From: Alphaproteobacteria bacterium
Lineage (GTDB): Bacteria > Pseudomonadota > Alphaproteobacteria > Sphingomonadales > Sphingomonadaceae
Direction of reading: 5' to 3'
Length of the DNA stretch: 64,000 bases
NCBI GenBank assembly: GCA_030426245.1
Contig: JAUHYZ010000006.1
Coordinates: 44,351-108,350, forward strand
Made by a program: the position numbers and the translations under genes. Position 1 is the first letter of the stretch; the number at the start of each line of letters is the position of its first letter. Shown one piece after another: positions 1-64,000 of this stretch. The notes under the pieces were generated by a model. It was not told the DNA's origin and made no database searches. It worked only from the letters and a program-made list of their open reading frames with translations.

Positions 1-216
1 CTTGTAAGTTTGGGGTGCATCGCCCAAATCCGGGGCAATGGAAGAGCGGCACGTTGTTTGATCGAAAATGCCTTCAAGGCCTGCGACCGGCCCGTACCGC
101 GTCGCCTACGAATAAAGGTAATGTCTTTGCCGATCTTTCAAGCGAGGCGGTTCCACAGCTGCGTAGCCATAAATTTGAAGTGCTTGCAGCGGCATCGGTT
201 GCGGGGCGATCGGCGC

Positions 217-1104
217 ATGAATGAGCAGTTGAGCGTCGCGGTCGTCATCGCCAGCCTTGGCCGCCCCAATCTGATTGCAGACCTGATTGGCCGTATGGAG
301 CGCCAATCGGTCAAGCCGGACGTCCTGCTTTTTTCTACCGTCTCGGCCGATGACCTACCGGCAGATTTTGTCGAGAACGAGTACGTAAAGTCCGTTTTCG
401 CTCCCAAGGGCCTGACGTTTCAGAGAAATGCTGCGCTCGATTACCTCGGCGACCGATACGACATCATTCTGTTCTACGACGACGACTTTATCCCTTCGAT
501 CTATAGCGTCGAGAATGTCGCGCGGTTCTTCGCGGCCTTTCCCGAAGTCGTGGGCGCGACGGGGGACGTGCTTGCAGACGGTATCCAAACGACGGGCATA
601 GATACGGCCGAAGCCGATGCGATCGTTTCGGCTCACGATGCGCGCCGATCATTTCCGCTCGAAATCTTCTCGGAGCTCCCAGGGCTATATGGGTGCAACA
701 TGGCCTATCGCAGCTCCGCCATCGGAGATCTGCGTTTTGACGAAAGGCTGCGCCTCTATGCCTGGCAGGAAGATTTCGATTTCGCCAAGGCGCTCGGTCC
801 GCGCGGCAAGATCGTCAAAACGCCTGCCTTCGCCGGGGTCCACATGGGCGTCAAACATGGCCGGGAATCGGGATTGAGGCTGGGTTATTCGCAGGTGATC
901 AATCCGCTCTACCTCGTTAGCAAGGGCACGATGCCGATTGATTTTGCCGTCATTCTAGTCGGCAAAAATCTTGTGGCCAACCACATCAAGATGTTCAGGC
1001 CGGAACCTTGGGTCGATCGGCCGGGTAGGGTGAAAGGAAACTGGCTCGGCCTGCTTGATGCACTTCGCGGGCGCCTGACGCCCGAACGGATCGAGAGTCT
1101 GTAG
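217..1104 (+). CDS. Glycosyltransferase family 2 (GT-A)
   Basis: ORF 10..1104; likely start at 217 (MNEQLSVAVVIASLGRPNLI); DDD motif in ILFYDDDFIPS typical of GT2. Confidence 0.8.
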   Translation: MNEQLSVAVVIASLGRPNLIADLIGRMERQSVKPDVLLFSTVSADDLPADFVENEYVKSVFAPKGLTFQRNAALDYLGDRYDIILFYDDDFIPSIYSVENVARFFAAFPEVVGATGDVLADGIQTTGIDTAEADAIVSAHDARRSFPLEIFSELPGLYGCNMAYRSSAIGDLRFDERLRLYAWQEDFDFAKALGPRGKIVKTPAFAGVHMGVKHGRESGLRLGYSQVINPLYLVSKGTMPIDFAVILVGKNLVANHIKMFRPEPWVDRPGRVKGNWLGLLDALRGRLTPERIESL

Positions 1105-1282
1105 CACCAAATAGGCAAAAGCATGCCCTGCCGCATTCGCTGCATTGTCGGTATCGCTGACCTCTCATCCACACGCAGGACAAACTTATTGTCCCGTTTG
1201 CAACTTCGGATGTGGTTAGTTCTGTTTCAACCGGTTACCATGATTGTGACGTAAAGGAAGAGAAGCCGCAGCGCGCGACACC

Positions 1283-2392
1283 ATGCCCCTCAGTCGTAAA
1301 TCGATATCTTGCCGCCCATTTTGGGTCGCAGCCTGTTTTCTGCTGAGCAGTTGCGCGGCCTCCGAAGAGGATGGCGGGTCCGAAGCAGTGGCCGTCGTCG
1401 CCCAACAGCCGCAAAGGGTTCCACAACAGCTTCGGGTCGAAGTCGTGGGCTCTTCCCGGGCGGAAATCTCTGCCGAGTTGCATCCCGAAGCTGCGGGCCT
1501 GGTGCGTTCCGTTCGCTTCTCGGCGGGTGGCTATGTCAGAAAAGGGCAGCCGCTGGTCGAACTCGACAGCCGCCGTGAGCGCCTGTCCGTTGAAGCGGCG
1601 GAAGTGCGCCTTCGCGAGGCATCTCAGCTCCTGTCGCGCTATCGCAGGATCGAGGGCACAGGCGCAATCTCGCAAAGCCAGATCGAAGCAGGCGAGACTG
1701 CTGTGGCCTCTGCCAGAGTGGAGCTGGAACAGGCGAAGACCGCGCTTGCCGACCGCACGGTAACGGCTCCCTTTTCAGGCCATATCGGACTCACCGAGAT
1801 CGATGTCGGGGATCGTATCGCGCCCGATACGATCATTGCGCAGCTTGACCGCCGGCAAACGTTGTTCGTCGACTTTCCTGCTCCTGAAACGGCCTTTGGC
1901 CGTCTGGGGCCGGGGTCCGCAGTCACCGTCTCGCCATTTTCCGAACCTGACCGAATGATCGAGGCCAAGGTCATCGCGACCGATTCGACGATTTCCGACG
2001 AACAGCGCACCTATGTCGTTCGCACGGCGATCGACAATTCGGACGACACGCTGCGCCCTGGGATGAGCTTTCGTGTGCTTTTCGTGGATAGCGGACGGGT
2101 TCTTCCCAGTGTGCCTGAGGAAGCGATCGTCTGGGGCGGAGACGGTTCCTATCTGTGGGTGGTGCGCGATGGTGCCGCGAAACGAGTGCCCGTGACGATT
2201 GCGGCGCGCCGGGAAGGCAGCGCTCTGGTAGAGGCTGAACTGGCCGCAAACGATCTGGTGATTGTGGAAGGCGTGCAGAAGGTGCGAGAAGGCCAGGCGG
2301 TCAGGCTGGTCAAACCGCGGCAGGAAGACGTGCAGGATATCGAAGTGGATTCCGCTGAAGCGGCAGGCGCCGAGCCTGGGCCCGAGGCGTGA
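1283..2392 (+). CDS. RND efflux periplasmic adaptor (membrane fusion) lipoprotein
   Basis: Lipobox LLSSCAAS; HlyD/biotinyl-lipoyl features (AGGYVRKGQPLVELDSRRE, APFSGHIGLTEIDVGDRI); first gene of an overlapping efflux operon. Confidence 0.92.
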   Translation: MPLSRKSISCRPFWVAACFLLSSCAASEEDGGSEAVAVVAQQPQRVPQQLRVEVVGSSRAEISAELHPEAAGLVRSVRFSAGGYVRKGQPLVELDSRRERLSVEAAEVRLREASQLLSRYRRIEGTGAISQSQIEAGETAVASARVELEQAKTALADRTVTAPFSGHIGLTEIDVGDRIAPDTIIAQLDRRQTLFVDFPAPETAFGRLGPGSAVTVSPFSEPDRMIEAKVIATDSTISDEQRTYVVRTAIDNSDDTLRPGMSFRVLFVDSGRVLPSVPEEAIVWGGDGSYLWVVRDGAAKRVPVTIAARREGSALVEAELAANDLVIVEGVQKVREGQAVRLVKPRQEDVQDIEVDSAEAAGAEPGPEA

Positions 2393-5300
2393 AGGAAAAG
2401 AACGATCTTCCGCTTCTGGCGGTGAAACGGCCGCTGCTGATCGGTGTACTTAATCTCCTGATCGTGATCGCCGGTATCGCGGCATTCCTCGGTGTAGAGG
2501 TGCGCGAATTACCCAATATCGATCGGCCCCGCGTCACCGTGCGCGCTACGCTGCCCGGCGCTGCGCCAGAAACGATGGACGCCGAGGTGACGAGCGTTCT
2601 GGAAGATGCGGCGGCTCGCGTTTCCGGCGTTCGCCAGATCAGTTCTGCCAGCGAAGAGAACAACTCGCGCGTCCATCTGGAATTCAACCCCGGTACCGAT
2701 CTCGATACGGCAGCTGCGGATGTGCGCGAGGCAGTGAGCCAGATAACCCGCGACCTCCCTGATCGGGTGGAGCAGATTCAGATCGTCAAAGCCGATGACG
2801 AGGCGAGTTCGATCATGACGCTCGCTGTTTCGAGCAGCTCCCGGGACGAAGCCGAACTCAGCAGTATCGTCGAAAACGACATTATTCCCGAGCTGCTGAC
2901 GGCGGAGGGCGTGGCGAGCATCAATCAGTTCGGGTCTCGTCCGCGCCAGATGCGCGTAGTCGTCGATCCGCAGCGCCTGCGCCGCTTCGAGCTTACGATA
3001 TCGGATGTGGCTGCTGCGCTGCAGGGCGCACCCTTCGACGTTCCGATCGGCAGCTTCAGATCGGACGCTCAGGAACTGCTGGTCAGAGCGGATGCAAGCG
3101 CCAGCGACCCTGCGCTGATGGCGGATGTCGTTATCCAGGGCAACACTCGGATTGGCGATGTCGCACGCACATATTTCGCGCCGGCCGACGCGACCAATTT
3201 TGTGAGGCTGAATGGCGAGCGCGTGATTGGCTTGGGGGTGATCAGGCAGGCCAGTTCGAACACGATCGAAATTTCGGATTCGATCAATCGAACGGTCGAA
3301 CGATTGAACGAGCGGTTTTCCGACATTTCGGTCGACGTAATTTCCGACGACGCCGAATTCATCCGCATTTCCGTGCGCGAAGTGCTGATAACGCTGCTTT
3401 TCACAATCGCCGTTGTCGTTTGCACGATGCTGGCGTTTTTCCGATCGGTCAGAACGACGATCATTCCCGCGACCTCGATCCCCGTGGCTTTGGTTGGTGT
3501 CATTGCGGCAATCTGGCTGCTCGGCTTTTCGATCAACTTGCTGACCTTGCTGGCGCTGGTGCTGGCGACGGGACTGATCGTGGACGATGCGATCGTAGTG
3601 CTCGAAAACACGCAGCGTCTGCAGGGCAAGGGCATGGCGCAGCGCGCCGCTGCAGTGCTTGGAACGCGCCAGGTCTTCTTTGCCGTAATTGCGACGACGG
3701 CTGTGCTGGTTTCGGTCTTCGTGCCGATCTCTTTCCTGCCGTCCGAAACCGGGCGATTGTTCAGGGAGTTCGGCTTCGTCCTGGCGATCGCGGTGATCAT
3801 CTCGTCATTTGTGGCGCTTTCTCTCGTTCCAGCCCTTGCCGCACGCCTGGATCTGACTTCGGCTTCGAGCAGCGGCTGGCTTTCCGATAAAGGCCGCAAG
3901 ATCAACCGATGGTATCAAGCGGGCCTTGGCCGATGTCTGGACCGACCATGGCTAACGGTGGGTGGATCGCTCGCCGCCGCCGTGATGGCTGCGCTGCTCT
4001 ACGGCACGATCGAAAACGAACTTGTCCCCGATGAGGATCGCGGCTCGGTGCGGATATTTGCGACCGGCCCCGATGGCGTGGGGATCGACTTCATGGACCG
4101 GGAACTGGACGAGATCGAGGCACAGCTCGCTCCTTTGGTGGAAAGCGGCGTTGTTCGTTCCACGCTTTCCATTGTCGGCCGCTACGACCCAAACCGAGTT
4201 CTGGTCTTTGCGACACTTGCGCCGTGGGGTGAACGCGACGTGAGCCAGACCGAAGTGGTTCGCCAATTGACAGGCCCCATGCAGAATATCCCAGGCTCGC
4301 GGGTCAATGTCAGCGGGCGCGGGACTTTGAGCTTCGGCGGCGGCGGAACGGATGAACTCGAAGTCGCGCTAACCGGCCCGGATTACCCGGAGATTTATCT
4401 TTCGGCGCAGGAACTGGCGAGGGCTATCGATACACAGTCCAGCATTCTATCCAATCCGGACATTTCCTATCAGCCAACCCAGCCACAGGTTTCTCTCGCG
4501 ATTGACCGGCGCAGCGCCGCGGACCTGGGCGTGGATCTCGACGACCTGGCGATTACCCTGCGTTCCATGGTGGGGGGCACGGAAATTGCGGACCTCAATG
4601 TCGATGACGAGGCCGTGCCAATCTTCCTGACCTCCGAGGCCGTGTCGATCACCAGTCCCGACGATTTGCGAAACCTGTATGTGCGGGGCGATGGCGGGCG
4701 CCTGGTTCCACTTACAAATGTCACGAGTCTGACGGAGCAGGGCATCGCGGCCGAGCTTGACCGCACCGAACAGCGCCGAGCGATCGAGTTTGACGTAAAC
4801 GTCGCCCCGGGCACTGCGCTGGAAGCCGCGGTCGCCGAGATTCGCAGGCTCGCCGACGAGACCGTGGCCGACAATATCGACATGGTTTTGCAGGGCGAGG
4901 CGGAAACCTTGCAGGAAACGACCCGGGATCTGCTGCTGACCTACTTCTTTGCCTTCGTGATCGTCTTCCTTGTACTGGTGGCGCAATTCGAGCGGCTCAC
5001 CAGCGCATTGGTGGTGATCCTGACGATTCCCTTTGCGCTTGCTGCTGCGATCCTATCGCTCTTCTTGTCGGGCATTTCGCTCAACATTTACTCGCAGATC
5101 GGCCTGGTGATGCTCATCGGTCTGATGGCCAAGAACGGCGTTCTGATCGTGGAGTTCGCGGACCAATTGCGTCACCAGGGGCGTGATTTGCGCAGCGCGA
5201 TCGAAGAGGCCGCGTCGATCCGGCTTCGTCCCATCGCCATGACTTTGATTTCGACCGTGCTTGGAGCGCTTCCGCTGGTTCTGGCAAGCGGAGCGGGTGC

Positions 5301-5493
5301 AGAGGCACGCGAATCGATCGGCTGGGTGATCTTCGGCGGACTGGGTATTGCGGCAATCTTCACCCTGTTTCTGACGCCCGTCTTCTATTTCGGCATTGCC
5401 CGTTTCGGGAAGCCGCGCAGCATGGACTTGGCCGGACTTGAAGAGGAAATCGCCAATGTGGACGAGGGCGAGGCACTTGGAGCAAGGGCGTGA
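2389..5493 (+). CDS. RND multidrug efflux permease (AcrB/MexF-like)
   Basis: 1034 aa; GTG start overlapping upstream stop; GLIVDDAIVVLEN, GLMAKNGVLIVEFA motifs. Confidence 0.95.
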   Translation: MKEKNDLPLLAVKRPLLIGVLNLLIVIAGIAAFLGVEVRELPNIDRPRVTVRATLPGAAPETMDAEVTSVLEDAAARVSGVRQISSASEENNSRVHLEFNPGTDLDTAAADVREAVSQITRDLPDRVEQIQIVKADDEASSIMTLAVSSSSRDEAELSSIVENDIIPELLTAEGVASINQFGSRPRQMRVVVDPQRLRRFELTISDVAAALQGAPFDVPIGSFRSDAQELLVRADASASDPALMADVVIQGNTRIGDVARTYFAPADATNFVRLNGERVIGLGVIRQASSNTIEISDSINRTVERLNERFSDISVDVISDDAEFIRISVREVLITLLFTIAVVVCTMLAFFRSVRTTIIPATSIPVALVGVIAAIWLLGFSINLLTLLALVLATGLIVDDAIVVLENTQRLQGKGMAQRAAAVLGTRQVFFAVIATTAVLVSVFVPISFLPSETGRLFREFGFVLAIAVIISSFVALSLVPALAARLDLTSASSSGWLSDKGRKINRWYQAGLGRCLDRPWLTVGGSLAAAVMAALLYGTIENELVPDEDRGSVRIFATGPDGVGIDFMDRELDEIEAQLAPLVESGVVRSTLSIVGRYDPNRVLVFATLAPWGERDVSQTEVVRQLTGPMQNIPGSRVNVSGRGTLSFGGGGTDELEVALTGPDYPEIYLSAQELARAIDTQSSILSNPDISYQPTQPQVSLAIDRRSAADLGVDLDDLAITLRSMVGGTEIADLNVDDEAVPIFLTSEAVSITSPDDLRNLYVRGDGGRLVPLTNVTSLTEQGIAAELDRTEQRRAIEFDVNVAPGTALEAAVAEIRRLADETVADNIDMVLQGEAETLQETTRDLLLTYFFAFVIVFLVLVAQFERLTSALVVILTIPFALAAAILSLFLSGISLNIYSQIGLVMLIGLMAKNGVLIVEFADQLRHQGRDLRSAIEEAASIRLRPIAMTLISTVLGALPLVLASGAGAEARESIGWVIFGGLGIAAIFTLFLTPVFYFGIARFGKPRSMDLAGLEEEIANVDEGEALGARA

Positions 5494-6881
5494 TGGGCCG
5501 ATGCACAGGGTTGGTGCTGTGTTGTCTGCTGCTGTCAGGCTGTCTGGCATCCATTCCGGAAGCGCGCGGGCCGCAGGACGTTTCCATGCCGGAGGCCTAT
5601 GCAGCCAAGTATCGGCCGCCTTCTGGGGCGGAAGAGCAATGGTGGCGCGGCTTCGATGATCCGGCGCTTGAAGGGCTGGTCGAAAAGGCCCTCGCACAGA
5701 ATCTCGATATTACTGCGGCACGGGCGCGGCTGGAGCGCGCCAGAGCCTTTCTGAGAGCGGAACGCGGCGACCGGTTTCCATCGCTCGACCTGGCGGGTTC
5801 CATTGAGCTGGAAAGCTCGTCCGACGGAGATGTCACTTCTGCCTCTGCCGGCGCCTTCGCCCTCTTCGATCCCGACCTTTCGGGGCGTCTGTCCGCCGAA
5901 ATACAGGCGGCCGCGGCGGCGGCCTCGGCAGCGGAATATCTGGTTGCGGATCAGCGCAGGATCATAGCAGCCAGCGTTGCACTGCAATTCATCGAACTGC
6001 GCCGGACGGGCGAACGCCTGGCGCTTCTCGAGCAATCAACGCAATTGCAGGAGCAAACGCTGCGTGTGGTGACGCTACGATACGAAGCGGGATTATCTGC
6101 GAATCTCGACGTACGCCGCGCGGCTGCAGATCTCTCGCAAACGCGCGCCCAGCGGGGGCTGCTCGAACTGGAGCGCGCGCGCGCCGCCCACTCGCTGGCA
6201 GTGCTCGCAGGAGAAACGCCGGGCGAAACGCCCATGGCGGGCGATACTGCACCTGGCATACCCAGCTATGGAGAAGGGCCGCCAATTGGCGTACCTGCGG
6301 ACCTGCTGCGCCGCAGGCCCGATCTGCTCGTGTCCGAAGCGCGATTGATCGAGGCAGCAGCGCAGATTGGCATTGAGCGGTCCGACCTGATGCCTTCCCT
6401 CACCATTCCCGGAGAGGTGATCGCGGGAGACGGCACGGTCGACGGTCTTTTTTCGGAAGTTCTGCTGACTGTCGGCGCGGCATTGGACCTGCCGCTCTTC
6501 GATGGAGGGCGGAGACGGGCGGAAGTCGACGCCGCGGAAGCGGAAGCGGAGGCGCGCTTTTCGGATTACCGGCAATCCATTCTTGAGGTTTTGGCCGAAG
6601 TCGAAAATGCGCTGGCCGCGATCGAGGCATATTCGGACCGTAACGAAGATCTGGCGCAGACGATTGAAGAGAGCGAAGCTGCATTCAACCAGTCCAACGC
6701 GCTCTATCGGGAAGGGCTCGCCACGCTGTTCGATGTCCTCGATTCACAGCGGCAGCTTATTGCCAGCAGGGAATCTCTCATCGACAGCCAGGCCGCGCTG
6801 GCAAGCTCCATTGTGAGGTTGTTTTCGGCCGTGGGAGACTCTCCTGAACTTCCGAGCGAAGATGAATTGCCGCTAGACTGA
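5493..6881 (+). CDS. Efflux outer-membrane lipoprotein (NodT/OprM family)
   Basis: Lipobox LLLSGCLAS; QWWRGFDDPALEGLVEKAL, RRRPDLLVSEARL typical of the OEP family; overlaps stop of RND permease. Confidence 0.93.
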   Translation: MGRCTGLVLCCLLLSGCLASIPEARGPQDVSMPEAYAAKYRPPSGAEEQWWRGFDDPALEGLVEKALAQNLDITAARARLERARAFLRAERGDRFPSLDLAGSIELESSSDGDVTSASAGAFALFDPDLSGRLSAEIQAAAAAASAAEYLVADQRRIIAASVALQFIELRRTGERLALLEQSTQLQEQTLRVVTLRYEAGLSANLDVRRAAADLSQTRAQRGLLELERARAAHSLAVLAGETPGETPMAGDTAPGIPSYGEGPPIGVPADLLRRRPDLLVSEARLIEAAAQIGIERSDLMPSLTIPGEVIAGDGTVDGLFSEVLLTVGAALDLPLFDGGRRRAEVDAAEAEAEARFSDYRQSILEVLAEVENALAAIEAYSDRNEDLAQTIEESEAAFNQSNALYREGLATLFDVLDSQRQLIASRESLIDSQAALASSIVRLFSAVGDSPELPSEDELPLD

Positions 6882-7290
6882 CTGTGCCGCGGTATTCCGC
6901 CGCTGTCGGGAAGCTTCTGACATCGACGAGATAATCGCCGAGCCGGGCCTGCGCATGTGTGAGCAAGACTTTATTATAGAGTATGATAATTATTTCAGAT
7001 TGGCTGCGATGCCATTCTTATGGGTGTGATTTTTGATGCGCTGAGTATGGCTCCTGGCGAATCTTCGCATCAGGATGGCCATCTATATAATTGTAATATA
7101 ATGATAAAGAACAATATCTCATTGTGCTTCTATATTATCTCTAGGCCGTCGCCGATGGGGAGGGTTCCCGAGGCTGGCACTGTTCTTCTGGCTGATCGAG
7201 AATAAATTAGAATTGAATTGAAATTATGGGCTCGTATAAGGAGGGGGTGAGAGAAAGAAGCCGTTCGAGCCAGTCCAAGGGAGAGCCAGG

Positions 7291-8427
7291 TTGAGCCAGA
7301 TACGCAATGTCCGGACCGGGGTGTTCCTGCCGCCGCATCACCCCAATGACGAAGATGTGGCGCTCTGCATGCAGCGGGATTTCGAACTCGTCGAATGGCT
7401 CGAGGATCTCGGTTTTTCCGAGGTCTGGATGGGAGAGCACCATTCGGGCGGAATGCAGCCCTATGGCTCACCGGAGATGTTCGCCGCCGCTGCGATCGAG
7501 CGGACCAAGCGCATCAAGGTCGGCGCGGGCGTGATCTCGGTTCCCTATCATAATCCCTTCATGGTGGCGGATCGCATCCTGCAACTCGACAACCAGACGC
7601 GAGGCCGGGCGATGTTCGGTTTCGGTCCGGGCATGCTGGTTGCCGATGCGGCGATGCTCGGCATTGACCCAACACAGCAGCGCGAGCGGCTGATTGAAGG
7701 TGTCGATGTCATCATGCGGCTTATCGATGGCGAAATGGTGACGCAGGAAAGCGACTGGTTCACGCTGAAGAATGCGCACGCGCATCTCGCGCCCTATTCC
7801 TGCCCGCGTCCGCAATTCGCAGTGGCGACGTCACGCACGCCCACGGGATCGCGCCTGGCGGGCAAGTATGGCTTCGGTATTCTCACCCACGGCGCAGGCG
7901 ATGTCGCCGGCAGCTGGAAAGTCGCGGAGGAATCCGCGGCAGAGAACGGCAACACGATGTCGCGTGAAGATCTGCGGGTTGTGGTCAACTTCCACCTGGC
8001 GGAGAGCCGTGAAGAGGCGCTGAAACAGATGGAGTTCGGCGTTACGCCGTGGATCGAATATCTCGGCGCGCTCAATCCCAAGGCCTATGCCGAAGTGCAG
8101 GAAAAGGCCGGATCGGATATCGGCAAGTTCGTCGATTCACGCGGCGCGCTGGCTGGCACGCCGGACGATGCCGTCGAATTCCTCGAAGCGCTGTGGGAAA
8201 AGACCGGCGGTTTCGGCTGCCTGCTGATGACCGGCACCAACTGGATGCCTTTCGAAGCGACCAAGCGCTCCTACGAATTGATGGCCCGTTATGTGATGCC
8301 GAAGTTCCGCGGTACGAACCAGCGGCGCCAGGCCTCCCTCGAATGGGTCCATTCCAAGCGCGAGGAATTCAGCGGGATGAATGCTGCTGCGGTCGAAAAG
8401 GCCCTCAAATCCAGCGGGCGCAGCTGA
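7291..8427 (+). CDS. LLM-class flavin-dependent monooxygenase (bacterial luciferase-like)
   Basis: GVFLPPHHPNDE, VWMGEHHSGG, GRAMFGFGPGM; resembles limonene monooxygenase-type LLM enzymes. Confidence 0.88.
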   Translation: MSQIRNVRTGVFLPPHHPNDEDVALCMQRDFELVEWLEDLGFSEVWMGEHHSGGMQPYGSPEMFAAAAIERTKRIKVGAGVISVPYHNPFMVADRILQLDNQTRGRAMFGFGPGMLVADAAMLGIDPTQQRERLIEGVDVIMRLIDGEMVTQESDWFTLKNAHAHLAPYSCPRPQFAVATSRTPTGSRLAGKYGFGILTHGAGDVAGSWKVAEESAAENGNTMSREDLRVVVNFHLAESREEALKQMEFGVTPWIEYLGALNPKAYAEVQEKAGSDIGKFVDSRGALAGTPDDAVEFLEALWEKTGGFGCLLMTGTNWMPFEATKRSYELMARYVMPKFRGTNQRRQASLEWVHSKREEFSGMNAAAVEKALKSSGRS

Positions 8428-8455
8428 ACGATAAGCGGCACAGGCCGGCACCGGT

Positions 8456-10117
8456 TCAGCTCGTCTCGGGAAGTTCCGTCACGGGCACCAGCAGATAAGA
8501 TCGGGCTTCCGGCCCGGTGTGGAGGTGCTGCGTCCCCGAATTCACCGTATCCTCGTGCCGCGAATAGAGCTGGGGCTTGGGCGGAGTGAAGATGTCGCGG
8601 CCCTTGATCCGCAGGCGAAGGACGTCCCCGGCCGCAAAGCGCGTGCCTGACGGCAGTATCTCGATATCCGCCTGCAAGACTTCGCCCGGGCGGACCTTCA
8701 ACTCGCTGCGATTTGCCAGCACCGGCTGGAACTCGGTGGAGCGATCCGGGTCCAGTTCGCGGCGCGACAGGCGCAGCCAGCCGAAGGCCAGTGGAGCATC
8801 CTCGAACACGGCCCAATGGACGAAAGGCGTGGCAGCGGCCCCTTGCTCCAGCTTGTCCAGAGCGACGAAGATGTCCATGTCATCGCCCTGTTCGATCGAA
8901 ACGAACAGGCGCAGCTTCATGTGTCCGACCAGCTCGGTCTCTTCCTCGAAGCGATAGTCGAAGTGCAGCTCCTGCGCCTCGTCGAGCGGATCGTAACCTG
9001 CCTCAGCGGCGCTTGTCGGCGGCTCGCTGCGCATGGAGGCGGCGGAAGCATCGAGATATAGCTTCCGGTAGTCTGTGCCTTCCACAGGCCATTGCTGGGC
9101 ACTCTTTTGCGTCGCCACGCCTGCACGATCGCGAACATGCAGGCGTACTTCGGGCCAATCTTCCAGGCCGCTTTCCTCCCCTTTCAGGAAGTAATCGAAG
9201 AACGCGGTCTGCCTGGCGATCGATTGCGGTTCGTAATAATAGGCCCATTTCTTGCTGCCATGCACTTCGAGCCATTTCTGCGGAGAAGATATGCGCTTGT
9301 ATCCTTCCAGCGTACCGCGCGTGTGCACGCCATGGTCGCTCCAGCTTGCAACGACATAGGCGGGAACTTCGATGTCTTCGAACTTCGCGACCTTGGATTG
9401 CCAGTATTCGTCGAAGAACTCGCTTTCGCTTGTATGCGCCCACAGGTCTTCGACCCGGTTCTCCGAAACGCCCCAGCGGGTCTGGATATAGGGCCAGAAG
9501 AAGGTTTCCGGGATGCCGCCATGGCGCACGATCTCGTTATAGGTGTCCGACCAGCCTTCCCATGGATTGATCGCGGCGAGATACGGCGGGCGCAGCGCGG
9601 CGACTTTCCATTGCGACGATGCGAGATAAGAGACGCCGGAGAGACCGACCTTGCCGTTGCTCCATTCCTGCACTCCGGCCCATTCGATCAGATCGTAATG
9701 CGCCCGGGCCTCCTGCGGAGAAAAGAAGCTGGCATTGGCGTCCGAATACCATGTTCCCAGCGTGTCCGCGATCACCACGGCGTAGCCTTGTCCGGTCCAA
9801 TAGACGGGATCGGGCGCCTCGAAGATGGTGAGGTCCGACTGCCATTCTGCCTGGACGCCCGATGCCGGATAGATCGTGGCGAGTGGAGCGGGATCGTGCT
9901 TGCCGTAAGGAGTCCAGACGACGAGGGGAGGGACCTTGCCTGCATTGGCGGGCCGGAACAGGTCGACATACAGGTGGTGCCCGCAGCGGGTCGGTACGAT
10001 CACGTCCCGCTCGATAATCATGCCGTCCTGTTCGCGGCGCTCATACTGGCGCGGCCTTGCGCCCCGGAACTCCGGCGAATTCAGCGCACGGCGCAGACGC
10101 TCGCGATAGGCTGCCAT
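8456..10117 (-). CDS. CocE/NonD family hydrolase (X-Pro dipeptidyl-peptidase-like)
   Basis: MIIERDVIVPTRCGHHLYVDLFRP, GLSGVSYLASSQW nucleophile region, C-terminal jelly-roll-like segment. Confidence 0.88.
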   Translation of the reverse strand: MAAYRERLRRALNSPEFRGARPRQYERREQDGMIIERDVIVPTRCGHHLYVDLFRPANAGKVPPLVVWTPYGKHDPAPLATIYPASGVQAEWQSDLTIFEAPDPVYWTGQGYAVVIADTLGTWYSDANASFFSPQEARAHYDLIEWAGVQEWSNGKVGLSGVSYLASSQWKVAALRPPYLAAINPWEGWSDTYNEIVRHGGIPETFFWPYIQTRWGVSENRVEDLWAHTSESEFFDEYWQSKVAKFEDIEVPAYVVASWSDHGVHTRGTLEGYKRISSPQKWLEVHGSKKWAYYYEPQSIARQTAFFDYFLKGEESGLEDWPEVRLHVRDRAGVATQKSAQQWPVEGTDYRKLYLDASAASMRSEPPTSAAEAGYDPLDEAQELHFDYRFEEETELVGHMKLRLFVSIEQGDDMDIFVALDKLEQGAAATPFVHWAVFEDAPLAFGWLRLSRRELDPDRSTEFQPVLANRSELKVRPGEVLQADIEILPSGTRFAAGDVLRLRIKGRDIFTPPKPQLYSRHEDTVNSGTQHLHTGPEARSYLLVPVTELPETS

Positions 10118-10188
10118 GTCGGCATCTCTCCTCCTGCAGCTCGTCCATGAGCAGCAGCAAGCAGAATTATTTCAACAGGCATATAAAT

Positions 10189-10995
10189 TCAATCACCGAA
10201 ATAGAGCCGGCAAGCGGCGGCATGAATCCGCTCTCTCTGGCGGGGATCGGGCACGATCCGCTCGAACTGTTGCAGCGCGGCGGCGTAGGTCATGGTCTTC
10301 TCATGCTCCACGAATGGCCAGTCACTTCCCCATAACAGCCTCTCGGGTCCGGCATCCTGTAGCAGAATTCCCGCGAGTTCCTGCACCATGCTTTCCGGCC
10401 CGATGCGAAATCCCGCGGAAATCTTGATCCATGTCTTGCCGCGATGGACCGCGGCGAGGGCCGCCTGGAAGCCTTCGCAGGAGGCGCCTTCTTCTACCGA
10501 TGGCCGTCCGAAATGGTCGATGACGATTGGCATGCCATAGTCTTCCAGCTCCGCGATCACGCCGGGAAGGCGGCGGCCATTGTCGTGCAACTGCACGTGC
10601 CAGCCGAGATCGGCGACAGATGTCAGCAGCGCGCGGTATTCTGCAGAACGCAGATCCGGCAATTCCTTCGTGCTGCGCCATTGCAGGCGAATGCCGATCG
10701 CACCGCTGGCAGCCATCTCTTGCAGCGCAGGGCGCTCAATTGCCGGATCGACGATCACCGTGGTTTTCAAATTCGGATGAGCGGCGCAGGCATCGAGCGC
10801 ATAGCTGTTATTCGTGCCGAAGACACTGGCGGCAGCCAGCACCGCCCTATCGATCCCACTGGCCGCCAGGCAGGATAGATACTCTTCCAGCGGCGCCTCA
10901 TATTCCGGGTGGGACCAGGCGTCCGGCGCCAGTTCCATGCCGTGATGGAAGATATGCGCATGACAATCGACCGTCTTCGCAGTGCCTTCAGTCAT
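10189..10995 (-). CDS. Amidohydrolase-family metal hydrolase (2-pyrone-4,6-dicarboxylate lactonase-like TIM barrel)
   Basis: VDCHAHIFHHG metal motif, IVIDHFGRP, LLWGSDWPF. Confidence 0.85.
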   Translation of the reverse strand: MTEGTAKTVDCHAHIFHHGMELAPDAWSHPEYEAPLEEYLSCLAASGIDRAVLAAASVFGTNNSYALDACAAHPNLKTTVIVDPAIERPALQEMAASGAIGIRLQWRSTKELPDLRSAEYRALLTSVADLGWHVQLHDNGRRLPGVIAELEDYGMPIVIDHFGRPSVEEGASCEGFQAALAAVHRGKTWIKISAGFRIGPESMVQELAGILLQDAGPERLLWGSDWPFVEHEKTMTYAAALQQFERIVPDPRQRERIHAAACRLYFGD

Positions 10996-11170
10996 TTGCT
11001 TTCCCCGCTAAAATTTTCCTGTTTTCAGTATCTAATGGCAGCAGTCTGCAAGGCCTTGTCAAGCAGGTGAAAGTCGCATTTCTTGCGCGGTTCCTGCAGT
11101 CGAGCTAGGGAAATGGCGAGTTTTCCGGGCCTTGGTCGGACCGGCAACATTTTCTCACGATGGAAACGCA

Positions 11171-11872
11171 GTGGCCCGAGCAAGCGAAGACACTCAAGAA
11201 AAGAAGGCGGGAAAGAAAAACGCCGTCAAAACCGGTTCCCGATCAAAGGGCAGGCCTGCAGGCAAACGCGGGATCGGCAAGGAACATCTGATCGAAAAAA
11301 CGATCGAACTACTCCGCACTGTGCCTCCGGAAAAACTCTCGCTCTCCATGGCGGCACGCCATGCCGGCGTGCATCTCACTCTGTTCAAATATTACTTCAA
11401 CGACCGCACACGGTTGCTGGTCGATGTGGCGCGCAATCTTTCGCGGGAGCTTGGAGACGGTGTCGCCGCGACGGAAAAGTCGGGACAGACCGCGATCGAA
11501 CGGCTGCGCATTCGTATCGATGCGATGGTCGAGTTCTTCTTCGTGAACCCGTTCTACCACCGGCTGATGGTGGAGATCATCGGCGAGGATAACGATCCGC
11601 TGGCGACGGAGCTCATCGATATCTGGATGACCAAAACGCTCGACATCTATCGGGAGATTATCGACGAAGGCGTGGGGGAAGGTTCTCTCCGCCCGGTTGA
11701 CCCCTATTTCACTTTCATCGCCATGATGGCTTTGTGCGAGCAATATCAGCACGTTTCCCGGCTGGCGCAGCCGGGCGCCGCTGGCAAGAGGCCTTCGGCC
11801 GAGGAGACGGCCAGGCGCTACAAGGCTTACGTGTACGACCTGCTGTTTCAGGGCGTCGCCGCCGAAAAATGA
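11171..11872 (+). CDS. TetR/AcrR family transcriptional regulator
   Basis: ORF 11132..11872, alternative GTG start 11171; N-terminal HTH region IGKEHLIEKTIELLRTVPPEKLSLSMAARHAGVHLTLFKYYFNDRTRLL. Confidence 0.82.
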   Translation: MARASEDTQEKKAGKKNAVKTGSRSKGRPAGKRGIGKEHLIEKTIELLRTVPPEKLSLSMAARHAGVHLTLFKYYFNDRTRLLVDVARNLSRELGDGVAATEKSGQTAIERLRIRIDAMVEFFFVNPFYHRLMVEIIGEDNDPLATELIDIWMTKTLDIYREIIDEGVGEGSLRPVDPYFTFIAMMALCEQYQHVSRLAQPGAAGKRPSAEETARRYKAYVYDLLFQGVAAEK

Positions 11873-11902
11873 AGCCGCGGCGAGCCGCCCGTCCGGCATA
11901 TA

Positions 11903-11920
11903 TTTAAAGTGTACTATAAA
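11903..11920. promoter_or_regulatory. 18-bp inverted repeat (TTTAAAGTGTACTATAAA), candidate operator upstream of Rieske oxygenase
   Basis: Arms TTTAAAGT / ACTATAAA complementary at 7 of 8 positions with a 2-bp spacer; in the intergenic region between the TetR gene and the Rieske gene. Confidence 0.4.
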
Positions 11921-11972
11921 ATATTTCCATCCTCGTCCGAGCGTGTTATTCCGCCCGCCAACGAGGATGGAT

Positions 11973-12983
11973 ATGGCAATGAGCGAAAACGCACCTGAAT
12001 TGGGCAGGCCCGAGTTCCCACAGCGCCCGTATCGCGGCGGTGAATATGGCAAGGAACATGACGGCACCTATCTGATGAACTGGAACCCGATCATGCTGGC
12101 GGAAGACCTTCCGCAAGGGCAGGTGATCGGGAAGGATTTTCTGGGCACACGGGTTATCGTCTATCGCCAGGAAGACGGAACGCCGGTGGTGCAAAGCGCC
12201 TATTGCCCGCACATGGGCGCCGATCTTTCCTGCGGCGAGATGGTGGAAGGGCAGGTGCGTTGCCCCTACCATTTCTGGAAATTCGGGCCGGACGGACAAT
12301 GCACCGAGATTCCGGAGGAAGACACGATCCCCGGTGTGGCGCGCATTTACAATTATCCGGCGGCGGAGCGCTGGGGGTTCATCTGGGCCTTCAATGGCGA
12401 AGAACCGCTTTATGACCTGCCCGAGATGCCGAACATTGCTGAAGAGGATCTGGTGTACAAGCCGTTCCACCGCGGGTTGAGGCCGATCGAAGGCTGGATC
12501 GGGTCATCCAATATTGTCGATTTCCAGCATCTGAAGACGGTGCATGGAATTCCCGATCCCTATCCCAAGAAAGTGGAATTCAGTGATTATCTGCTCGATG
12601 TCCGCCAGGAATCGGACAACCGGGTGGTCGATACGCGTCTGCATGGTTGCACCTGGCTGACTGCGCATGCGCGGTTTTCCGATGGGCTGGAGCGGTTTTT
12701 CATGGCCGGCGGATCGCAGGTTGCGCCGGGTTGGTCGGACTCCTTCTTCCTGGTCGCATTGCGGCGTTCCGAGGCGGAGGAAATGGGCGAAAAAGCGGTG
12801 CAGGAAGAATTCCGGAAGCGGATCGAATACATGATCAAGCTTTATTCGGAAGACGAACCGATCCTCTATTCGATCCGGTTCAGGGGCTATCGAAAGAGCG
12901 CCCTGATCCGGGCCGACCGTTATATGGGCGAGTTCCTCCGCTACCATGATGCATATCCGCGTAAGGCGCCGTTCGACGTCTGA
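11973..12983 (+). CDS. Rieske 2Fe-2S aromatic ring-hydroxylating oxygenase, alpha subunit (KshA/VanA-like)
   Basis: CPHMGADLSCGEMVEGQVRCPYHFWKFG Rieske motif; VDFQHLKTVHG mononuclear iron ligands. Confidence 0.92.
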   Translation: MAMSENAPELGRPEFPQRPYRGGEYGKEHDGTYLMNWNPIMLAEDLPQGQVIGKDFLGTRVIVYRQEDGTPVVQSAYCPHMGADLSCGEMVEGQVRCPYHFWKFGPDGQCTEIPEEDTIPGVARIYNYPAAERWGFIWAFNGEEPLYDLPEMPNIAEEDLVYKPFHRGLRPIEGWIGSSNIVDFQHLKTVHGIPDPYPKKVEFSDYLLDVRQESDNRVVDTRLHGCTWLTAHARFSDGLERFFMAGGSQVAPGWSDSFFLVALRRSEAEEMGEKAVQEEFRKRIEYMIKLYSEDEPILYSIRFRGYRKSALIRADRYMGEFLRYHDAYPRKAPFDV

Positions 12984-12997
12984 TTTGGGAGGCAGCA

Positions 12998-13738
12998 ATG
13001 GCACAGCAATTGGACGCGAAAGGGCGCATTGCCCTGATCACCGGCGCCAATAAGGGGATCGGCTTCGAGATTGCGCGGGGCCTCGCCGAAAAAGGTGCAA
13101 CGGTGCTGATCGGCGCACGCCGGCCGCAGGCTGGCGAGGAGGCGGCTCAGGCGCTGCGGCAGGAGGGCTGGGCTGCAGTGCCGGTGACGATCGATATCGT
13201 CGATGAAGCGTCAGTGGCTGCGGCTGCAGAGCAGATCGCCGAACAATTCGGGAAGCTGGATATTCTGGTCAACAATGCCGGCATTTCGATTGAGCGCGGC
13301 AAGGAACCGAGCGAGTCCGATGTCGCATTGATGCGCGAGACTTACGAAACGAATGTGTTCGGTGTGGTTGCGGTGACCAATGCAATGTTGCCGTTGCTGC
13401 GCAAGTCCGATGCAGGGCGGATCGTGAATCTTTCGAGTGGGCTGGGCTCCTTCGCGTTGCGTTCAGGCCCCGATGCGCCGCTCTCTCATATGCGGTCGCT
13501 GGCCTATAACTCTTCCAAGACCGCGCTGAACGCGCTGACGGCGAATTATGCGAACGAGTTCGAAGGCACGCCGATCAAGATCAATTCCGCCAATCCGGGA
13601 CTCTGTGCGACGGATCTGACATTCGGCAATGGCCGCCCGGCATCGGAAGGGGCAGTCGCTGCAGTGGAACTGGCGCTGGCGGGCGCTGACGGGCCCAATG
13701 GCGGCTTCTTCGGCGATCAGGGAAAGGTGCCCTGGTAG
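12998..13738 (+). CDS. Short-chain dehydrogenase/reductase
   Basis: TGANKGIGFEIA cofactor motif, NNAG, YNSSKTALNA catalytic motif. Confidence 0.93.
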   Translation: MAQQLDAKGRIALITGANKGIGFEIARGLAEKGATVLIGARRPQAGEEAAQALRQEGWAAVPVTIDIVDEASVAAAAEQIAEQFGKLDILVNNAGISIERGKEPSESDVALMRETYETNVFGVVAVTNAMLPLLRKSDAGRIVNLSSGLGSFALRSGPDAPLSHMRSLAYNSSKTALNALTANYANEFEGTPIKINSANPGLCATDLTFGNGRPASEGAVAAVELALAGADGPNGGFFGDQGKVPW

Positions 13739-13766
13739 GCGCAGCGGGATGTGAGGCCCGCGCCGG

Positions 13767-14759
13767 TCAGACTGCGCGCATGGCGATCAGGGAGCAACCT
13801 TCTGTCAGCGGCTTGACGTCGACCAGAGCAAAGCCCGCATCGGCGCCCAGCTTTTCCATTTCGGCCAAAGTGCGTTCCTTCCCGTTGATCGGCATCATCA
13901 CCATGTCCTGACGAACGACGTCCTCATTTTCCGGCTGCACGATTTCCGGCATGATCCTCTCGACGATCAGCAGATCTGTGTCCTTTGCCATGGCCGCGCG
14001 GCAATTGGCCAAGATGGCTGCGCATTCCGCATCGTCCCAATCGTGCAGGATGAATTTCAGGACCAGGCAGTCCGCACCGGGGGCGACGCTTTCGAAGAAG
14101 CTCCCGCCGGTAAAGCGCGCGCGCCCGGCCACGCCGGCATCCGCCAGATAGTCAGCTGCCCCCTTTTCCACTGCAGGCAGATCGTAGATCACACCATGCA
14201 GCGCGGGATTGGCCAACAGGACTTCCGTCAAAAGCCCGCCAAATCCGCCGCCAACGTCCATCACCAGGTCATAGGAACCGAAATCGTGCACCTGCGCCAT
14301 CGCCTTGGCCACTGGCCGCGATTGTTCGGCCATGGTGCGGTTGAAAGCCTGGGCATCGAAAGTGCTGGCGTGCAAGCCGTCGAAATCGCCGCCGCCCTGG
14401 CCGGGTTCGCCGGTTTCCAGCGTATGGCCGATTGTGCCGAGCGACGCCATGACTCGGCCGCCCCAATGGATCGAGAGACTGCGCAGCGAGTTTTCCGCAT
14501 CGGATTTGAGCTGCGCGCCCATGGGGGTGATTGCAAAGGAACTGGCTCCGGCATGTCTGCAGACCGACAGGGTGGAAAGTGCGCGCAGCACGCGAAAGGT
14601 CGTCTCCCCGTCCAGGCCCAGTTCCGCGGCAAGGGCGCCGGCTTCCCGGGGTGTTTCCTCAAGCGCATCGAACAGACCGGTGCGCACGCCCTCATAGATC
14701 AGCCGGGTGCGCCAGCCGGCGGTGATCATGGCGCGCAATGCCTGATTGTCTTCTTGCAT
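13767..14759 (-). CDS. SAM-dependent O-methyltransferase (acetylserotonin OMT-like family)
   Basis: VMDVGGGFGGLLTEVL SAM motif; LKFILHDWDDAECAAIL. Confidence 0.9.
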   Translation of the reverse strand: MQEDNQALRAMITAGWRTRLIYEGVRTGLFDALEETPREAGALAAELGLDGETTFRVLRALSTLSVCRHAGASSFAITPMGAQLKSDAENSLRSLSIHWGGRVMASLGTIGHTLETGEPGQGGGDFDGLHASTFDAQAFNRTMAEQSRPVAKAMAQVHDFGSYDLVMDVGGGFGGLLTEVLLANPALHGVIYDLPAVEKGAADYLADAGVAGRARFTGGSFFESVAPGADCLVLKFILHDWDDAECAAILANCRAAMAKDTDLLIVERIMPEIVQPENEDVVRQDMVMMPINGKERTLAEMEKLGADAGFALVDVKPLTEGCSLIAMRAV

Positions 14760-14939
14760 GCCTGCGGCGATGCCTCCTCCAATTGATCGAAACCTGATCG
14801 TGGCGCATTGTCGTCCGCGCCAATAATTTCAACCGTACTAGAATAACTTGCGATGACCCTGCAAGTCGTTTATCCGTTCAGCAATCCGGCGCGGAGGCGG
14901 ACCCCATCGCCACTGCGGAAACAATCCGGGAGGATGCAA

Positions 14940-15965
14940 ATGAAGGCGCTGCCGGCAACTTTCGGCATGATCATACGCGTGGCTTTGGTGAGTTTGTGTG
15001 CCTTTCTGGCGCTTTCTGCGTCGGGCTGCACGTCCCCCCAAACTGCTCCATCTCCGCCGCCCGATAACGATCTTCGCACACATGGAATGCTTTCGACGAT
15101 CGAATTGGCGCCCTTGCATTATGCGATCGCGCAGCTGGATGCCGCGCAAAGCCCAGTTGCGCATGGCGGGATCCCGAATCTCTATGACGGATCGCGCTTC
15201 AATGCGGCCACCGATGCGGACCTTGCCGGTCATGCAGATACGCAGGCCTTGCGGGAATCGCTGAAACATCCGGATCTGCGGATCATCCTGACGATAACGA
15301 AGGGGCACTACCGCATCGTGGCCAAGCGCTCGTCCGGGATCGATTCGATTGCCGACCTTCAGGGCAAGCGCGTGGCGATGATCGAGGAAACCTCTTCGCA
15401 TTTCTATCTCGACCGTCTGCTCGGGATTGAGGGCATGTCGGACAAGGATATCGAGATCGTAACCCTTGAGCGGCCGCATGATAGCTCGGACGTGCTGGTG
15501 GATGGGGGTGCCGATGCCCTGGCGATGTGGGAGCCGGAGGCGCAGCTCGCGATCGACAAGCTGGGCGATGACGCGATCGTCTTGTCCGGAGAGGCGAATT
15601 ACGACGAGCTTTACAATCTGCATACAACGCAGGCGAAGCTGGACGATCCGGCCACGCGGGAGAAGATCGTTCGTTTCGTTGCCAAGCTCATCCAGGCATC
15701 CAGCGCGATCGAGCGTGACCCGTCTGACGCGATTGCCCTGGTTTCGGCGGCGACTGATTATCCCGAAGACTTGATCGGGGTTTCATGGCCTCACCACACC
15801 TTTATGACCAGCCTTGCACCGGAACTGTTGGATACGCTGGTTGCAGAGGAGGAATGGTTGGCTGCCCGGTCGGGTCGCGAGCCCCGTTCACGCGAGGAAT
15901 TGGCCAAGTTGATCGATCCGTCGGTGGAGGCCGAGGCGCGCCGTTTGCTCGCTCAAGGCCAATGA
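14940..15965 (+). CDS. ABC transporter substrate-binding lipoprotein (NMT1/TauA-like)
   Basis: ORF 14853..15965; RBS gggagg before ATG 14940; lipobox LSASGCTSP; DLQGKRVAMIEETSSHFYLDRLL typical of NMT1-like SBPs. Confidence 0.82.
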   Translation: MKALPATFGMIIRVALVSLCAFLALSASGCTSPQTAPSPPPDNDLRTHGMLSTIELAPLHYAIAQLDAAQSPVAHGGIPNLYDGSRFNAATDADLAGHADTQALRESLKHPDLRIILTITKGHYRIVAKRSSGIDSIADLQGKRVAMIEETSSHFYLDRLLGIEGMSDKDIEIVTLERPHDSSDVLVDGGADALAMWEPEAQLAIDKLGDDAIVLSGEANYDELYNLHTTQAKLDDPATREKIVRFVAKLIQASSAIERDPSDAIALVSAATDYPEDLIGVSWPHHTFMTSLAPELLDTLVAEEEWLAARSGREPRSREELAKLIDPSVEAEARRLLAQGQ

Positions 15966-16140
15966 TTCCCGGCCATAACCGTGCTGGGATTGCAGTCGGC
16001 GTGTGCCTGGTTGAGCCTAAACAGGCGTTGTTTCATCATTTGAATTCTAGATGGATATAATAAAATGGTGGAGAGAGCTGGAGGGCGAACGCGATGACGC
16101 AATGGCGGGCTAATCGCTCCGGCTCGGGAGTTCTGGCGGT

Positions 16141-17523
16141 ATGAGCAGTGCGGGAAACGCAGCGCCGCAAACGAAGGCGTCTGCTGATGAGGCTGCGGTC
16201 GGCGATGTCTTGGATGGCTTGAAGACAGTCCGTCATAATTATTGGGCACCGGCGCTGCTTGGTTTCGTCATGCTGTTCGATTCCTGGGACAGCATCGCGA
16301 TGGCGCTCGTCATTCCGAGCATTTCCCAGGAATGGGGGCTGGACCCGCTGCAGATGGGCGTTCTGATCTCGGCCAGCTATATCGGACAATTCATCGGAGC
16401 GGTTTCCCTCGGCGCTGTGGCCGAGAGATATGGCCGCCTGCCGGTCATCCAGTTGACCGTCATCTTGATGTGCGTGTCCGCACTTGCCTGTGCCTTTGCC
16501 ACAAGCGCAGACATGCTGTTCTGGATACGATTGTTTCAAGGCATCATGATCGGCGGGGCGATGCCCGTTTCGATTACGTATGTGAATGAACTTGCGCCAA
16601 CACACTGGCGCGGCCGCTATTTCGGGATTTTTCAGACTTTGGCGGTTTCGGGCTTCAGTGTTGCGACACTGCTGAGCCCCTTCATCGTTCCCACTCTCGG
16701 TTGGCGCTGGATGCTCGGGCTTGGCGCCATTCCGCTTGTCCTGGTTCCGCTTATCTGGATGACCTTGCCGGAGTCTCCGCGTTGGCTCGCCCGTTTGGGG
16801 CGGCTGGAGGATGCCAATCGGGCGTTGGCAAAACTCGGTGGAAAGGCCGCCAAATTCCCTCAGGAAGGTGCGCACGAGCCTGAACCCATCTTGCTGGGCA
16901 TTCGCCGCTGGGCGAGCGTCCTGAAGCTGTTCTCGGCGGATTTGAGGGGGCAGACTATTACGGTCACTCTGCTTTGGTTCCTCACCATGTTTACCAGTTT
17001 CGGTTTGACGACCTGGGCCCCTTCCATATTCGTCAACGTCTACCAGATCCCGATTGATCGGGCCTTGACCTACACTGCGATTTCCAGCGTCATCCTGCTC
17101 TTCGTGCTGGCTTCTACCGGCTTTCTCATCGACAGGTTTGGCCGGCGGCCCTTCGCGCTTGGAGGGCTGGCCGTGGCAGGTACTGCGCTTGTTGGGATGG
17201 CGGTCTTCAGCCCGACGCAGGAATCGCCAGTCGTCACCGCCGTTATCATCGGCAAAGTCGCCATCTTCTTCGGAACGTACATTTTGTGGCCATACACGGC
17301 CGAGAGCTTCCCCACGCATGTGCGTGCGGTCGCTCTTGGATATTCCAGTTCGATCGGCCGCGGTGCATCCATGATGACCCCGATTTTCGTGGGATTCGTC
17401 CTGAATCAAGGCGCAGCTATCGAGATTGTCTTCGGCAGTTTCGGTGTATGTGCGCTTCTTGCCCTCGTTGTCTGGCTCACCAGAACGCGCGAGACGGTCG
17501 GGCGCCGCCTGGAAACGATCTAA
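16141..17523 (+). CDS. MFS transporter (aromatic acid:H+ symporter-like)
   Basis: 460 aa; LGAVAERYGRLPV, TLPESPRWLARLG, FLIDRFGRRPF. Confidence 0.92.
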   Translation: MSSAGNAAPQTKASADEAAVGDVLDGLKTVRHNYWAPALLGFVMLFDSWDSIAMALVIPSISQEWGLDPLQMGVLISASYIGQFIGAVSLGAVAERYGRLPVIQLTVILMCVSALACAFATSADMLFWIRLFQGIMIGGAMPVSITYVNELAPTHWRGRYFGIFQTLAVSGFSVATLLSPFIVPTLGWRWMLGLGAIPLVLVPLIWMTLPESPRWLARLGRLEDANRALAKLGGKAAKFPQEGAHEPEPILLGIRRWASVLKLFSADLRGQTITVTLLWFLTMFTSFGLTTWAPSIFVNVYQIPIDRALTYTAISSVILLFVLASTGFLIDRFGRRPFALGGLAVAGTALVGMAVFSPTQESPVVTAVIIGKVAIFFGTYILWPYTAESFPTHVRAVALGYSSSIGRGASMMTPIFVGFVLNQGAAIEIVFGSFGVCALLALVVWLTRTRETVGRRLETI

Positions 17524-17625
17524 GGGCAAGCCCCCGAGCCGGACTTCCAGACCAAGCAGGGACGCGTAATAGCGGTTTGCTTAGCCAGCGTGTTCGATCA
17601 CGCAAAGCGCGGTTTCAAATCAACA

Positions 17626-17663
17626 TCAAAAAATGGGCCGGCACTTTGATGGGTGCCGGCCCA
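17626..17663 (-). terminator. Rho-independent terminator of the TonB-dependent receptor gene
   Basis: Perfect stem TGGGCCGGCAC / GTGCCGGCCCA (17634-17663) followed on the minus strand by TTTTTT (complement of 17628-17633). Confidence 0.85.
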
Positions 17664-17695
17664 GTTCCATGCTTACGGGAAATGTCGGAACGGGA

Positions 17696-20485
17696 TCAGA
17701 ACTTTGCGCTGATCCCGAAATCGGCATTCACGCCGTAATCCTCGCGAGCCGAGATGCGGCTCGGAATACCCTGGTAGTCGATTTCCGGCTCTTCGCCGAT
17801 ATTGGAGACGGAACCGAAGATCTCGATGCCTTTCATGATGCGATAGCCGAGGCGCGCATCCAGCACAGTGCGGGAGCCGATATAACCATCGCTGGTCGGA
17901 CTGCCGCCGACACCCGTGAGGTAAGCATCGCGATAGCTGACGGCTAAGCGCGCTTCGAGCGGGCCCTTCTCATAGAACAAGGCACCGCCCGCCAGCCATT
18001 TCGACTGTCGGAAGAACGGCAGATCGTCGCTTTCGCGCCCCGGCACGTCCACGCTTGAATCAACATATGTGACATTGGCCGATACACCCAGACCATCCAG
18101 CGGTTCCGGCAAGAAACTGAAACGTGTGGTCATGTTCGCTTCGATGCCGAACAGCTCGCCACTATCCGCGTTTTGCGGCTGAGAGAGGCTGATCAGATCG
18201 ATTCCGGCAAATGTTACGTCCAGAAGTGTTTGTGTGTAGATCGGGTTCTCGATCTTCTTGTAGAAGGTCGCGAGCGCGAAGACCGTATCCGCATCGGGAT
18301 AGTACTCTGCGGAGAAGTCCAAGCCCATTGAGGTGTAGGGCTCAAGGTTCGGGTTGCCCGCTTCGCCTTCGAGATCTTCTTCCTCGAATGTGGGCACGAC
18401 ATCGCTGTAGTTCGGGCGGCCGATCGTATTCGTCCACGCTGCGCGGATCACCACTTCGGGCTGAGGACGGTAATTCAGCGCCAGGCTGGGCAGCACATGC
18501 GTGTATTCCTTGTCGAGCGATAGCGGCTGGAAGAAGGTGTCGACCGGGTTGCCGTTATCATCGCTGTTGCGAACGGCCATGGCATTGTAGGTGCCGCTGG
18601 TGTGTTCGACACGGACACCGCCGATGACGGTCAGATCGCCGAATTCCAGGCTCGCCATGCCGTAGCCGGCATAGATCTGCTCACTGATCTTGTAGTCCGA
18701 CGCCACATCGTTCTCTGCAGTTTGCCCTTCGTCGAGCTCAAGCAGGCCGGGATTGTCGGCAAAGAAATAGTCCAGCACGCCCTGGTAATCCATCGCCGGA
18801 CCGAAATCGTACATGCCGCCGTAATAGCCGGAAATCGGGTCCAGCACCGCGCCGGTATCGGCAAAGGTTACGTCGTCCACCGGCTCCCATTGTTCCTGAT
18901 AATTGTCGCGGTCCTTGCTCCGATCGGTGAACTTTGCACCGAATTTGACGAAGCTGTCGGTTCCATTCTCGAAGTCGATCTGCACGTCTGCCTTGGCGGC
19001 GTGGAGATCTTCATCAATCGTTTCGCGGCGCAGGCGAATGCGGCGCAGCGGGAAAGTGCTGGGATCGTACAAGGCATCGTCAATGCTGACGAAGGTCGGC
19101 ATTGCCTCACCCAGAAGAATGGTGGAGACGTTTGTGCTGCCGGTCCGGAATTCGATATCGTCGCGCACCGGCGTATGTTCCTGCGCGTGAGCGTAGGTGT
19201 AGTTGAGCTTCACTTCGACATTGCCCAAACGCCAGTCAACGCCCGGTGATATGTTGTAGAGCTTCTGCGTCTGTTCGTTCTGACGGAATTCGCGGGTTGC
19301 CCGGCCTTCGTCATAGGTGACCTCGTTGCCCGAAATAACAACGTCTCCGCGATACATATCGTAGTCGAACTGATCGCGGCTCTCATGGTCGGTGAATTCG
19401 TTGTAGATTGTGTTCAGATAGACGCGCATGTCGTCGCTCGGACGCCATTCCAGATTGGCAATCGCGCCGATGCGTTCACGCATGATGGAATAATCGTACA
19501 TGCGGTAGCCCGTCGGGGCCCAGATGCCGCTATCGATCTCTTCCCAGCTGAGCGGATTCACCAGGTCGCTGTCAATAAAGCGCTTGGAATAGCTCGCACC
19601 GATCACAATTCCGAATTGGCTCTCATTTCCGAATACTTCGCCGTGCATGGCACTGGCACCGTAGCCAAACTTGTCAGCTTTACTGCCATACATGCCGCGT
19701 GCGGACAGAAAGGTGAAAGGCGTGCTCTGGTCGTAGGCGCTGGGCGTGGCGATATTGATTGCGCCGCCGATTGCATTGGCGTCGTAATCTGGAGTGACCG
19801 TCTTGATGACCTCGATGGAACCGACAAGCGCGGACGGGATCGTGTCCAGCGCGACGCGGCGGCCTTCCGCTTCGGGAATGCCGACGACATTGCCATCGAT
19901 CGTTACCAGGTTGAGATTGGAATCGACGCCGCGGATCGTGACGTAGCGCGGTTCGCTCTGGTCCAGTTCCACTGATACGCCGGGGAGCCGCTGCAGTGCT
20001 TCTGCAGTGTTGTAATCGGGCAGCTTGCCGATCCCGTCGGAAGAAACAACGTCGGAGACGACCGCCAGGGATCGTTTGCGTTCAATGGCCAGCAAGCGCG
20101 AGGCGCGGGCACCGGTGACGATAATCGCGTCTCCGCTATCGCCGTTGGCCAATGCGATGCGGCCATTTGCCGTCACTGCACCTTCTGCCGGAACTGCGGC
20201 CTGCAGGGTTACGCTCTGATAGCCGGGCTGGCTGACCGTCAGAACGTAATCGCCCGCTTCCAGGCCATAGAGAACATAGCGGCCATCCTGATCGGTTACG
20301 ACGGAGATATCCGATCCCTCTACGCTTACAGTCGCGCCGCGCACCGGGCGATCCAGTGCGGCACTGGTAATGGTGCCCGAAAGGTCTCCGGCAAGGGCCG
20401 TACCTGGAATGCAGACGCTGGCGAGTACGGCCGCGCGCAGGATGCTGCGGCGGCTGCCCTTTCGGGCGATCTTGATAAGGCTCAT
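17696..20485 (-). CDS. TonB-dependent receptor (with N-terminal carboxypeptidase-regulatory-like domain)
   Basis: ORF 17696..20533; LSGTITSAALDRPVRGATVSVEGSDISV CarboxypepD_reg-like; plug domain LPDYNTAEALQRLPGVSVE; C-terminal FGISAKF. Confidence 0.95.
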   Translation of the reverse strand: MSLIKIARKGSRRSILRAAVLASVCIPGTALAGDLSGTITSAALDRPVRGATVSVEGSDISVVTDQDGRYVLYGLEAGDYVLTVSQPGYQSVTLQAAVPAEGAVTANGRIALANGDSGDAIIVTGARASRLLAIERKRSLAVVSDVVSSDGIGKLPDYNTAEALQRLPGVSVELDQSEPRYVTIRGVDSNLNLVTIDGNVVGIPEAEGRRVALDTIPSALVGSIEVIKTVTPDYDANAIGGAINIATPSAYDQSTPFTFLSARGMYGSKADKFGYGASAMHGEVFGNESQFGIVIGASYSKRFIDSDLVNPLSWEEIDSGIWAPTGYRMYDYSIMRERIGAIANLEWRPSDDMRVYLNTIYNEFTDHESRDQFDYDMYRGDVVISGNEVTYDEGRATREFRQNEQTQKLYNISPGVDWRLGNVEVKLNYTYAHAQEHTPVRDDIEFRTGSTNVSTILLGEAMPTFVSIDDALYDPSTFPLRRIRLRRETIDEDLHAAKADVQIDFENGTDSFVKFGAKFTDRSKDRDNYQEQWEPVDDVTFADTGAVLDPISGYYGGMYDFGPAMDYQGVLDYFFADNPGLLELDEGQTAENDVASDYKISEQIYAGYGMASLEFGDLTVIGGVRVEHTSGTYNAMAVRNSDDNGNPVDTFFQPLSLDKEYTHVLPSLALNYRPQPEVVIRAAWTNTIGRPNYSDVVPTFEEEDLEGEAGNPNLEPYTSMGLDFSAEYYPDADTVFALATFYKKIENPIYTQTLLDVTFAGIDLISLSQPQNADSGELFGIEANMTTRFSFLPEPLDGLGVSANVTYVDSSVDVPGRESDDLPFFRQSKWLAGGALFYEKGPLEARLAVSYRDAYLTGVGGSPTSDGYIGSRTVLDARLGYRIMKGIEIFGSVSNIGEEPEIDYQGIPSRISAREDYGVNADFGISAKF

Positions 20486-20650
20486 GGAGAGGATCCCTGT
20501 AAGATTGAGTTGGTTTGCTTGGACGGCGGCCAACTATGCCCAGGGCGTGACGCTGCTATGAACTGTATGCAATTGTGCAGCGTCAGATTTGCGACCGTAT
20601 TGTCTGATTATCGAAGCAAAAGTGTCACGCAGCTCCTGTAGCCGTGGGGC

Positions 20651-22297
20651 GTGGCACAGCCGATTTCCTTCCCCTTCCTGTCGCGCCGTACGCTGCTGAA
20701 AGCTGCGGCTCTCGGCTCTGCGGCAGGTCTTCTGCCGGGATCCCTCCAGGCAGCCCGCGCGAGCGGTTTCACCCATTCGGTGGCAAGCGGCGATCCGCTG
20801 CAGGACAGTGTGACTTTGTGGACACGCTTCGTCCCCGCTTATGGCGGAATTTCGCAATTGAGAATGGAGCTGGCCGGGGATGAAAATTTCCGCGACGTCG
20901 TGACGCAGGGCTCCGCCCTGGCCGGTCCGGAGACGGGCTATTGCGCGAAGGTGCGGCCTCAGGGGCTGGAGCCGGGGCGATGGTACTATTACCGCTTCAC
21001 CGCGCCGGACGGACGCATTTCGGATACAGGCCGCACGCGCACTCTGCCGGCCGGCCCGCTCGATAAATTCCGCATCGGCGTGTTCTCCTGCGCAAACGCC
21101 ACTTCGGGATGGTTCAACGCCTATGGCCACGCCGCAGAGCGAGACGATCTCGACCTGGTCGTGCATCTGGGAGACTACATCTACGAATCCACGCTCTCGC
21201 GTTCGGACGCGCTGAAGGAATTGGCCTTAAGCCGGAACATACAGCCGCAGCACGAGATCCTTAGCCTGCTGGATTATCGCCGGCGCTATGCCAGCTATCG
21301 CATGGATGCAGACCTGCAGGCGATTCATCGCCGCTATCCCATGATCGCCATGTGCGACGATCATGAAACCGTGAACAATAGCTGGGATAACGGCGCCGAA
21401 AATCACGGCAGCCATGAAGGGAGTTGGGCTGCGCGGCTAGGGGCGGCGATGCAGGCATGGCACGAATGGATGCCGATGCGCAGTGCCACTTATTCGAGGT
21501 ATGAGCTCGGCGATCTCGCCAGCCTGTTCCGGTTGGAGACGCGCATACTGGGCCGCAGCAAGCAGCTTGATCTGGGCGCCTGGCTGGAAGGTAAATCCGA
21601 TCCGCTCGCGGCAGCGGCTGACTTCAGGGATGGCCCCCTGGCCGATGCCGCCCGCACGATGATGGGGGCGGATCAGGAACAATGGCTGGCGGAAGGATTT
21701 GCCCGTTCCTGCGCAGCAGGAACCAAGTGGCAGATTCTGGCGCAGCAAGTGATCATGGGCACCACGATCATGCCGCATGATTACATGGCCTGGTTCAAAC
21801 CCGGCGAACCGCCCAGCGCGGACAAGAAAGCGGAATTGGAACTCGCCGTGAAGCTGGGCGAAATCGGCCTACCCACCAGCATGGACCGGTGGGATGGCTA
21901 CCCGGCAGCGCGCAGCCGCTTGCTTGCCGGTGCGCAGGCAGCGGGGGCGGATCTGGTCGTACTGAGCGGGGACAGCCATAATGCCTGGGCTTTCGAACTG
22001 GAAAATGACGGCCAGCCAGCAGGCGTGGAATTCGCCGGCCACAGCGTCTCCTCGCTGGGCATGGACAAACGCTATTTCGGGGACCCGCAGGCCATCGCAC
22101 GCAGTTATCTGGAGACGAACCCGAACATCAGATGGTGCGACACCAGCCGCCGCGGCTACATGGTGGCGGACATCACGCCAGAAGCCGTGACCAATGAATG
22201 GCTGTTCCTGCATTCCAGGCACCAGCGCTCGCTGGAAGTGCTGGACCGGCACAAGATGCAGGTACGCAAGGGCGAGCGCAGGCTGGCCCCTGCCTGA
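20651..22297 (+). CDS. phoD: PhoD-family alkaline phosphatase (Tat-exported)
   Basis: GTG start; Tat signal SRRTLLKAAALGSAAG; FTHSVASGDPLQDSVTLWTRF, HLGDYIYE, LSGDSHNAWAFEL. Confidence 0.92.
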   Translation: MAQPISFPFLSRRTLLKAAALGSAAGLLPGSLQAARASGFTHSVASGDPLQDSVTLWTRFVPAYGGISQLRMELAGDENFRDVVTQGSALAGPETGYCAKVRPQGLEPGRWYYYRFTAPDGRISDTGRTRTLPAGPLDKFRIGVFSCANATSGWFNAYGHAAERDDLDLVVHLGDYIYESTLSRSDALKELALSRNIQPQHEILSLLDYRRRYASYRMDADLQAIHRRYPMIAMCDDHETVNNSWDNGAENHGSHEGSWAARLGAAMQAWHEWMPMRSATYSRYELGDLASLFRLETRILGRSKQLDLGAWLEGKSDPLAAAADFRDGPLADAARTMMGADQEQWLAEGFARSCAAGTKWQILAQQVIMGTTIMPHDYMAWFKPGEPPSADKKAELELAVKLGEIGLPTSMDRWDGYPAARSRLLAGAQAAGADLVVLSGDSHNAWAFELENDGQPAGVEFAGHSVSSLGMDKRYFGDPQAIARSYLETNPNIRWCDTSRRGYMVADITPEAVTNEWLFLHSRHQRSLEVLDRHKMQVRKGERRLAPA

Positions 22298-22316
22298 CCG
22301 GAGAAACGCGTAACCG

Positions 22317-23168
22317 ATGCACCGCCTGCTTCCCATTCTGCCTGCCCTTGTGGGGGTTGCCGTGCCCGCCGCCGCCGAAGCGCCTGCAATTTTGCAGCTG
22401 GAGGCGGAGGAGATTGAACGGCTCGAAGCACCGGAGGCACGCCAGGGCGTGGCAGTCGATGCCGGCCATTTTTATGCAGTCGGCAATGCCGTGATCGCAA
22501 AATATTCCCGCGTGACGGGAAAGCGCGTGGCCGAGTGGCGGGACGAACCGGGCGGCCCGGTGATCCATCTTAATTCGTGCTTTGTCGACGGATCGGAATT
22601 GGCCTGCGCCCATTCCAACTATCCGCATGTGCCTTTCGCCAATTCTGCCGAGTGGTTCGACCGAGAGAGCCTGAAGCCTACACGGTCCAAATCGCTTGGC
22701 GTGATGGATGAAGGATCGCTGGTCTGGTTCGATCATGTGCCGCAAGGATGGATCGTCGGCCTGGCGCATTATGACGGCGAGACTGGGCTGGGCTTCAAGG
22801 ACAACAGCTATGCCGCTGTGGAGCTCTACGATCCCGAATGGCGGCGTGTCGGGGGCTGGGCTCTCCCGGAGACGGTAATGGAGCGTATTGCGCCTAAGGC
22901 GGCCTCTGGCGGCGCTATAGGCCCTGACGGCTACCTTTATGTCATGGGGCATGACCGGCCGGAAATGTATGTTCTCGGCAAGCCGCTTGCCGGGCCGTAT
23001 CTCGTCCACATCGCGACGATCGCGATCGATGCGGAAGGGCAGGCCTTCGACTTCGATGAAAGCGATCCCGGCACGGCCTGCGCGATCAGTCGTCCCAATA
23101 GGCAGATACGCTGCTTCCGCATCCCCGAAGTTCCTGAAAATGCCGGCCTTTACCGCCCGTTCAAATAA
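22317..23168 (+). CDS. Hypothetical secreted protein, predicted repetitive/beta-propeller-like
   Basis: N-terminal signal peptide LLPILPALVGVAVPAAAEA; starts 20 bp after the PhoD-like gene. Confidence 0.6.
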   Translation: MHRLLPILPALVGVAVPAAAEAPAILQLEAEEIERLEAPEARQGVAVDAGHFYAVGNAVIAKYSRVTGKRVAEWRDEPGGPVIHLNSCFVDGSELACAHSNYPHVPFANSAEWFDRESLKPTRSKSLGVMDEGSLVWFDHVPQGWIVGLAHYDGETGLGFKDNSYAAVELYDPEWRRVGGWALPETVMERIAPKAASGGAIGPDGYLYVMGHDRPEMYVLGKPLAGPYLVHIATIAIDAEGQAFDFDESDPGTACAISRPNRQIRCFRIPEVPENAGLYRPFK

Positions 23169-23280
23169 CCAGTTGCGACGGCTGGTTTCCCGTTCTCCAC
23201 GTGCGCCGGAAATCCGGCGGATATGTCATCCCTCTCCGGATCAGGCAGTCGGCTCCGCCGGGTATGGTGCTGGGCTGTCT

Positions 23281-23458
23281 TTAAAAAAGTGCCGAATCTG
23301 ATGTTTGATTCAGGCTTCATAAAGAGCCGCTTGTTAGAGACGGTGTCGCAAGGTGAGATTCGACCCAACAATCAGTGCTTTGCAAACAACTTGCGATCTA
23401 GTCGGAAGCGAATAAACGATTACGATCGACGCCCGGGAGTTCTGCTCCCGGGCTTTTT
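23281..23458 (+). ncRNA. Candidate structured small RNA or transcript 3' end with strong terminator
   Basis: No supported ORF; stem TCGCAAG (23346-23352) / CTTGCGA (23390-23396); ends in perfect terminator hairpin. Confidence 0.25.
23431..23458 (+). terminator. Rho-independent terminator
   Basis: Perfect 9-bp stem GCCCGGGAG / CTCCCGGGC with TTCTG-type loop, followed by TTTTT. Confidence 0.85.
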
Positions 23459-23828
23459 CTTTGCCCATTGCCGCCATTTCCTCAGGATAGACTCCTTCGC
23501 GGCCTTGAAAGCTGTCAGGCTGGGACACGGGCTTCTCCAGTATTGGCGCAGCGGCCAGTGTTATCTGGTTCGTGCCGATCCACTTCGAGAAACATGAAGG
23601 CGATTTCAGGTTTGCCGAGAGCTTTATCATTAACGGCTCGGCAAGAAGGACAAGAGTCGATAATGCCGCTTGAGTCTTAGAGGCTAATTGCGCTTGGTGG
23701 GATCAGTCTTGTGTAGTTCCTCTTCTTCGTCGGCGCTGCGTTTCTTTTGCGCCGAGTATCGATCAGGCAGGAGCTCGATCTAGGCATCCAGCCGCTGCGT
23801 TTGGAGAACGATCTGTTTCGGAAACGCA

Positions 23829-25145
23829 ATGTTGGAAAACAGTCTGTCACAGGAAGCGCGGTTTCGGTCCGAGCTCAATCCCAAACGCGGCTCGCTCTTT
23901 GCGGTGGCTTCCGCATATCTGGTTACGATTGCTGCCTTGGTTGCACTGGTGATGTTCATCACGAGCTTTCGCGAAGCCGGCGTCAGGCTCGAAGAAATGC
24001 AGGTCGCGCAGAACCGGTCTGCGGCAATCGAACATTTGGCTTGGGAAATCGATACGCGAAGGCCCGTTGCTGAACTTGAAGCGAAAGTGGCGGAGTACCG
24101 GAAATTCGCCGAACAGGAGGCGGGCCTTCTGGAAGAAGAGCAGAGCGCCGTGCCGGGCGACCGGTTCCGATTGGCGGATATCGAAGAACTCGAACGTCTG
24201 GTGTCGGCGGATGGCGAAAGCCGGTCTCAATTGGCCGAATTGGCCGCGCGTATCGCAAGTGACGAAGCGTCGAGGGTAGGGCTCATCCAGGCGGAACTGA
24301 ATGAGGCGCGCCGGCAATCCGTTGTCTACGCCGTCTTGCTCGCTGCACTGGTGCTGTTCGGGGCCATGGGCGGCGCATGGTACTTCCTGCGGCGGTCAAG
24401 GCACCTCGAAAAGCTGCTTAAAGAACGCTCGGAAGAGCTTGAAGAGGTCGATCGCTCAAGGCGCCTGTTCTTCGCCCAGGCCAGCCATGAACTGCGAACC
24501 CCGGTTACGGCGATGCGCGGCGAAGCCGAAGTGGCGCTTGCCGACAACGATATGGACCTGGAAGCGATGCGGGAATCGCTCCAGCATGTCGTTTCCTATG
24601 CGAGCTTTCTGGGCCATCGAATTGAGGAAATGATCGGGCTCGCGCGCACGGCCGACGGCAAGGTGCACCTGAAATCCGATCAGCTGGATCTGCGAGACAT
24701 CGTGATCGAAACAGTGCGGGATGCCAGGGCCTATGCGGAATCGGTCGAGGTGGACCTTCGCGTCAGTGTTCCGGACCAAGCGGTCAATATCGTCGGCGAT
24801 GCCGAGTGGCTGCGCCGGGCACTGTTGGCGGTAATTGAAAATGCGCTCAAATTCTCGCCGATGGAAGGTTCGGTAAGTGTGGAGTTGACGGTCAAGGACC
24901 TTGTCGCCCATGTCCAGGTTTCGGACGAGGGGCCGGGGGTCACTCCCGATGAATTGCCACTTATTTTCGATGCCTACTACCAGACGGAGACGGGCAAGGT
25001 TCGCGGAGGCAGCGGGTTGGGGCTCGCTCTTGCGCGCTGGGTGGTCGAGCAGCACAGCGGGACGGCGAGAGCCGAGAACATCGGGAAACTCTCGCGCCAA
25101 GGCTGCCGTGTGACTTTGACATTTCCACCGGGGCGAACGGCATGA
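23829..25145 (+). CDS. Sensor histidine kinase
   Basis: Two TM segments; ASHELRTPVTAMRGE H-box, VIENALKFSP N-box, GGSGLGLALARWV G-box. Confidence 0.95.
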   Translation: MLENSLSQEARFRSELNPKRGSLFAVASAYLVTIAALVALVMFITSFREAGVRLEEMQVAQNRSAAIEHLAWEIDTRRPVAELEAKVAEYRKFAEQEAGLLEEEQSAVPGDRFRLADIEELERLVSADGESRSQLAELAARIASDEASRVGLIQAELNEARRQSVVYAVLLAALVLFGAMGGAWYFLRRSRHLEKLLKERSEELEEVDRSRRLFFAQASHELRTPVTAMRGEAEVALADNDMDLEAMRESLQHVVSYASFLGHRIEEMIGLARTADGKVHLKSDQLDLRDIVIETVRDARAYAESVEVDLRVSVPDQAVNIVGDAEWLRRALLAVIENALKFSPMEGSVSVELTVKDLVAHVQVSDEGPGVTPDELPLIFDAYYQTETGKVRGGSGLGLALARWVVEQHSGTARAENIGKLSRQGCRVTLTFPPGRTA

Positions 25146-25825
25146 AAAAGATATTGTTGGTGGAAGATGACGTTGGGATCGCGCGATTCATTTCCCAGGG
25201 CCTGCGCGCGCGCGGGCGGGAAGTTCACTGGGAACGCGTCGGCAAGGACGTCGTCGATCTCGCCTGCACCGGGGAGTTCAACACGGTAATCCTGGACCTG
25301 CTGCTGCCGGACCGCGACGGTCTGGATATCTGCGCGGACATCCGGGCCGCCGATGTGGGCGTGCCGGTCTTGATGCTGACGGCGCGCGGGGGGCTTGATG
25401 ACCGGTTGGACGGGTTCGCGGCCGGCGCCGACGACTATCTTCGCAAGCCCTTTGCTTTCGATGAACTGATCGCCCGGGTCGAAGTGCTGGTACGCCGCGA
25501 CCGCCTCCGCAGGCCCGATCCGGTTCGGATGGGCAAGTTGCGGGTTGACCTGGAAGATCGGGCTGCGGAATGGGATGGCGTGCCGATCGAACTTGGCCGG
25601 CGGGCATTCGCATTGCTGACAGCTCTTGCGAAAGCCGGCGGCAAAGTCGTTTCCAGGGAGGCTCTGATCGACGAAATCTGGGGACCGGACTCCGATATCA
25701 CGGAGAATTCCCTAGACGTTTGCGTCAGTACGCTGCGCCGCAAGCTGGAGACCGTGTCGCCTCAGATCGAGATCGAAACCGTGCGCGGGCAAGGCATTGC
25801 GCTTCGCGTCAACGAACCGAACTAG
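25142..25825 (+). CDS. OmpR/PhoB-family response regulator
   Basis: ATGA overlap with kinase; receiver KILLVEDDVGIARFI, VILDLLLPDRDGL; C-terminal winged helix ENSLDVCVSTLRRKLE. Confidence 0.95.
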   Translation: MKKILLVEDDVGIARFISQGLRARGREVHWERVGKDVVDLACTGEFNTVILDLLLPDRDGLDICADIRAADVGVPVLMLTARGGLDDRLDGFAAGADDYLRKPFAFDELIARVEVLVRRDRLRRPDPVRMGKLRVDLEDRAAEWDGVPIELGRRAFALLTALAKAGGKVVSREALIDEIWGPDSDITENSLDVCVSTLRRKLETVSPQIEIETVRGQGIALRVNEPN

Positions 25826-26979
25826 CGGTTCGCCGCTTTGTCATCGTTGCGCAGTCCAGGGTTGGGCGGAACGGCAAGGGCCGGTTGAACCACGCCTTCT
25901 CCCACGATCATCGAGGCGAGGCTTCCTGTAAGTTTCCAGATGACGATGGTCACAAGGATGGAGACATATGCGTCGACCGCATAGTGATAGGCGAGATGGA
26001 CGGAGCCGATCACGATCACGATGCTGAAGATGCCGAAGAAGGTGCTCAGCGACCGGGATTTCGCCTTGATCGCGAAAAAGAACAATGTGACGAGCGCGAC
26101 ATGCATCGATGGCATGGCGGTTATGCCACGGCCCAGGCCTCGATTGCCTTCCAAATACCATGTCAGCAACGACTGCTGCACATCGAGCACGAGTATTGGA
26201 AACCGTTCGTTCGCACTGCGCAGGTAATCCATCTGTTCTTCATAGTAGCCGAGCCCGAGCAAAGGCTCGATGAAGCAGGGCCCGACCGAGGCGAAAGTCG
26301 TGGCCATGACAATGCCGATCAGCGTCCAGATCGAAAAGAACCCGATGAAATAGCGGCAACGCAGCTTCCGATCATTCTCGAACAGCGCAAAGTAAACTCC
26401 GCCAACGTAAATCAGCAGGACCCACACATGATAGGCGAGCGAGACAAAGGATGTGGCCATTGGATAGCCCAAGAGGGGCTGCAGCAAGCGCCAGGGGTCT
26501 GCCCCATGGATCTGCTTGTCCAGCGCAATCCAGGTCGCATCCCAAGTGTAATCGTTGAACAGCGGAATGGCGCTCTTCATCGCGGAGAAAGCGGGCATGA
26601 AGATCACCAGCGCAACAATCATCGGCAGTCCGCGGGCAATGCGGTTGCGAACGGCCCGGCTCTTCAAGCGCTCATACAGGAACCGGATCGGGCTGTGCGG
26701 CCGCTCGCGATAAAGTTCGCGGAATGCGATCGGAACGAGGATCAGGAACAATGTTGCGGCATACAGGATCAAATTGCTGAGATACGATCCGAAACGCAGC
26801 GCTGGCACGCCCTTCGCTGTTAGCGCGGACACGAGAACCAACCAAACGACCAAGATGCCCGCCAGGACGACCCGGTCTTCTCTCAGGGGTATGAAGCGGC
26901 CAAGAAAGTCGAACAATGCATAGCCCCGTTGCGGCAGCCCAGTCTGGGCAGATTTGCTTGGCCTTCGGCTCGCCGTCAA
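25822..26979 (-). CDS. PAP2-family membrane protein (inositolphosphotransferase Aur1/Ipt1-like)
   Basis: Multi-TM; GITAMPSMHVALVTLF and SVHLAYHYAVDAYVSI match PAP2 phosphatase motifs. Confidence 0.8.
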   Translation of the reverse strand: MTASRRPSKSAQTGLPQRGYALFDFLGRFIPLREDRVVLAGILVVWLVLVSALTAKGVPALRFGSYLSNLILYAATLFLILVPIAFRELYRERPHSPIRFLYERLKSRAVRNRIARGLPMIVALVIFMPAFSAMKSAIPLFNDYTWDATWIALDKQIHGADPWRLLQPLLGYPMATSFVSLAYHVWVLLIYVGGVYFALFENDRKLRCRYFIGFFSIWTLIGIVMATTFASVGPCFIEPLLGLGYYEEQMDYLRSANERFPILVLDVQQSLLTWYLEGNRGLGRGITAMPSMHVALVTLFFFAIKAKSRSLSTFFGIFSIVIVIGSVHLAYHYAVDAYVSILVTIVIWKLTGSLASMIVGEGVVQPALAVPPNPGLRNDDKAANR

Positions 26980-26989
26980 ATGCGTGCGG

Positions 26990-27901
26990 TCAGGGCACCG
27001 CGATGCGTTGGCGGAATGTGATGTTTACCCGGTTGGAGAGCAGGAGATAGGGTAGCCAGATTGCTGCGCTGATCATTACTTTCTTGATGTTGCCGGAGAG
27101 CAGATCCTGAAGCGCGTCGGCCACTTGCGGCGGAAGATCCGGGATGACCGCCACCTGCTTGGCAATCGTTAGCTGAAGCACAATGTCGAGCGCCCAGGCG
27201 AATGCCAGCATTCTCGGGAACAGCGGAACCGACCTCAAGGCCATGATGAAACAGATCATATAGAGCAGATTCATCGCGATCGCATCGAACGCCATCATCT
27301 GGAAAATCGCAGTGCCCCAATCGGGCGCGTGGTTGTTCATGGCAGGAACGGCCATGAGAAATTCGAAGCTGCGCACCGGAATGTTGAGCAGCATGCCCAG
27401 AAGCAGTGAAGCCATGAACCCGGTGGGGCCGAACAGGGGATGCTGGCGCGCACTCACTACATCGAGTTTGCGCCAGCGGCCATAGAAGGCCAGCCGGATA
27501 TGGGGTTGAGCGGAAAGCAGGCCGCGCGGGAAACTGCCTGCGGCCAGTGCGTAGCCGATGGGCGGGGCCAATCCGACCAGTAGATAGGGTACCGCAATCT
27601 CCGCAAGATCGCTTGCCGTGTGGATCGGCGTAATAGCGAAGAACGACCGCAGGGCCGCGCCAAGGCCGAAGATTACCAGCCAGGCAAGCATGATCGAGCC
27701 CATCCGGTTTTCAAGAAAGAAGGCAAGGGCCTTGCTGCGTTCTGTTAGGTCGGCCTGTGTCTTTTGAATAAATCTGCGAAGGTTTTCGCTAGAACTCCGT
27801 GCCGCGAAGTTGTTATTCATATTGGCCACCACCCTTATTCTTGGCCTTCGAAATTGGCTTCTTGATCCAGCCAATGACCGTCGAGGCTGTGGCTGCATCA
27901 C
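26990..27901 (-). CDS. Hypothetical multi-pass membrane protein (possibly Yip1-like)
   Basis: 303 aa, several hydrophobic segments; adjacent to the PAP2 gene in the same orientation. Confidence 0.5.
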   Translation of the reverse strand: MMQPQPRRSLAGSRSQFRRPRIRVVANMNNNFAARSSSENLRRFIQKTQADLTERSKALAFFLENRMGSIMLAWLVIFGLGAALRSFFAITPIHTASDLAEIAVPYLLVGLAPPIGYALAAGSFPRGLLSAQPHIRLAFYGRWRKLDVVSARQHPLFGPTGFMASLLLGMLLNIPVRSFEFLMAVPAMNNHAPDWGTAIFQMMAFDAIAMNLLYMICFIMALRSVPLFPRMLAFAWALDIVLQLTIAKQVAVIPDLPPQVADALQDLLSGNIKKVMISAAIWLPYLLLSNRVNITFRQRIAVP

Positions 27902-27986
27902 ATTGAAATGTCCGGCCTAACAAAACGAATCAGAACTCGATTCTTTCCGCTGTTACAGCCTCCCAAAGGTGCGCTGATCTTGTTCA

Positions 27987-27994
27987 TTAACCAT
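27987..27994 (+). promoter_or_regulatory. CtrA-like half-site TTAACCAT upstream of flp
   Basis: Exact TTAACCAT in the 378-bp intergenic region upstream of the Tad locus. Confidence 0.35.
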
Positions 27995-28190
27995 GTGGCT
28001 TCATTCTGGCTGCGGCTAACCTCCTAGAAAAATAAGGTAAATTTTTTGCTAACGGTTTACGATTGACTGCGCTTTGAAACCGCAGGAAAGTTATCAACAG
28101 TCCTGGGGGGATTCCGCATTTGGTCTCCGGCGCAAACGCTGAGACAAACAAAAACAGCGGTCGCGTCGTTTCCTTTTGTTCCCTTCTGAC

Positions 28191-28198
28191 ATGGTTAA
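28191..28198 (-). promoter_or_regulatory. CtrA-like half-site (ATGGTTAA = reverse complement of TTAACCAT)
   Basis: Exact match, 82-89 bp upstream of the flp start codon. Confidence 0.4.
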
Positions 28199-28279
28199 CC
28201 GGAAATAGAAGCCGGGGCCAAAATTGCATTGAGCCGGATCAGCTCACTTCGCCGATCCGGTTATGTTGGGGAAATTACG

Positions 28280-28471
28280 ATGTCTCGCTTTATCAAATCT
28301 TTCGTTGCTGACGAATCCGGCGCTTCTGCGGCGGAATACGCCCTTATTCTTGTCGTTGTCGGTCTTGGTATCGTGACTGCCGGTGTTGCTCTTCGCGATG
28401 CAATTGCCGGAGCAATGAGCGATACTGCTGACTGTATCGATACAGCGGATACGGGCTCGCCTTCCTGCTAA
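28280..28471 (+). CDS. flp: Flp-family type IVb pilin
   Basis: 63 aa; SRFIKSFVADESGASAAEYALILVVVGLGIVTAGVAL typical Flp G/XXXXEY motif. Confidence 0.95.
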   Translation: MSRFIKSFVADESGASAAEYALILVVVGLGIVTAGVALRDAIAGAMSDTADCIDTADTGSPSC

Positions 28472-28552
28472 TTTGGACTCCCGGTCCACCGGTTTGACGG
28501 TGGGCCGGGTATTCAACGCGCTCGTTGAGTGCGCAATTTGGCAGGGGGTAAA

Positions 28553-29437
28553 ATGGGGCAACGCAACCTCATAATAATTGTTGCGGCGGTCGTTCTCGGC
28601 CTGTTCGCGGTATGGCTGGCGAATTCCTGGTTCTCGAGTGTCGAGGAGCAGCAGGAACGCGTGGCTGCCGAACAGGACCTTGTTCGCATAGCGGTTGCAC
28701 GCCAGGAACTCGATTTCGGTTCGCCGCTCACTGCCGACAATGTTCGTATGGTGAGTTGGCCGGCGAATTCCGTCCCGGCTGGCGCTTTCCGCAGCTCCCA
28801 GGATTTGATCTCGGCCAACCGCGTCGCCATTCGGCCGATTGCCAATGGCGAGCCCATTCTCGATTCACGCATTTCTGGCCGGGCGGTGCTTTCGGCCAAT
28901 CTGGCACCCGATGCGCGCGCTTTTTCCGTTTCGATCAATGCCGTCACGGGCGTCGCTGGCTTTGTGACCCCCGGCGATGTCGTCGATGTGCTCCTGACCC
29001 GTCAGATGCCTGGTGAAGGAGCGAACAACGACGACAGGATGACCGTGGTACTGCTCGAAAACATTCAGGTGCTGGCGGTTGACCGGCGGTCGGGCGAGAA
29101 CCAGACCGATCCGGCCGTAGGCAAAACGGTAACTTTGGAAGTCGATCAATTCGGTGCGCAGAAGCTGGCCTTGGCCTCTCAACTCGGCACTTTGTCGCTG
29201 GCCCTCCGCAACGTCGAAAGCCAGGTTGTCGGCCCTACCACAACCGTGACGGCGAGAGACCTGGGCGGGGAGGGATATTATCTTCCGGGCAGGCCTTCGG
29301 CGCCGCAGCAAGCTTATTATGCACCGTCCGCGCCCACTGCACCGGCCCGCACGCGCCGCACCTCCTCCGGTCCTTCGATGACGATCTTCAGGGGAACGGA
29401 AGACACTGCCTATGAGGTGAATCGCTATGGCGAATAA
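28553..29437 (+). CDS. cpaB: Flp pilus assembly protein CpaB/RcpC
   Basis: LRIAVARQELDFGSPLTADNVRMVSWP-type SAF domain; RAFSVSINAVTGVAGFVTPGDVVDVLLT. Confidence 0.94.
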   Translation: MGQRNLIIIVAAVVLGLFAVWLANSWFSSVEEQQERVAAEQDLVRIAVARQELDFGSPLTADNVRMVSWPANSVPAGAFRSSQDLISANRVAIRPIANGEPILDSRISGRAVLSANLAPDARAFSVSINAVTGVAGFVTPGDVVDVLLTRQMPGEGANNDDRMTVVLLENIQVLAVDRRSGENQTDPAVGKTVTLEVDQFGAQKLALASQLGTLSLALRNVESQVVGPTTTVTARDLGGEGYYLPGRPSAPQQAYYAPSAPTAPARTRRTSSGPSMTIFRGTEDTAYEVNRYGE

Positions 29438-30869
29438 GACACTCTTGGGCTGCACGGCACTGGTGGCCATGGCCCTTACCGGGCCAGTCTTGCCGGCCAC
29501 AGCAGCGGCCCAGACTTCGGCGCGGGAGCTCCATGCTGGCACCTTGGAGGTGCCGCTCAACAAGAGCCAGGTCGTGACAACGGACCGTGCGATCAACAAG
29601 GCGATGATCGGCAACGCGTCCATTGCCGACGTTCTGCCGCTGACGGATCGCTCCGTTTATGTGCTCGGCAAGACGATGGGCACAACCAGCCTGACGCTCT
29701 ACGATGCGGGCGGGCGCGTCCTTGCCGTGATGGACGTCGCGGTCGGCCCCGATGTGAATTCCTATCAGGATCAGGTTACCCGCTTGCTTCCCGGCAGCGA
29801 AATCAAGGCCTCGATCTCCGGCTCCTCCATCGTTTTGACGGGGCTGGCCAAGGATCCGGGAGAGATCGACCGCGCTATCCAGCTCGCCAGGACTTATGCC
29901 GGCGACAATGTCGTCAATCTGGTCGGCGTCGGCAGCAGCCAGCAGGTCATGCTGGAGGTCAAATTCGCCGAAGTGAAGCGCTCTATCGGCGAAGAAGTCG
30001 GTGTGCGCGGTTTTGCAGGCTCCAGCGACGGCACTTTCAATAGCGCCATTGGACCGGGGGCGTCCGTCACCTCTGGGGTCGATCCCATTTCCGGGCTACC
30101 GGCCAATGTATTTGGCGTAAGCGATATAACCAACAGCTTCGGCGTTTTCGGCAAGACCTTCACCGCCATCGGTCTCGATTTCGACGCCTATCTCGACGTG
30201 CTCGAGACAAAGGGTTTCGCCAAGACTCTTGCAGAGCCGACCCTTGTCGCATTGTCGGGCGAGAAGGCGTCTTTTCTTGCCGGCGGCGAGTTCCCGATAC
30301 CGGTGGTCCAGTCCGGCCGGACCGGGGGCGAGAATGCCGTTGGAAGTGTCACTGTTGAATTCAAGCCCTTCGGTGTCAGCCTTGGATTCACTCCGACTGT
30401 GCTCGGCGACAAAACGATCAACCTAAAGGTCGAGCCAGAAGTCAGCTCCATCGATCCCGCCGCGTCGATCCAGCTCAATGGGATTTCCATCCCCGGGCTG
30501 CAGACGCGCCGGGCAAGCACCACGCTGGAGCTTCGCGACGGAGAGAGCTTTGCAATTGCCGGGCTGCTTCAGCAGGATTTCCAGACGACGGTCAATCAGG
30601 TGCCGCTCCTCGGTTCGATCCCGATCCTCGGTGCGCTGTTCCGTTCAACCGAGTTTCAGAAGGGCGAAACCGAGTTGCTGATCGTCGTGACCCCGCGGCT
30701 GGTGGCAGCGATCAAGCCGGAACAGGTCGTTCTGCCCACGGATCGCGTCAAGGATCCCGACGCAGTGCGAACCATCATGTTCGGCGAAGCCTACGATCCC
30801 AAGCCGGCCGACGAGATGCAGGCTCCGCAAGCCGAAACCACAGGCGAGGTGGATGACTATGAGTATTGA
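29427..30869 (+). CDS. cpaC: Type II/III secretion secretin CpaC/RcpA
   Basis: 480 aa; VPLNKSQVVTTDRAINKAMIGNASIADVLPLTDRSVYVLGK; secretin core LLGSIPILGALFRSTEFQKGETELLIVVTPRLV. Confidence 0.95.
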   Translation: MANKTLLGCTALVAMALTGPVLPATAAAQTSARELHAGTLEVPLNKSQVVTTDRAINKAMIGNASIADVLPLTDRSVYVLGKTMGTTSLTLYDAGGRVLAVMDVAVGPDVNSYQDQVTRLLPGSEIKASISGSSIVLTGLAKDPGEIDRAIQLARTYAGDNVVNLVGVGSSQQVMLEVKFAEVKRSIGEEVGVRGFAGSSDGTFNSAIGPGASVTSGVDPISGLPANVFGVSDITNSFGVFGKTFTAIGLDFDAYLDVLETKGFAKTLAEPTLVALSGEKASFLAGGEFPIPVVQSGRTGGENAVGSVTVEFKPFGVSLGFTPTVLGDKTINLKVEPEVSSIDPAASIQLNGISIPGLQTRRASTTLELRDGESFAIAGLLQQDFQTTVNQVPLLGSIPILGALFRSTEFQKGETELLIVVTPRLVAAIKPEQVVLPTDRVKDPDAVRTIMFGEAYDPKPADEMQAPQAETTGEVDDYEY

Positions 30870-31152
30870 TAGCCGCCTTCGCTGTGTGGCCCTGTTTGCT
30901 GCCCTTGCCATGTCGGCCGGCTGCGTAAGCAACACCATATTCGAAGCCGAAGGCGACACGCAGTTCGGCGATGCCAACCGTCAAACCATGATGGCACAGG
31001 TGATCGATCCGGACCCGCTATATGACGAACTCGTGCCCGTATCGAGCGGGGAACACGCCGCCGAAGCTGTCGAACGGTATCGCGAGGGCCGAGTGCGAGA
31101 GCCTGACACGATCAGGACGACAAGCGGGCTCGGCGGTTCGGGCGGCGACTGA
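30853..31152 (+). CDS. Small lipoprotein in the cpaD/rcpB position of the Tad locus
   Basis: 99 aa, lipobox MSAGCVSN; overlaps cpaC stop. Confidence 0.6.
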   Translation: MTMSIDSRLRCVALFAALAMSAGCVSNTIFEAEGDTQFGDANRQTMMAQVIDPDPLYDELVPVSSGEHAAEAVERYREGRVREPDTIRTTSGLGGSGGD

Positions 31153-31173
31153 TGCCCGGAGTATTGGAAGGGA

Positions 31174-32772
31174 ATGTTGAAGAGCAAAGGACATCGCAGG
31201 TCATTTGATTGCGGCGAAGGCGTTGTGCCTGAGGCCGGCTCTTCTTCATGCCTGTCTGATTTTGCCAAAGACAGTTCTGCCGCGGTTGCAGCCTTGTTTG
31301 CTGTCGGACTTTTCGTTCTGGTGGCCGCGGCCGGCGTCGCGTGGGACTGGACGCGGATGACGGCGATGGACAGCGAGTTGCAGAACGCCGCCGATCAGGC
31401 AGCGCTGGCGGCTGCGACCCAGCTTGACGGAGAGGCGGACGCAATCGCCCGTGCCACCAATGCTGCCAGCAATCTGGTGGCGAACATTTCGCGCATGTCG
31501 AATGATGGCGACGGTGCAGCGCTCACAGTTCAGACGATCACCTTCTATGACGGATATGATCAGGCGGATGACGAATTCGGCGACGAAACCGATGTGGATG
31601 CGGAAGCCGGCGCCGTAAGGGTCCAGATCACCCCGCGCGAGGCGGTCTACACGCTCACCCCCATAGTCGGGGTTATGCGCTCTGGCGATATTGGTGCCGA
31701 AGCCGCGGCGGCCTTGGGCTCGGCGATCTGCAATACGCCCCCAGTGATGATGTGCAATCCTTTCGAAGGCGATGACGTCAACGAGGATTGGGACGCCAAT
31801 GACTATGTCGGTGTCGGCCTGAAGCTGATCACCGACGACGCCGGTGCGCCTGGCAATTTCGGCTTTCTGCGCAACGGCCTGGGGACAGGCGCACAGGACC
31901 TGGCGCGTGCCCTAGGCTACAACAACCAACCGGGCGAATGCGTGCCCGGCCAGGGCGTGGAGACGGAGCCGGGCCTGAAGGATGTCGTCTTCAACGCGCT
32001 CAACACGCGCTTCGACATCAGTACCAACGGTGCGAATACGTGCCCCAATGGCGGTACATGCTCGGCCGCGCCAATCGTGCGCAAGGACCTGGTCAAGGGG
32101 AATGGCAACGGCAGTTGCGGCACGTCGGGTAACAAATCCTGGGGCCAACCGGTCGCTGGAGAACGTTATGCCCCCACTTCCGCAGCGGCGCTCGGCGTGG
32201 CTGAACGTGCGGCCGTCGCGGCGATGGGGCTGCCGCGCGATTTGTGCCATGCGTGGAGCGAGGACGGGAGCTGTGCGGCCGGCAGCGGTGTCGTCGGGAC
32301 GGGCGATTGGGATCGCGACGCCTATTTCGAGGTCAATTTCGGCTACGACAATGCGGGATGGCGTTCTGCGCTTGGTCTCTCTGCCGGAGACCCAGATCCG
32401 AGCCGATACGAGGTCTATAAATGGGAAGCAGGCCCGCCTGCCAAGGCAGGCAGCGCCGTATCTTCTGGAGGGAAGAGCGGCCACTATGCCCCTGTTTGCC
32501 GAACGACTGGTGGAATCGAGCGCCGGCTGATCACGGCTGCAGTTATCAATTGCGGTGCCGAAGGTGTGAAGGGCCATCAAACCAACGTGCGTGTTCAGCA
32601 ATGGGTTGAGTTCTTCCTAGTCGAACCCTCAATGAATCGCGATAACAATTCGGGCACAAAGATTACGGATGCCAACGACGTCTATGTCGAGGTGGTTCGC
32701 GCAGTAGATGTCGGTGACGACGGAGACAGCAGCACAGTTGTGAGGCGGGATATCCCGTATCTCATCCGATGA
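31174..32772 (+). CDS. TadG-like pilus assembly protein
   Basis: Single N-terminal TM then DSELQNAADQAALAAATQLDG (TadG/Flp_Fap-like); large extracytoplasmic region. Confidence 0.8.
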   Translation: MLKSKGHRRSFDCGEGVVPEAGSSSCLSDFAKDSSAAVAALFAVGLFVLVAAAGVAWDWTRMTAMDSELQNAADQAALAAATQLDGEADAIARATNAASNLVANISRMSNDGDGAALTVQTITFYDGYDQADDEFGDETDVDAEAGAVRVQITPREAVYTLTPIVGVMRSGDIGAEAAAALGSAICNTPPVMMCNPFEGDDVNEDWDANDYVGVGLKLITDDAGAPGNFGFLRNGLGTGAQDLARALGYNNQPGECVPGQGVETEPGLKDVVFNALNTRFDISTNGANTCPNGGTCSAAPIVRKDLVKGNGNGSCGTSGNKSWGQPVAGERYAPTSAAALGVAERAAVAAMGLPRDLCHAWSEDGSCAAGSGVVGTGDWDRDAYFEVNFGYDNAGWRSALGLSAGDPDPSRYEVYKWEAGPPAKAGSAVSSGGKSGHYAPVCRTTGGIERRLITAAVINCGAEGVKGHQTNVRVQQWVEFFLVEPSMNRDNNSGTKITDANDVYVEVVRAVDVGDDGDSSTVVRRDIPYLIR

Positions 32773-33347
32773 GCCGCATGCGCCGCCTTTTCCTGCGCAA
32801 CGAGTGCGGTAATGCAGCGGCGGAAACGGTGCTGTTGCTGCCGCTCCTGTCTGTGCTCCTGTTCGGGGGAATGGAATTCGGCCATTTCTATTGGACCGAG
32901 CATCAGGTGATCAAGGCTGTGCGAGACGGCGCGCGCTTTGCTGGGCGGCAAGGTTTCGACGATTTCGATTGTTCGGCTGTCACCGATGCAGGCGTTGAAG
33001 CGGCAATCCAGAAGGTGACGCGTACCGGCTTTGTCAGCGGCGACAATCCCGAGGTCGACGGATCGGACAATCCGCTGGTTCGCGACTGGAGCGACGACAG
33101 CACGGTCACCGTTTCTGTCGAGTGCATTGCCGGCCAGGATTTCTCCGGTTCGGGAATCTACAAGGACTTCAAGCAGTCGGTCCTGGATGAGGAAAGCGGA
33201 GAGTATGAGGACGAAAGCATTGCCAAGAAGGTGATCGTTTCGGCCGAAGTCGACTACCCCGCGCTCTTCGGGGGCTTCGCTTTCCTGGATTTCCTAGAAG
33301 GGTACCAACTCACGGCATCTGCCGAGAGCCCGGTAATGGGGTTCTGA
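32769..33347 (+). CDS. TadE-like pseudopilin
   Basis: NECGNAAAETVLLLPLLSVLLFGGMEFGHFYW prepilin-like TadE motif; overlaps tadG stop. Confidence 0.85.
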   Translation: MSRMRRLFLRNECGNAAAETVLLLPLLSVLLFGGMEFGHFYWTEHQVIKAVRDGARFAGRQGFDDFDCSAVTDAGVEAAIQKVTRTGFVSGDNPEVDGSDNPLVRDWSDDSTVTVSVECIAGQDFSGSGIYKDFKQSVLDEESGEYEDESIAKKVIVSAEVDYPALFGGFAFLDFLEGYQLTASAESPVMGF

Positions 33348-33350
33348 GCG

Positions 33351-34001
33351 ATGAAGCGGAACTTCCTTCGCAATCAATCCGGCGCCGGTGCGGCGGAGTT
33401 CGCGCTGATGCTCCCGCTGGTTGTTGTGCTGTTCTTCGGCATTATCGACGGCGGGCGGTATCTCTGGGAAGTGAACCGCGCATCCAAGGCGACGCAGGCC
33501 GGGGCCCGCGCGGCGGCTGTCACGCACATGGTGCCGCAGGGGCTTGCCAATTACAGTTTCGCAATCAGTGCGGGCATTCCCCAGGGGCAGCCCGTGTCAG
33601 GCGCATACTTCACTGGTGTGCAGTGCGAACGGGCAGGCGGGAGTTTGGACTGCAACTGGCTCGGCTCGCCGGACGAAGATTTCGATCTCGATCCGCTCGA
33701 CTGCGCGTTCGACACGGTGGTGAACCGGATGCGCGTTTTCATGCCGAGGCTGGATACGGAGAATGTCGTGATCGCCTATCACAACTCCGGCCTGGGCTTT
33801 TCTGGAGATCCGAGCGGTCCAGATGTTGCGCCGCTGATTTCCGTGCGCCTGAAAGATATCGATTTTCAGCCGATACTCACGGGCCTGTTCGGCCTTACCT
33901 GGCCGCTCCCAAGCTCGGATTACACGATAACTCAGGAAGACGGGATGGGTTGGAAATACGAAGAGGTCCCTAACGATAATGAATGCGATCCATCAGCATG
34001 A
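33351..34001 (+). CDS. TadE/TadF-like pseudopilin
   Basis: NQSGAGAAEFALMLPLVVVLFFGIIDGGRYLWE. Confidence 0.87.
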   Translation: MKRNFLRNQSGAGAAEFALMLPLVVVLFFGIIDGGRYLWEVNRASKATQAGARAAAVTHMVPQGLANYSFAISAGIPQGQPVSGAYFTGVQCERAGGSLDCNWLGSPDEDFDLDPLDCAFDTVVNRMRVFMPRLDTENVVIAYHNSGLGFSGDPSGPDVAPLISVRLKDIDFQPILTGLFGLTWPLPSSDYTITQEDGMGWKYEEVPNDNECDPSA

Positions 34002-35202
34002 CGCTCCACACTTCCCCGCTTGACCTAGGAAAGGAGACCGTATTGCCACTTGCGCATCTCACGGTCGTGGCGACTGCAGAGGAGATCGACCGCCTACGGG
34101 CGAAGGCCGGCGAAAGCTGGGCGGATGAAGTGAACCTCGTTGCCATGCCTTTGACGGATCGTGTGCCCGACGAGATCGTGGACTCCGCGAAAGTCGTCAT
34201 TATGCAGGTCGACGCAAGCGAGCCGGTTTCGATGCGCCGCCTCGAACAGGTGCGTCAGCGCCGGCCGGAACTGCCGCAGATCGTCGCGCTGTCGAACGCC
34301 GACATTGCACTGGTTCGTACCCTGCTGCGCCAGGGTGTCGCCGATGTCGTATCCCTGCCGCTCGATCCGGATGAAATGTTGCAGGCAGCGATCTCTTCCC
34401 TGGAAGGCAGCGAGAGCGCCGTGAGCAGGGATGAAACGCTGGCGCCACTTGTCGGCGTGGTCCGCTCGCTTGGTGGGAGCGGGGCGACGACGCTGCTGAC
34501 TCATCTCGCCAGCTGTTTTGCCGATTCAGAAGGAGGCGCTGGCAAAGGGGCCTGTATCATCGATCTCGACATTCAGTTCGGGACCGTGACGGACATTATG
34601 GGGCTGACGCCACGCAGGACATTGTCGGACCTGCTCGACGCGGGAGACCGGCTGGACGGTCAGTTCCTGCGGTCCGTCGCCTCGGTTCACAATAGCGGGC
34701 TGTTTGTGATCGCCGCTCCAGAAGAAATCCTACCGATGGAGAGCATCGAAACGGATCAATTGCTCAAGGTCGTCGAGTTGGCTTGCAGGGAGTTCGACTA
34801 TGTTTTCCTCGACCTGCCTTCCGACTGGAGCAATTGGAGCCTCTCCGTCATGCTTCAGGCGGATTCTCTGCTGATGTTGGTCGAGCAGTCGGTCCCCAGC
34901 CTCAAGCAGGCCGTGCGCCGGCTCGAGCTTCTGAGGTCGATCGGCGTGCCGCGCTCGAAAGTGTCGGTCGTCGTGAACCGGGTCGAGAAACGGTTGTTCG
35001 GCAGCATCAGCCTTCAGGACATCGCCGAAACGCTCAAGCATGAAGTGATGGTTGGCCTGCGTGCCGATTGGCAGTCGATCAGTACCGCGCGCGATCAGGG
35101 CGTCCTGGTCAATGAGGTGAAGCCCAAAAGCCCGTATTATGCGGACGTGGTGAAGTTGTCGGGGATGCTGGAACATCGCCTTTCAAGCCGGGGGACGTCA
35201 TC

Positions 35203-35206
<4 letters not shown>
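33983..35206 (+). CDS. cpaE: CpaE/TadZ-like MinD-family pilus localisation ATPase
   Basis: LGGSGATTLLTHLA deviant Walker A; N-terminal receiver-like region; start codon uncertain (alternatives downstream). Confidence 0.88.
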
Positions 35207-36572
<1,366 letters not shown>

Positions 36573-36573
<1 letters not shown>

Positions 36574-37574
36574 TGAACGGAGACCTCATCCGCTTCTTCG
36601 TGCTGCTGGCGGTCTTCGCCTCGGTCTTCCTGTTGCTGCAGGTCTCCTTACGGGTGGCTGCGGAGCGCGGCGCTTATTCTTCCGCGGTAAACAAACGGCT
36701 CAAACTCATATCCCGGGGCTTTGAGCGTGAGGATGTGTGGTCACACCTTCGCAGGAACGATCCGGCACTGTCGCGGCACAGCTCCGGCATAATGGGCGGC
36801 ATGCTTCGTTCGATACGCAGGGATCTCATGATGGCGGCCTTGCCCTTCGGGCCGGTGCAGGTCCTGTTCGCTATGATCATCATCTTTGCGGCAATCGTTC
36901 TTGTCACGAGTGTGATTGCATTCGTTTCGAATTACCAGATCACGGGCGGTGTGCTGCTGATCATCGTGGCATTTGCCGGGGCGTTGGCAATCGCACTTCC
37001 GCTTTTTGCGATTTCGTTTCTCGCACAGCGCAAGCGGCGGCGGATGCAGGAACAGTTCCCTGTGGCGCTCGACATTTTCGTCCGCGCCTTGCGATCCGGC
37101 CATCCGGTTGCCGCCGCGATCGAGCTGCTCACCCAGGAAATGGAAGATCCGATCGGTTCCGAATTCGGGCTCGTCGCGGACGAAGTGGCGTATGGGGCGG
37201 AGCTTACGGAGGTCCTTCATGCGATGGCCGAACGTTGGGATCTCGACGATATCCGGATGTTCGTGGTTTCGCTGTCGGTGCAGAACGAAACCGGCGGCAA
37301 TCTGGCGGAGATTCTGGACAATCTTTCGAAAGTGATCCGTGAGCGGTCGGCGCTTTATCTGAAGGTCAGGGCGTTGAGCTCGGAAGGCAGGATGACAGGA
37401 TGGCTGTTGACCGTGCTGCCCATTTTCACCTTCGTCTCGTTGTTCCTGGTCAATCCCGGCTTTTATCTCGAAGTCGCGGGAGATCCCATCTTCCTGATCG
37501 GATTTCCGGCTTTGCTGCTGCTGTATGTGGTCGGTGTGCTGATGATCCGCAAACTTGTGAATCTGGAGGTCTGA
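36573..37574 (+). CDS. tadB: TadB (type II secretion system F domain)
   Basis: GspF-like; EQFPVALDIFVRALRSGHPVAAAIELL. Confidence 0.94.
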
Positions 37575-37575
37575 A

Positions 37576-38547
37576 GTGCTCGAATTCCTGGCTTCCAATG
37601 ACCTTGCAAGGATCGCATTTCTGGCTTTGCTATTCGTCATAGTCGTTTACGCGGGCGTTGCCGCCGCGAACGCCGCCTCGCGCCGTGCCGCGATCAAGGA
37701 TGAGCTCAGGGCAATTTCCGGCAGGGATATGCCGGGTAGTGCTTCGCGTCTGACCGATGACAAGGAGACTGCATGGACCAGGCTGGCCGACCGGTTCGAG
37801 AAGAGCGGTTTCAACCTTGCCGACACGCGCGGAGGAGAGCTGCGCCAGAAGCTGATCGCCGCCGGTTATGAATCGCCTGCCGCCCCGAAGCTATTCACTC
37901 TGGCACGGCTGGCGATGGTGTTCGTTCTGCCGGGCTTCTTCATTCTTCTGTTCAGTGCCGCGGGTTACGAGCTGTCGCTTCTGCAGCTATACCTTGTCGG
38001 TGTCGGGCTGGCGGTACTGGGGCTCTATATCCCCAATCTGGTCATTACCGCAAAGGCCGACCGGCGCCGCGAAACGATCACGAACGGCTTTCCCGACTGT
38101 CTCGACCTGATGCTGGTATGCGTCGAAGCCGGCCTTGGCCTGGAAGCCGCGCTGGACAGGGTTGGGCGGGAAATGGCGCTGTCCCATCCGCTTGTCGCCC
38201 GGCTGCTTTCGCTTGTGACCTTGCAATTGCGGGCCGGCGCCCAGCGCGATGAAGCGCTGCGCAAGATGGCGGAAGCAAGCGGTGTGGACGAGATCAAGAG
38301 CTTTGCCACGCTGCTGATCCAGTCGGACAAGCTTGGCACGAGCATGGCCGATACATTGCGCGTCTACGCGGCCGAAATGCGCGAAAAACGCCGTTTGCGT
38401 GCCGAGGAAAAGGCGCATCGCATTCCGGTGCTGATTTCGATCCCGCTGGTCCTCTGCATGCTCCCGACAATGATTGGGGTGCTGATGTTGCCGGGCGTCG
38501 TCAGGATCGTGAGAGAACTGTTCCCTGCCCTTTCTGGAGGAGGTTAG
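37576..38547 (+). CDS. tadC: TadC (type II secretion system F domain)
   Basis: NGFPDCLDLMLVCVEAGLGLEAALDRVGREM. Confidence 0.94.
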   Translation: MLEFLASNDLARIAFLALLFVIVVYAGVAAANAASRRAAIKDELRAISGRDMPGSASRLTDDKETAWTRLADRFEKSGFNLADTRGGELRQKLIAAGYESPAAPKLFTLARLAMVFVLPGFFILLFSAAGYELSLLQLYLVGVGLAVLGLYIPNLVITAKADRRRETITNGFPDCLDLMLVCVEAGLGLEAALDRVGREMALSHPLVARLLSLVTLQLRAGAQRDEALRKMAEASGVDEIKSFATLLIQSDKLGTSMADTLRVYAAEMREKRRLRAEEKAHRIPVLISIPLVLCMLPTMIGVLMLPGVVRIVRELFPALSGGG

Positions 38548-38548
38548 A

Positions 38549-39280
38549 ATGAAGTCGCTTGGAAGCATCGCATTGCTGCTCGCTGCAGGCACTGCACTCG
38601 CTGGATGCCAATCGCTGTTCGGAAACAGCTCCCAGGCAAGCTTCAATGCGGACGCTTCCAGTCCGGCCGGTGAAGAAGCTGCTTTCGCGGTCAGCCTGGA
38701 AGAAGGCAGGGCCTATCTGAAGCAGGGGCGCATCGCCGCCGCAATCGGGGCCTTCAAGGTCGCGCAACTTGGCAGGGACACAAGGGCTGAGGCGACAAAT
38801 GGGCTGGCCGTGGCCTATGCCCGGCTTGGGCGTCAGGATCTTGCAAGGCGGTACTTCGCTGCGGCTGCAAGGCTCGATCCGGGCAATCCGGTTTTCGCGG
38901 CGAACCTGGCTCGGCTGGAGCGGAACACGGCCTTGGCGCAGCAGGGAACATCTCCGGACACTGCCGAACTGGCGGTTGCGCAAGAGCAGAGCATACGGAC
39001 AGCGGGTGCAGACGCCGAAACCGGCAATTCGAAGATCGAGCGGCTTTCCAGAGGCACGGTGCACCTGCGGCTCAACAATTCCCAGCATGAAGCGCCGGAT
39101 ATGACCGTGGTCGCTCGGGAAACTGTGCAGAGCCCTTCGCATACTGAAGCATCGAACAGCGCCACGGCCGAGTATCCCGTGAGAGTGCGATTGCAGTCTT
39201 CCGATGGCGAAAGAACGGCCGTCGCCGATGCCGGCGGAACTCGGCAGGGAGCCTATCCGGTAAGGGTCAGTTTTAGGTAA
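38549..39280 (+). CDS. TadD-like TPR lipoprotein
   Basis: Lipobox ALAGCQSL; TPR-like GRIAAAIGAFKVAQLGRDTRAEATNGLAVAYARLGRQDLARRYFAAAARLDP. Confidence 0.8.
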   Translation: MKSLGSIALLLAAGTALAGCQSLFGNSSQASFNADASSPAGEEAAFAVSLEEGRAYLKQGRIAAAIGAFKVAQLGRDTRAEATNGLAVAYARLGRQDLARRYFAAAARLDPGNPVFAANLARLERNTALAQQGTSPDTAELAVAQEQSIRTAGADAETGNSKIERLSRGTVHLRLNNSQHEAPDMTVVARETVQSPSHTEASNSATAEYPVRVRLQSSDGERTAVADAGGTRQGAYPVRVSFR

Positions 39281-39753
39281 TGCTCGAAACACTGGTGTTG
39301 GCCGTATGCCTGGTGGTGGCGGCCGCCGGCACTGTCTGGGATGTCCGGAAGAGGCGGATCCCCAATCTCCTATGCGTCGGTATGGCGCTGGTGGCTTTCT
39401 GTTACGCATTGGTGTCGTTCGGGCTGGTTCAGGCCGGCAGTGCGGCCTTGCATGGTGTGGCCGCTTTATTGGTCGGGATGTTGCTCTTCCGATTTGCATT
39501 GATCGGCGGGGGCGATGCGAAGTTCTATGCCGCCGCCGCGTTCGGTGTGCCCCTGAACCAGGCTCTCTTGTTGCTGGGGTGGACTTCGATTGCCGGGCTG
39601 TTGCTGCTGCTGGTGATGGTCGCAATGCGGATGGGCGGAATGTCGATCGGGCCGCGCGATGCCCATGGCAGAGTTCTCGTTCCCTATGGCGTGGCGATTG
39701 GGCTGGGTTTCGCGCTGACCTTGCTTGGCGGACCGCCGGGGGATTTGGTTTAG
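39280..39753 (+). CDS. cpaA: Prepilin peptidase CpaA/TadV
   Basis: TVWDVRKRRIPNLLC and IGGGDAKFYAAAA motifs of the A24 family. Confidence 0.93.
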   Translation: MLETLVLAVCLVVAAAGTVWDVRKRRIPNLLCVGMALVAFCYALVSFGLVQAGSAALHGVAALLVGMLLFRFALIGGGDAKFYAAAAFGVPLNQALLLLGWTSIAGLLLLLVMVAMRMGGMSIGPRDAHGRVLVPYGVAIGLGFALTLLGGPPGDLV

Positions 39754-39870
39754 CCAAGCCGGCGCGCGGAATTTCCGGCCGCAGGGGATCCGGCGTGCCC
39801 CTTGGGTGCAGCGGCCGAAATCGAACAAGATTGTTGCATTGCAACACCTAGAAGCGTCTATGTTTCAGCC

Positions 39871-42800
39871 ATGATCCGCGCTGCACTCAACCACCTGACC
39901 CATTACCGCTATTCCCGCCCGATCACTTTGGGGCCACAAGTCATCCGCTTGCGCCCTGCGCCCCATACGCGCACGGCCGTTCCCAACTACGCCTTGAAGA
40001 TCCAGCCCGAAGGGCACTTCATCAACTGGCAGCAGGATCCGCACGGCAATTGGCAGGCGCGAGTGGTGTTTCCCGAGAAAGTCAGCGAATTCAGCATCGA
40101 GGTGGACCTGATCGCGGATATGACCGTGATCAACCCGTTCGACTTCTTCGTCGAGGAATATGCCGAAAATTATCCCTTCGCCTATGACGAAAAGCTGAAA
40201 AGCGATCTGGCGGCCTATTTCGACTGCGAAGAGCAGGGGCCGCTGTTCGAAGAACTGGTGGCCAGCCATCAGGGCTATAAAGGCCGTACGATCGATTTCC
40301 TGGTTGAGGTCAACCGCAAGCTCGAAGAGCGGATCGATTACGTCATCCGCATGGAAACCGGCACACAGTCGCCGGAACAGACGCTCGAGGTTGGCCGTGG
40401 ATCCTGCCGCGACAGCGCCTGGCTGCTGGTTCAGTTGCTGCGGCGGCTGGGCTTCGCGGCCCGTTTCGTTTCTGGATATTCGATCCAGCTCGTTGCCGAT
40501 GTGGAGCCGGTAGAGGGCCCCAAAGGCGTGACTGAGGACGTGGTCGATCTCCATGCCTGGGCAGAGGCCTATGTTCCCGGCGCTGGCTGGGTCGCGTTGG
40601 ATGCAACCTCCGGCATGTTCGCGGGCGAGGGCCACATTCCGCTTTGCGCCACGCCGCATTACCGGTCCGCATCGCCGATCGAAGGCATGGCGGAGCCGGC
40701 GGAGGTCGATTTCACTTTCGAGATGCGCGTCGACCGCGTGAAGGAAGCGGTCCGCATCACCAAGCCTTTCACGGACGAGCGCTGGCACGCACTGCTCGAC
40801 CTCGGCAAGAAGGTGGACGAGGATCTGAACGCGCAGGATGTGCGCCTGACCATGGGCGGAGAGCCGACCTTCGTTGCCGAGAATGCAGGCGAAGAACCCG
40901 AATGGAACGGCGAGGCCGTGGGGCCGACCAAGGCGGGATTTGCCGACCGACTGATCCGCAAGCTCGGCGAGGCCTTCGCCCCAGGTGCATTGCTGCACCA
41001 TGGGCAGGGCAAGTGGTATCCGGGCGAAAGTCTGCCGCGCTGGGGCTTCGCACTCTATTGGCGCAAGGACGGCAAGCCGCTTTGGGAAAATCCCACGCTG
41101 ATCGCCCTCGATCCCGAAGAGGATGACGAGCAGAAAGTCGATCCCGCGCAGGCCGAAGCTTTCCTGAATGCCGCCGCCAGCAATCTGGGGGTCGGCAGCG
41201 AGTTCGTGCACACCGTTTACGAGGATCCCGAAAAGTGGATCGAGCGTGAGGGCGAGTTGCCGGTCAACGTTTCCCCGCTCGATCCCAAGATCGAGGATCC
41301 CGAAGAACGTCAGCGTATCGTCAACACTTTCAGCCGCGGCCTGACCAAGCCGGTGGGCTATGTGCTGCCGATCCAGCGCTGGCAGGCGAAGCAGGAGAAG
41401 GAACCGCGGCGCTGGAAAAGCGAGCAGTGGCGCTTGCGGCGCGGTGCGTTGTTTGCCGTGCCGGGGGATAGCTCGCTCGGCTATCGTCTTCCGCTGGGTT
41501 CGCTGCCGCACGTCCCGAAGAGCGATTATCCCTATATCCACCCGCGGGTCGAAACCGATCCGCAGGCGCCGCTGGCCGATTTCCGCGAGCAGCGGCCTCA
41601 AGCGTCCGCGGAAGACCGCGAGAGTGCGGCACCTGCCGCGCAGATGCATCAGCGGGTCGAGCAGGCGGAAGGCAACCGTCAGGAAATTGTCGAACAGCAG
41701 ATCATCGAAGGGGCGGTTCGCACCGCCATCACGGTCGAGCCCAAAGGGACTTACCTTTCCGTTTTCGTGCCGCCGGTCGAGAGCATGGAGGACTTCCTGG
41801 AACTCGTCGCCGAGATCGAGGCAACGGCCAAGGCCATGAACCTGCCGGTCCGGATCGAAGGCTATCCCCCGCCACCGGATCCGCGGATCAACGTATTGAA
41901 GGTCACGCCCGATCCCGGCGTGATCGAAGTGAACATTCATCCGACCGCCTCTTTCGAGGAATTGGTCGATGTGACGACGCGGCTCTACGATACGGCGCGA
42001 GAATGCGGGCTGACCGCCGACAAGTTCATGGTCGATGGACGCTCGGTCGGCACGGGCGGCGGCAATCATCTCGTTCTTGGCGGGGAGAGTGTCACCGAAA
42101 GCGCCTTCATTCGTCGGCCCGACCTGCTGAAAAGCTTTGTGCTCTATTGGCAGCGCCACCCATCGCTGAGCTACCTCTTTTCGGGCCTGTTCATCGGACC
42201 GACCAGCCAGGCGCCGCGGATCGACGAAGCGCGGCATGACAGCCTTTACGAGCTGGAGGTCGCGCTGTCGCAAGTGCCACCGCCCGGCGTGCCGCCCAAA
42301 TTTCCATGGGTGGTGGACCTGCTGTTCCGCAACATGCTGGTCGATGTAACGGGCAATACGCACCGCACCGAAATCTGCATAGACAAGCTCTATTCGCCCG
42401 ACGGCCCAACAGGTCGCTTGGGGCTGGTAGAGTTCCGCGGGTTCGAGATGCCGCCGGACGCGAAGATGAGCGTGGCGGCGCAATTGCTGCTGCGCGCCAT
42501 GCTGGCATGGTTCTGGCGCGAGCCGCAGGATGGACCCCTGGTGCGTTGGGGCACCAGTCTGCATGACCGCTTCCTGTTGCCGCATTATTGCTGGTCGGAC
42601 TTTCTCGATGTGCTCGGAGATGTGCGGGAGGCGGGATACGATTTCGATCCCGACTGGTTCGAGGCGCAGCACCAGTTCCGCTTTCCCGTCCATGGAACGG
42701 TTCATGCCGGCGGGGTGGAGCTGGAGATCAGCCACGCGCTGGAGCCCTGGAACGTGTTGGGCGAAACCGGGGCGATCGGCGGCACTGTGCGCTATGTCGA

Positions 42801-43233
42801 TAGTTCAACCGAGCGTCTGCAGGTCAAGGCCAGCGGGTTGACCCCTGGCCGGCACGTCATCGGCTGCAATGGCCGCCGCGTCCCGATGCATTCGACCGGT
42901 AGGCAAGGGGAAGCCGTGGGCGGCGTGCGCTACAAGGCTTGGGCGCCGGCCAACTGCATGCACCCGCTGCTCGATGCGGATGCGCCGCTGACCTTCGACG
43001 TGTTCGATACGTGGAACGGCCGCTCCCTTGGCGGCTGCGTCTATCATGTGGCGCATCCGGGCGGCCGGTCTTATGACGATGTTCCGATCAACAGCTATGA
43101 GGCCGAGGCGCGGCGAAAGGCGCGGTTCCAGGAACATGGCCATACGCCTGGCAAGGCGCCCATTCCGCCGGCCGAAAACGGGGGGGATTTCCCGATGACG
43201 CTCGATCTGCGCAGACCCGTGGGGCTGGGATGA
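39871..43233 (+). CDS. Large transglutaminase-like protein with DUF2126 domain
   Basis: ORF 39802..43233, likely start [23 protein letters not shown] at 39871; [29 protein letters not shown] transglutaminase core; [24 protein letters not shown]. Confidence 0.9.
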
Positions 43234-45746
43234 GCGACAGCGGGCTGTCTTCGGGCGATCCGGTGCAGAGTTCGGACCTGTTTGGCCCCGATCCCGGCAG
43301 CGATCCCCTGGCCTATTACATGACGTCCGAACCCGCGGCGGACATCTTCCTTGCCAGCAACCCCGAAGTCGCTTCGGCTTGGCGATCCTTCGCAGCCGGC
43401 CTGGCCGATCAGTGCCAATGCGATTTTTCCTCGCTCCAGCTCTATCTGGACCGGCATGTGGAAGATCTGGGCATGGCCTTTCGCCATACCGGGGACGAGC
43501 ATGAACGCCCCTGGCCGCTCAACCCCATGCCGATTGTCATAGGCGGCGAAGAATGGGCGGCAATCGAAGACGGGCTGGTCCAACGGGCCGAATTGCTCGA
43601 AGCCGTAATTGCCGATCTTTATGGGGCGCAGCGCCTGATACGGGACAAGCATCTGCCTGCCGCAGTTGTTTCGGGTAGTGCAAATTTTGCCCGCCGGGTT
43701 GTGGGCATGAAGCCTGCGGGCGGAAATTTCCTGCATGTCTGCGCGATCGATCTTGCCCGTGGTCCCAATGGGGAATGGCGCGTGCTGGGCGACCGCGTAC
43801 GCTTGCCGATCGGTATCGGCTATGCGCTGGAAAACAGGTTGGCACTTGGGCGCGCAACGGGCGGCTTGCTCGCTTCCATAGGGACCCGGCGGCAGGCGGG
43901 CTTCTTCGAAGCGTTGCGTCAAGGGATTGCCGCGAGTTGCGCGCGCGCAGAACCGCGCATGGCGCTGCTCACGCCGGGCCGGTTCAACCAGTCTTATCCG
44001 GAACAGGCCCATCTTGCCCGCCATCTCGGCATCTCGCTGGTGGAGGGACGCGACCTGACTGTGCGGGAAGGCAAGCTGTTCGTCCGTACAATCGCGGGTC
44101 TCAAGCGCATCGACGCGCTGTGGCGGTGGATCGGTTCGCGCGACATTGACCCGCTCAACTTCGATTCCCGTTCGCAGATCGGCGTACCCAATCTCGTCGA
44201 TGCCGCCGCCCAGGGGCTGGTCATAGCGAACTGGCCTGGTTCGGGCGTGGTCGAAAGCCGGGCGATGTCCGCTTTCCTGCCGCGCCTGGCAGAAGAAATT
44301 CTGGGCGAGCCGCTCAAATTGCCGAATGCCGCTACGTGGTGGTGCGGCGGCGAGGGTGAGCGTGCCTATGTCCTGGACAATCTCGATAGTCTGGTCGTCA
44401 GTTCGGCCTTCCGCAGGCCCGTAGCGGGCTTGCCGGACGGCCATACGCGGCTGGGAAGCAGCCTCTCGTCTCAAGAGCGGGAGGAGTTGCGGGACGGCAT
44501 GGCCAGGCGCCCGATGGACTACACGGCGCAGGAAGTCGTCAGCCTCTCGACCACCCCGGCGCTCGCCGATGGCAGGTTCGAGCCGCGCGGATTCACGGTC
44601 AGGGCTTTCCTCGCAAGGGACGAAGCCGGGAACTGGAAGACCTTGCAGGGCGGGTTTGCGCGCGTTTCCCAGACCGGAGACCTACGTACATCTCTGATGG
44701 GGTTGGGCGATATATCCACCGACCTGTGCATCGTCGATCCCGCCGCGCAGCAAGTCGCCGTGCCGCCGCCAAGGCTGGAAGCTCCGCAGGTTCGCCGTGA
44801 TCAGGGCCTGCTGCCCAGCCAGGCGGCCGACAATCTATTCTGGCTGGGCCGGTATGGCGAGCGGGCGCATCAGACCGTCCGGATAGAGCGGACACTGCTG
44901 GAGCAGGTCGCGATTACGGGCGAAGGAATGGGCGCGGTTACTGCGGTCACACGTCTTGCCAATCTGCTGCGTTCGCTAGGCGCCGCCCCGAAGGAAAGCA
45001 CTCGCTGGCAGCCCTCTCGCCTTGCCGGAGCGGCACTGAGCGACAGGAAGCTGTCGGGCTCGGTCCGCAGGATTTCGGAGCATACTGCGGCGATTGCATT
45101 GCTGCTTCGCGATCGCCTTACGCGGGACAGCTGGAGGGCAATACAGGGCACGATCCCGCGCTACACACCTGGCGATCTGGAAAGCATGTCTGGCGCGTGT
45201 GACAGGCTGGTGGAGCGTTTCGCGGCGCTTTCGCGCCTGATGGCCGATGGGCTAAGCCGCGGACCGGCATGGTCGTTTCTGGAGATGGGGACCTGTCTCG
45301 AACGCGCTTCGATGATCTTGCAGGCGGCGGGGGCCATGGTGCCCGGGAGCGCCAGTGCAGAGGATCTTTCGGCATTGCTAGACCTGGTGGACGGACAGTC
45401 GCTCTACCGCAGCCGGTATGTATCCATGCCCTATATCGCGCCCGTATTCGACATGGTGCTGCTGGACCCCGCCCAGCCGCGCGGCTTCGCGTTCCAGATC
45501 GGCCAGATAGAGCAGCATCTTGGCACTCTGCCGTCGCTGCGGGACGATGGCTTGCCCGAAGATCCAATCAGACGCGCGCGGCAGCTGCGCGCGCGGATCG
45601 AAGCCCTGGATGCCGAAGATCTCGACAGCGATACGATTGGATCACTGGGGCTCGATCTTGCTGGGCTCTCAAATGCAATCAGCCGCCGCTATTTCCTGCA
45701 GGATGAAGGCCCAGTCTCCCAAGCCAAGGCCAGGTTGCTGGGATGA
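43230..45746 (+). CDS. Circularly permuted ATP-grasp type 2 / alpha-E domain fusion protein
   Basis: 838 aa; [43 protein letters not shown]-terminal alpha-[23 protein letters not shown]. Confidence 0.9.
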
Positions 45747-46615
45747 TCTACAACATTCGCCACGCAACCAAGGTGAAATACGCATCGCCCATTGCGCATG
45801 CGCTGTTCAATCTGCGGCTGATCCCCTGGAACTGGGCAGGGCAGACTTTCCGGAATTTCAGGCTCACGATTACTCCGCAGCCGAGCGAACGTGAAGATCA
45901 TGATGGGCCCTATTGCGTGAACACGACGCGCATTGCCTTCCGCGAAACGCTGAGCGAGTTCGACTTCCTGAGCGAGTTCGAGGTAGAGGTCGACGCGCCG
46001 GCCGATCCGGGAGACGGGCCCAGCGTGCAGTTGGTTCGAGACGACGCGCTGGAGATGCTCGACATTTCGGTGCTCTCTCCCGCGCCCTATCTGTTCGCTT
46101 CACGCATCGCCCAAAGCGACGACGAGATCCGCCGGTGGGCTTCGGGCCATTTCCTGCCCGATATACCGATCGTGAAGTCCGCGCGCGCCTTGATGAAGGC
46201 CGTGCATGACGAGTTCACATACAAACCCGGCTCCACGACAAGCGCAACGTCCCCTTCAGAAGCGTTCGGCCTGCGCAAAGGCGTGTGCCAGGATTTCGCG
46301 CATGTGATGATCATCGCGCTGCGCAGCCACGGGATTCCCGCCGCCTATGCTAGCGGATATCTGCGTACCAATCCGCCTCCGGGCAGGCCGCGGCTGGTGG
46401 GCGCCGATGCCATGCATGCATGGGTCAATGTCTGGTGCGGGAAGGATCTGGGCTGGGTGGGCTTCGACCCGACGAATGATTGCCTCGCGCGGTTCGATCA
46501 CATCCAGATCGGCATGGGCCGGGATTATGCCGATGTCGCGCCTATCGACGGGACGTTTGTCGGCACAGCGCCGCAACAAATGAAAACCGCTGTCGACGTG
46601 ATCGAAGGTAGCTGA
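45743..46615 (+). CDS. Transglutaminase-like family protein
   Basis: FGLRKGVCQDFAHVMIIALRSHGIPAAYASGYL; AMHAWVNVWCGKDLGWVGFDPTND; overlaps upstream stop. Confidence 0.92.
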   Translation: MIYNIRHATKVKYASPIAHALFNLRLIPWNWAGQTFRNFRLTITPQPSEREDHDGPYCVNTTRIAFRETLSEFDFLSEFEVEVDAPADPGDGPSVQLVRDDALEMLDISVLSPAPYLFASRIAQSDDEIRRWASGHFLPDIPIVKSARALMKAVHDEFTYKPGSTTSATSPSEAFGLRKGVCQDFAHVMIIALRSHGIPAAYASGYLRTNPPPGRPRLVGADAMHAWVNVWCGKDLGWVGFDPTNDCLARFDHIQIGMGRDYADVAPIDGTFVGTAPQQMKTAVDVIEGS

Positions 46616-46648
46616 ACATATTTGGCCCGAACCGGCGGGATCTGGGCG

Positions 46649-47050
46649 TCAGCTGTATGGCTCGCAGAGATTGTCGATTTTCCGGGAATTGAGATAGCCG
46701 CGCAAGGACGGCGTGGCCTGCGACCAGTCCGCGGCTTCGTCCGCGCGGACCGCGCAGAATGCGCGCCAGGCAATCGGATTGTCGATCAATTCCTCGATCA
46801 CCGGCAACCCGGCAATGGTTACCCTGCTGCCCTCATAGTTGCCCGTCACGAGGCCGGCGAATTCGCGCTCCGGGCCTTCGATGGAGATGGTACCTTCTTG
46901 CTGATCCACGGTGACGATGGTCGGCGCCTCGACTGCGAAGGCAAGCCAGATGCCAACGCAGATTGTCGCGATGAGCAAGGCGACACTGCCCAGAATTGCC
47001 CATCTGCTCCGGAAGCGATCAAGACCGCCGACAATGGTGTCTTCCTTCAT
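46649..47050 (-). CDS. Hypothetical single-TM protein
   Basis: 133 aa with one TM segment WAILGSVALLIATICVGIWLAFAV; no competing better ORF on the opposite strand. Confidence 0.5.
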   Translation of the reverse strand: MKEDTIVGGLDRFRSRWAILGSVALLIATICVGIWLAFAVEAPTIVTVDQQEGTISIEGPEREFAGLVTGNYEGSRVTIAGLPVIEELIDNPIAWRAFCAVRADEAADWSQATPSLRGYLNSRKIDNLCEPYS

Positions 47051-47174
47051 GAAGCTCGCTTCACCCGTTACGGTCGATTGCTTGGATTAATCCTGCTCAC
47101 ACCTTGGCGTCAATGCGGCGCGCTTGCCGTGAGGCAAGGCGCCTGAGGATCCCACACTACGGCTGCCTCTGCGT

Positions 47175-48227
47175 TCAAGCGAGTTCTTGGCGGACAATGC
47201 GCGTGCCTTCTACCATCGCCTTCAATTTGGCGCTCGCGATGTCGCGGGGGAGGTATTTGAGCCCGCAATCGGGCGCAATCACAAGTTTTTCAGCCGGGGT
47301 ATGTTCCAAGGCCCGGCGTATACGCGCGGCCACAAGCTCCGGCGCGTCGATGGCATGCGTCGACAGATCCAGCACCCCCAGAATGATTGTCTTTTCCGGC
47401 AAGGTCTCGAGGATCGAACAGTCAAGATCAGACTGTGCGGTTTCGATCGAGATCTGATCGATCGCGCTGTCTGCAAGTTCGGGCAGGAAGCTGTACCCTT
47501 CTGGGCGCTCATGGATCAGCGCCGCATATCCGAAACAGATATGTATCGCTGTCGTCCCCGGTACGCCATCCAGCGCCCTTGTCAGCGCCTTGAGGCCGTA
47601 TTCGCGGGCCTTGTCCGCTCTTGCCTGCATATAGGGCTCATCGAGCTGGACGATGTCGGCGCCGGCCGCGAAGAGATCCTTGATTTCCTCGTTCACGGCT
47701 GCGGCATATCCTAGTGCCAGCGCTTCGGGGTCGCCGTAATGATCGTCCTGCGCTTGCTGGGCCATGGTAAAGGGACCGGGGACTGTGATCTTGATCACGC
47801 GGTCGGTATGTGCCCGCATGAATTCGACATCGCGGACCTGGACGGGATGCTTGCGGGAAATCGGCCCGACCACGCGTGGGACCGGCACAGGCTCTCCACT
47901 GCGGTCCAGAGCGGTACCGTGATTGTCGACATCGACCCCTTCCAGCGCGGTGGCGAAGCGGTTGGAATAGCTTTCGCGCCGCATTTCGCCGTCGGTCACA
48001 ATATCGATACCTGCGGCTTCCTGCTCCGCCAGCGCGATGATGGTCGCATCGTCCCAAGCCTGCTCCAGCCATTCGGGGGCGACACGCCAGAGCTCTTTCG
48101 CGCGAGTTCGCGGCGGGAAGCGCGAGGCAAGCTTTTCCCGGTCTATCAGCCAATCGGGCTGGGAATGCGAACCGACCAGCGAGGTCGGCAGCTTGGGCAA
48201 CTGTGTCATTGGTAAGGCCATCTCCAT
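47175..48227 (-). CDS. MetE-like (cobalamin-independent methionine synthase C-terminal domain) Zn-dependent alkyltransferase homologue
   Basis: LPTSLVGSHSQPDWLID; Zn-ligand pattern HIC (AIHICFGYA), E (ISIETAQSD), C (IAPDCGLKYLP). Confidence 0.85.
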   Translation of the reverse strand: MEMALPMTQLPKLPTSLVGSHSQPDWLIDREKLASRFPPRTRAKELWRVAPEWLEQAWDDATIIALAEQEAAGIDIVTDGEMRRESYSNRFATALEGVDVDNHGTALDRSGEPVPVPRVVGPISRKHPVQVRDVEFMRAHTDRVIKITVPGPFTMAQQAQDDHYGDPEALALGYAAAVNEEIKDLFAAGADIVQLDEPYMQARADKAREYGLKALTRALDGVPGTTAIHICFGYAALIHERPEGYSFLPELADSAIDQISIETAQSDLDCSILETLPEKTIILGVLDLSTHAIDAPELVAARIRRALEHTPAEKLVIAPDCGLKYLPRDIASAKLKAMVEGTRIVRQELA

Positions 48228-48363
48228 TCAAATACCCAGCCGTAATTGTCCAAAGGGTGCAGCCGGGCTTTTCTGATACCGGTATCACACTGTTGCGCTG
48301 CCTTGGAAGCGGAAGATCGTCAATCGTAGCGCCCCTTGCCATCGCACGGACCAGATGGCAGGA

Positions 48364-48376
48364 ATTGTTATACGAT
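48364..48376 (+). promoter_or_regulatory. Recurrent motif ATTGTTATACGAT
   Basis: Close match to the 13-mer also found at 54800, 57865, 62653 and 63524; just upstream of the 48390 CDS. Confidence 0.4.
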
Positions 48377-48389
48377 TCAGGAGGGTGAG

Positions 48390-48953
48390 TTGGATAGGCG
48401 AAAGATTTCGAGACGCAGTCTGGCGGCCGGAATGGCCACGCTTGGGGGCGCATTGATCGGCACGACGGCCGCTGTGGCGGCGTCCGCTTCAGGCTCGACG
48501 CGCAAGGGTTCCTCTGCAGGTGCTTCCAAGCTGCCGGCAGAAGATCGGCTGGATCTCATCGAGTTGATGTCGATCTATGCATGGGCCTATGACACGGAAG
48601 ATGCCGCACTGCTGGCTTCGACTTTCACGCCCGATGGCAAGCTTGTCGTCTTTGGAAATGTCCTTGTGGAAGGTCGGGAAGGTTTCTCAGCTTTCATCGA
48701 TCAGGCGAAGGAGATGAAGGGAGAGCATGGCTGGCAGCATTTGGCGGATCACCACGTGTTCCGCGACTATGACGGCCAGAGCTGCAACATCTATTCCTAC
48801 TACACGATGGCCGAGTCCGATCTGCAGGGTGGCAATGTGAACATGCGGGCTATGGGGTATTATGCCAGCCACTGCGTAAGGGATGGCACCGGTTGGCTGT
48901 TTACCGAACGTTCGGTTGTGCGCTGGAACGGCGAATTGCCGTTCAAGGCGTAG
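48390..48953 (+). CDS. Tat-exported SnoaL/NTF2-like protein
   Basis: TTG start after RBS caggaggg; SRRSLAAGMATLGGALIGTTAAVAAS Tat-like signal; LIELMSIYAWAYDTEDAALLASTFTPDGKLVVFG typical of SnoaL_4. Confidence 0.78.
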   Translation: MDRRKISRRSLAAGMATLGGALIGTTAAVAASASGSTRKGSSAGASKLPAEDRLDLIELMSIYAWAYDTEDAALLASTFTPDGKLVVFGNVLVEGREGFSAFIDQAKEMKGEHGWQHLADHHVFRDYDGQSCNIYSYYTMAESDLQGGNVNMRAMGYYASHCVRDGTGWLFTERSVVRWNGELPFKA

Positions 48954-49007
48954 CTTTTATTGTATTGCAGTAACGGGATTTGGCGGCGTGCATTGCGCCG
49001 CTATTTG

Positions 49008-49502
49008 CTATCCTGCCCGCTCTTCGTCAGTTTCCGCCGGGGCATGCGCCTGGATCACTTCCCAATGCTCGACAATCAGGCCGTCCTGCACGCGAAAGAT
49101 GTCCACCTCGCTATGGGGCGGCTGACCTTCTGTGGAAAAGACCAGTTGCTGAACAACGGCTAGGTCCTTGTTCGCCACAGTGTTCAATATCTTGCGCTGC
49201 TGAGCAGGCGACCCCCAGCCGCGTTCCTGCAGGCGCGCGGCGCGGCCTGCAGCGCCAGGCAGGAGCCCGTGCTCGACCAGCTCATCGCTGAAATATTGCT
49301 CGGCGGCTTCGTCCGGTTTGCCTTCCTCGATAGCCAGCTTGATGAAGCGGCCTGCAACTGCCGCAGCGCTCTTGTCCATCGCCGCTGCACTTTCGTAATG
49401 CGCGCGGCTGCGCGGTCCGTAATCGGTCGTAGTCCACAAAGTGAAGAGAATGGGCGCGGCAATTCCAAGCACGATAGCGATGACATGCGTTGCTGGGCGC
49501 AT
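49008..49502 (-). CDS. Membrane-anchored SnoaL/NTF2-like protein
   Basis: N-terminal TM HVIAIVLGIAAPILFTLWTT; VDIFRVQDGLIVEHWEVIQ (SnoaL-like polyketide cyclase signature). Confidence 0.78.
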   Translation of the reverse strand: MRPATHVIAIVLGIAAPILFTLWTTTDYGPRSRAHYESAAAMDKSAAAVAGRFIKLAIEEGKPDEAAEQYFSDELVEHGLLPGAAGRAARLQERGWGSPAQQRKILNTVANKDLAVVQQLVFSTEGQPPHSEVDIFRVQDGLIVEHWEVIQAHAPAETDEERAG

Positions 49503-49505
49503 CGT

Positions 49506-49997
49506 TCAATGCTCCCATTCCGAATTGCCGAAGAGGCGTTTCACGCCCTTTAGCGACGGATCGCCCTGATTGCAGACCAGCATGGGCAGAAAGCGGTCCA
49601 GATGCGAGATCGCCATCAGACACAGCATGATGATGATCGCCACTGCGGTACCCGTGCCGAACCAGTCACCGTTGGTCGCATGATCGAAGAATGCGATACC
49701 GACACCGACCGGGAAGGCCAGCACGATGGCCAGCGGAACGAAGCGATTGGCGAGTAGCAGGGCGCCGCTTACCACTTCCATTCCCTTGACCAGATCGAAC
49801 ATGCCGCTTTCGATCATCGCGCCGATGAGGCCGGCACCTGCGGGCGATGAGCCGGGAGGCTGGGGGAAGAAGCTGAACCAATTGTTCAGCCCGTGGACTA
49901 AGAACCAGCCGCCAAAGAAGAACTGCACGCAGTAGACGACTATCTTGAATGTGGTTCCACTCTCCTTGGTGGCCGAGTTTGCAGCTTGGCTCGCCAT
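49506..49997 (-). CDS. DoxX-like membrane protein
   Basis: 163 aa from MASQAANSATKESG; HGLNNWFSFFPQPPG and GALLLANRFVPLAIVLAFPV shared with three other DoxX-like proteins in the window. Confidence 0.75.
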   Translation of the reverse strand: MASQAANSATKESGTTFKIVVYCVQFFFGGWFLVHGLNNWFSFFPQPPGSSPAGAGLIGAMIESGMFDLVKGMEVVSGALLLANRFVPLAIVLAFPVGVGIAFFDHATNGDWFGTGTAVAIIIMLCLMAISHLDRFLPMLVCNQGDPSLKGVKRLFGNSEWEH

Positions 49998-50041
49998 TTT
50001 CCCCTCCCGATTATCCGTCCCGTAAGTCGATGGAAGCCCTG

Positions 50042-51358
50042 TCATTCTGCCGGTGCTGCCGCGCCGTGCCGCTTGCCCGGCATTGCCAGCATTGCAATTG
50101 TGACGAATGCCATAAGGATCGCCAGGAAAAGGAAGAAGGCGCTGACCCCTGCCAGTGCGACGAGATGGACGCCGCCCACTGCAGCCAATACGCCGCCGAT
50201 ACGTCCGATTGCGTCCGATGTGCCCACGCCGCTGGCACGCAGGTTTGGTGGATATATCTCCGCCACAAGCGTGTAGAGCGCCGTAACGATCGCAGCCGAG
50301 CCAATTCCGCCGAAGGCAAGAATGCTGAGCAGCACCGGTTCGCTCAGACGGCTGCCTGCAGATGTGTAGGCCAGTACCGCAGAAACGATCACCGTGATTG
50401 CGGCGCCTAGCGGGGCGACGCGGTGTAGACCGAACCGTCCGAGCAGCCAGCCTGCTAGCGGCGTCCCGACGATCGAGGCGATGGTCCACGCTGTGAGTGC
50501 GCCGCTGGCGAAGGACAGCGGATAGCCGAGCCGCGATAGGGCGACCGGGACCCAATTGAGCACGGCATTGCCGAATATGTAAGTGGCGAAGAACAGCCCC
50601 CAGATGCCAAGTGTCGCACCGGGATTGGCATGCAGCAATTGGACGAAACGCTTGTGAAAAGGCTCTTCCTCGCCGGCGGCAGCGGGCGCTTCGCGTGGCT
50701 CGTGGCTAATCCCAAGCCGTTCTGTAATACGCTTCAATTCGGCGCTTCGAGCTGGAATTTTAACAAGAAAATTAGGTGATTCCGGGACGAATATCACAAA
50801 GCAGATAAATACCGGAATGCTCAGAAGGGCGAACAGCCGGAACAATGCCTGCCACCCGAACTCAGGCAAGATTGCGGCGGATGCCAGGGCGGCGATGCTG
50901 AGCCCGGTGGGCAGCGACGCGACGGAGAAGCTGATTGCCAATGCGCGTCGCTCGAACGGAACGAGCTCGGTCAACAATGCCATGGATGCTGCAAAGAAGC
51001 AGCCCATGGCAACGCCTGCCAAAAGGACCGGGACGAAAAGTTGAAGGGGGGTCGAGGCAAATGTCGCCAAGGCTTCGAACAGACCCAACATCAGGAGCGA
51101 TGCCCCGATAAGGAAGCGCCTGCCGAAATTGTCGGCAATGACGCCGCCCGAGACCGCCCCCAAACCGGAACCAATCAGGACTGCCGCGATAGGCAATGCC
51201 ATGGCCGTATCTGGCAGGCCCCAATCTGCGATGATTGCCGGGGCGGAGACCGGCAACAGTTGGATGAAGGTCCCGCTCAGGACGAAGATTGCCATCAGAG
51301 AGGCAATTGTGGCGAATGGAGTGGGCCTGGTGCGCATCAGGCCGGTTTCCTTGCTCAT
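50042..51358 (-). CDS. MFS transporter
   Basis: ORF 50042..51490, likely start MSKETGLMRTRP at 51358; SGGVIADNFGRRFLIG, FVPESPNFLVK. Confidence 0.9.
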   Translation of the reverse strand: MSKETGLMRTRPTPFATIASLMAIFVLSGTFIQLLPVSAPAIIADWGLPDTAMALPIAAVLIGSGLGAVSGGVIADNFGRRFLIGASLLMLGLFEALATFASTPLQLFVPVLLAGVAMGCFFAASMALLTELVPFERRALAISFSVASLPTGLSIAALASAAILPEFGWQALFRLFALLSIPVFICFVIFVPESPNFLVKIPARSAELKRITERLGISHEPREAPAAAGEEEPFHKRFVQLLHANPGATLGIWGLFFATYIFGNAVLNWVPVALSRLGYPLSFASGALTAWTIASIVGTPLAGWLLGRFGLHRVAPLGAAITVIVSAVLAYTSAGSRLSEPVLLSILAFGGIGSAAIVTALYTLVAEIYPPNLRASGVGTSDAIGRIGGVLAAVGGVHLVALAGVSAFFLFLAILMAFVTIAMLAMPGKRHGAAAPAE

Positions 51359-51434
51359 TCTACTTGCCTCCCAAAAAGCGATGGAGTGGCCCGAAATCCT
51401 TCGCGCCACTCCCCGCGCATTCGCCGGATCGGCG

Positions 51435-52556
51435 TCAGCCCCAGACCTTGCGAGCCACTTCGACCACAAGTTCAAGCTTGCGGCGTTCATCGTCGACGGT
51501 GATCAGATTGCCCAGCTCGGTCGAGGCAAAGCCGCATTGCGGGCTGATCGCCAGATCTTCGAGCGGGACGAATTTAGTCGCCTCGTCGATCCGCTTGCAG
51601 AGATAATCGACATCTTCCAAATCGCCGACCTTCGTCGTGATCAGGCCGAGCACCACAACCTTGCCCTTGGGCACGAAACGCAGGGGTTCGAAGCCGCCGG
51701 CACGGTCGGTATCGAATTCCATAAGGAACCGGTCGGTGTCGACCTGTCCCAGCAGATATTCGGCTACGCTTTCATAGCTGCCTTCGGCGCCCCAGGAGCT
51801 GCGGTGGTTGCCGCGGCAGATATGCACGCCGCGGGTCACTCCTTCCCGCTTCATGGTGCCAAGTACGCGGTTGTCGATCTCTACCAGCCGCTCCAGTGTT
51901 CCGCGCGCATCGGCAGGATTTATGTCTCCTGTATGGGCGGCCTGGATCGTATCGATATAGCGCAGGGAATCGAGCTGGAGATAGGGCACGCCGATCTCGT
52001 GGAGCGCTTGGATTTCGCCCTGATAGAGTTTCACCAGGTCGTCGAGCAGTTCGTCCATGTCGGCATAGACGGCCTTGCTGATCTCGGGATCGAACAGTCG
52101 GGTGAACATGCTTGGGCTGGGGATGGTGATCTTGAAGGGGCCGGAGGCATTCTTCTTCAGGAACTCCGCTTCCTTGGTTGCGAAGCTGTGCTTGAGGCCG
52201 ATTTTTTCTGCTGCGACATAGTGCTGTGGAACAGTTTCTTCGGCGACGTCCGAATGCGCACCATGCCATCGGCGAGCGGGCTGTCCGCCGCCCGGGGCTT
52301 CCTTGCGCGTCGGGACAAGGCCGGAGAGCGAACTGGTCAGACCGCTCCCCCAAGCAGCGCGGCGGAATTCTCCGTCGCTCACCACTTGGATGCCGGTTTC
52401 CTTCTGCAGGACCAGCACGTCGCGAATTGCCTGGTCCTCTTCCTCCCGCAGGGCTTCTGCGGAGACTGCACCGGCTTCAAACTGACGGCGTTTGGCAAGC
52501 AGGCTTTCCGGTCGAAGAAGACTGCCGACCTGATCGGCACGAATGATATTTCCCAT
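51435..52556 (-). CDS. MetE-like Zn-dependent alkyltransferase homologue (second copy)
   Basis: RADQVGSLLRPESLL; Zn-ligand pattern HIC (GVHICRGNHRSS), E (FLMEFDTDRAG), C (ISPQCGFAS). Confidence 0.87.
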   Translation of the reverse strand: MGNIIRADQVGSLLRPESLLAKRRQFEAGAVSAEALREEEDQAIRDVLVLQKETGIQVVSDGEFRRAAWGSGLTSSLSGLVPTRKEAPGGGQPARRWHGAHSDVAEETVPQHYVAAEKIGLKHSFATKEAEFLKKNASGPFKITIPSPSMFTRLFDPEISKAVYADMDELLDDLVKLYQGEIQALHEIGVPYLQLDSLRYIDTIQAAHTGDINPADARGTLERLVEIDNRVLGTMKREGVTRGVHICRGNHRSSWGAEGSYESVAEYLLGQVDTDRFLMEFDTDRAGGFEPLRFVPKGKVVVLGLITTKVGDLEDVDYLCKRIDEATKFVPLEDLAISPQCGFASTELGNLITVDDERRKLELVVEVARKVWG

Positions 52557-52612
52557 CGTTAAACTCCAGATGTGTTTTGCGGTTCAGAGGCGCGCTGGCC
52601 TCTATTTCTTAT

Positions 52613-53620
52613 CTATTCCAGCGGGGCGGGGCCCTTGTGCCGGCCTTCTTCCAATGGTCCGTCGATAACCATCGAGCGGCCCGATACGCTGAAGGGCGGG
52701 ACGTCCTGGAAGACGTCCCAATGATCGGTGACTTTGCCGTCCCTGACGCGGAACAAATCCACAAAGGCCGTGCCCAGCGGATTGCTCTCGCTGGTTACCC
52801 AGCGATGGACGAGGACGAGATCACCATCGGCAATGGTACGGGCGAAGTGGTGCGTGCGATTGTCCGCAAGCCGCTGTTCCTCGCGTGCAGCCATGTAGTC
52901 GATCAAGCCCTGCCGGCCCGGAGGTATACGGGCGCTGTGCTGGTTCAGATCCTCTGCCACATAGGTTTCAATCGCTTCGATGCGCCGCCCGGGTTCCAGG
53001 CCCATATTCATGTAATCGAGAACCAACTTGGTATTGGCTTCGGGATCTCCGGTTGGATCGGGCTGGCCGCAAACCGGGTTCTCAACCGTATTGCCGGCCT
53101 GCTTCGCCTCTTCATAGGTCACACCGACACCGCAACCGACAGCCCGCTTTTCAGCGGTTTCTTCGTCGATCGGCATGATGACGTCCCAATGTTCGGCAAA
53201 CTGACCGTCTTCCACGCGCCAGATGTCGACGAAAATGCGGCCGGTGTCTTCGGGACTGGTAAAGACGTGCGACTTGACCGCCACGAACTGATCGTCGGCC
53301 ATGATATTGTGGACGACGTTCACATAGTCGTCGGTAGCGTCGTATTTCTCCGGTTCGGCATCCTTGCGAGCTTCGAGGAATTCTTCGTCACCCTGATTGC
53401 CGTCACCGATCCAGGGATCGTGCTGCATGATGTCCGGGGCGAAGTATTTCGCGAAGGCTTCGTTGGATTTCTTCTCCTGAGTGAGCAGCATCAGAAAATC
53501 GGTGATTGCAGCCCGGTTGGCTTCTCTTTGCGTCGGTGCTTGCGCTTCTTCCGCAGCCTCTGGTGCGGAGCAGGAGGCCAGAGCTAGCGCCGTAGCTGCG
53601 AGTGTAATCTTGCGGATCAT
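52613..53620 (-). CDS. Lipoprotein with two tandem SnoaL/NTF2-like domains
   Basis: Lipobox LALASCSAPE; two repeats ending VDIWRVEDGQFAEHWDVIMP and VDLFRVRDGKVTDHWDVFQD. Confidence 0.85.
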   Translation of the reverse strand: MIRKITLAATALALASCSAPEAAEEAQAPTQREANRAAITDFLMLLTQEKKSNEAFAKYFAPDIMQHDPWIGDGNQGDEEFLEARKDAEPEKYDATDDYVNVVHNIMADDQFVAVKSHVFTSPEDTGRIFVDIWRVEDGQFAEHWDVIMPIDEETAEKRAVGCGVGVTYEEAKQAGNTVENPVCGQPDPTGDPEANTKLVLDYMNMGLEPGRRIEAIETYVAEDLNQHSARIPPGRQGLIDYMAAREEQRLADNRTHHFARTIADGDLVLVHRWVTSESNPLGTAFVDLFRVRDGKVTDHWDVFQDVPPFSVSGRSMVIDGPLEEGRHKGPAPLE

Positions 53621-54141
53621 TATTCCTCACTCCCATGACTGTATCCCGCAATGGACACAGAATTGAGGTCCATGCGGGCGAAGCGCCAGCCTTCGTCGGT
53701 CCGTGTGCATTGCATGGATATCTCGACCAGCATCATCGTGCCCAGGCTATCGATTTCGTGGCGCTTGTTGGGGTTGTAGCGGTGCTGTTGAACCAGCGCG
53801 GTGCCGGATGCGTTGTTGCTATCCACTATGTTCCAGCGAATGTTGTTTATGGCGTGGCGGCCGACCGTGGGCCGCTCGTTCGCCGCTATTCCGTCCCACA
53901 TCTCGCGAAACTTGGCGCGGCCTTCGACTTCCACCTGGCCATCGGCGGTCCAGATGCCGTCGACGGCAAACACGTCGGTCACTTTGGCCGGATCCACTTC
54001 GTCCAAGCCCTCGCCGTAAGTGTAGAGAATCTCGGTGCAGGCGTCCTTGATCAGGAGCATTTCGACCTGGCCCGGATCGTCATGGGCGATGCTTGGGGAG
54101 GCCAGTACACACAGAGCTCCCGCCGCGATTATCGGTTTCAT
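53620..54141 (-). CDS. Secreted SnoaL/NTF2-like protein
   Basis: Signal peptide MKPIIAAGALCVLASPSIAHDD; YTYGEGLDEVDPAKVTDVFAVDGIWTADGQVEVEGRAKFREMW. Confidence 0.82.
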   Translation of the reverse strand: MKPIIAAGALCVLASPSIAHDDPGQVEMLLIKDACTEILYTYGEGLDEVDPAKVTDVFAVDGIWTADGQVEVEGRAKFREMWDGIAANERPTVGRHAINNIRWNIVDSNNASGTALVQQHRYNPNKRHEIDSLGTMMLVEISMQCTRTDEGWRFARMDLNSVSIAGYSHGSEE

Positions 54142-54236
54142 GATTTGTCTCCGCGATGTCTGGCCCAATCGCGCAGGATCACCACCAGCAGCACGAAGGT
54201 GGCGAATAGCAGCGGACCATATTGATGGGGCATCAT
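54138..54236 (-). CDS. Small single-TM protein
   Basis: MMPHQYGPLLFATFVLLVVILRDWARHRGDKS (32 aa), overlaps stop of upstream DoxX-like gene and start of downstream SnoaL-like gene. Confidence 0.45.
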   Translation of the reverse strand: MMPHQYGPLLFATFVLLVVILRDWARHRGDKS

Positions 54237-54748
54237 GGGCTGGAAGTCCTCAGGTAAGGAGCCCTCCAGAGTGGCCGCATCTTTGCCTTGGGTGTCACCA
54301 GAGGCAGGAAGTAATCGGCGTAGCAGGCCAGGATGAAGAGGTTGAAGCCGATCTCCCTCGCGCCTGAGAACACGATATTGGGTGAACCGTCGACGAAGAA
54401 ACAGAGATAGGCGATGATCACGCTGATGGGCAGCTCGATCGCGGCGGCCAATGGAACGAAACGGTTGGCGAGCAGGCAAATGCCTACCGTCATTTCGATC
54501 ACCTTCACCAGATCGTATAGGCCGATCTCTATCAGTTGCCCCATGAACGGGCCGATCGGCGAAAGTGCGGGATCGCCACCTCCGCCAATGTCGAAGATCG
54601 GGACGAAGTGATTGAGGCCGGAGATCAGGCTGTGCGCACCGAAGGCCATACGCACCCAGAGCAGCGCGTAGCGTGTCCAATCAATTTGGAACGCCTGTGC
54701 TTCAGACAAAGGGCTGGTCCTTTTCGCAATCCATGTCTCTCTCCCCAT
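54233..54748 (-). CDS. DoxX-like membrane protein
   Basis: Start MGRETWIAKRTSP; HSLISGLNHFVPIF and GICLLANRFVPLAAAIELPIS. Confidence 0.75.
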   Translation of the reverse strand: MGRETWIAKRTSPLSEAQAFQIDWTRYALLWVRMAFGAHSLISGLNHFVPIFDIGGGGDPALSPIGPFMGQLIEIGLYDLVKVIEMTVGICLLANRFVPLAAAIELPISVIIAYLCFFVDGSPNIVFSGAREIGFNLFILACYADYFLPLVTPKAKMRPLWRAPYLRTSSP

Positions 54749-54799
54749 TGTCACCGTGATTCGGTGTTTCAACTTGACAGGGGACTGTAACGACGCTGG

Positions 54800-54812
54800 A
54801 TTGTTAGGCAAT
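54800..54812 (+). promoter_or_regulatory. Recurrent motif ATTGTTAGGCAAT
   Basis: ATTG-N5-CAAT dyad in the divergent promoter region between 54748(-) and 54831(+). Confidence 0.45.
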
Positions 54813-54830
54813 CATGGAAGAGGAAAATTT

Positions 54831-55736
54831 ATGCATCAGCAGCAACTCGGACGACTGAAAGTCAACAAGGTTCTCGAAAGCTACATGGCTTCTGCGGGCC
54901 TTCCGGTATCCATGATATTTCCTGACGTGACGCAGGACGACATGCAGAAGCTCGCCGGCTGGTGCCCGCTTCCCGAAGTGACGGAAGATCCGGCGACTTC
55001 GCTTATTGCACTGAGCGTGCACAGCTTCGTCATTCAGCTGGACGGACAAAATATCCTCATCGACAGCTGCAACGGCAACCACAAGACCAGAGCGCTCGAC
55101 ATGGTCGACAATCTCGAGACTCCTTACCTTGAGAATCTGGCTGCAGTCGGGTTGAAGCCCGAGGACATTCATTTGGTGATGTGCACCCATTTGCATTTCG
55201 ACCATGTCGGCTGGAACACCCGGCTTGAGAATGGTCGCTGGGTGCCGACATTCCCCAATGCCCGTTACCTCTTCGGCAAGCGCGACTATGAGCATTGGAG
55301 TACGCAGGACGATGAAGCCGAATTCATCCACCGACAGGCATTCGACGATTCAGTGTTGCCTGTGGTGCAGGCCGGGCTTGCGGACATAATCGACACTGAT
55401 GATCCCGTTGCCGTCCGGCAGGAAATTGGCAATGGGGTCTGGATCGAGCCGGCTTATGGTCATTCGCCAGGCTGCGTCACCGTTTCCGCGCAAGCAGACG
55501 GCGCTCCCGCGCTTTTTTGGGGCGACATCGTCCATCACCCCGTCCAGATGATCAGGCCGGAGCTCACGCTGCCGTTCGATCACGATCAACCGACTGCAGC
55601 CAAGACGCGTCTTGCCATGCTTGATCGTATTGCCGACAGCGACACGATCTGCTTCCCGGCGCATTTCGCCGATCCGTCAGTCGGCCGCGTACTTCGCGAT
55701 GGCTCAGCCTATCGTTATCAGTTCATCGACAGCTGA
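54831..55736 (+). CDS. MBL-fold metallo-hydrolase (lactonase-like)
   Basis: MCTHLHFDHVGWN Zn-binding HxHxDH; PAYGHSPGCVTV. Confidence 0.9.
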   Translation: MHQQQLGRLKVNKVLESYMASAGLPVSMIFPDVTQDDMQKLAGWCPLPEVTEDPATSLIALSVHSFVIQLDGQNILIDSCNGNHKTRALDMVDNLETPYLENLAAVGLKPEDIHLVMCTHLHFDHVGWNTRLENGRWVPTFPNARYLFGKRDYEHWSTQDDEAEFIHRQAFDDSVLPVVQAGLADIIDTDDPVAVRQEIGNGVWIEPAYGHSPGCVTVSAQADGAPALFWGDIVHHPVQMIRPELTLPFDHDQPTAAKTRLAMLDRIADSDTICFPAHFADPSVGRVLRDGSAYRYQFIDS

Positions 55737-55762
55737 CGCCGCTGGGATCGCTGGCAGGGGTT

Positions 55763-56260
55763 TCAGCAGACGCTGGTTTCCAGCCTGGCAAAGCGGCCGC
55801 GGTGGAATAATAGAGGATCCTTGTCCCCGTTTTCGAATGCCATGACGCGGCCGACCAGGATGATGTGGTCTCCGCCTTCATAGCGGTGCTCCGTTTCGCA
55901 TTCGAAACGCGCGGAACAGCCCTCAAGCAGCGGCACACTGCCCAGTCCGACGGAGGTCTGGATATTGGCGAAGCGGTCTTGATCCGAGGTGGCGAATTGC
56001 ATCGCCACGGCTTCCTGGTCGCAACTGAGCACATGGATGGCGAAGCGCGGTGCTTCCATGAATATGGAATAGCTGCGTGAAGTTCTGGCAACAGACCACA
56101 AGACGAGCGGTGGATCGAGAGAGACCGAGCTGAAACTGTTCGCGGTCATCCCGATCGGCGTACCTGCGCTGTCCAGTGTGGTGATTACCGTAACACCGGT
56201 TGCGAAATGGCCCAGCGCATCGCGAAAGCTGCGCAAATCGAATGGCGCGTTGTCAGTCAT
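55763..56260 (-). CDS. Flavin reductase-like protein (HsaB/HpaC type)
   Basis: FRDALGHFATGVTVITTLDSAGTPIGMTANSFSSVSLDPPLVLWSV. Confidence 0.93.
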   Translation of the reverse strand: MTDNAPFDLRSFRDALGHFATGVTVITTLDSAGTPIGMTANSFSSVSLDPPLVLWSVARTSRSYSIFMEAPRFAIHVLSCDQEAVAMQFATSDQDRFANIQTSVGLGSVPLLEGCSARFECETEHRYEGGDHIILVGRVMAFENGDKDPLLFHRGRFARLETSVC

Positions 56261-56284
56261 CAGATTGGATATTGGCCGTAATGT

Positions 56285-56575
56285 TCAGCCGGCAGGCGGT
56301 TTCATGGCGGCGATTCGATAGCGTCGCACGGAGACCAGTTCGAACACTCCATTGGCGACGTAGGGATCGGCCTGCGCCAATTCTTGTGCGGCGGCATCGC
56401 TGTCCGCTTCGACAATAACGACGCTGCCCACCGGTTTGTCGTCACTGCCCAGCAAGGGGCCGGCGAGCGCCATGGCGCTGCCGAGCCCCTTGCGGTAGGC
56501 GATGTGATCCGGGCGCTTTTCCTCACGCGCAGTCGGATTGCCGAGTTCGCGATATTCGACGAGGAAATGCGGCAT
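56285..56575 (-). CDS. YciI-family protein
   Basis: ADSDAAAQELAQADPYVANGVFELVSVRRY typical of YciI. Confidence 0.88.
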   Translation of the reverse strand: MPHFLVEYRELGNPTAREEKRPDHIAYRKGLGSAMALAGPLLGSDDKPVGSVVIVEADSDAAAQELAQADPYVANGVFELVSVRRYRIAAMKPPAG

Positions 56576-56578
56576 GGA

Positions 56579-57850
56579 TCAGGCGGCTTCTTGCGACGGC
56601 TGCAAGTGCTCGGCGAGCGGCTGGATATCCTGCCACTTCTTGTCCGGATCGAAGAAGAAGGTCTCCGCTGTGATTTCGCTCCAGTCGAGCTTCGCCTGAT
56701 CCGCTTCGGGCACTTCGCCCGTCTCGGCAAAATGTCTTGCGGCGCGCAGCATCATCCGGCGGAATGCCACCACAGCCATGTCGCTACGCCCCAGATGCTC
56801 CTTGGTACGATCGGCGATCTTGCCCATGGTCTCTGAAACCGCATGGTCTTCCAGCGCCACGCCCTTGATTCCGGACAAGTTGCCGTCCTTGGACTTCATC
56901 ATTTCGCGGTCCTGATTGTACCAGACGTCCTTGCCGTTGATCTTGAAGAACTGCTCGTCCCACACAACGCCGGATTCATCGATACGGTGTTCGCGATCGA
57001 TCGTCTGACCCGGATCGTAAAAGAACTGGATGTGCCAGGTGGATTCGTCGTCACGCGGAACGAAGGCGTTGACCAGCCGGCGGTTCCTCCGGAATTCCGG
57101 TGCTTTGGGGCCATCTGGCGGAATGAAAGTATAGAAGGGCAGTGGAACCTGGGTCATGCGGCCGTTCTTGGTCTGGTCATCCGCATTGCGCACGGCGCAA
57201 TAGCGCAGGCCGTAACGCGTAAATTCCACTTCCAGCTTCGGACGCAGATCCTTCTCATGCGGCCAGCGGGGTTCTTCGGACCACGGCACGGAGCGGTGGA
57301 GAATGCCTGCGTGGGAAGAGTCGACTGCCCCTTCGAGCGCTTGGGAATAGTTGCACTCATAGATCACACGGAAGGCTTCGCAGCTGCCTTCGGGCATGTC
57401 GAACCAGGGAAAATGCGGAAATTCGGGCTGATTTTCTTCCGGCCCCATATAAGTCCATACCATGCCGCCTGCGATGCGCGTGGGGTAGGCTTTGACCTTC
57501 ATGGCTTTTGCGAGCTTGGAGTTCTCGGGTTCGGCAGGCGTGTCGAGGCACTGGCCATTGACGTCGAATTTCCAGCCATGAAACAGGCAGCGCAGACCGC
57601 AATCTTCGTTGGCGCCCAGGGCGAGTGACGAACCGCGGTGCGGGCAGTGCTCGTCCAGCAATCCGACCTCTCCGTTGGAATCCATGAAGCAGACCAGGTC
57701 TTCGCCCATAAGCCGAATCCTGATGGGCTTGCCGTCCGGTTCCAACTCGTTGAGTACAACGGCCGGCATCCAGAAACGACGCATCATTTCGCCCATTGTG
57801 GTGCCGGGGCCAACCCGGCAAAGAAGCTCGTTATCTTCGTGAGAGAGCAT
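56579..57850 (-). CDS. Rieske 2Fe-2S aromatic ring-hydroxylating dioxygenase alpha subunit (phthalate 4,5-dioxygenase-like)
   Basis: CPHRGSSLALGANEDCGLRCLFHGWKFD; GAVDSSHAGILHR; likely start MLSHEDNELLCRVGPGTTMGEMMRRFWMPA. Confidence 0.94.
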   Translation of the reverse strand: MLSHEDNELLCRVGPGTTMGEMMRRFWMPAVVLNELEPDGKPIRIRLMGEDLVCFMDSNGEVGLLDEHCPHRGSSLALGANEDCGLRCLFHGWKFDVNGQCLDTPAEPENSKLAKAMKVKAYPTRIAGGMVWTYMGPEENQPEFPHFPWFDMPEGSCEAFRVIYECNYSQALEGAVDSSHAGILHRSVPWSEEPRWPHEKDLRPKLEVEFTRYGLRYCAVRNADDQTKNGRMTQVPLPFYTFIPPDGPKAPEFRRNRRLVNAFVPRDDESTWHIQFFYDPGQTIDREHRIDESGVVWDEQFFKINGKDVWYNQDREMMKSKDGNLSGIKGVALEDHAVSETMGKIADRTKEHLGRSDMAVVAFRRMMLRAARHFAETGEVPEADQAKLDWSEITAETFFFDPDKKWQDIQPLAEHLQPSQEAA

Positions 57851-57864
57851 TTGACGCACCTCGT

Positions 57865-57877
57865 TTTGTTAGACAAT
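57865..57877 (+). promoter_or_regulatory. Recurrent motif TTTGTTAGACAAT
   Basis: In the divergent intergenic region between the Rieske gene (-) and the 57933 gene (+). Confidence 0.45.
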
Positions 57878-57932
57878 AAGTTATTCTATCCTGACTCGCC
57901 CCCGGAGTCACTACCCTAATTGGAGAAACGGC

Positions 57933-58226
57933 GTGGACCTCGATGATATCCTCCCGATCGAGAATTTTTCAGACCTGACAATCCAGAATCTTGCCGACCG
58001 GATGCAGCGTTCGAACTCGTTCGAACAATATGTCTATCGCGAAAGCGAGATGGACGAATTGTGGCGCCTGCTGGACGTTGCAGTGCGCACCGGAGACCCG
58101 GATGGACTGCGCAGCGAAGAGAAACTGCGCATGATGCGCGACCTTGTGCACAAGGCGCATGACCTTGTCGGTATGGAAGGCAAGCCCAAGGAGGCGGCTG
58201 AGATTTTGCGTGAAGCGCTGATCTAG
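57933..58226 (+). CDS. Small helical protein of unknown function
   Basis: 97 aa, MDLDDILPIENFSDLTIQNLADRMQRSNSFEQYVYRESEMDELWRLLDVAV; divergent to the Rieske gene. Confidence 0.6.
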   Translation: MDLDDILPIENFSDLTIQNLADRMQRSNSFEQYVYRESEMDELWRLLDVAVRTGDPDGLRSEEKLRMMRDLVHKAHDLVGMEGKPKEAAEILREALI

Positions 58227-58290
58227 GCGCTTCGCCATCCGGCAGAGCTTTCGCATTCATGTAGGCCGGGCGCGAAGTCTTGCGCCAAGG

Positions 58291-58725
58291 TTATGTTTTG
58301 CTTGTCGCGACCAACAAATTGCATGGCAGATCATTCAGCAAACCGCTGCCAACCGAGCCTGCGAACCAGCGGGCAAGTACGCCTTTGTCGCTGTGACCGA
58401 CAATTACGAGATTGGCGTTCCACTCATGGGCGCAGCCAGCGATTTCCGCAGCAGGGTTTCCATCGCGAATGCTGGTGTTGACTTGCAATCCCTGACCGGA
58501 AAGGCGCTTCGCAGCTGATTCCAAGGCGGTTTCGATCTGTTCCCTTTCCATTCCCCAGATGTCGATCGTACCCAATCCCGGCTGAGGTACCATCTGGGTG
58601 GATGTCGCCAATATGCCAACCAGATGAATTTCCGCATTGCAGAGGTCGGCAAGGCCCGCACCCTGATTCAACGCAACTTCGCTGAATTCGGAACCGTCAT
58701 ATGCGACAAGAATCTTCTTATACAT
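58291..58725 (-). CDS. Universal stress protein (UspA family)
   Basis: MYKKILVAYDGSEFSEVALNQG; LVIVGHSDKGVLARWFAGSVGSGLLNDLPCNLLVA. Confidence 0.93.
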   Translation of the reverse strand: MYKKILVAYDGSEFSEVALNQGAGLADLCNAEIHLVGILATSTQMVPQPGLGTIDIWGMEREQIETALESAAKRLSGQGLQVNTSIRDGNPAAEIAGCAHEWNANLVIVGHSDKGVLARWFAGSVGSGLLNDLPCNLLVATSKT

Positions 58726-58898
58726 AAGCATCTCCTCCGTGATCAGTTTTGCGAATGGCAGGGTAGGGCAGGCGGACCGCCAGCTCAACGCTGAAGCTAA
58801 GGACCAAACTGAGCCGATCGGTGGATGCTTGCGGACTCTTGCATCACTCCATGGGGGAAGGCGATGCGAGGCCGCAGTCAAGCCGCCTCCGGATTAGG

Positions 58899-59891
58899 TC
58901 ACTTCCAGTAGACGAAACCCATCGCATTGCCGGTTCCCGCCTCGCTACGATAGCAGGGGATATAATCCAGTACATGCGGTTCCAGACCAAGTTGGGCCAT
59001 TGCCCCTGCGACTGGAATCCAGTTCTTCATTTCGGAAGTCCCGTCGCGGAAGGTTCTTTCACCCAGTGCAAAGACTGGTTCGAAATCCTTCTTTTCCAAT
59101 GCGCCCAGAAAGGTCTTGTCGACATTCTCGTCCACGACGAAATGGGTCAGGCCGCCGCTGGCGATCAGCGCCACACGCAAGTTCGAATCCCATTCACGGA
59201 TCGCTTCCAGGATCGACTGGCCGAACTTGTAACAGCGGCGCATGGTCGGCTGATTCGGCGGGAAAAAGGTGTTCACCGTCACCATCACGCTTGGGCAGGG
59301 ATTGTCGCGCATAATGCGTCGATAGATAAAGCCCCAGGCATGCGGTGTTTCCGCGCGGGGCAGGTCGGACATCGCGGCGACATCGAATTCATCGGCAATC
59401 GCCTGCTCGATGATCTTGAGCGCCAACTCAGGGCAGCCCTTATAGTCCGCGCCGCCTGCCGGAATGTAGCCGGGCAGAGAAATTTCGATGCCTGGCGGCA
59501 GCTCTGCCTTACGTTCTTCAGAAAATTCGTAGTTGGTGATTTTGTTACCATAATGAACGCCGAAGGCCGGGTTCAACGTATTGCGATATATCTCATTTTG
59601 GTCGTTGCCGATGATTACGGCGACATCGACTTTGGCTTCTTCGAAAATGTCTGCCAGCTTTTCGATGTTCGCCTGGCATTCGATCTGTCGCTGGTCCCAG
59701 ACGTCCTTGTTGGCCTGTTCGGCGATACCTTCGCCTGCGCGAGCCTTCACCAAGTCGTCAAAGGACCAATCGCCGCCTTTCCAGGCATGCAACATCGACT
59801 TGTCTGAAGGAACGCGCTGGCCCCAGGTTTCCGTTTCCGTGACAAGCATGGGGCCGTGGCTCGTACCTATTCCAAGGACAACTTCCGCCAT
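58899..59891 (-). CDS. LigB-family extradiol ring-cleavage dioxygenase
   Basis: LGIGTSHGPMLVTETETW; VIIGNDQNEIY; ALIASGGLTHFVVDENVD. Confidence 0.9.
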   Translation of the reverse strand: MAEVVLGIGTSHGPMLVTETETWGQRVPSDKSMLHAWKGGDWSFDDLVKARAGEGIAEQANKDVWDQRQIECQANIEKLADIFEEAKVDVAVIIGNDQNEIYRNTLNPAFGVHYGNKITNYEFSEERKAELPPGIEISLPGYIPAGGADYKGCPELALKIIEQAIADEFDVAAMSDLPRAETPHAWGFIYRRIMRDNPCPSVMVTVNTFFPPNQPTMRRCYKFGQSILEAIREWDSNLRVALIASGGLTHFVVDENVDKTFLGALEKKDFEPVFALGERTFRDGTSEMKNWIPVAGAMAQLGLEPHVLDYIPCYRSEAGTGNAMGFVYWK

Positions 59892-60054
59892 GAATATTCT
59901 CTCCAGTTGCGTTTTTGTCCGTCAGCCCAAGGGGCTGCAGGATTGGGCCTCTTGCAGACCCTTCCAATATCGGATACTCAAAATGTATACCATTCTACGC
60001 CAGCCGGTCAATCGCGTCTCTCGCGGCGGGTAAAACATCAAGGAGAGCAAGAAG

Positions 60055-61293
60055 ATGGCATCAATCGCACAAAATGAGGGCGCAAAGCTCGTCGCAACCG
60101 CCAATCGTCCGGTTGTTTCGTCGAGTGAGGAAGCAATTGCGAAGGTTCGCGCCCTCTTGCCGGATATCACAGCCGCCGATTCAGTTGCGGATGACGAGCG
60201 GCATTTGCCCGACAGCATTGTAGAAAAAATGCGTGAGACGGGCCTCTTCGGCATCGTCATGCCGAAAAATCTTGGCGGTTCGGAGCTCGGCTTCGCAGAT
60301 CTTGTTCGTGTTACGGTTGAAATCGGTAAGGTTTCTGGTTCCGCCGCCTGGATTTATGGCGTGCTGGCTGGCCATAGCTGGCTGATCAACCTGTTTCCCG
60401 AAGAAGCGCAGCGCGAGATCATGAGCGATCCCACGACTCTGCTGGGAACGGTCTTCCGCCTCGGCGGCACAGTTGTCGAAGAAGGTGACGGATATCGTCT
60501 TACCGGCGGCAATGGCCGTTTCTGCTCGGGCATCGATTATGCCACCTGGGTAATCATCGGGAATGCCGTGCATAAAACTGACGGCACGATGGAGCCGCGC
60601 TTCTTTGTAGTCCCCAAGTCCGACATCGAAGTTGTGGACGATTGGTACACCATGGGGATGCGCGGCACGGGCAGCCGCTCGATCAAGATCGACAATGCCT
60701 TCATTCCTGCGCATCGCAGCTGCAGCCTTGCCGATATGCTCGCCGGCTCCACGCCGGGCGCGCGTGTGCATGAGGGGGCAATCTATCGCTTGCCATTTTC
60801 CAGCCTGGCACCATTCTCTATCATTGGCGCGCCGCTTGGCGTGGCCAAGGGAATGGTCGACCGCTTCGCCGAGAAAATCGGCGCAAAGCTGAGCGATGCC
60901 GATCCACTGCAAGTCGCCGAGCAATCCGCCACCCTGGCACGCATTGCGGAAACGGGCGGCGATGTCGACGCGGCGATCGCTCTGGTGATCAGCGATGCCG
61001 AAATGGTCAATCGCGCAAAAGAACCGAGTGATATTTCGGAAGTGCAGCGCGCGCAGATTCCGCGGAACTGGGCTTGGGCAGCGCAGCGTGCTCGCCACGC
61101 AGCCAACCGCGTATTCGAAGCCTCGGGCGGGACCTCCATCTATGATGGTCAGGAAATGCAGCGCGTGTTCCGTGATGTGAACTCGGGTGCACAGCACTTC
61201 GCTTTCACATGGGACAGCGCGATGACGGGTTATGGACGCGCTCTATGCGGTCTGAAGCCCGGCGAATTCGCGCTGCCCAGTAAGAAGAAATAG
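60055..61293 (+). CDS. Acyl-CoA dehydrogenase-fold flavin-dependent monooxygenase (HsaA/DszC-like)
   Basis: MRETGLFGIVMPKNLGGSELGFADLVRVTVEIGKVSGSAAWIYGVLAGHSW; GMRGTGSRSIKIDNAFIPAHRS. Confidence 0.88.
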   Translation: MASIAQNEGAKLVATANRPVVSSSEEAIAKVRALLPDITAADSVADDERHLPDSIVEKMRETGLFGIVMPKNLGGSELGFADLVRVTVEIGKVSGSAAWIYGVLAGHSWLINLFPEEAQREIMSDPTTLLGTVFRLGGTVVEEGDGYRLTGGNGRFCSGIDYATWVIIGNAVHKTDGTMEPRFFVVPKSDIEVVDDWYTMGMRGTGSRSIKIDNAFIPAHRSCSLADMLAGSTPGARVHEGAIYRLPFSSLAPFSIIGAPLGVAKGMVDRFAEKIGAKLSDADPLQVAEQSATLARIAETGGDVDAAIALVISDAEMVNRAKEPSDISEVQRAQIPRNWAWAAQRARHAANRVFEASGGTSIYDGQEMQRVFRDVNSGAQHFAFTWDSAMTGYGRALCGLKPGEFALPSKKK

Positions 61294-61344
61294 TTTCGTC
61301 TTGCGGGGGATGGGGAGAACCAAAGCTTCAACAGGAGTCTCTCT

Positions 61345-61866
61345 ATGACATACAGCCATGTCGCAGCATTGCTGCATTGGCTGATGGCCTTGCTGGTCAT
61401 CCTAATTCTCGTGCTCGGTCTTTTCGGAGATGCACTTGAGAGCATCATTTCGTTTTCCGCGATAACCTTGCACAAGTCGCTCGGCATGACAGTGTTCTTG
61501 CTGACTCTATTCAGGGGATTTTGGCGCATTGGGCACCGTCCTCCTCCGCTGCCCGAAACCACGCCGAAGTGGCAGATCGGCGCATCGCATGCGGTTCACT
61601 TCCTGATCTACGCGTTGATGCTGGGCTTGCCGTTGAGCGGATATATTTTCGGCGCCGCCGGCCCCTATCCGATGCAATTTTTCGGCCTGGATGTGCCCAA
61701 GATAGCGGTTGGCGAGGCCATGGGCGAAACGGCGCATAGCCTGCATGAGATCGGCGGTCTTACGATGGCAGGTCTTGTGGTGCTCCATATGGGGGCAGCG
61801 TTCTATCATCACTTCGTCCAGAAGGATGAATTGATCAATCGCATGCGACCCTGGCGGGCTGCCTGA
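61345..61866 (+). CDS. Cytochrome b561
   Basis: 173 aa, 4 TM; SHVAALLHWLMALLVI, LHKSLGMTVFLLTLFR, FLIYALMLGLPLSGY, LHMGAAFYHHFVQKD. Confidence 0.93.
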   Translation: MTYSHVAALLHWLMALLVILILVLGLFGDALESIISFSAITLHKSLGMTVFLLTLFRGFWRIGHRPPPLPETTPKWQIGASHAVHFLIYALMLGLPLSGYIFGAAGPYPMQFFGLDVPKIAVGEAMGETAHSLHEIGGLTMAGLVVLHMGAAFYHHFVQKDELINRMRPWRAA

Positions 61867-61887
61867 AGGCCAGACTGAGATAATGCT

Positions 61888-61926
61888 AAGGCCCCGGATC
61901 CTGTTTGGAGCCGGGGCCTTTTCTTT
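61888..61926 (+). terminator. Rho-independent terminator of the b561 gene
   Basis: Perfect 10-bp stem AAGGCCCCGG / CCGGGGCCTT followed by TTCTTT. Confidence 0.88.
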
Positions 61927-61947
61927 GCCCATTGCTGTGTTGAGCGC

Positions 61948-62595
61948 TCAGCGCGGCGGAGCCAGCAAGGCCAGGCTGCTCCAGGGAATGATCCCGATAA
62001 TCATGCCGATGGCCCACAAGGTCGAAATCGCACCGACGGTGTAGCTGAGCCAGCGCAAGGTGAACCTGACAGGCGCCGATTCGAATATCGAAGTCCATGC
62101 TGCCGGTTCGCCGCCCGGTTTCACAGTGAACATCTGCCGGTAATCGCCGAAATATTCGGACATCAGATAGGCCTGCATCACGAACACGCCTGCGCCGAAG
62201 AACAGCATGTCGAGAAAACTGGCCCAAAATGCCGCGCCGCTCAAATTGCCAGCCAGGAAGGGGCCGAAGTTTCCAAGGAAAGGAAACAGATCGAGCAGGA
62301 AGGTCATCAAGATGACTGGGAAGCTCAGCACCAGCATCAGCACGGCATAGCGGTTGAATATCAGAGCTAGCCCAAGCAGGATTTCCAGGACCTTGGCGGT
62401 AGAGAACATCCAGCTCGATTCCACGAGTACACGCAGAATTTCGTGCTTCACCGGTCCTTCGATCTGCTCATGCATATTGGGGAACGGTAGAATCTTGAAC
62501 CACCAATTGATGCCCGAGCACAGCGATTGGATTCCCAATAGCCAGCGCACCGCGACGATCGCGAAATTGCGATCATTCAGCTTAAAACCCTCCAT
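61948..62595 (-). CDS. DoxX-like membrane protein (larger variant)
   Basis: SLCSGINWWFKILPFPN; LEILLGLALIFNRYAVLMLVLSFPV shared with other DoxX-like paralogues. Confidence 0.7.
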   Translation of the reverse strand: MEGFKLNDRNFAIVAVRWLLGIQSLCSGINWWFKILPFPNMHEQIEGPVKHEILRVLVESSWMFSTAKVLEILLGLALIFNRYAVLMLVLSFPVILMTFLLDLFPFLGNFGPFLAGNLSGAAFWASFLDMLFFGAGVFVMQAYLMSEYFGDYRQMFTVKPGGEPAAWTSIFESAPVRFTLRWLSYTVGAISTLWAIGMIIGIIPWSSLALLAPPR

Positions 62596-62652
62596 AATCT
62601 CCCCTCCTGAACTTCACGCCGCATCGGCATGTCGGCTTGAATGATATATCTT

Positions 62653-62665
62653 ATTGGTAGACGAT
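62653..62665 (+). promoter_or_regulatory. Recurrent motif ATTGGTAGACGAT
   Basis: In the divergent intergenic region between two DoxX-like genes. Confidence 0.35.
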
Positions 62666-62733
62666 CCATCTTCGATTGGCTAGCATCGCATTTGCTATAG
62701 AAATTTCAGAGAGTGACCGGAGGGGGAACGCCA

Positions 62734-63183
62734 ATGTGGCGGACAATCGAAAAATACGGCGTGGCTTTCTGCCGCTACTACCTAGGCGGCTTCAATCTGA
62801 TCTCGGGACTGAACTACTTCGTGCTGTTCTGGCCCCAGCCGAAGGTGACCGACGTTACCGGCAACGAGTTCGTGATCGCCGCAATGGATCTCAACCTGTT
62901 CACCTATGCCAAGATTTTCGAAATCATCGGCGGTGCGTGCCTGGTATTCAATCGCTTCGTGCCGCTGGGTCTCGTGCTGCTCATGCCGGTTACGATGAAT
63001 ATCTTCCTGGTCAACGTGCCCTGGTCGCCGCTGCCGCATGTTCAGCTGTCGGTGACACGCAACCTGTTGATGCATCTGATCCTGCTGGCGGCATATGCCA
63101 ACTATTTCTACCCGATGCTCAAAGCCAAGACCGCGCCGCAGCCGGTCTGGCGTGATCCCTCACGTATCTGGAGGTCTTTCTGA
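62734..63183 (+). CDS. DoxX-like membrane protein
   Basis: Start MWRTIEKYG; FNLISGLNYFVLFWPQPKV; GGACLVFNRFVPLGLVLLMPV. Confidence 0.75.
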   Translation: MWRTIEKYGVAFCRYYLGGFNLISGLNYFVLFWPQPKVTDVTGNEFVIAAMDLNLFTYAKIFEIIGGACLVFNRFVPLGLVLLMPVTMNIFLVNVPWSPLPHVQLSVTRNLLMHLILLAAYANYFYPMLKAKTAPQPVWRDPSRIWRSF

Positions 63184-63416
63184 TGTTGGAGATATTCTTT
63201 GAAAACATGAAGGACGCGACCTTCAGCTTCGTCATGGACGGCAAGACCGACATGATGAGCCTCAATCCGCTGGAGCATACCAACTTCGAGATGATGGGGA
63301 CCATCTTCGGCATTGCCGGCTTGGTGATCACATTCGTGCTTAGCCGGCGCGGAGTGAAGGGCCAGTTGCCACACACATTTACCGACGAGGAAACGGAAGA
63401 AGACTCGCTCAAATGA
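63183..63416 (+). CDS. Small single-TM protein
   Basis: 77 aa; overlaps stop of the upstream DoxX-like gene; TM MMGTIFGIAGLVITFVLSRRG. Confidence 0.65.
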   Translation: MLEIFFENMKDATFSFVMDGKTDMMSLNPLEHTNFEMMGTIFGIAGLVITFVLSRRGVKGQLPHTFTDEETEEDSLK

Positions 63417-63523
63417 TGCAGCGTCTTTGACCGCCTTCAAAGCCCGGCCATGAGCCGGGCACTGGTTCGATTGAAGAGAGTGCCGCGCAGTAGACTCATC
63501 GGGCATTGCAGCCCGAGCTTTCG

Positions 63524-63549
63524 ATTGTTATACACTTTCGTTAAGCAAT
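63524..63549 (+). promoter_or_regulatory. Recurrent motif in two copies: ATTGTTATACACT and TCGTTAAGCAAT
   Basis: GATTG...CAATC dyad, 43-68 bp upstream of the 63592 CDS. Confidence 0.4.
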
Positions 63550-63591
63550 CTTGCGTGTCATTGAAATGGCCGTAGCCAAGGGAGAGAAGTT

Positions 63592-64000
63592 GTGAGCCGT
63601 TTGGCCCCCACTATCGCAGCAGCCATTGCGCTGGCAGTACCCACAGCCGCTTGCGCTCAAATGCCTGCCGAGACTGAGTCGACGAGTGCGGAAGCGCCGC
63701 TGACCTTGGCGGAAATCGCTACAATCCAGCAATTGTGCGGCAACGTTTCCCGTATGTATGCCCGTTATCTCGACGATAAGGATTGGGAGAATCTTCCTAA
63801 TGCATTCGCGGAAGACGGCGTATGGGAAGTCCTTGGCAACCGGATGCAGGGGCCCGAAGAGATTCAGGGCTACTGGAAGATGCGCACCGCGGATTGGACG
63901 CCCACTCATGGCCGCGTCCATCAGATTGCCAATGAGGTAATCGAAGTGATCGACCGTGATCATGCGCGCGGCACGTCCACTGTCTTCATCTATTTCTTCG
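63592..64000 (+). CDS. Secreted SnoaL/NTF2-like protein (truncated by window end)
   Basis: GTG start (not in ORF track) after RBS ggga; signal peptide PTIAAAIALAVPTAACAQ; IQQLCGNVSRMYARYLDDKDWENLPNAFAEDGVWEVLGNRMQGPEEIQGYW. Confidence 0.75.
   Translation, partial: MSRLAPTIAAAIALAVPTAACAQMPAETESTSAEAPLTLAEIATIQQLCGNVSRMYARYLDDKDWENLPNAFAEDGVWEVLGNRMQGPEEIQGYWKMRTADWTPTHGRVHQIANEVIEVIDRDHARGTSTVFIYFF

Follow-up and report, generated by a model that had tools for sequence, protein, structure and literature searches.

Why a methionine-synthase-like enzyme, a transporter and several small envelope proteins should be encoded one behind the other in a sphingomonad is the question raised by positions 49008 to 54748 of the window, the whole stretch of 64,000 nucleotides analysed here. 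The initial annotation had proposed a single operon of eight genes coupling envelope processing, MFS transport and cytoplasmic alkyl transfer, and it had named a gene order unique to this genome as one of the findings that would speak against this proposal.

Gene order and selection in the operon

The locus was compared with the sister MAG Co_bin.103 (L036), with contig G140:C9 of a Novosphingobium MAG (evidently the same as L037) and with contig G119:C148 from another genus. In the direction of reading, the eight genes and two genes to their left are:

54233..54748, minus strand: DoxX-like membrane protein (DoxX1), 171 aa; shared motifs and structure model; kept in L036, L037 and G119
54138..54236, minus strand: 32-aa microprotein with a single TM segment and the motif MMPHQ(Y/W)GPL.FAT; selection versus L036, motif in L037 and L042
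53620..54141, minus strand: secreted SnoaL_4 protein; Pfam 1e-13, Sec-type signal, conserved at 46-91%
52613..53620, minus strand: double SnoaL_2 lipoprotein with lipobox LASC; Pfam 3e-18 in two stretches, orthologs at 60-96%
51435..52556, minus strand: core-MetE protein (MetE1) without folate domain, Zn and homocysteine residues kept; Pfam, residue alignment, Foldseek
50042..51358, minus strand: MFS transporter (MFS_1), nearest to TIGR00895 aromatic acid:H+ symporters; G140 ortholog in place, 46%
49506..49997, minus strand: DoxX-like membrane protein (DoxX2); shared motifs, position shared only with L036
49008..49502, minus strand: membrane-anchored SnoaL protein; SnoaL_2-like, N-terminal anchor, position shared only with L036
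48390..48953, plus strand: SnoaL_4 protein with twin-arginine-like signal, convergent to the operon; L036 counterpart 87%
47175..48227, minus strand: second MetE-core protein (MetE2), outside the operon; Pfam and PDB match

All eight reading frames were found on the minus strand at the junctions that the initial annotation had given, with overlaps of 4 bases at 54236/54233 and at 54141/54138, of 1 base at 53620/53620, and gaps of 56, 76, 44 (49998-50041) and 3 bases between the remaining genes. No terminator-like site was present on the transcribed strand within these gaps, a promoter scan gave no excess over shuffles, and neither an Rfam RNA nor a SAM riboswitch was found. Across the eight genes dN/dS versus L036 is 0.00-0.12, and the 32-codon frame differs from its L036 counterpart by five synonymous and no nonsynonymous changes, pointing to purifying selection on all eight genes, the membrane microprotein included.

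The gene order is not restricted to this genome. L036 shows all eight genes in order at 91-100% protein identity, L037 keeps the order as far as the MFS gene (46-77%) with a duplicated double-SnoaL gene, and G119:C148 keeps the part from DoxX to MetE (46-79%). DoxX1, the microprotein, the secreted SnoaL protein, the double-SnoaL lipoprotein and MetE1 thus follow each other in the same order, tightly spaced, in three lineages; the MFS gene is in place in two, and the tail of DoxX2 and anchored SnoaL occupies this position only in L036. As conservation of the order across three lineages ends with the fifth gene, and the last two genes are in place only in the sister MAG, the eight genes as named are not supported as a natural unit. 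From the proposed single operon the common direction and the tight packing remain, and the gap sizes agree with genes that would be transcribed together.

The DoxX-like proteins of the operon were assigned by motif and model rather than by family score. DoxX1 has no Pfam DoxX match and DoxX2 reaches 15.8/23.6 bits, under the gathering cut-off of the DoxX family PF07681, so that neither belongs to the family by this cut-off; the label DoxX-like is based on motifs common to four such proteins of the island and on a DoxX1 model of moderate confidence. The best PDB match of this model in a fold search, which gave no significant match, is NACHO/TMEM35A (E 0.26, TM 0.51/0.62), which we take to be DoxX-like. 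The anchored SnoaL_2-like protein scores 24 bits against a Pfam cut-off of 27.

Compared with the proposed coupling of envelope, transport and transfer, the single components are in place, namely envelope-targeted SnoaL proteins, an MFS transporter near aromatic-acid importers and a MetE-like transferase, predicted to be cytoplasmic, with an intact zinc site.

The surrounding ring-cleavage island

The initial annotation did not include the larger ring-cleavage island, which gives the operon its meaning. Its further genes in the window are:

54843..55736, plus strand: metallo-beta-lactamase-fold hydrolase (lactonase-like), divergent, start codon uncertain
55763..56260, minus strand: flavin reductase (HpaH/HsaB-type)
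56285..56575, minus strand: YciI-family protein
56579..57850, minus strand: LigXa-type Rieske oxygenase alpha subunit; PF19301 2.8e-41 plus Rieske domain, matches to phthalate dioxygenase structures
57933..58226, plus strand: conserved protein of 97 aa, no Pfam family; 98/75/59% in L036/G140/G119
58899..59891, minus strand: LigB-type class III extradiol dioxygenase; orthologs at 80-95%
60055..61293, plus strand: HsaA/HpaH-like flavin-dependent phenol monooxygenase
61345..61866, plus strand: cytochrome b561 (Pfam)
61948..62595, minus strand: DoxX-like membrane protein, 215 aa; shared motifs, no Pfam match
62734..63183, plus strand: DoxX-like membrane protein, 149 aa; DoxX 0.0045, under the cut-off
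63183..63416, plus strand: single-TM protein, 77 aa
63661..63999, plus strand: SnoaL-like protein running off the contig end; full-length counterpart in G140

The Rieske and LigXa_C domains are both present in the protein at 56579-57850, as in LigXa-type Rieske oxygenases. In G119 the run reads Rieske-YCII-DoxX-microprotein-SnoaL-SnoaL-MetE-ferredoxin-RraA-ferredoxin reductase, with the 2Fe-2S ferredoxin, the RraA aldolase and the ferredoxin reductase following MetE1 on the same strand; a ferredoxin and a ferredoxin reductase are the partners needed by a Rieske oxygenase. The right end of the window is also the end of its contig (C53). In G119 and G140 the genes beyond this point correspond to those with which another contig of the genome studied here, C25, starts, and from this synteny with relatives C53 and C25 are probably adjacent. 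C25 encodes MetE-like proteins, amidohydrolases including a LigJ-like one, two RraA/LigK-type aldolases, a GMC oxidoreductase, a PQQ dehydrogenase and a VanA-type Rieske protein. Regarding the set for 4,5-cleavage of gallate or protocatechuate, the LigB type is thus present in the window and the LigJ and LigK types are represented, at the level of the family, on the presumably adjoining C25. A LigB homolog with an amidohydrolase and several RraA aldolases around it was also found in G146 and on an annotated plasmid of Polymorphobacter. Due to the neighbouring enzymes, the content of C25 and these two LigB contexts, the island is most likely a gallate/protocatechuate-type ring-cleavage system with the operon as its upper module.

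Some features of the island are worth recording on their own. The gene for the 97-aa protein lies beside the Rieske gene on the opposite strand in three lineages, and in G140 a GST-N-like protein of 127 aa (L039, 6698-7081) is encoded between LigB and this gene, with no counterpart in the window. The small single-TM proteins at 54138-54236 and 63183-63416 are different from each other, and each follows a DoxX-like gene and precedes a SnoaL gene, an arrangement that looks like two versions of one envelope module in the same island. In L087 (G332:C13:457001-476000) several DoxX-like genes surround a ring-cleavage core, and there is no MetE gene within that stretch. A further Rieske-domain protein is encoded at 11967-12983 of the window, far from the island.

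The island resembles the lignin pathways of sphingomonads (LigXa, LigAB, LigJ, LigK, DesA, LigM) in its LigXa-type Rieske oxygenase, its LigB-type dioxygenase and its LigJ/LigK-like steps, and it goes beyond them with the HsaA-like monooxygenase and the SnoaL/DoxX envelope module. The O-demethylases of N. aromaticivorans are the folate-dependent DesA/LigM and the VanA-like DmtS (PMC8091115). With the syringate cluster of Pseudomonas NGC7 (mga/gal), as far as described in the part of that report considered here, the island shares a VanA-type oxygenase, a LigB-type dioxygenase, an aldolase and a SnoaL_4 protein, which is the putative tautomerase MgaD in NGC7 (PMC12314914). The putative tautomerase function of this SnoaL_4 protein in the syringate pathway makes an enzymatic role of the SnoaL proteins plausible here as well, but the copies of the operon, in contrast to NGC7, have export signals or an anchor. 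Neither core-MetE nor DoxX is mentioned for NGC7 in the same part of the report. A literature search revealed no described DoxX/SnoaL/Rieske/extradiol cluster, and a search for MetE-like enzymes in O-demethylation yielded no matching system.

MetE1 and the core-MetE proteins of the lineage

MetE1 has 373 aa and a single PF01717 (Meth_synt_2) domain, the catalytic half of MetE, and no N-terminal folate domain. The equivalents of the E. coli zinc ligands H641, C643, E665 and C726 are all kept, and so are those of the homocysteine residues S433, E484 and D599, which together with the zinc ligands are the residues on which Price et al. (PMC7857596) relied. In the core methionine synthases MesA-MesD, too, the catalytic barrel of MetE stands without a folate domain (Price et al. 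2021, PMC7857596), and judged by domain, zinc site and homocysteine residues MetE1 would be a protein of this type. Unlike MesA-MesD, however, it is located in an aromatic catabolic operon and is nearest to PRK06520/PRK06233 and the Listeria-type structure 1ypx, although its 297 bits against PRK06520 are under the family cut-off of 313. The structure model of MetE1 is of low confidence (pLDDT 57) and matches MetE in Foldseek at 1.5e-12; the relation of MetE1 to the MesD structure 3RPD is distant (E 2e-5). MesD itself is defined by about 72% identity to MesD and the presence of MesX, for which no match was found in the genome studied here, by a search that also gave no match in any control genome. 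A scan of genome contigs for MetE1 orthologs led to two loci; a sample of 385 genomes from the whole class contained none at E 1e-84 besides that of the own genome, and among 201 genomes of the family there are two further orthologs with more than 60% identity. Orthologs of MetE1 are thus rare, and they travel with the catabolic cluster.

As a control for the residues we used a MetE-like gene of Nocardioides JS614 that has alkene monooxygenase and CoM biosynthesis genes as its neighbours and from this position is presumed to be etnE (epoxyalkane:CoM transferase). Like MetE1, the presumed EtnE is a short MetE-like zinc enzyme from a degradation cluster and has the complete zinc set; in contrast to MetE1 it has N433 and K484, two of the three homocysteine residues being lost. 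An assignment of MetE1 as epoxyalkane:CoM transferase was lowered for this reason, as MetE1 has S433 and E484.

Including MetE1, MetE2, eight further full-length core copies and a fragment at the start of C25, the genome encodes about 10 or 11 core-MetE proteins. Residue 433 is R in the C25_22438 type and N in C75_b, C60_59k and C60_296k. In most of the sampled members of the family, PF01717 gives zero to five matches; G000 (8), G140 (9), G119 (7) and G078 (9) are outliers, some of the matches being pieces of one gene. At the corresponding position of L036, a sister locus with 95% identity, no MetE2 was found. The best PDB match of MetE2 is 3RPD (MesD), but it was not filed as MesD, as the nearest sequences found are other sphingomonad copies (76-78%) that have a MetE3-type gene as partner.

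Neither the MetH activation domain nor S-methyl_trans was found in G071, G195, G140, G119 and G146, whereas both are present in G332; the genome studied here has one S-methyl_trans protein of 328 aa and no MetH activation domain. A PF01717 frame long enough for a full MetE is absent from G071, G140 and G146, with G071 and G146 being 99% complete. Other core-MetE copies are present in G071, G146, G140 and G195, and the core-MetE proteins may be the methionine synthases of this lineage.

Candidate roles of the operon

We tentatively favour the operon as a substrate-specific upper module in which MetE1 would methylate homocysteine, independent of folate, at the expense of a methylated aromatic intermediate, a reading to which we give somewhat less than an even chance. 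On the periplasmic side, the secreted, lipid-anchored and membrane-anchored SnoaL proteins would bind or act on a hydrophobic aromatic with methyl or methoxy groups, and the small DoxX-like membrane proteins would back redox chemistry there. The MFS transporter would take up the resulting product, Rieske and flavin monooxygenases would demethylate or hydroxylate it, LigB would cleave the ring and LigJ- and LigK-like enzymes would pass the fragments on to central metabolism. The methyl group derived from the substrate would be transferred by MetE1 via its zinc-thiolate, most likely to homocysteine. The conserved order and the selection, the LigXa-type Rieske, flavin reductase, LigB and HsaA-like neighbours, the genes of C25, the LigB contexts in G146 and Polymorphobacter, the genes behind MetE1 in G119 and the residues and Foldseek match of MetE1 count for this reading. 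Against it count ring-cleavage cores free of MetE-type genes in G332 and G146 (near 2.1 Mb), by which MetE1 would be dispensable for ring opening, as well as the score of MetE1 under the PRK06520 cut-off, the lack of a riboswitch hint of methionine regulation, the low-confidence model and a C53-C25 join that comes from relatives and not from the assembly.

MetE1 might instead be a methionine synthase of the lineage, receiving its methyl group from a corrinoid protein or an oxygen-dependent partner and being in the island by chance or using one-carbon units from demethylation. The missing MetH and S-methyl_trans domains in G071, G146, G140 and G195, the missing full-length MetE in the first three of these and the complete set of homocysteine residues would fit, but other core-MetE copies in the same relatives, the rarity of MetE1 orthologs and their linkage to the catabolic cluster, and the missing MesX match (with the limit on this search given above) make it rather unlikely. 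A zinc-thiol alkyltransferase that couples reactive intermediates of catabolism, for instance an epoxide or a quinone methide, to a thiol, similar to epoxyalkane:coenzyme M transferase, is a little less probable still: the JS614 gene encodes a short MetE relative with a zinc site and belongs to a catabolic cluster, and MetE3-type paralogs of the own genome have N or R at position 433, but MetE1 keeps the S433 and E484 that the presumed EtnE lacks, and among the annotated neighbours of MetE1 no gene for coenzyme M synthesis was recognised.

We consider it improbable that the SnoaL, DoxX and MetE genes serve detoxification or protection of the envelope, as a module that is co-regulated with the pathway and stands outside its chemistry. 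Many and variable SnoaL and DoxX-like genes near the ring-cleavage genes of relatives, and the presence of the last two operon genes only in the sister MAG, would fit such a module; the exact order and tight spacing of the first five genes in three lineages speak against it. It would be a bold step, and one with a small chance of being right, to propose a new kind of aerobic O-demethylation or methyl salvage, in which zinc core-MetE proteins, about ten in this one genome and located in aromatic catabolic clusters, would need neither folate nor cobalamin to take methyl groups from methylated aromatic intermediates, with residue 433 (S, N or R) deciding on the acceptor.

In summary, these genes vary a known theme, the aromatic catabolism of sphingomonads, with the core-MetE expansion as the unusual element. 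It is not settled from which donors the folate-independent core methionine synthases of aerobic bacteria take their methyl groups (PMC7857596). With its about ten core-MetE proteins, several of them in aromatic-degradation clusters, and with near-complete relatives without detectable MetH domains, this lineage lets aromatic methyl groups be tested as such a source, and it offers a conserved SnoaL/DoxX-like envelope module with a membrane microprotein of 32 residues for a ring-cleavage pathway.
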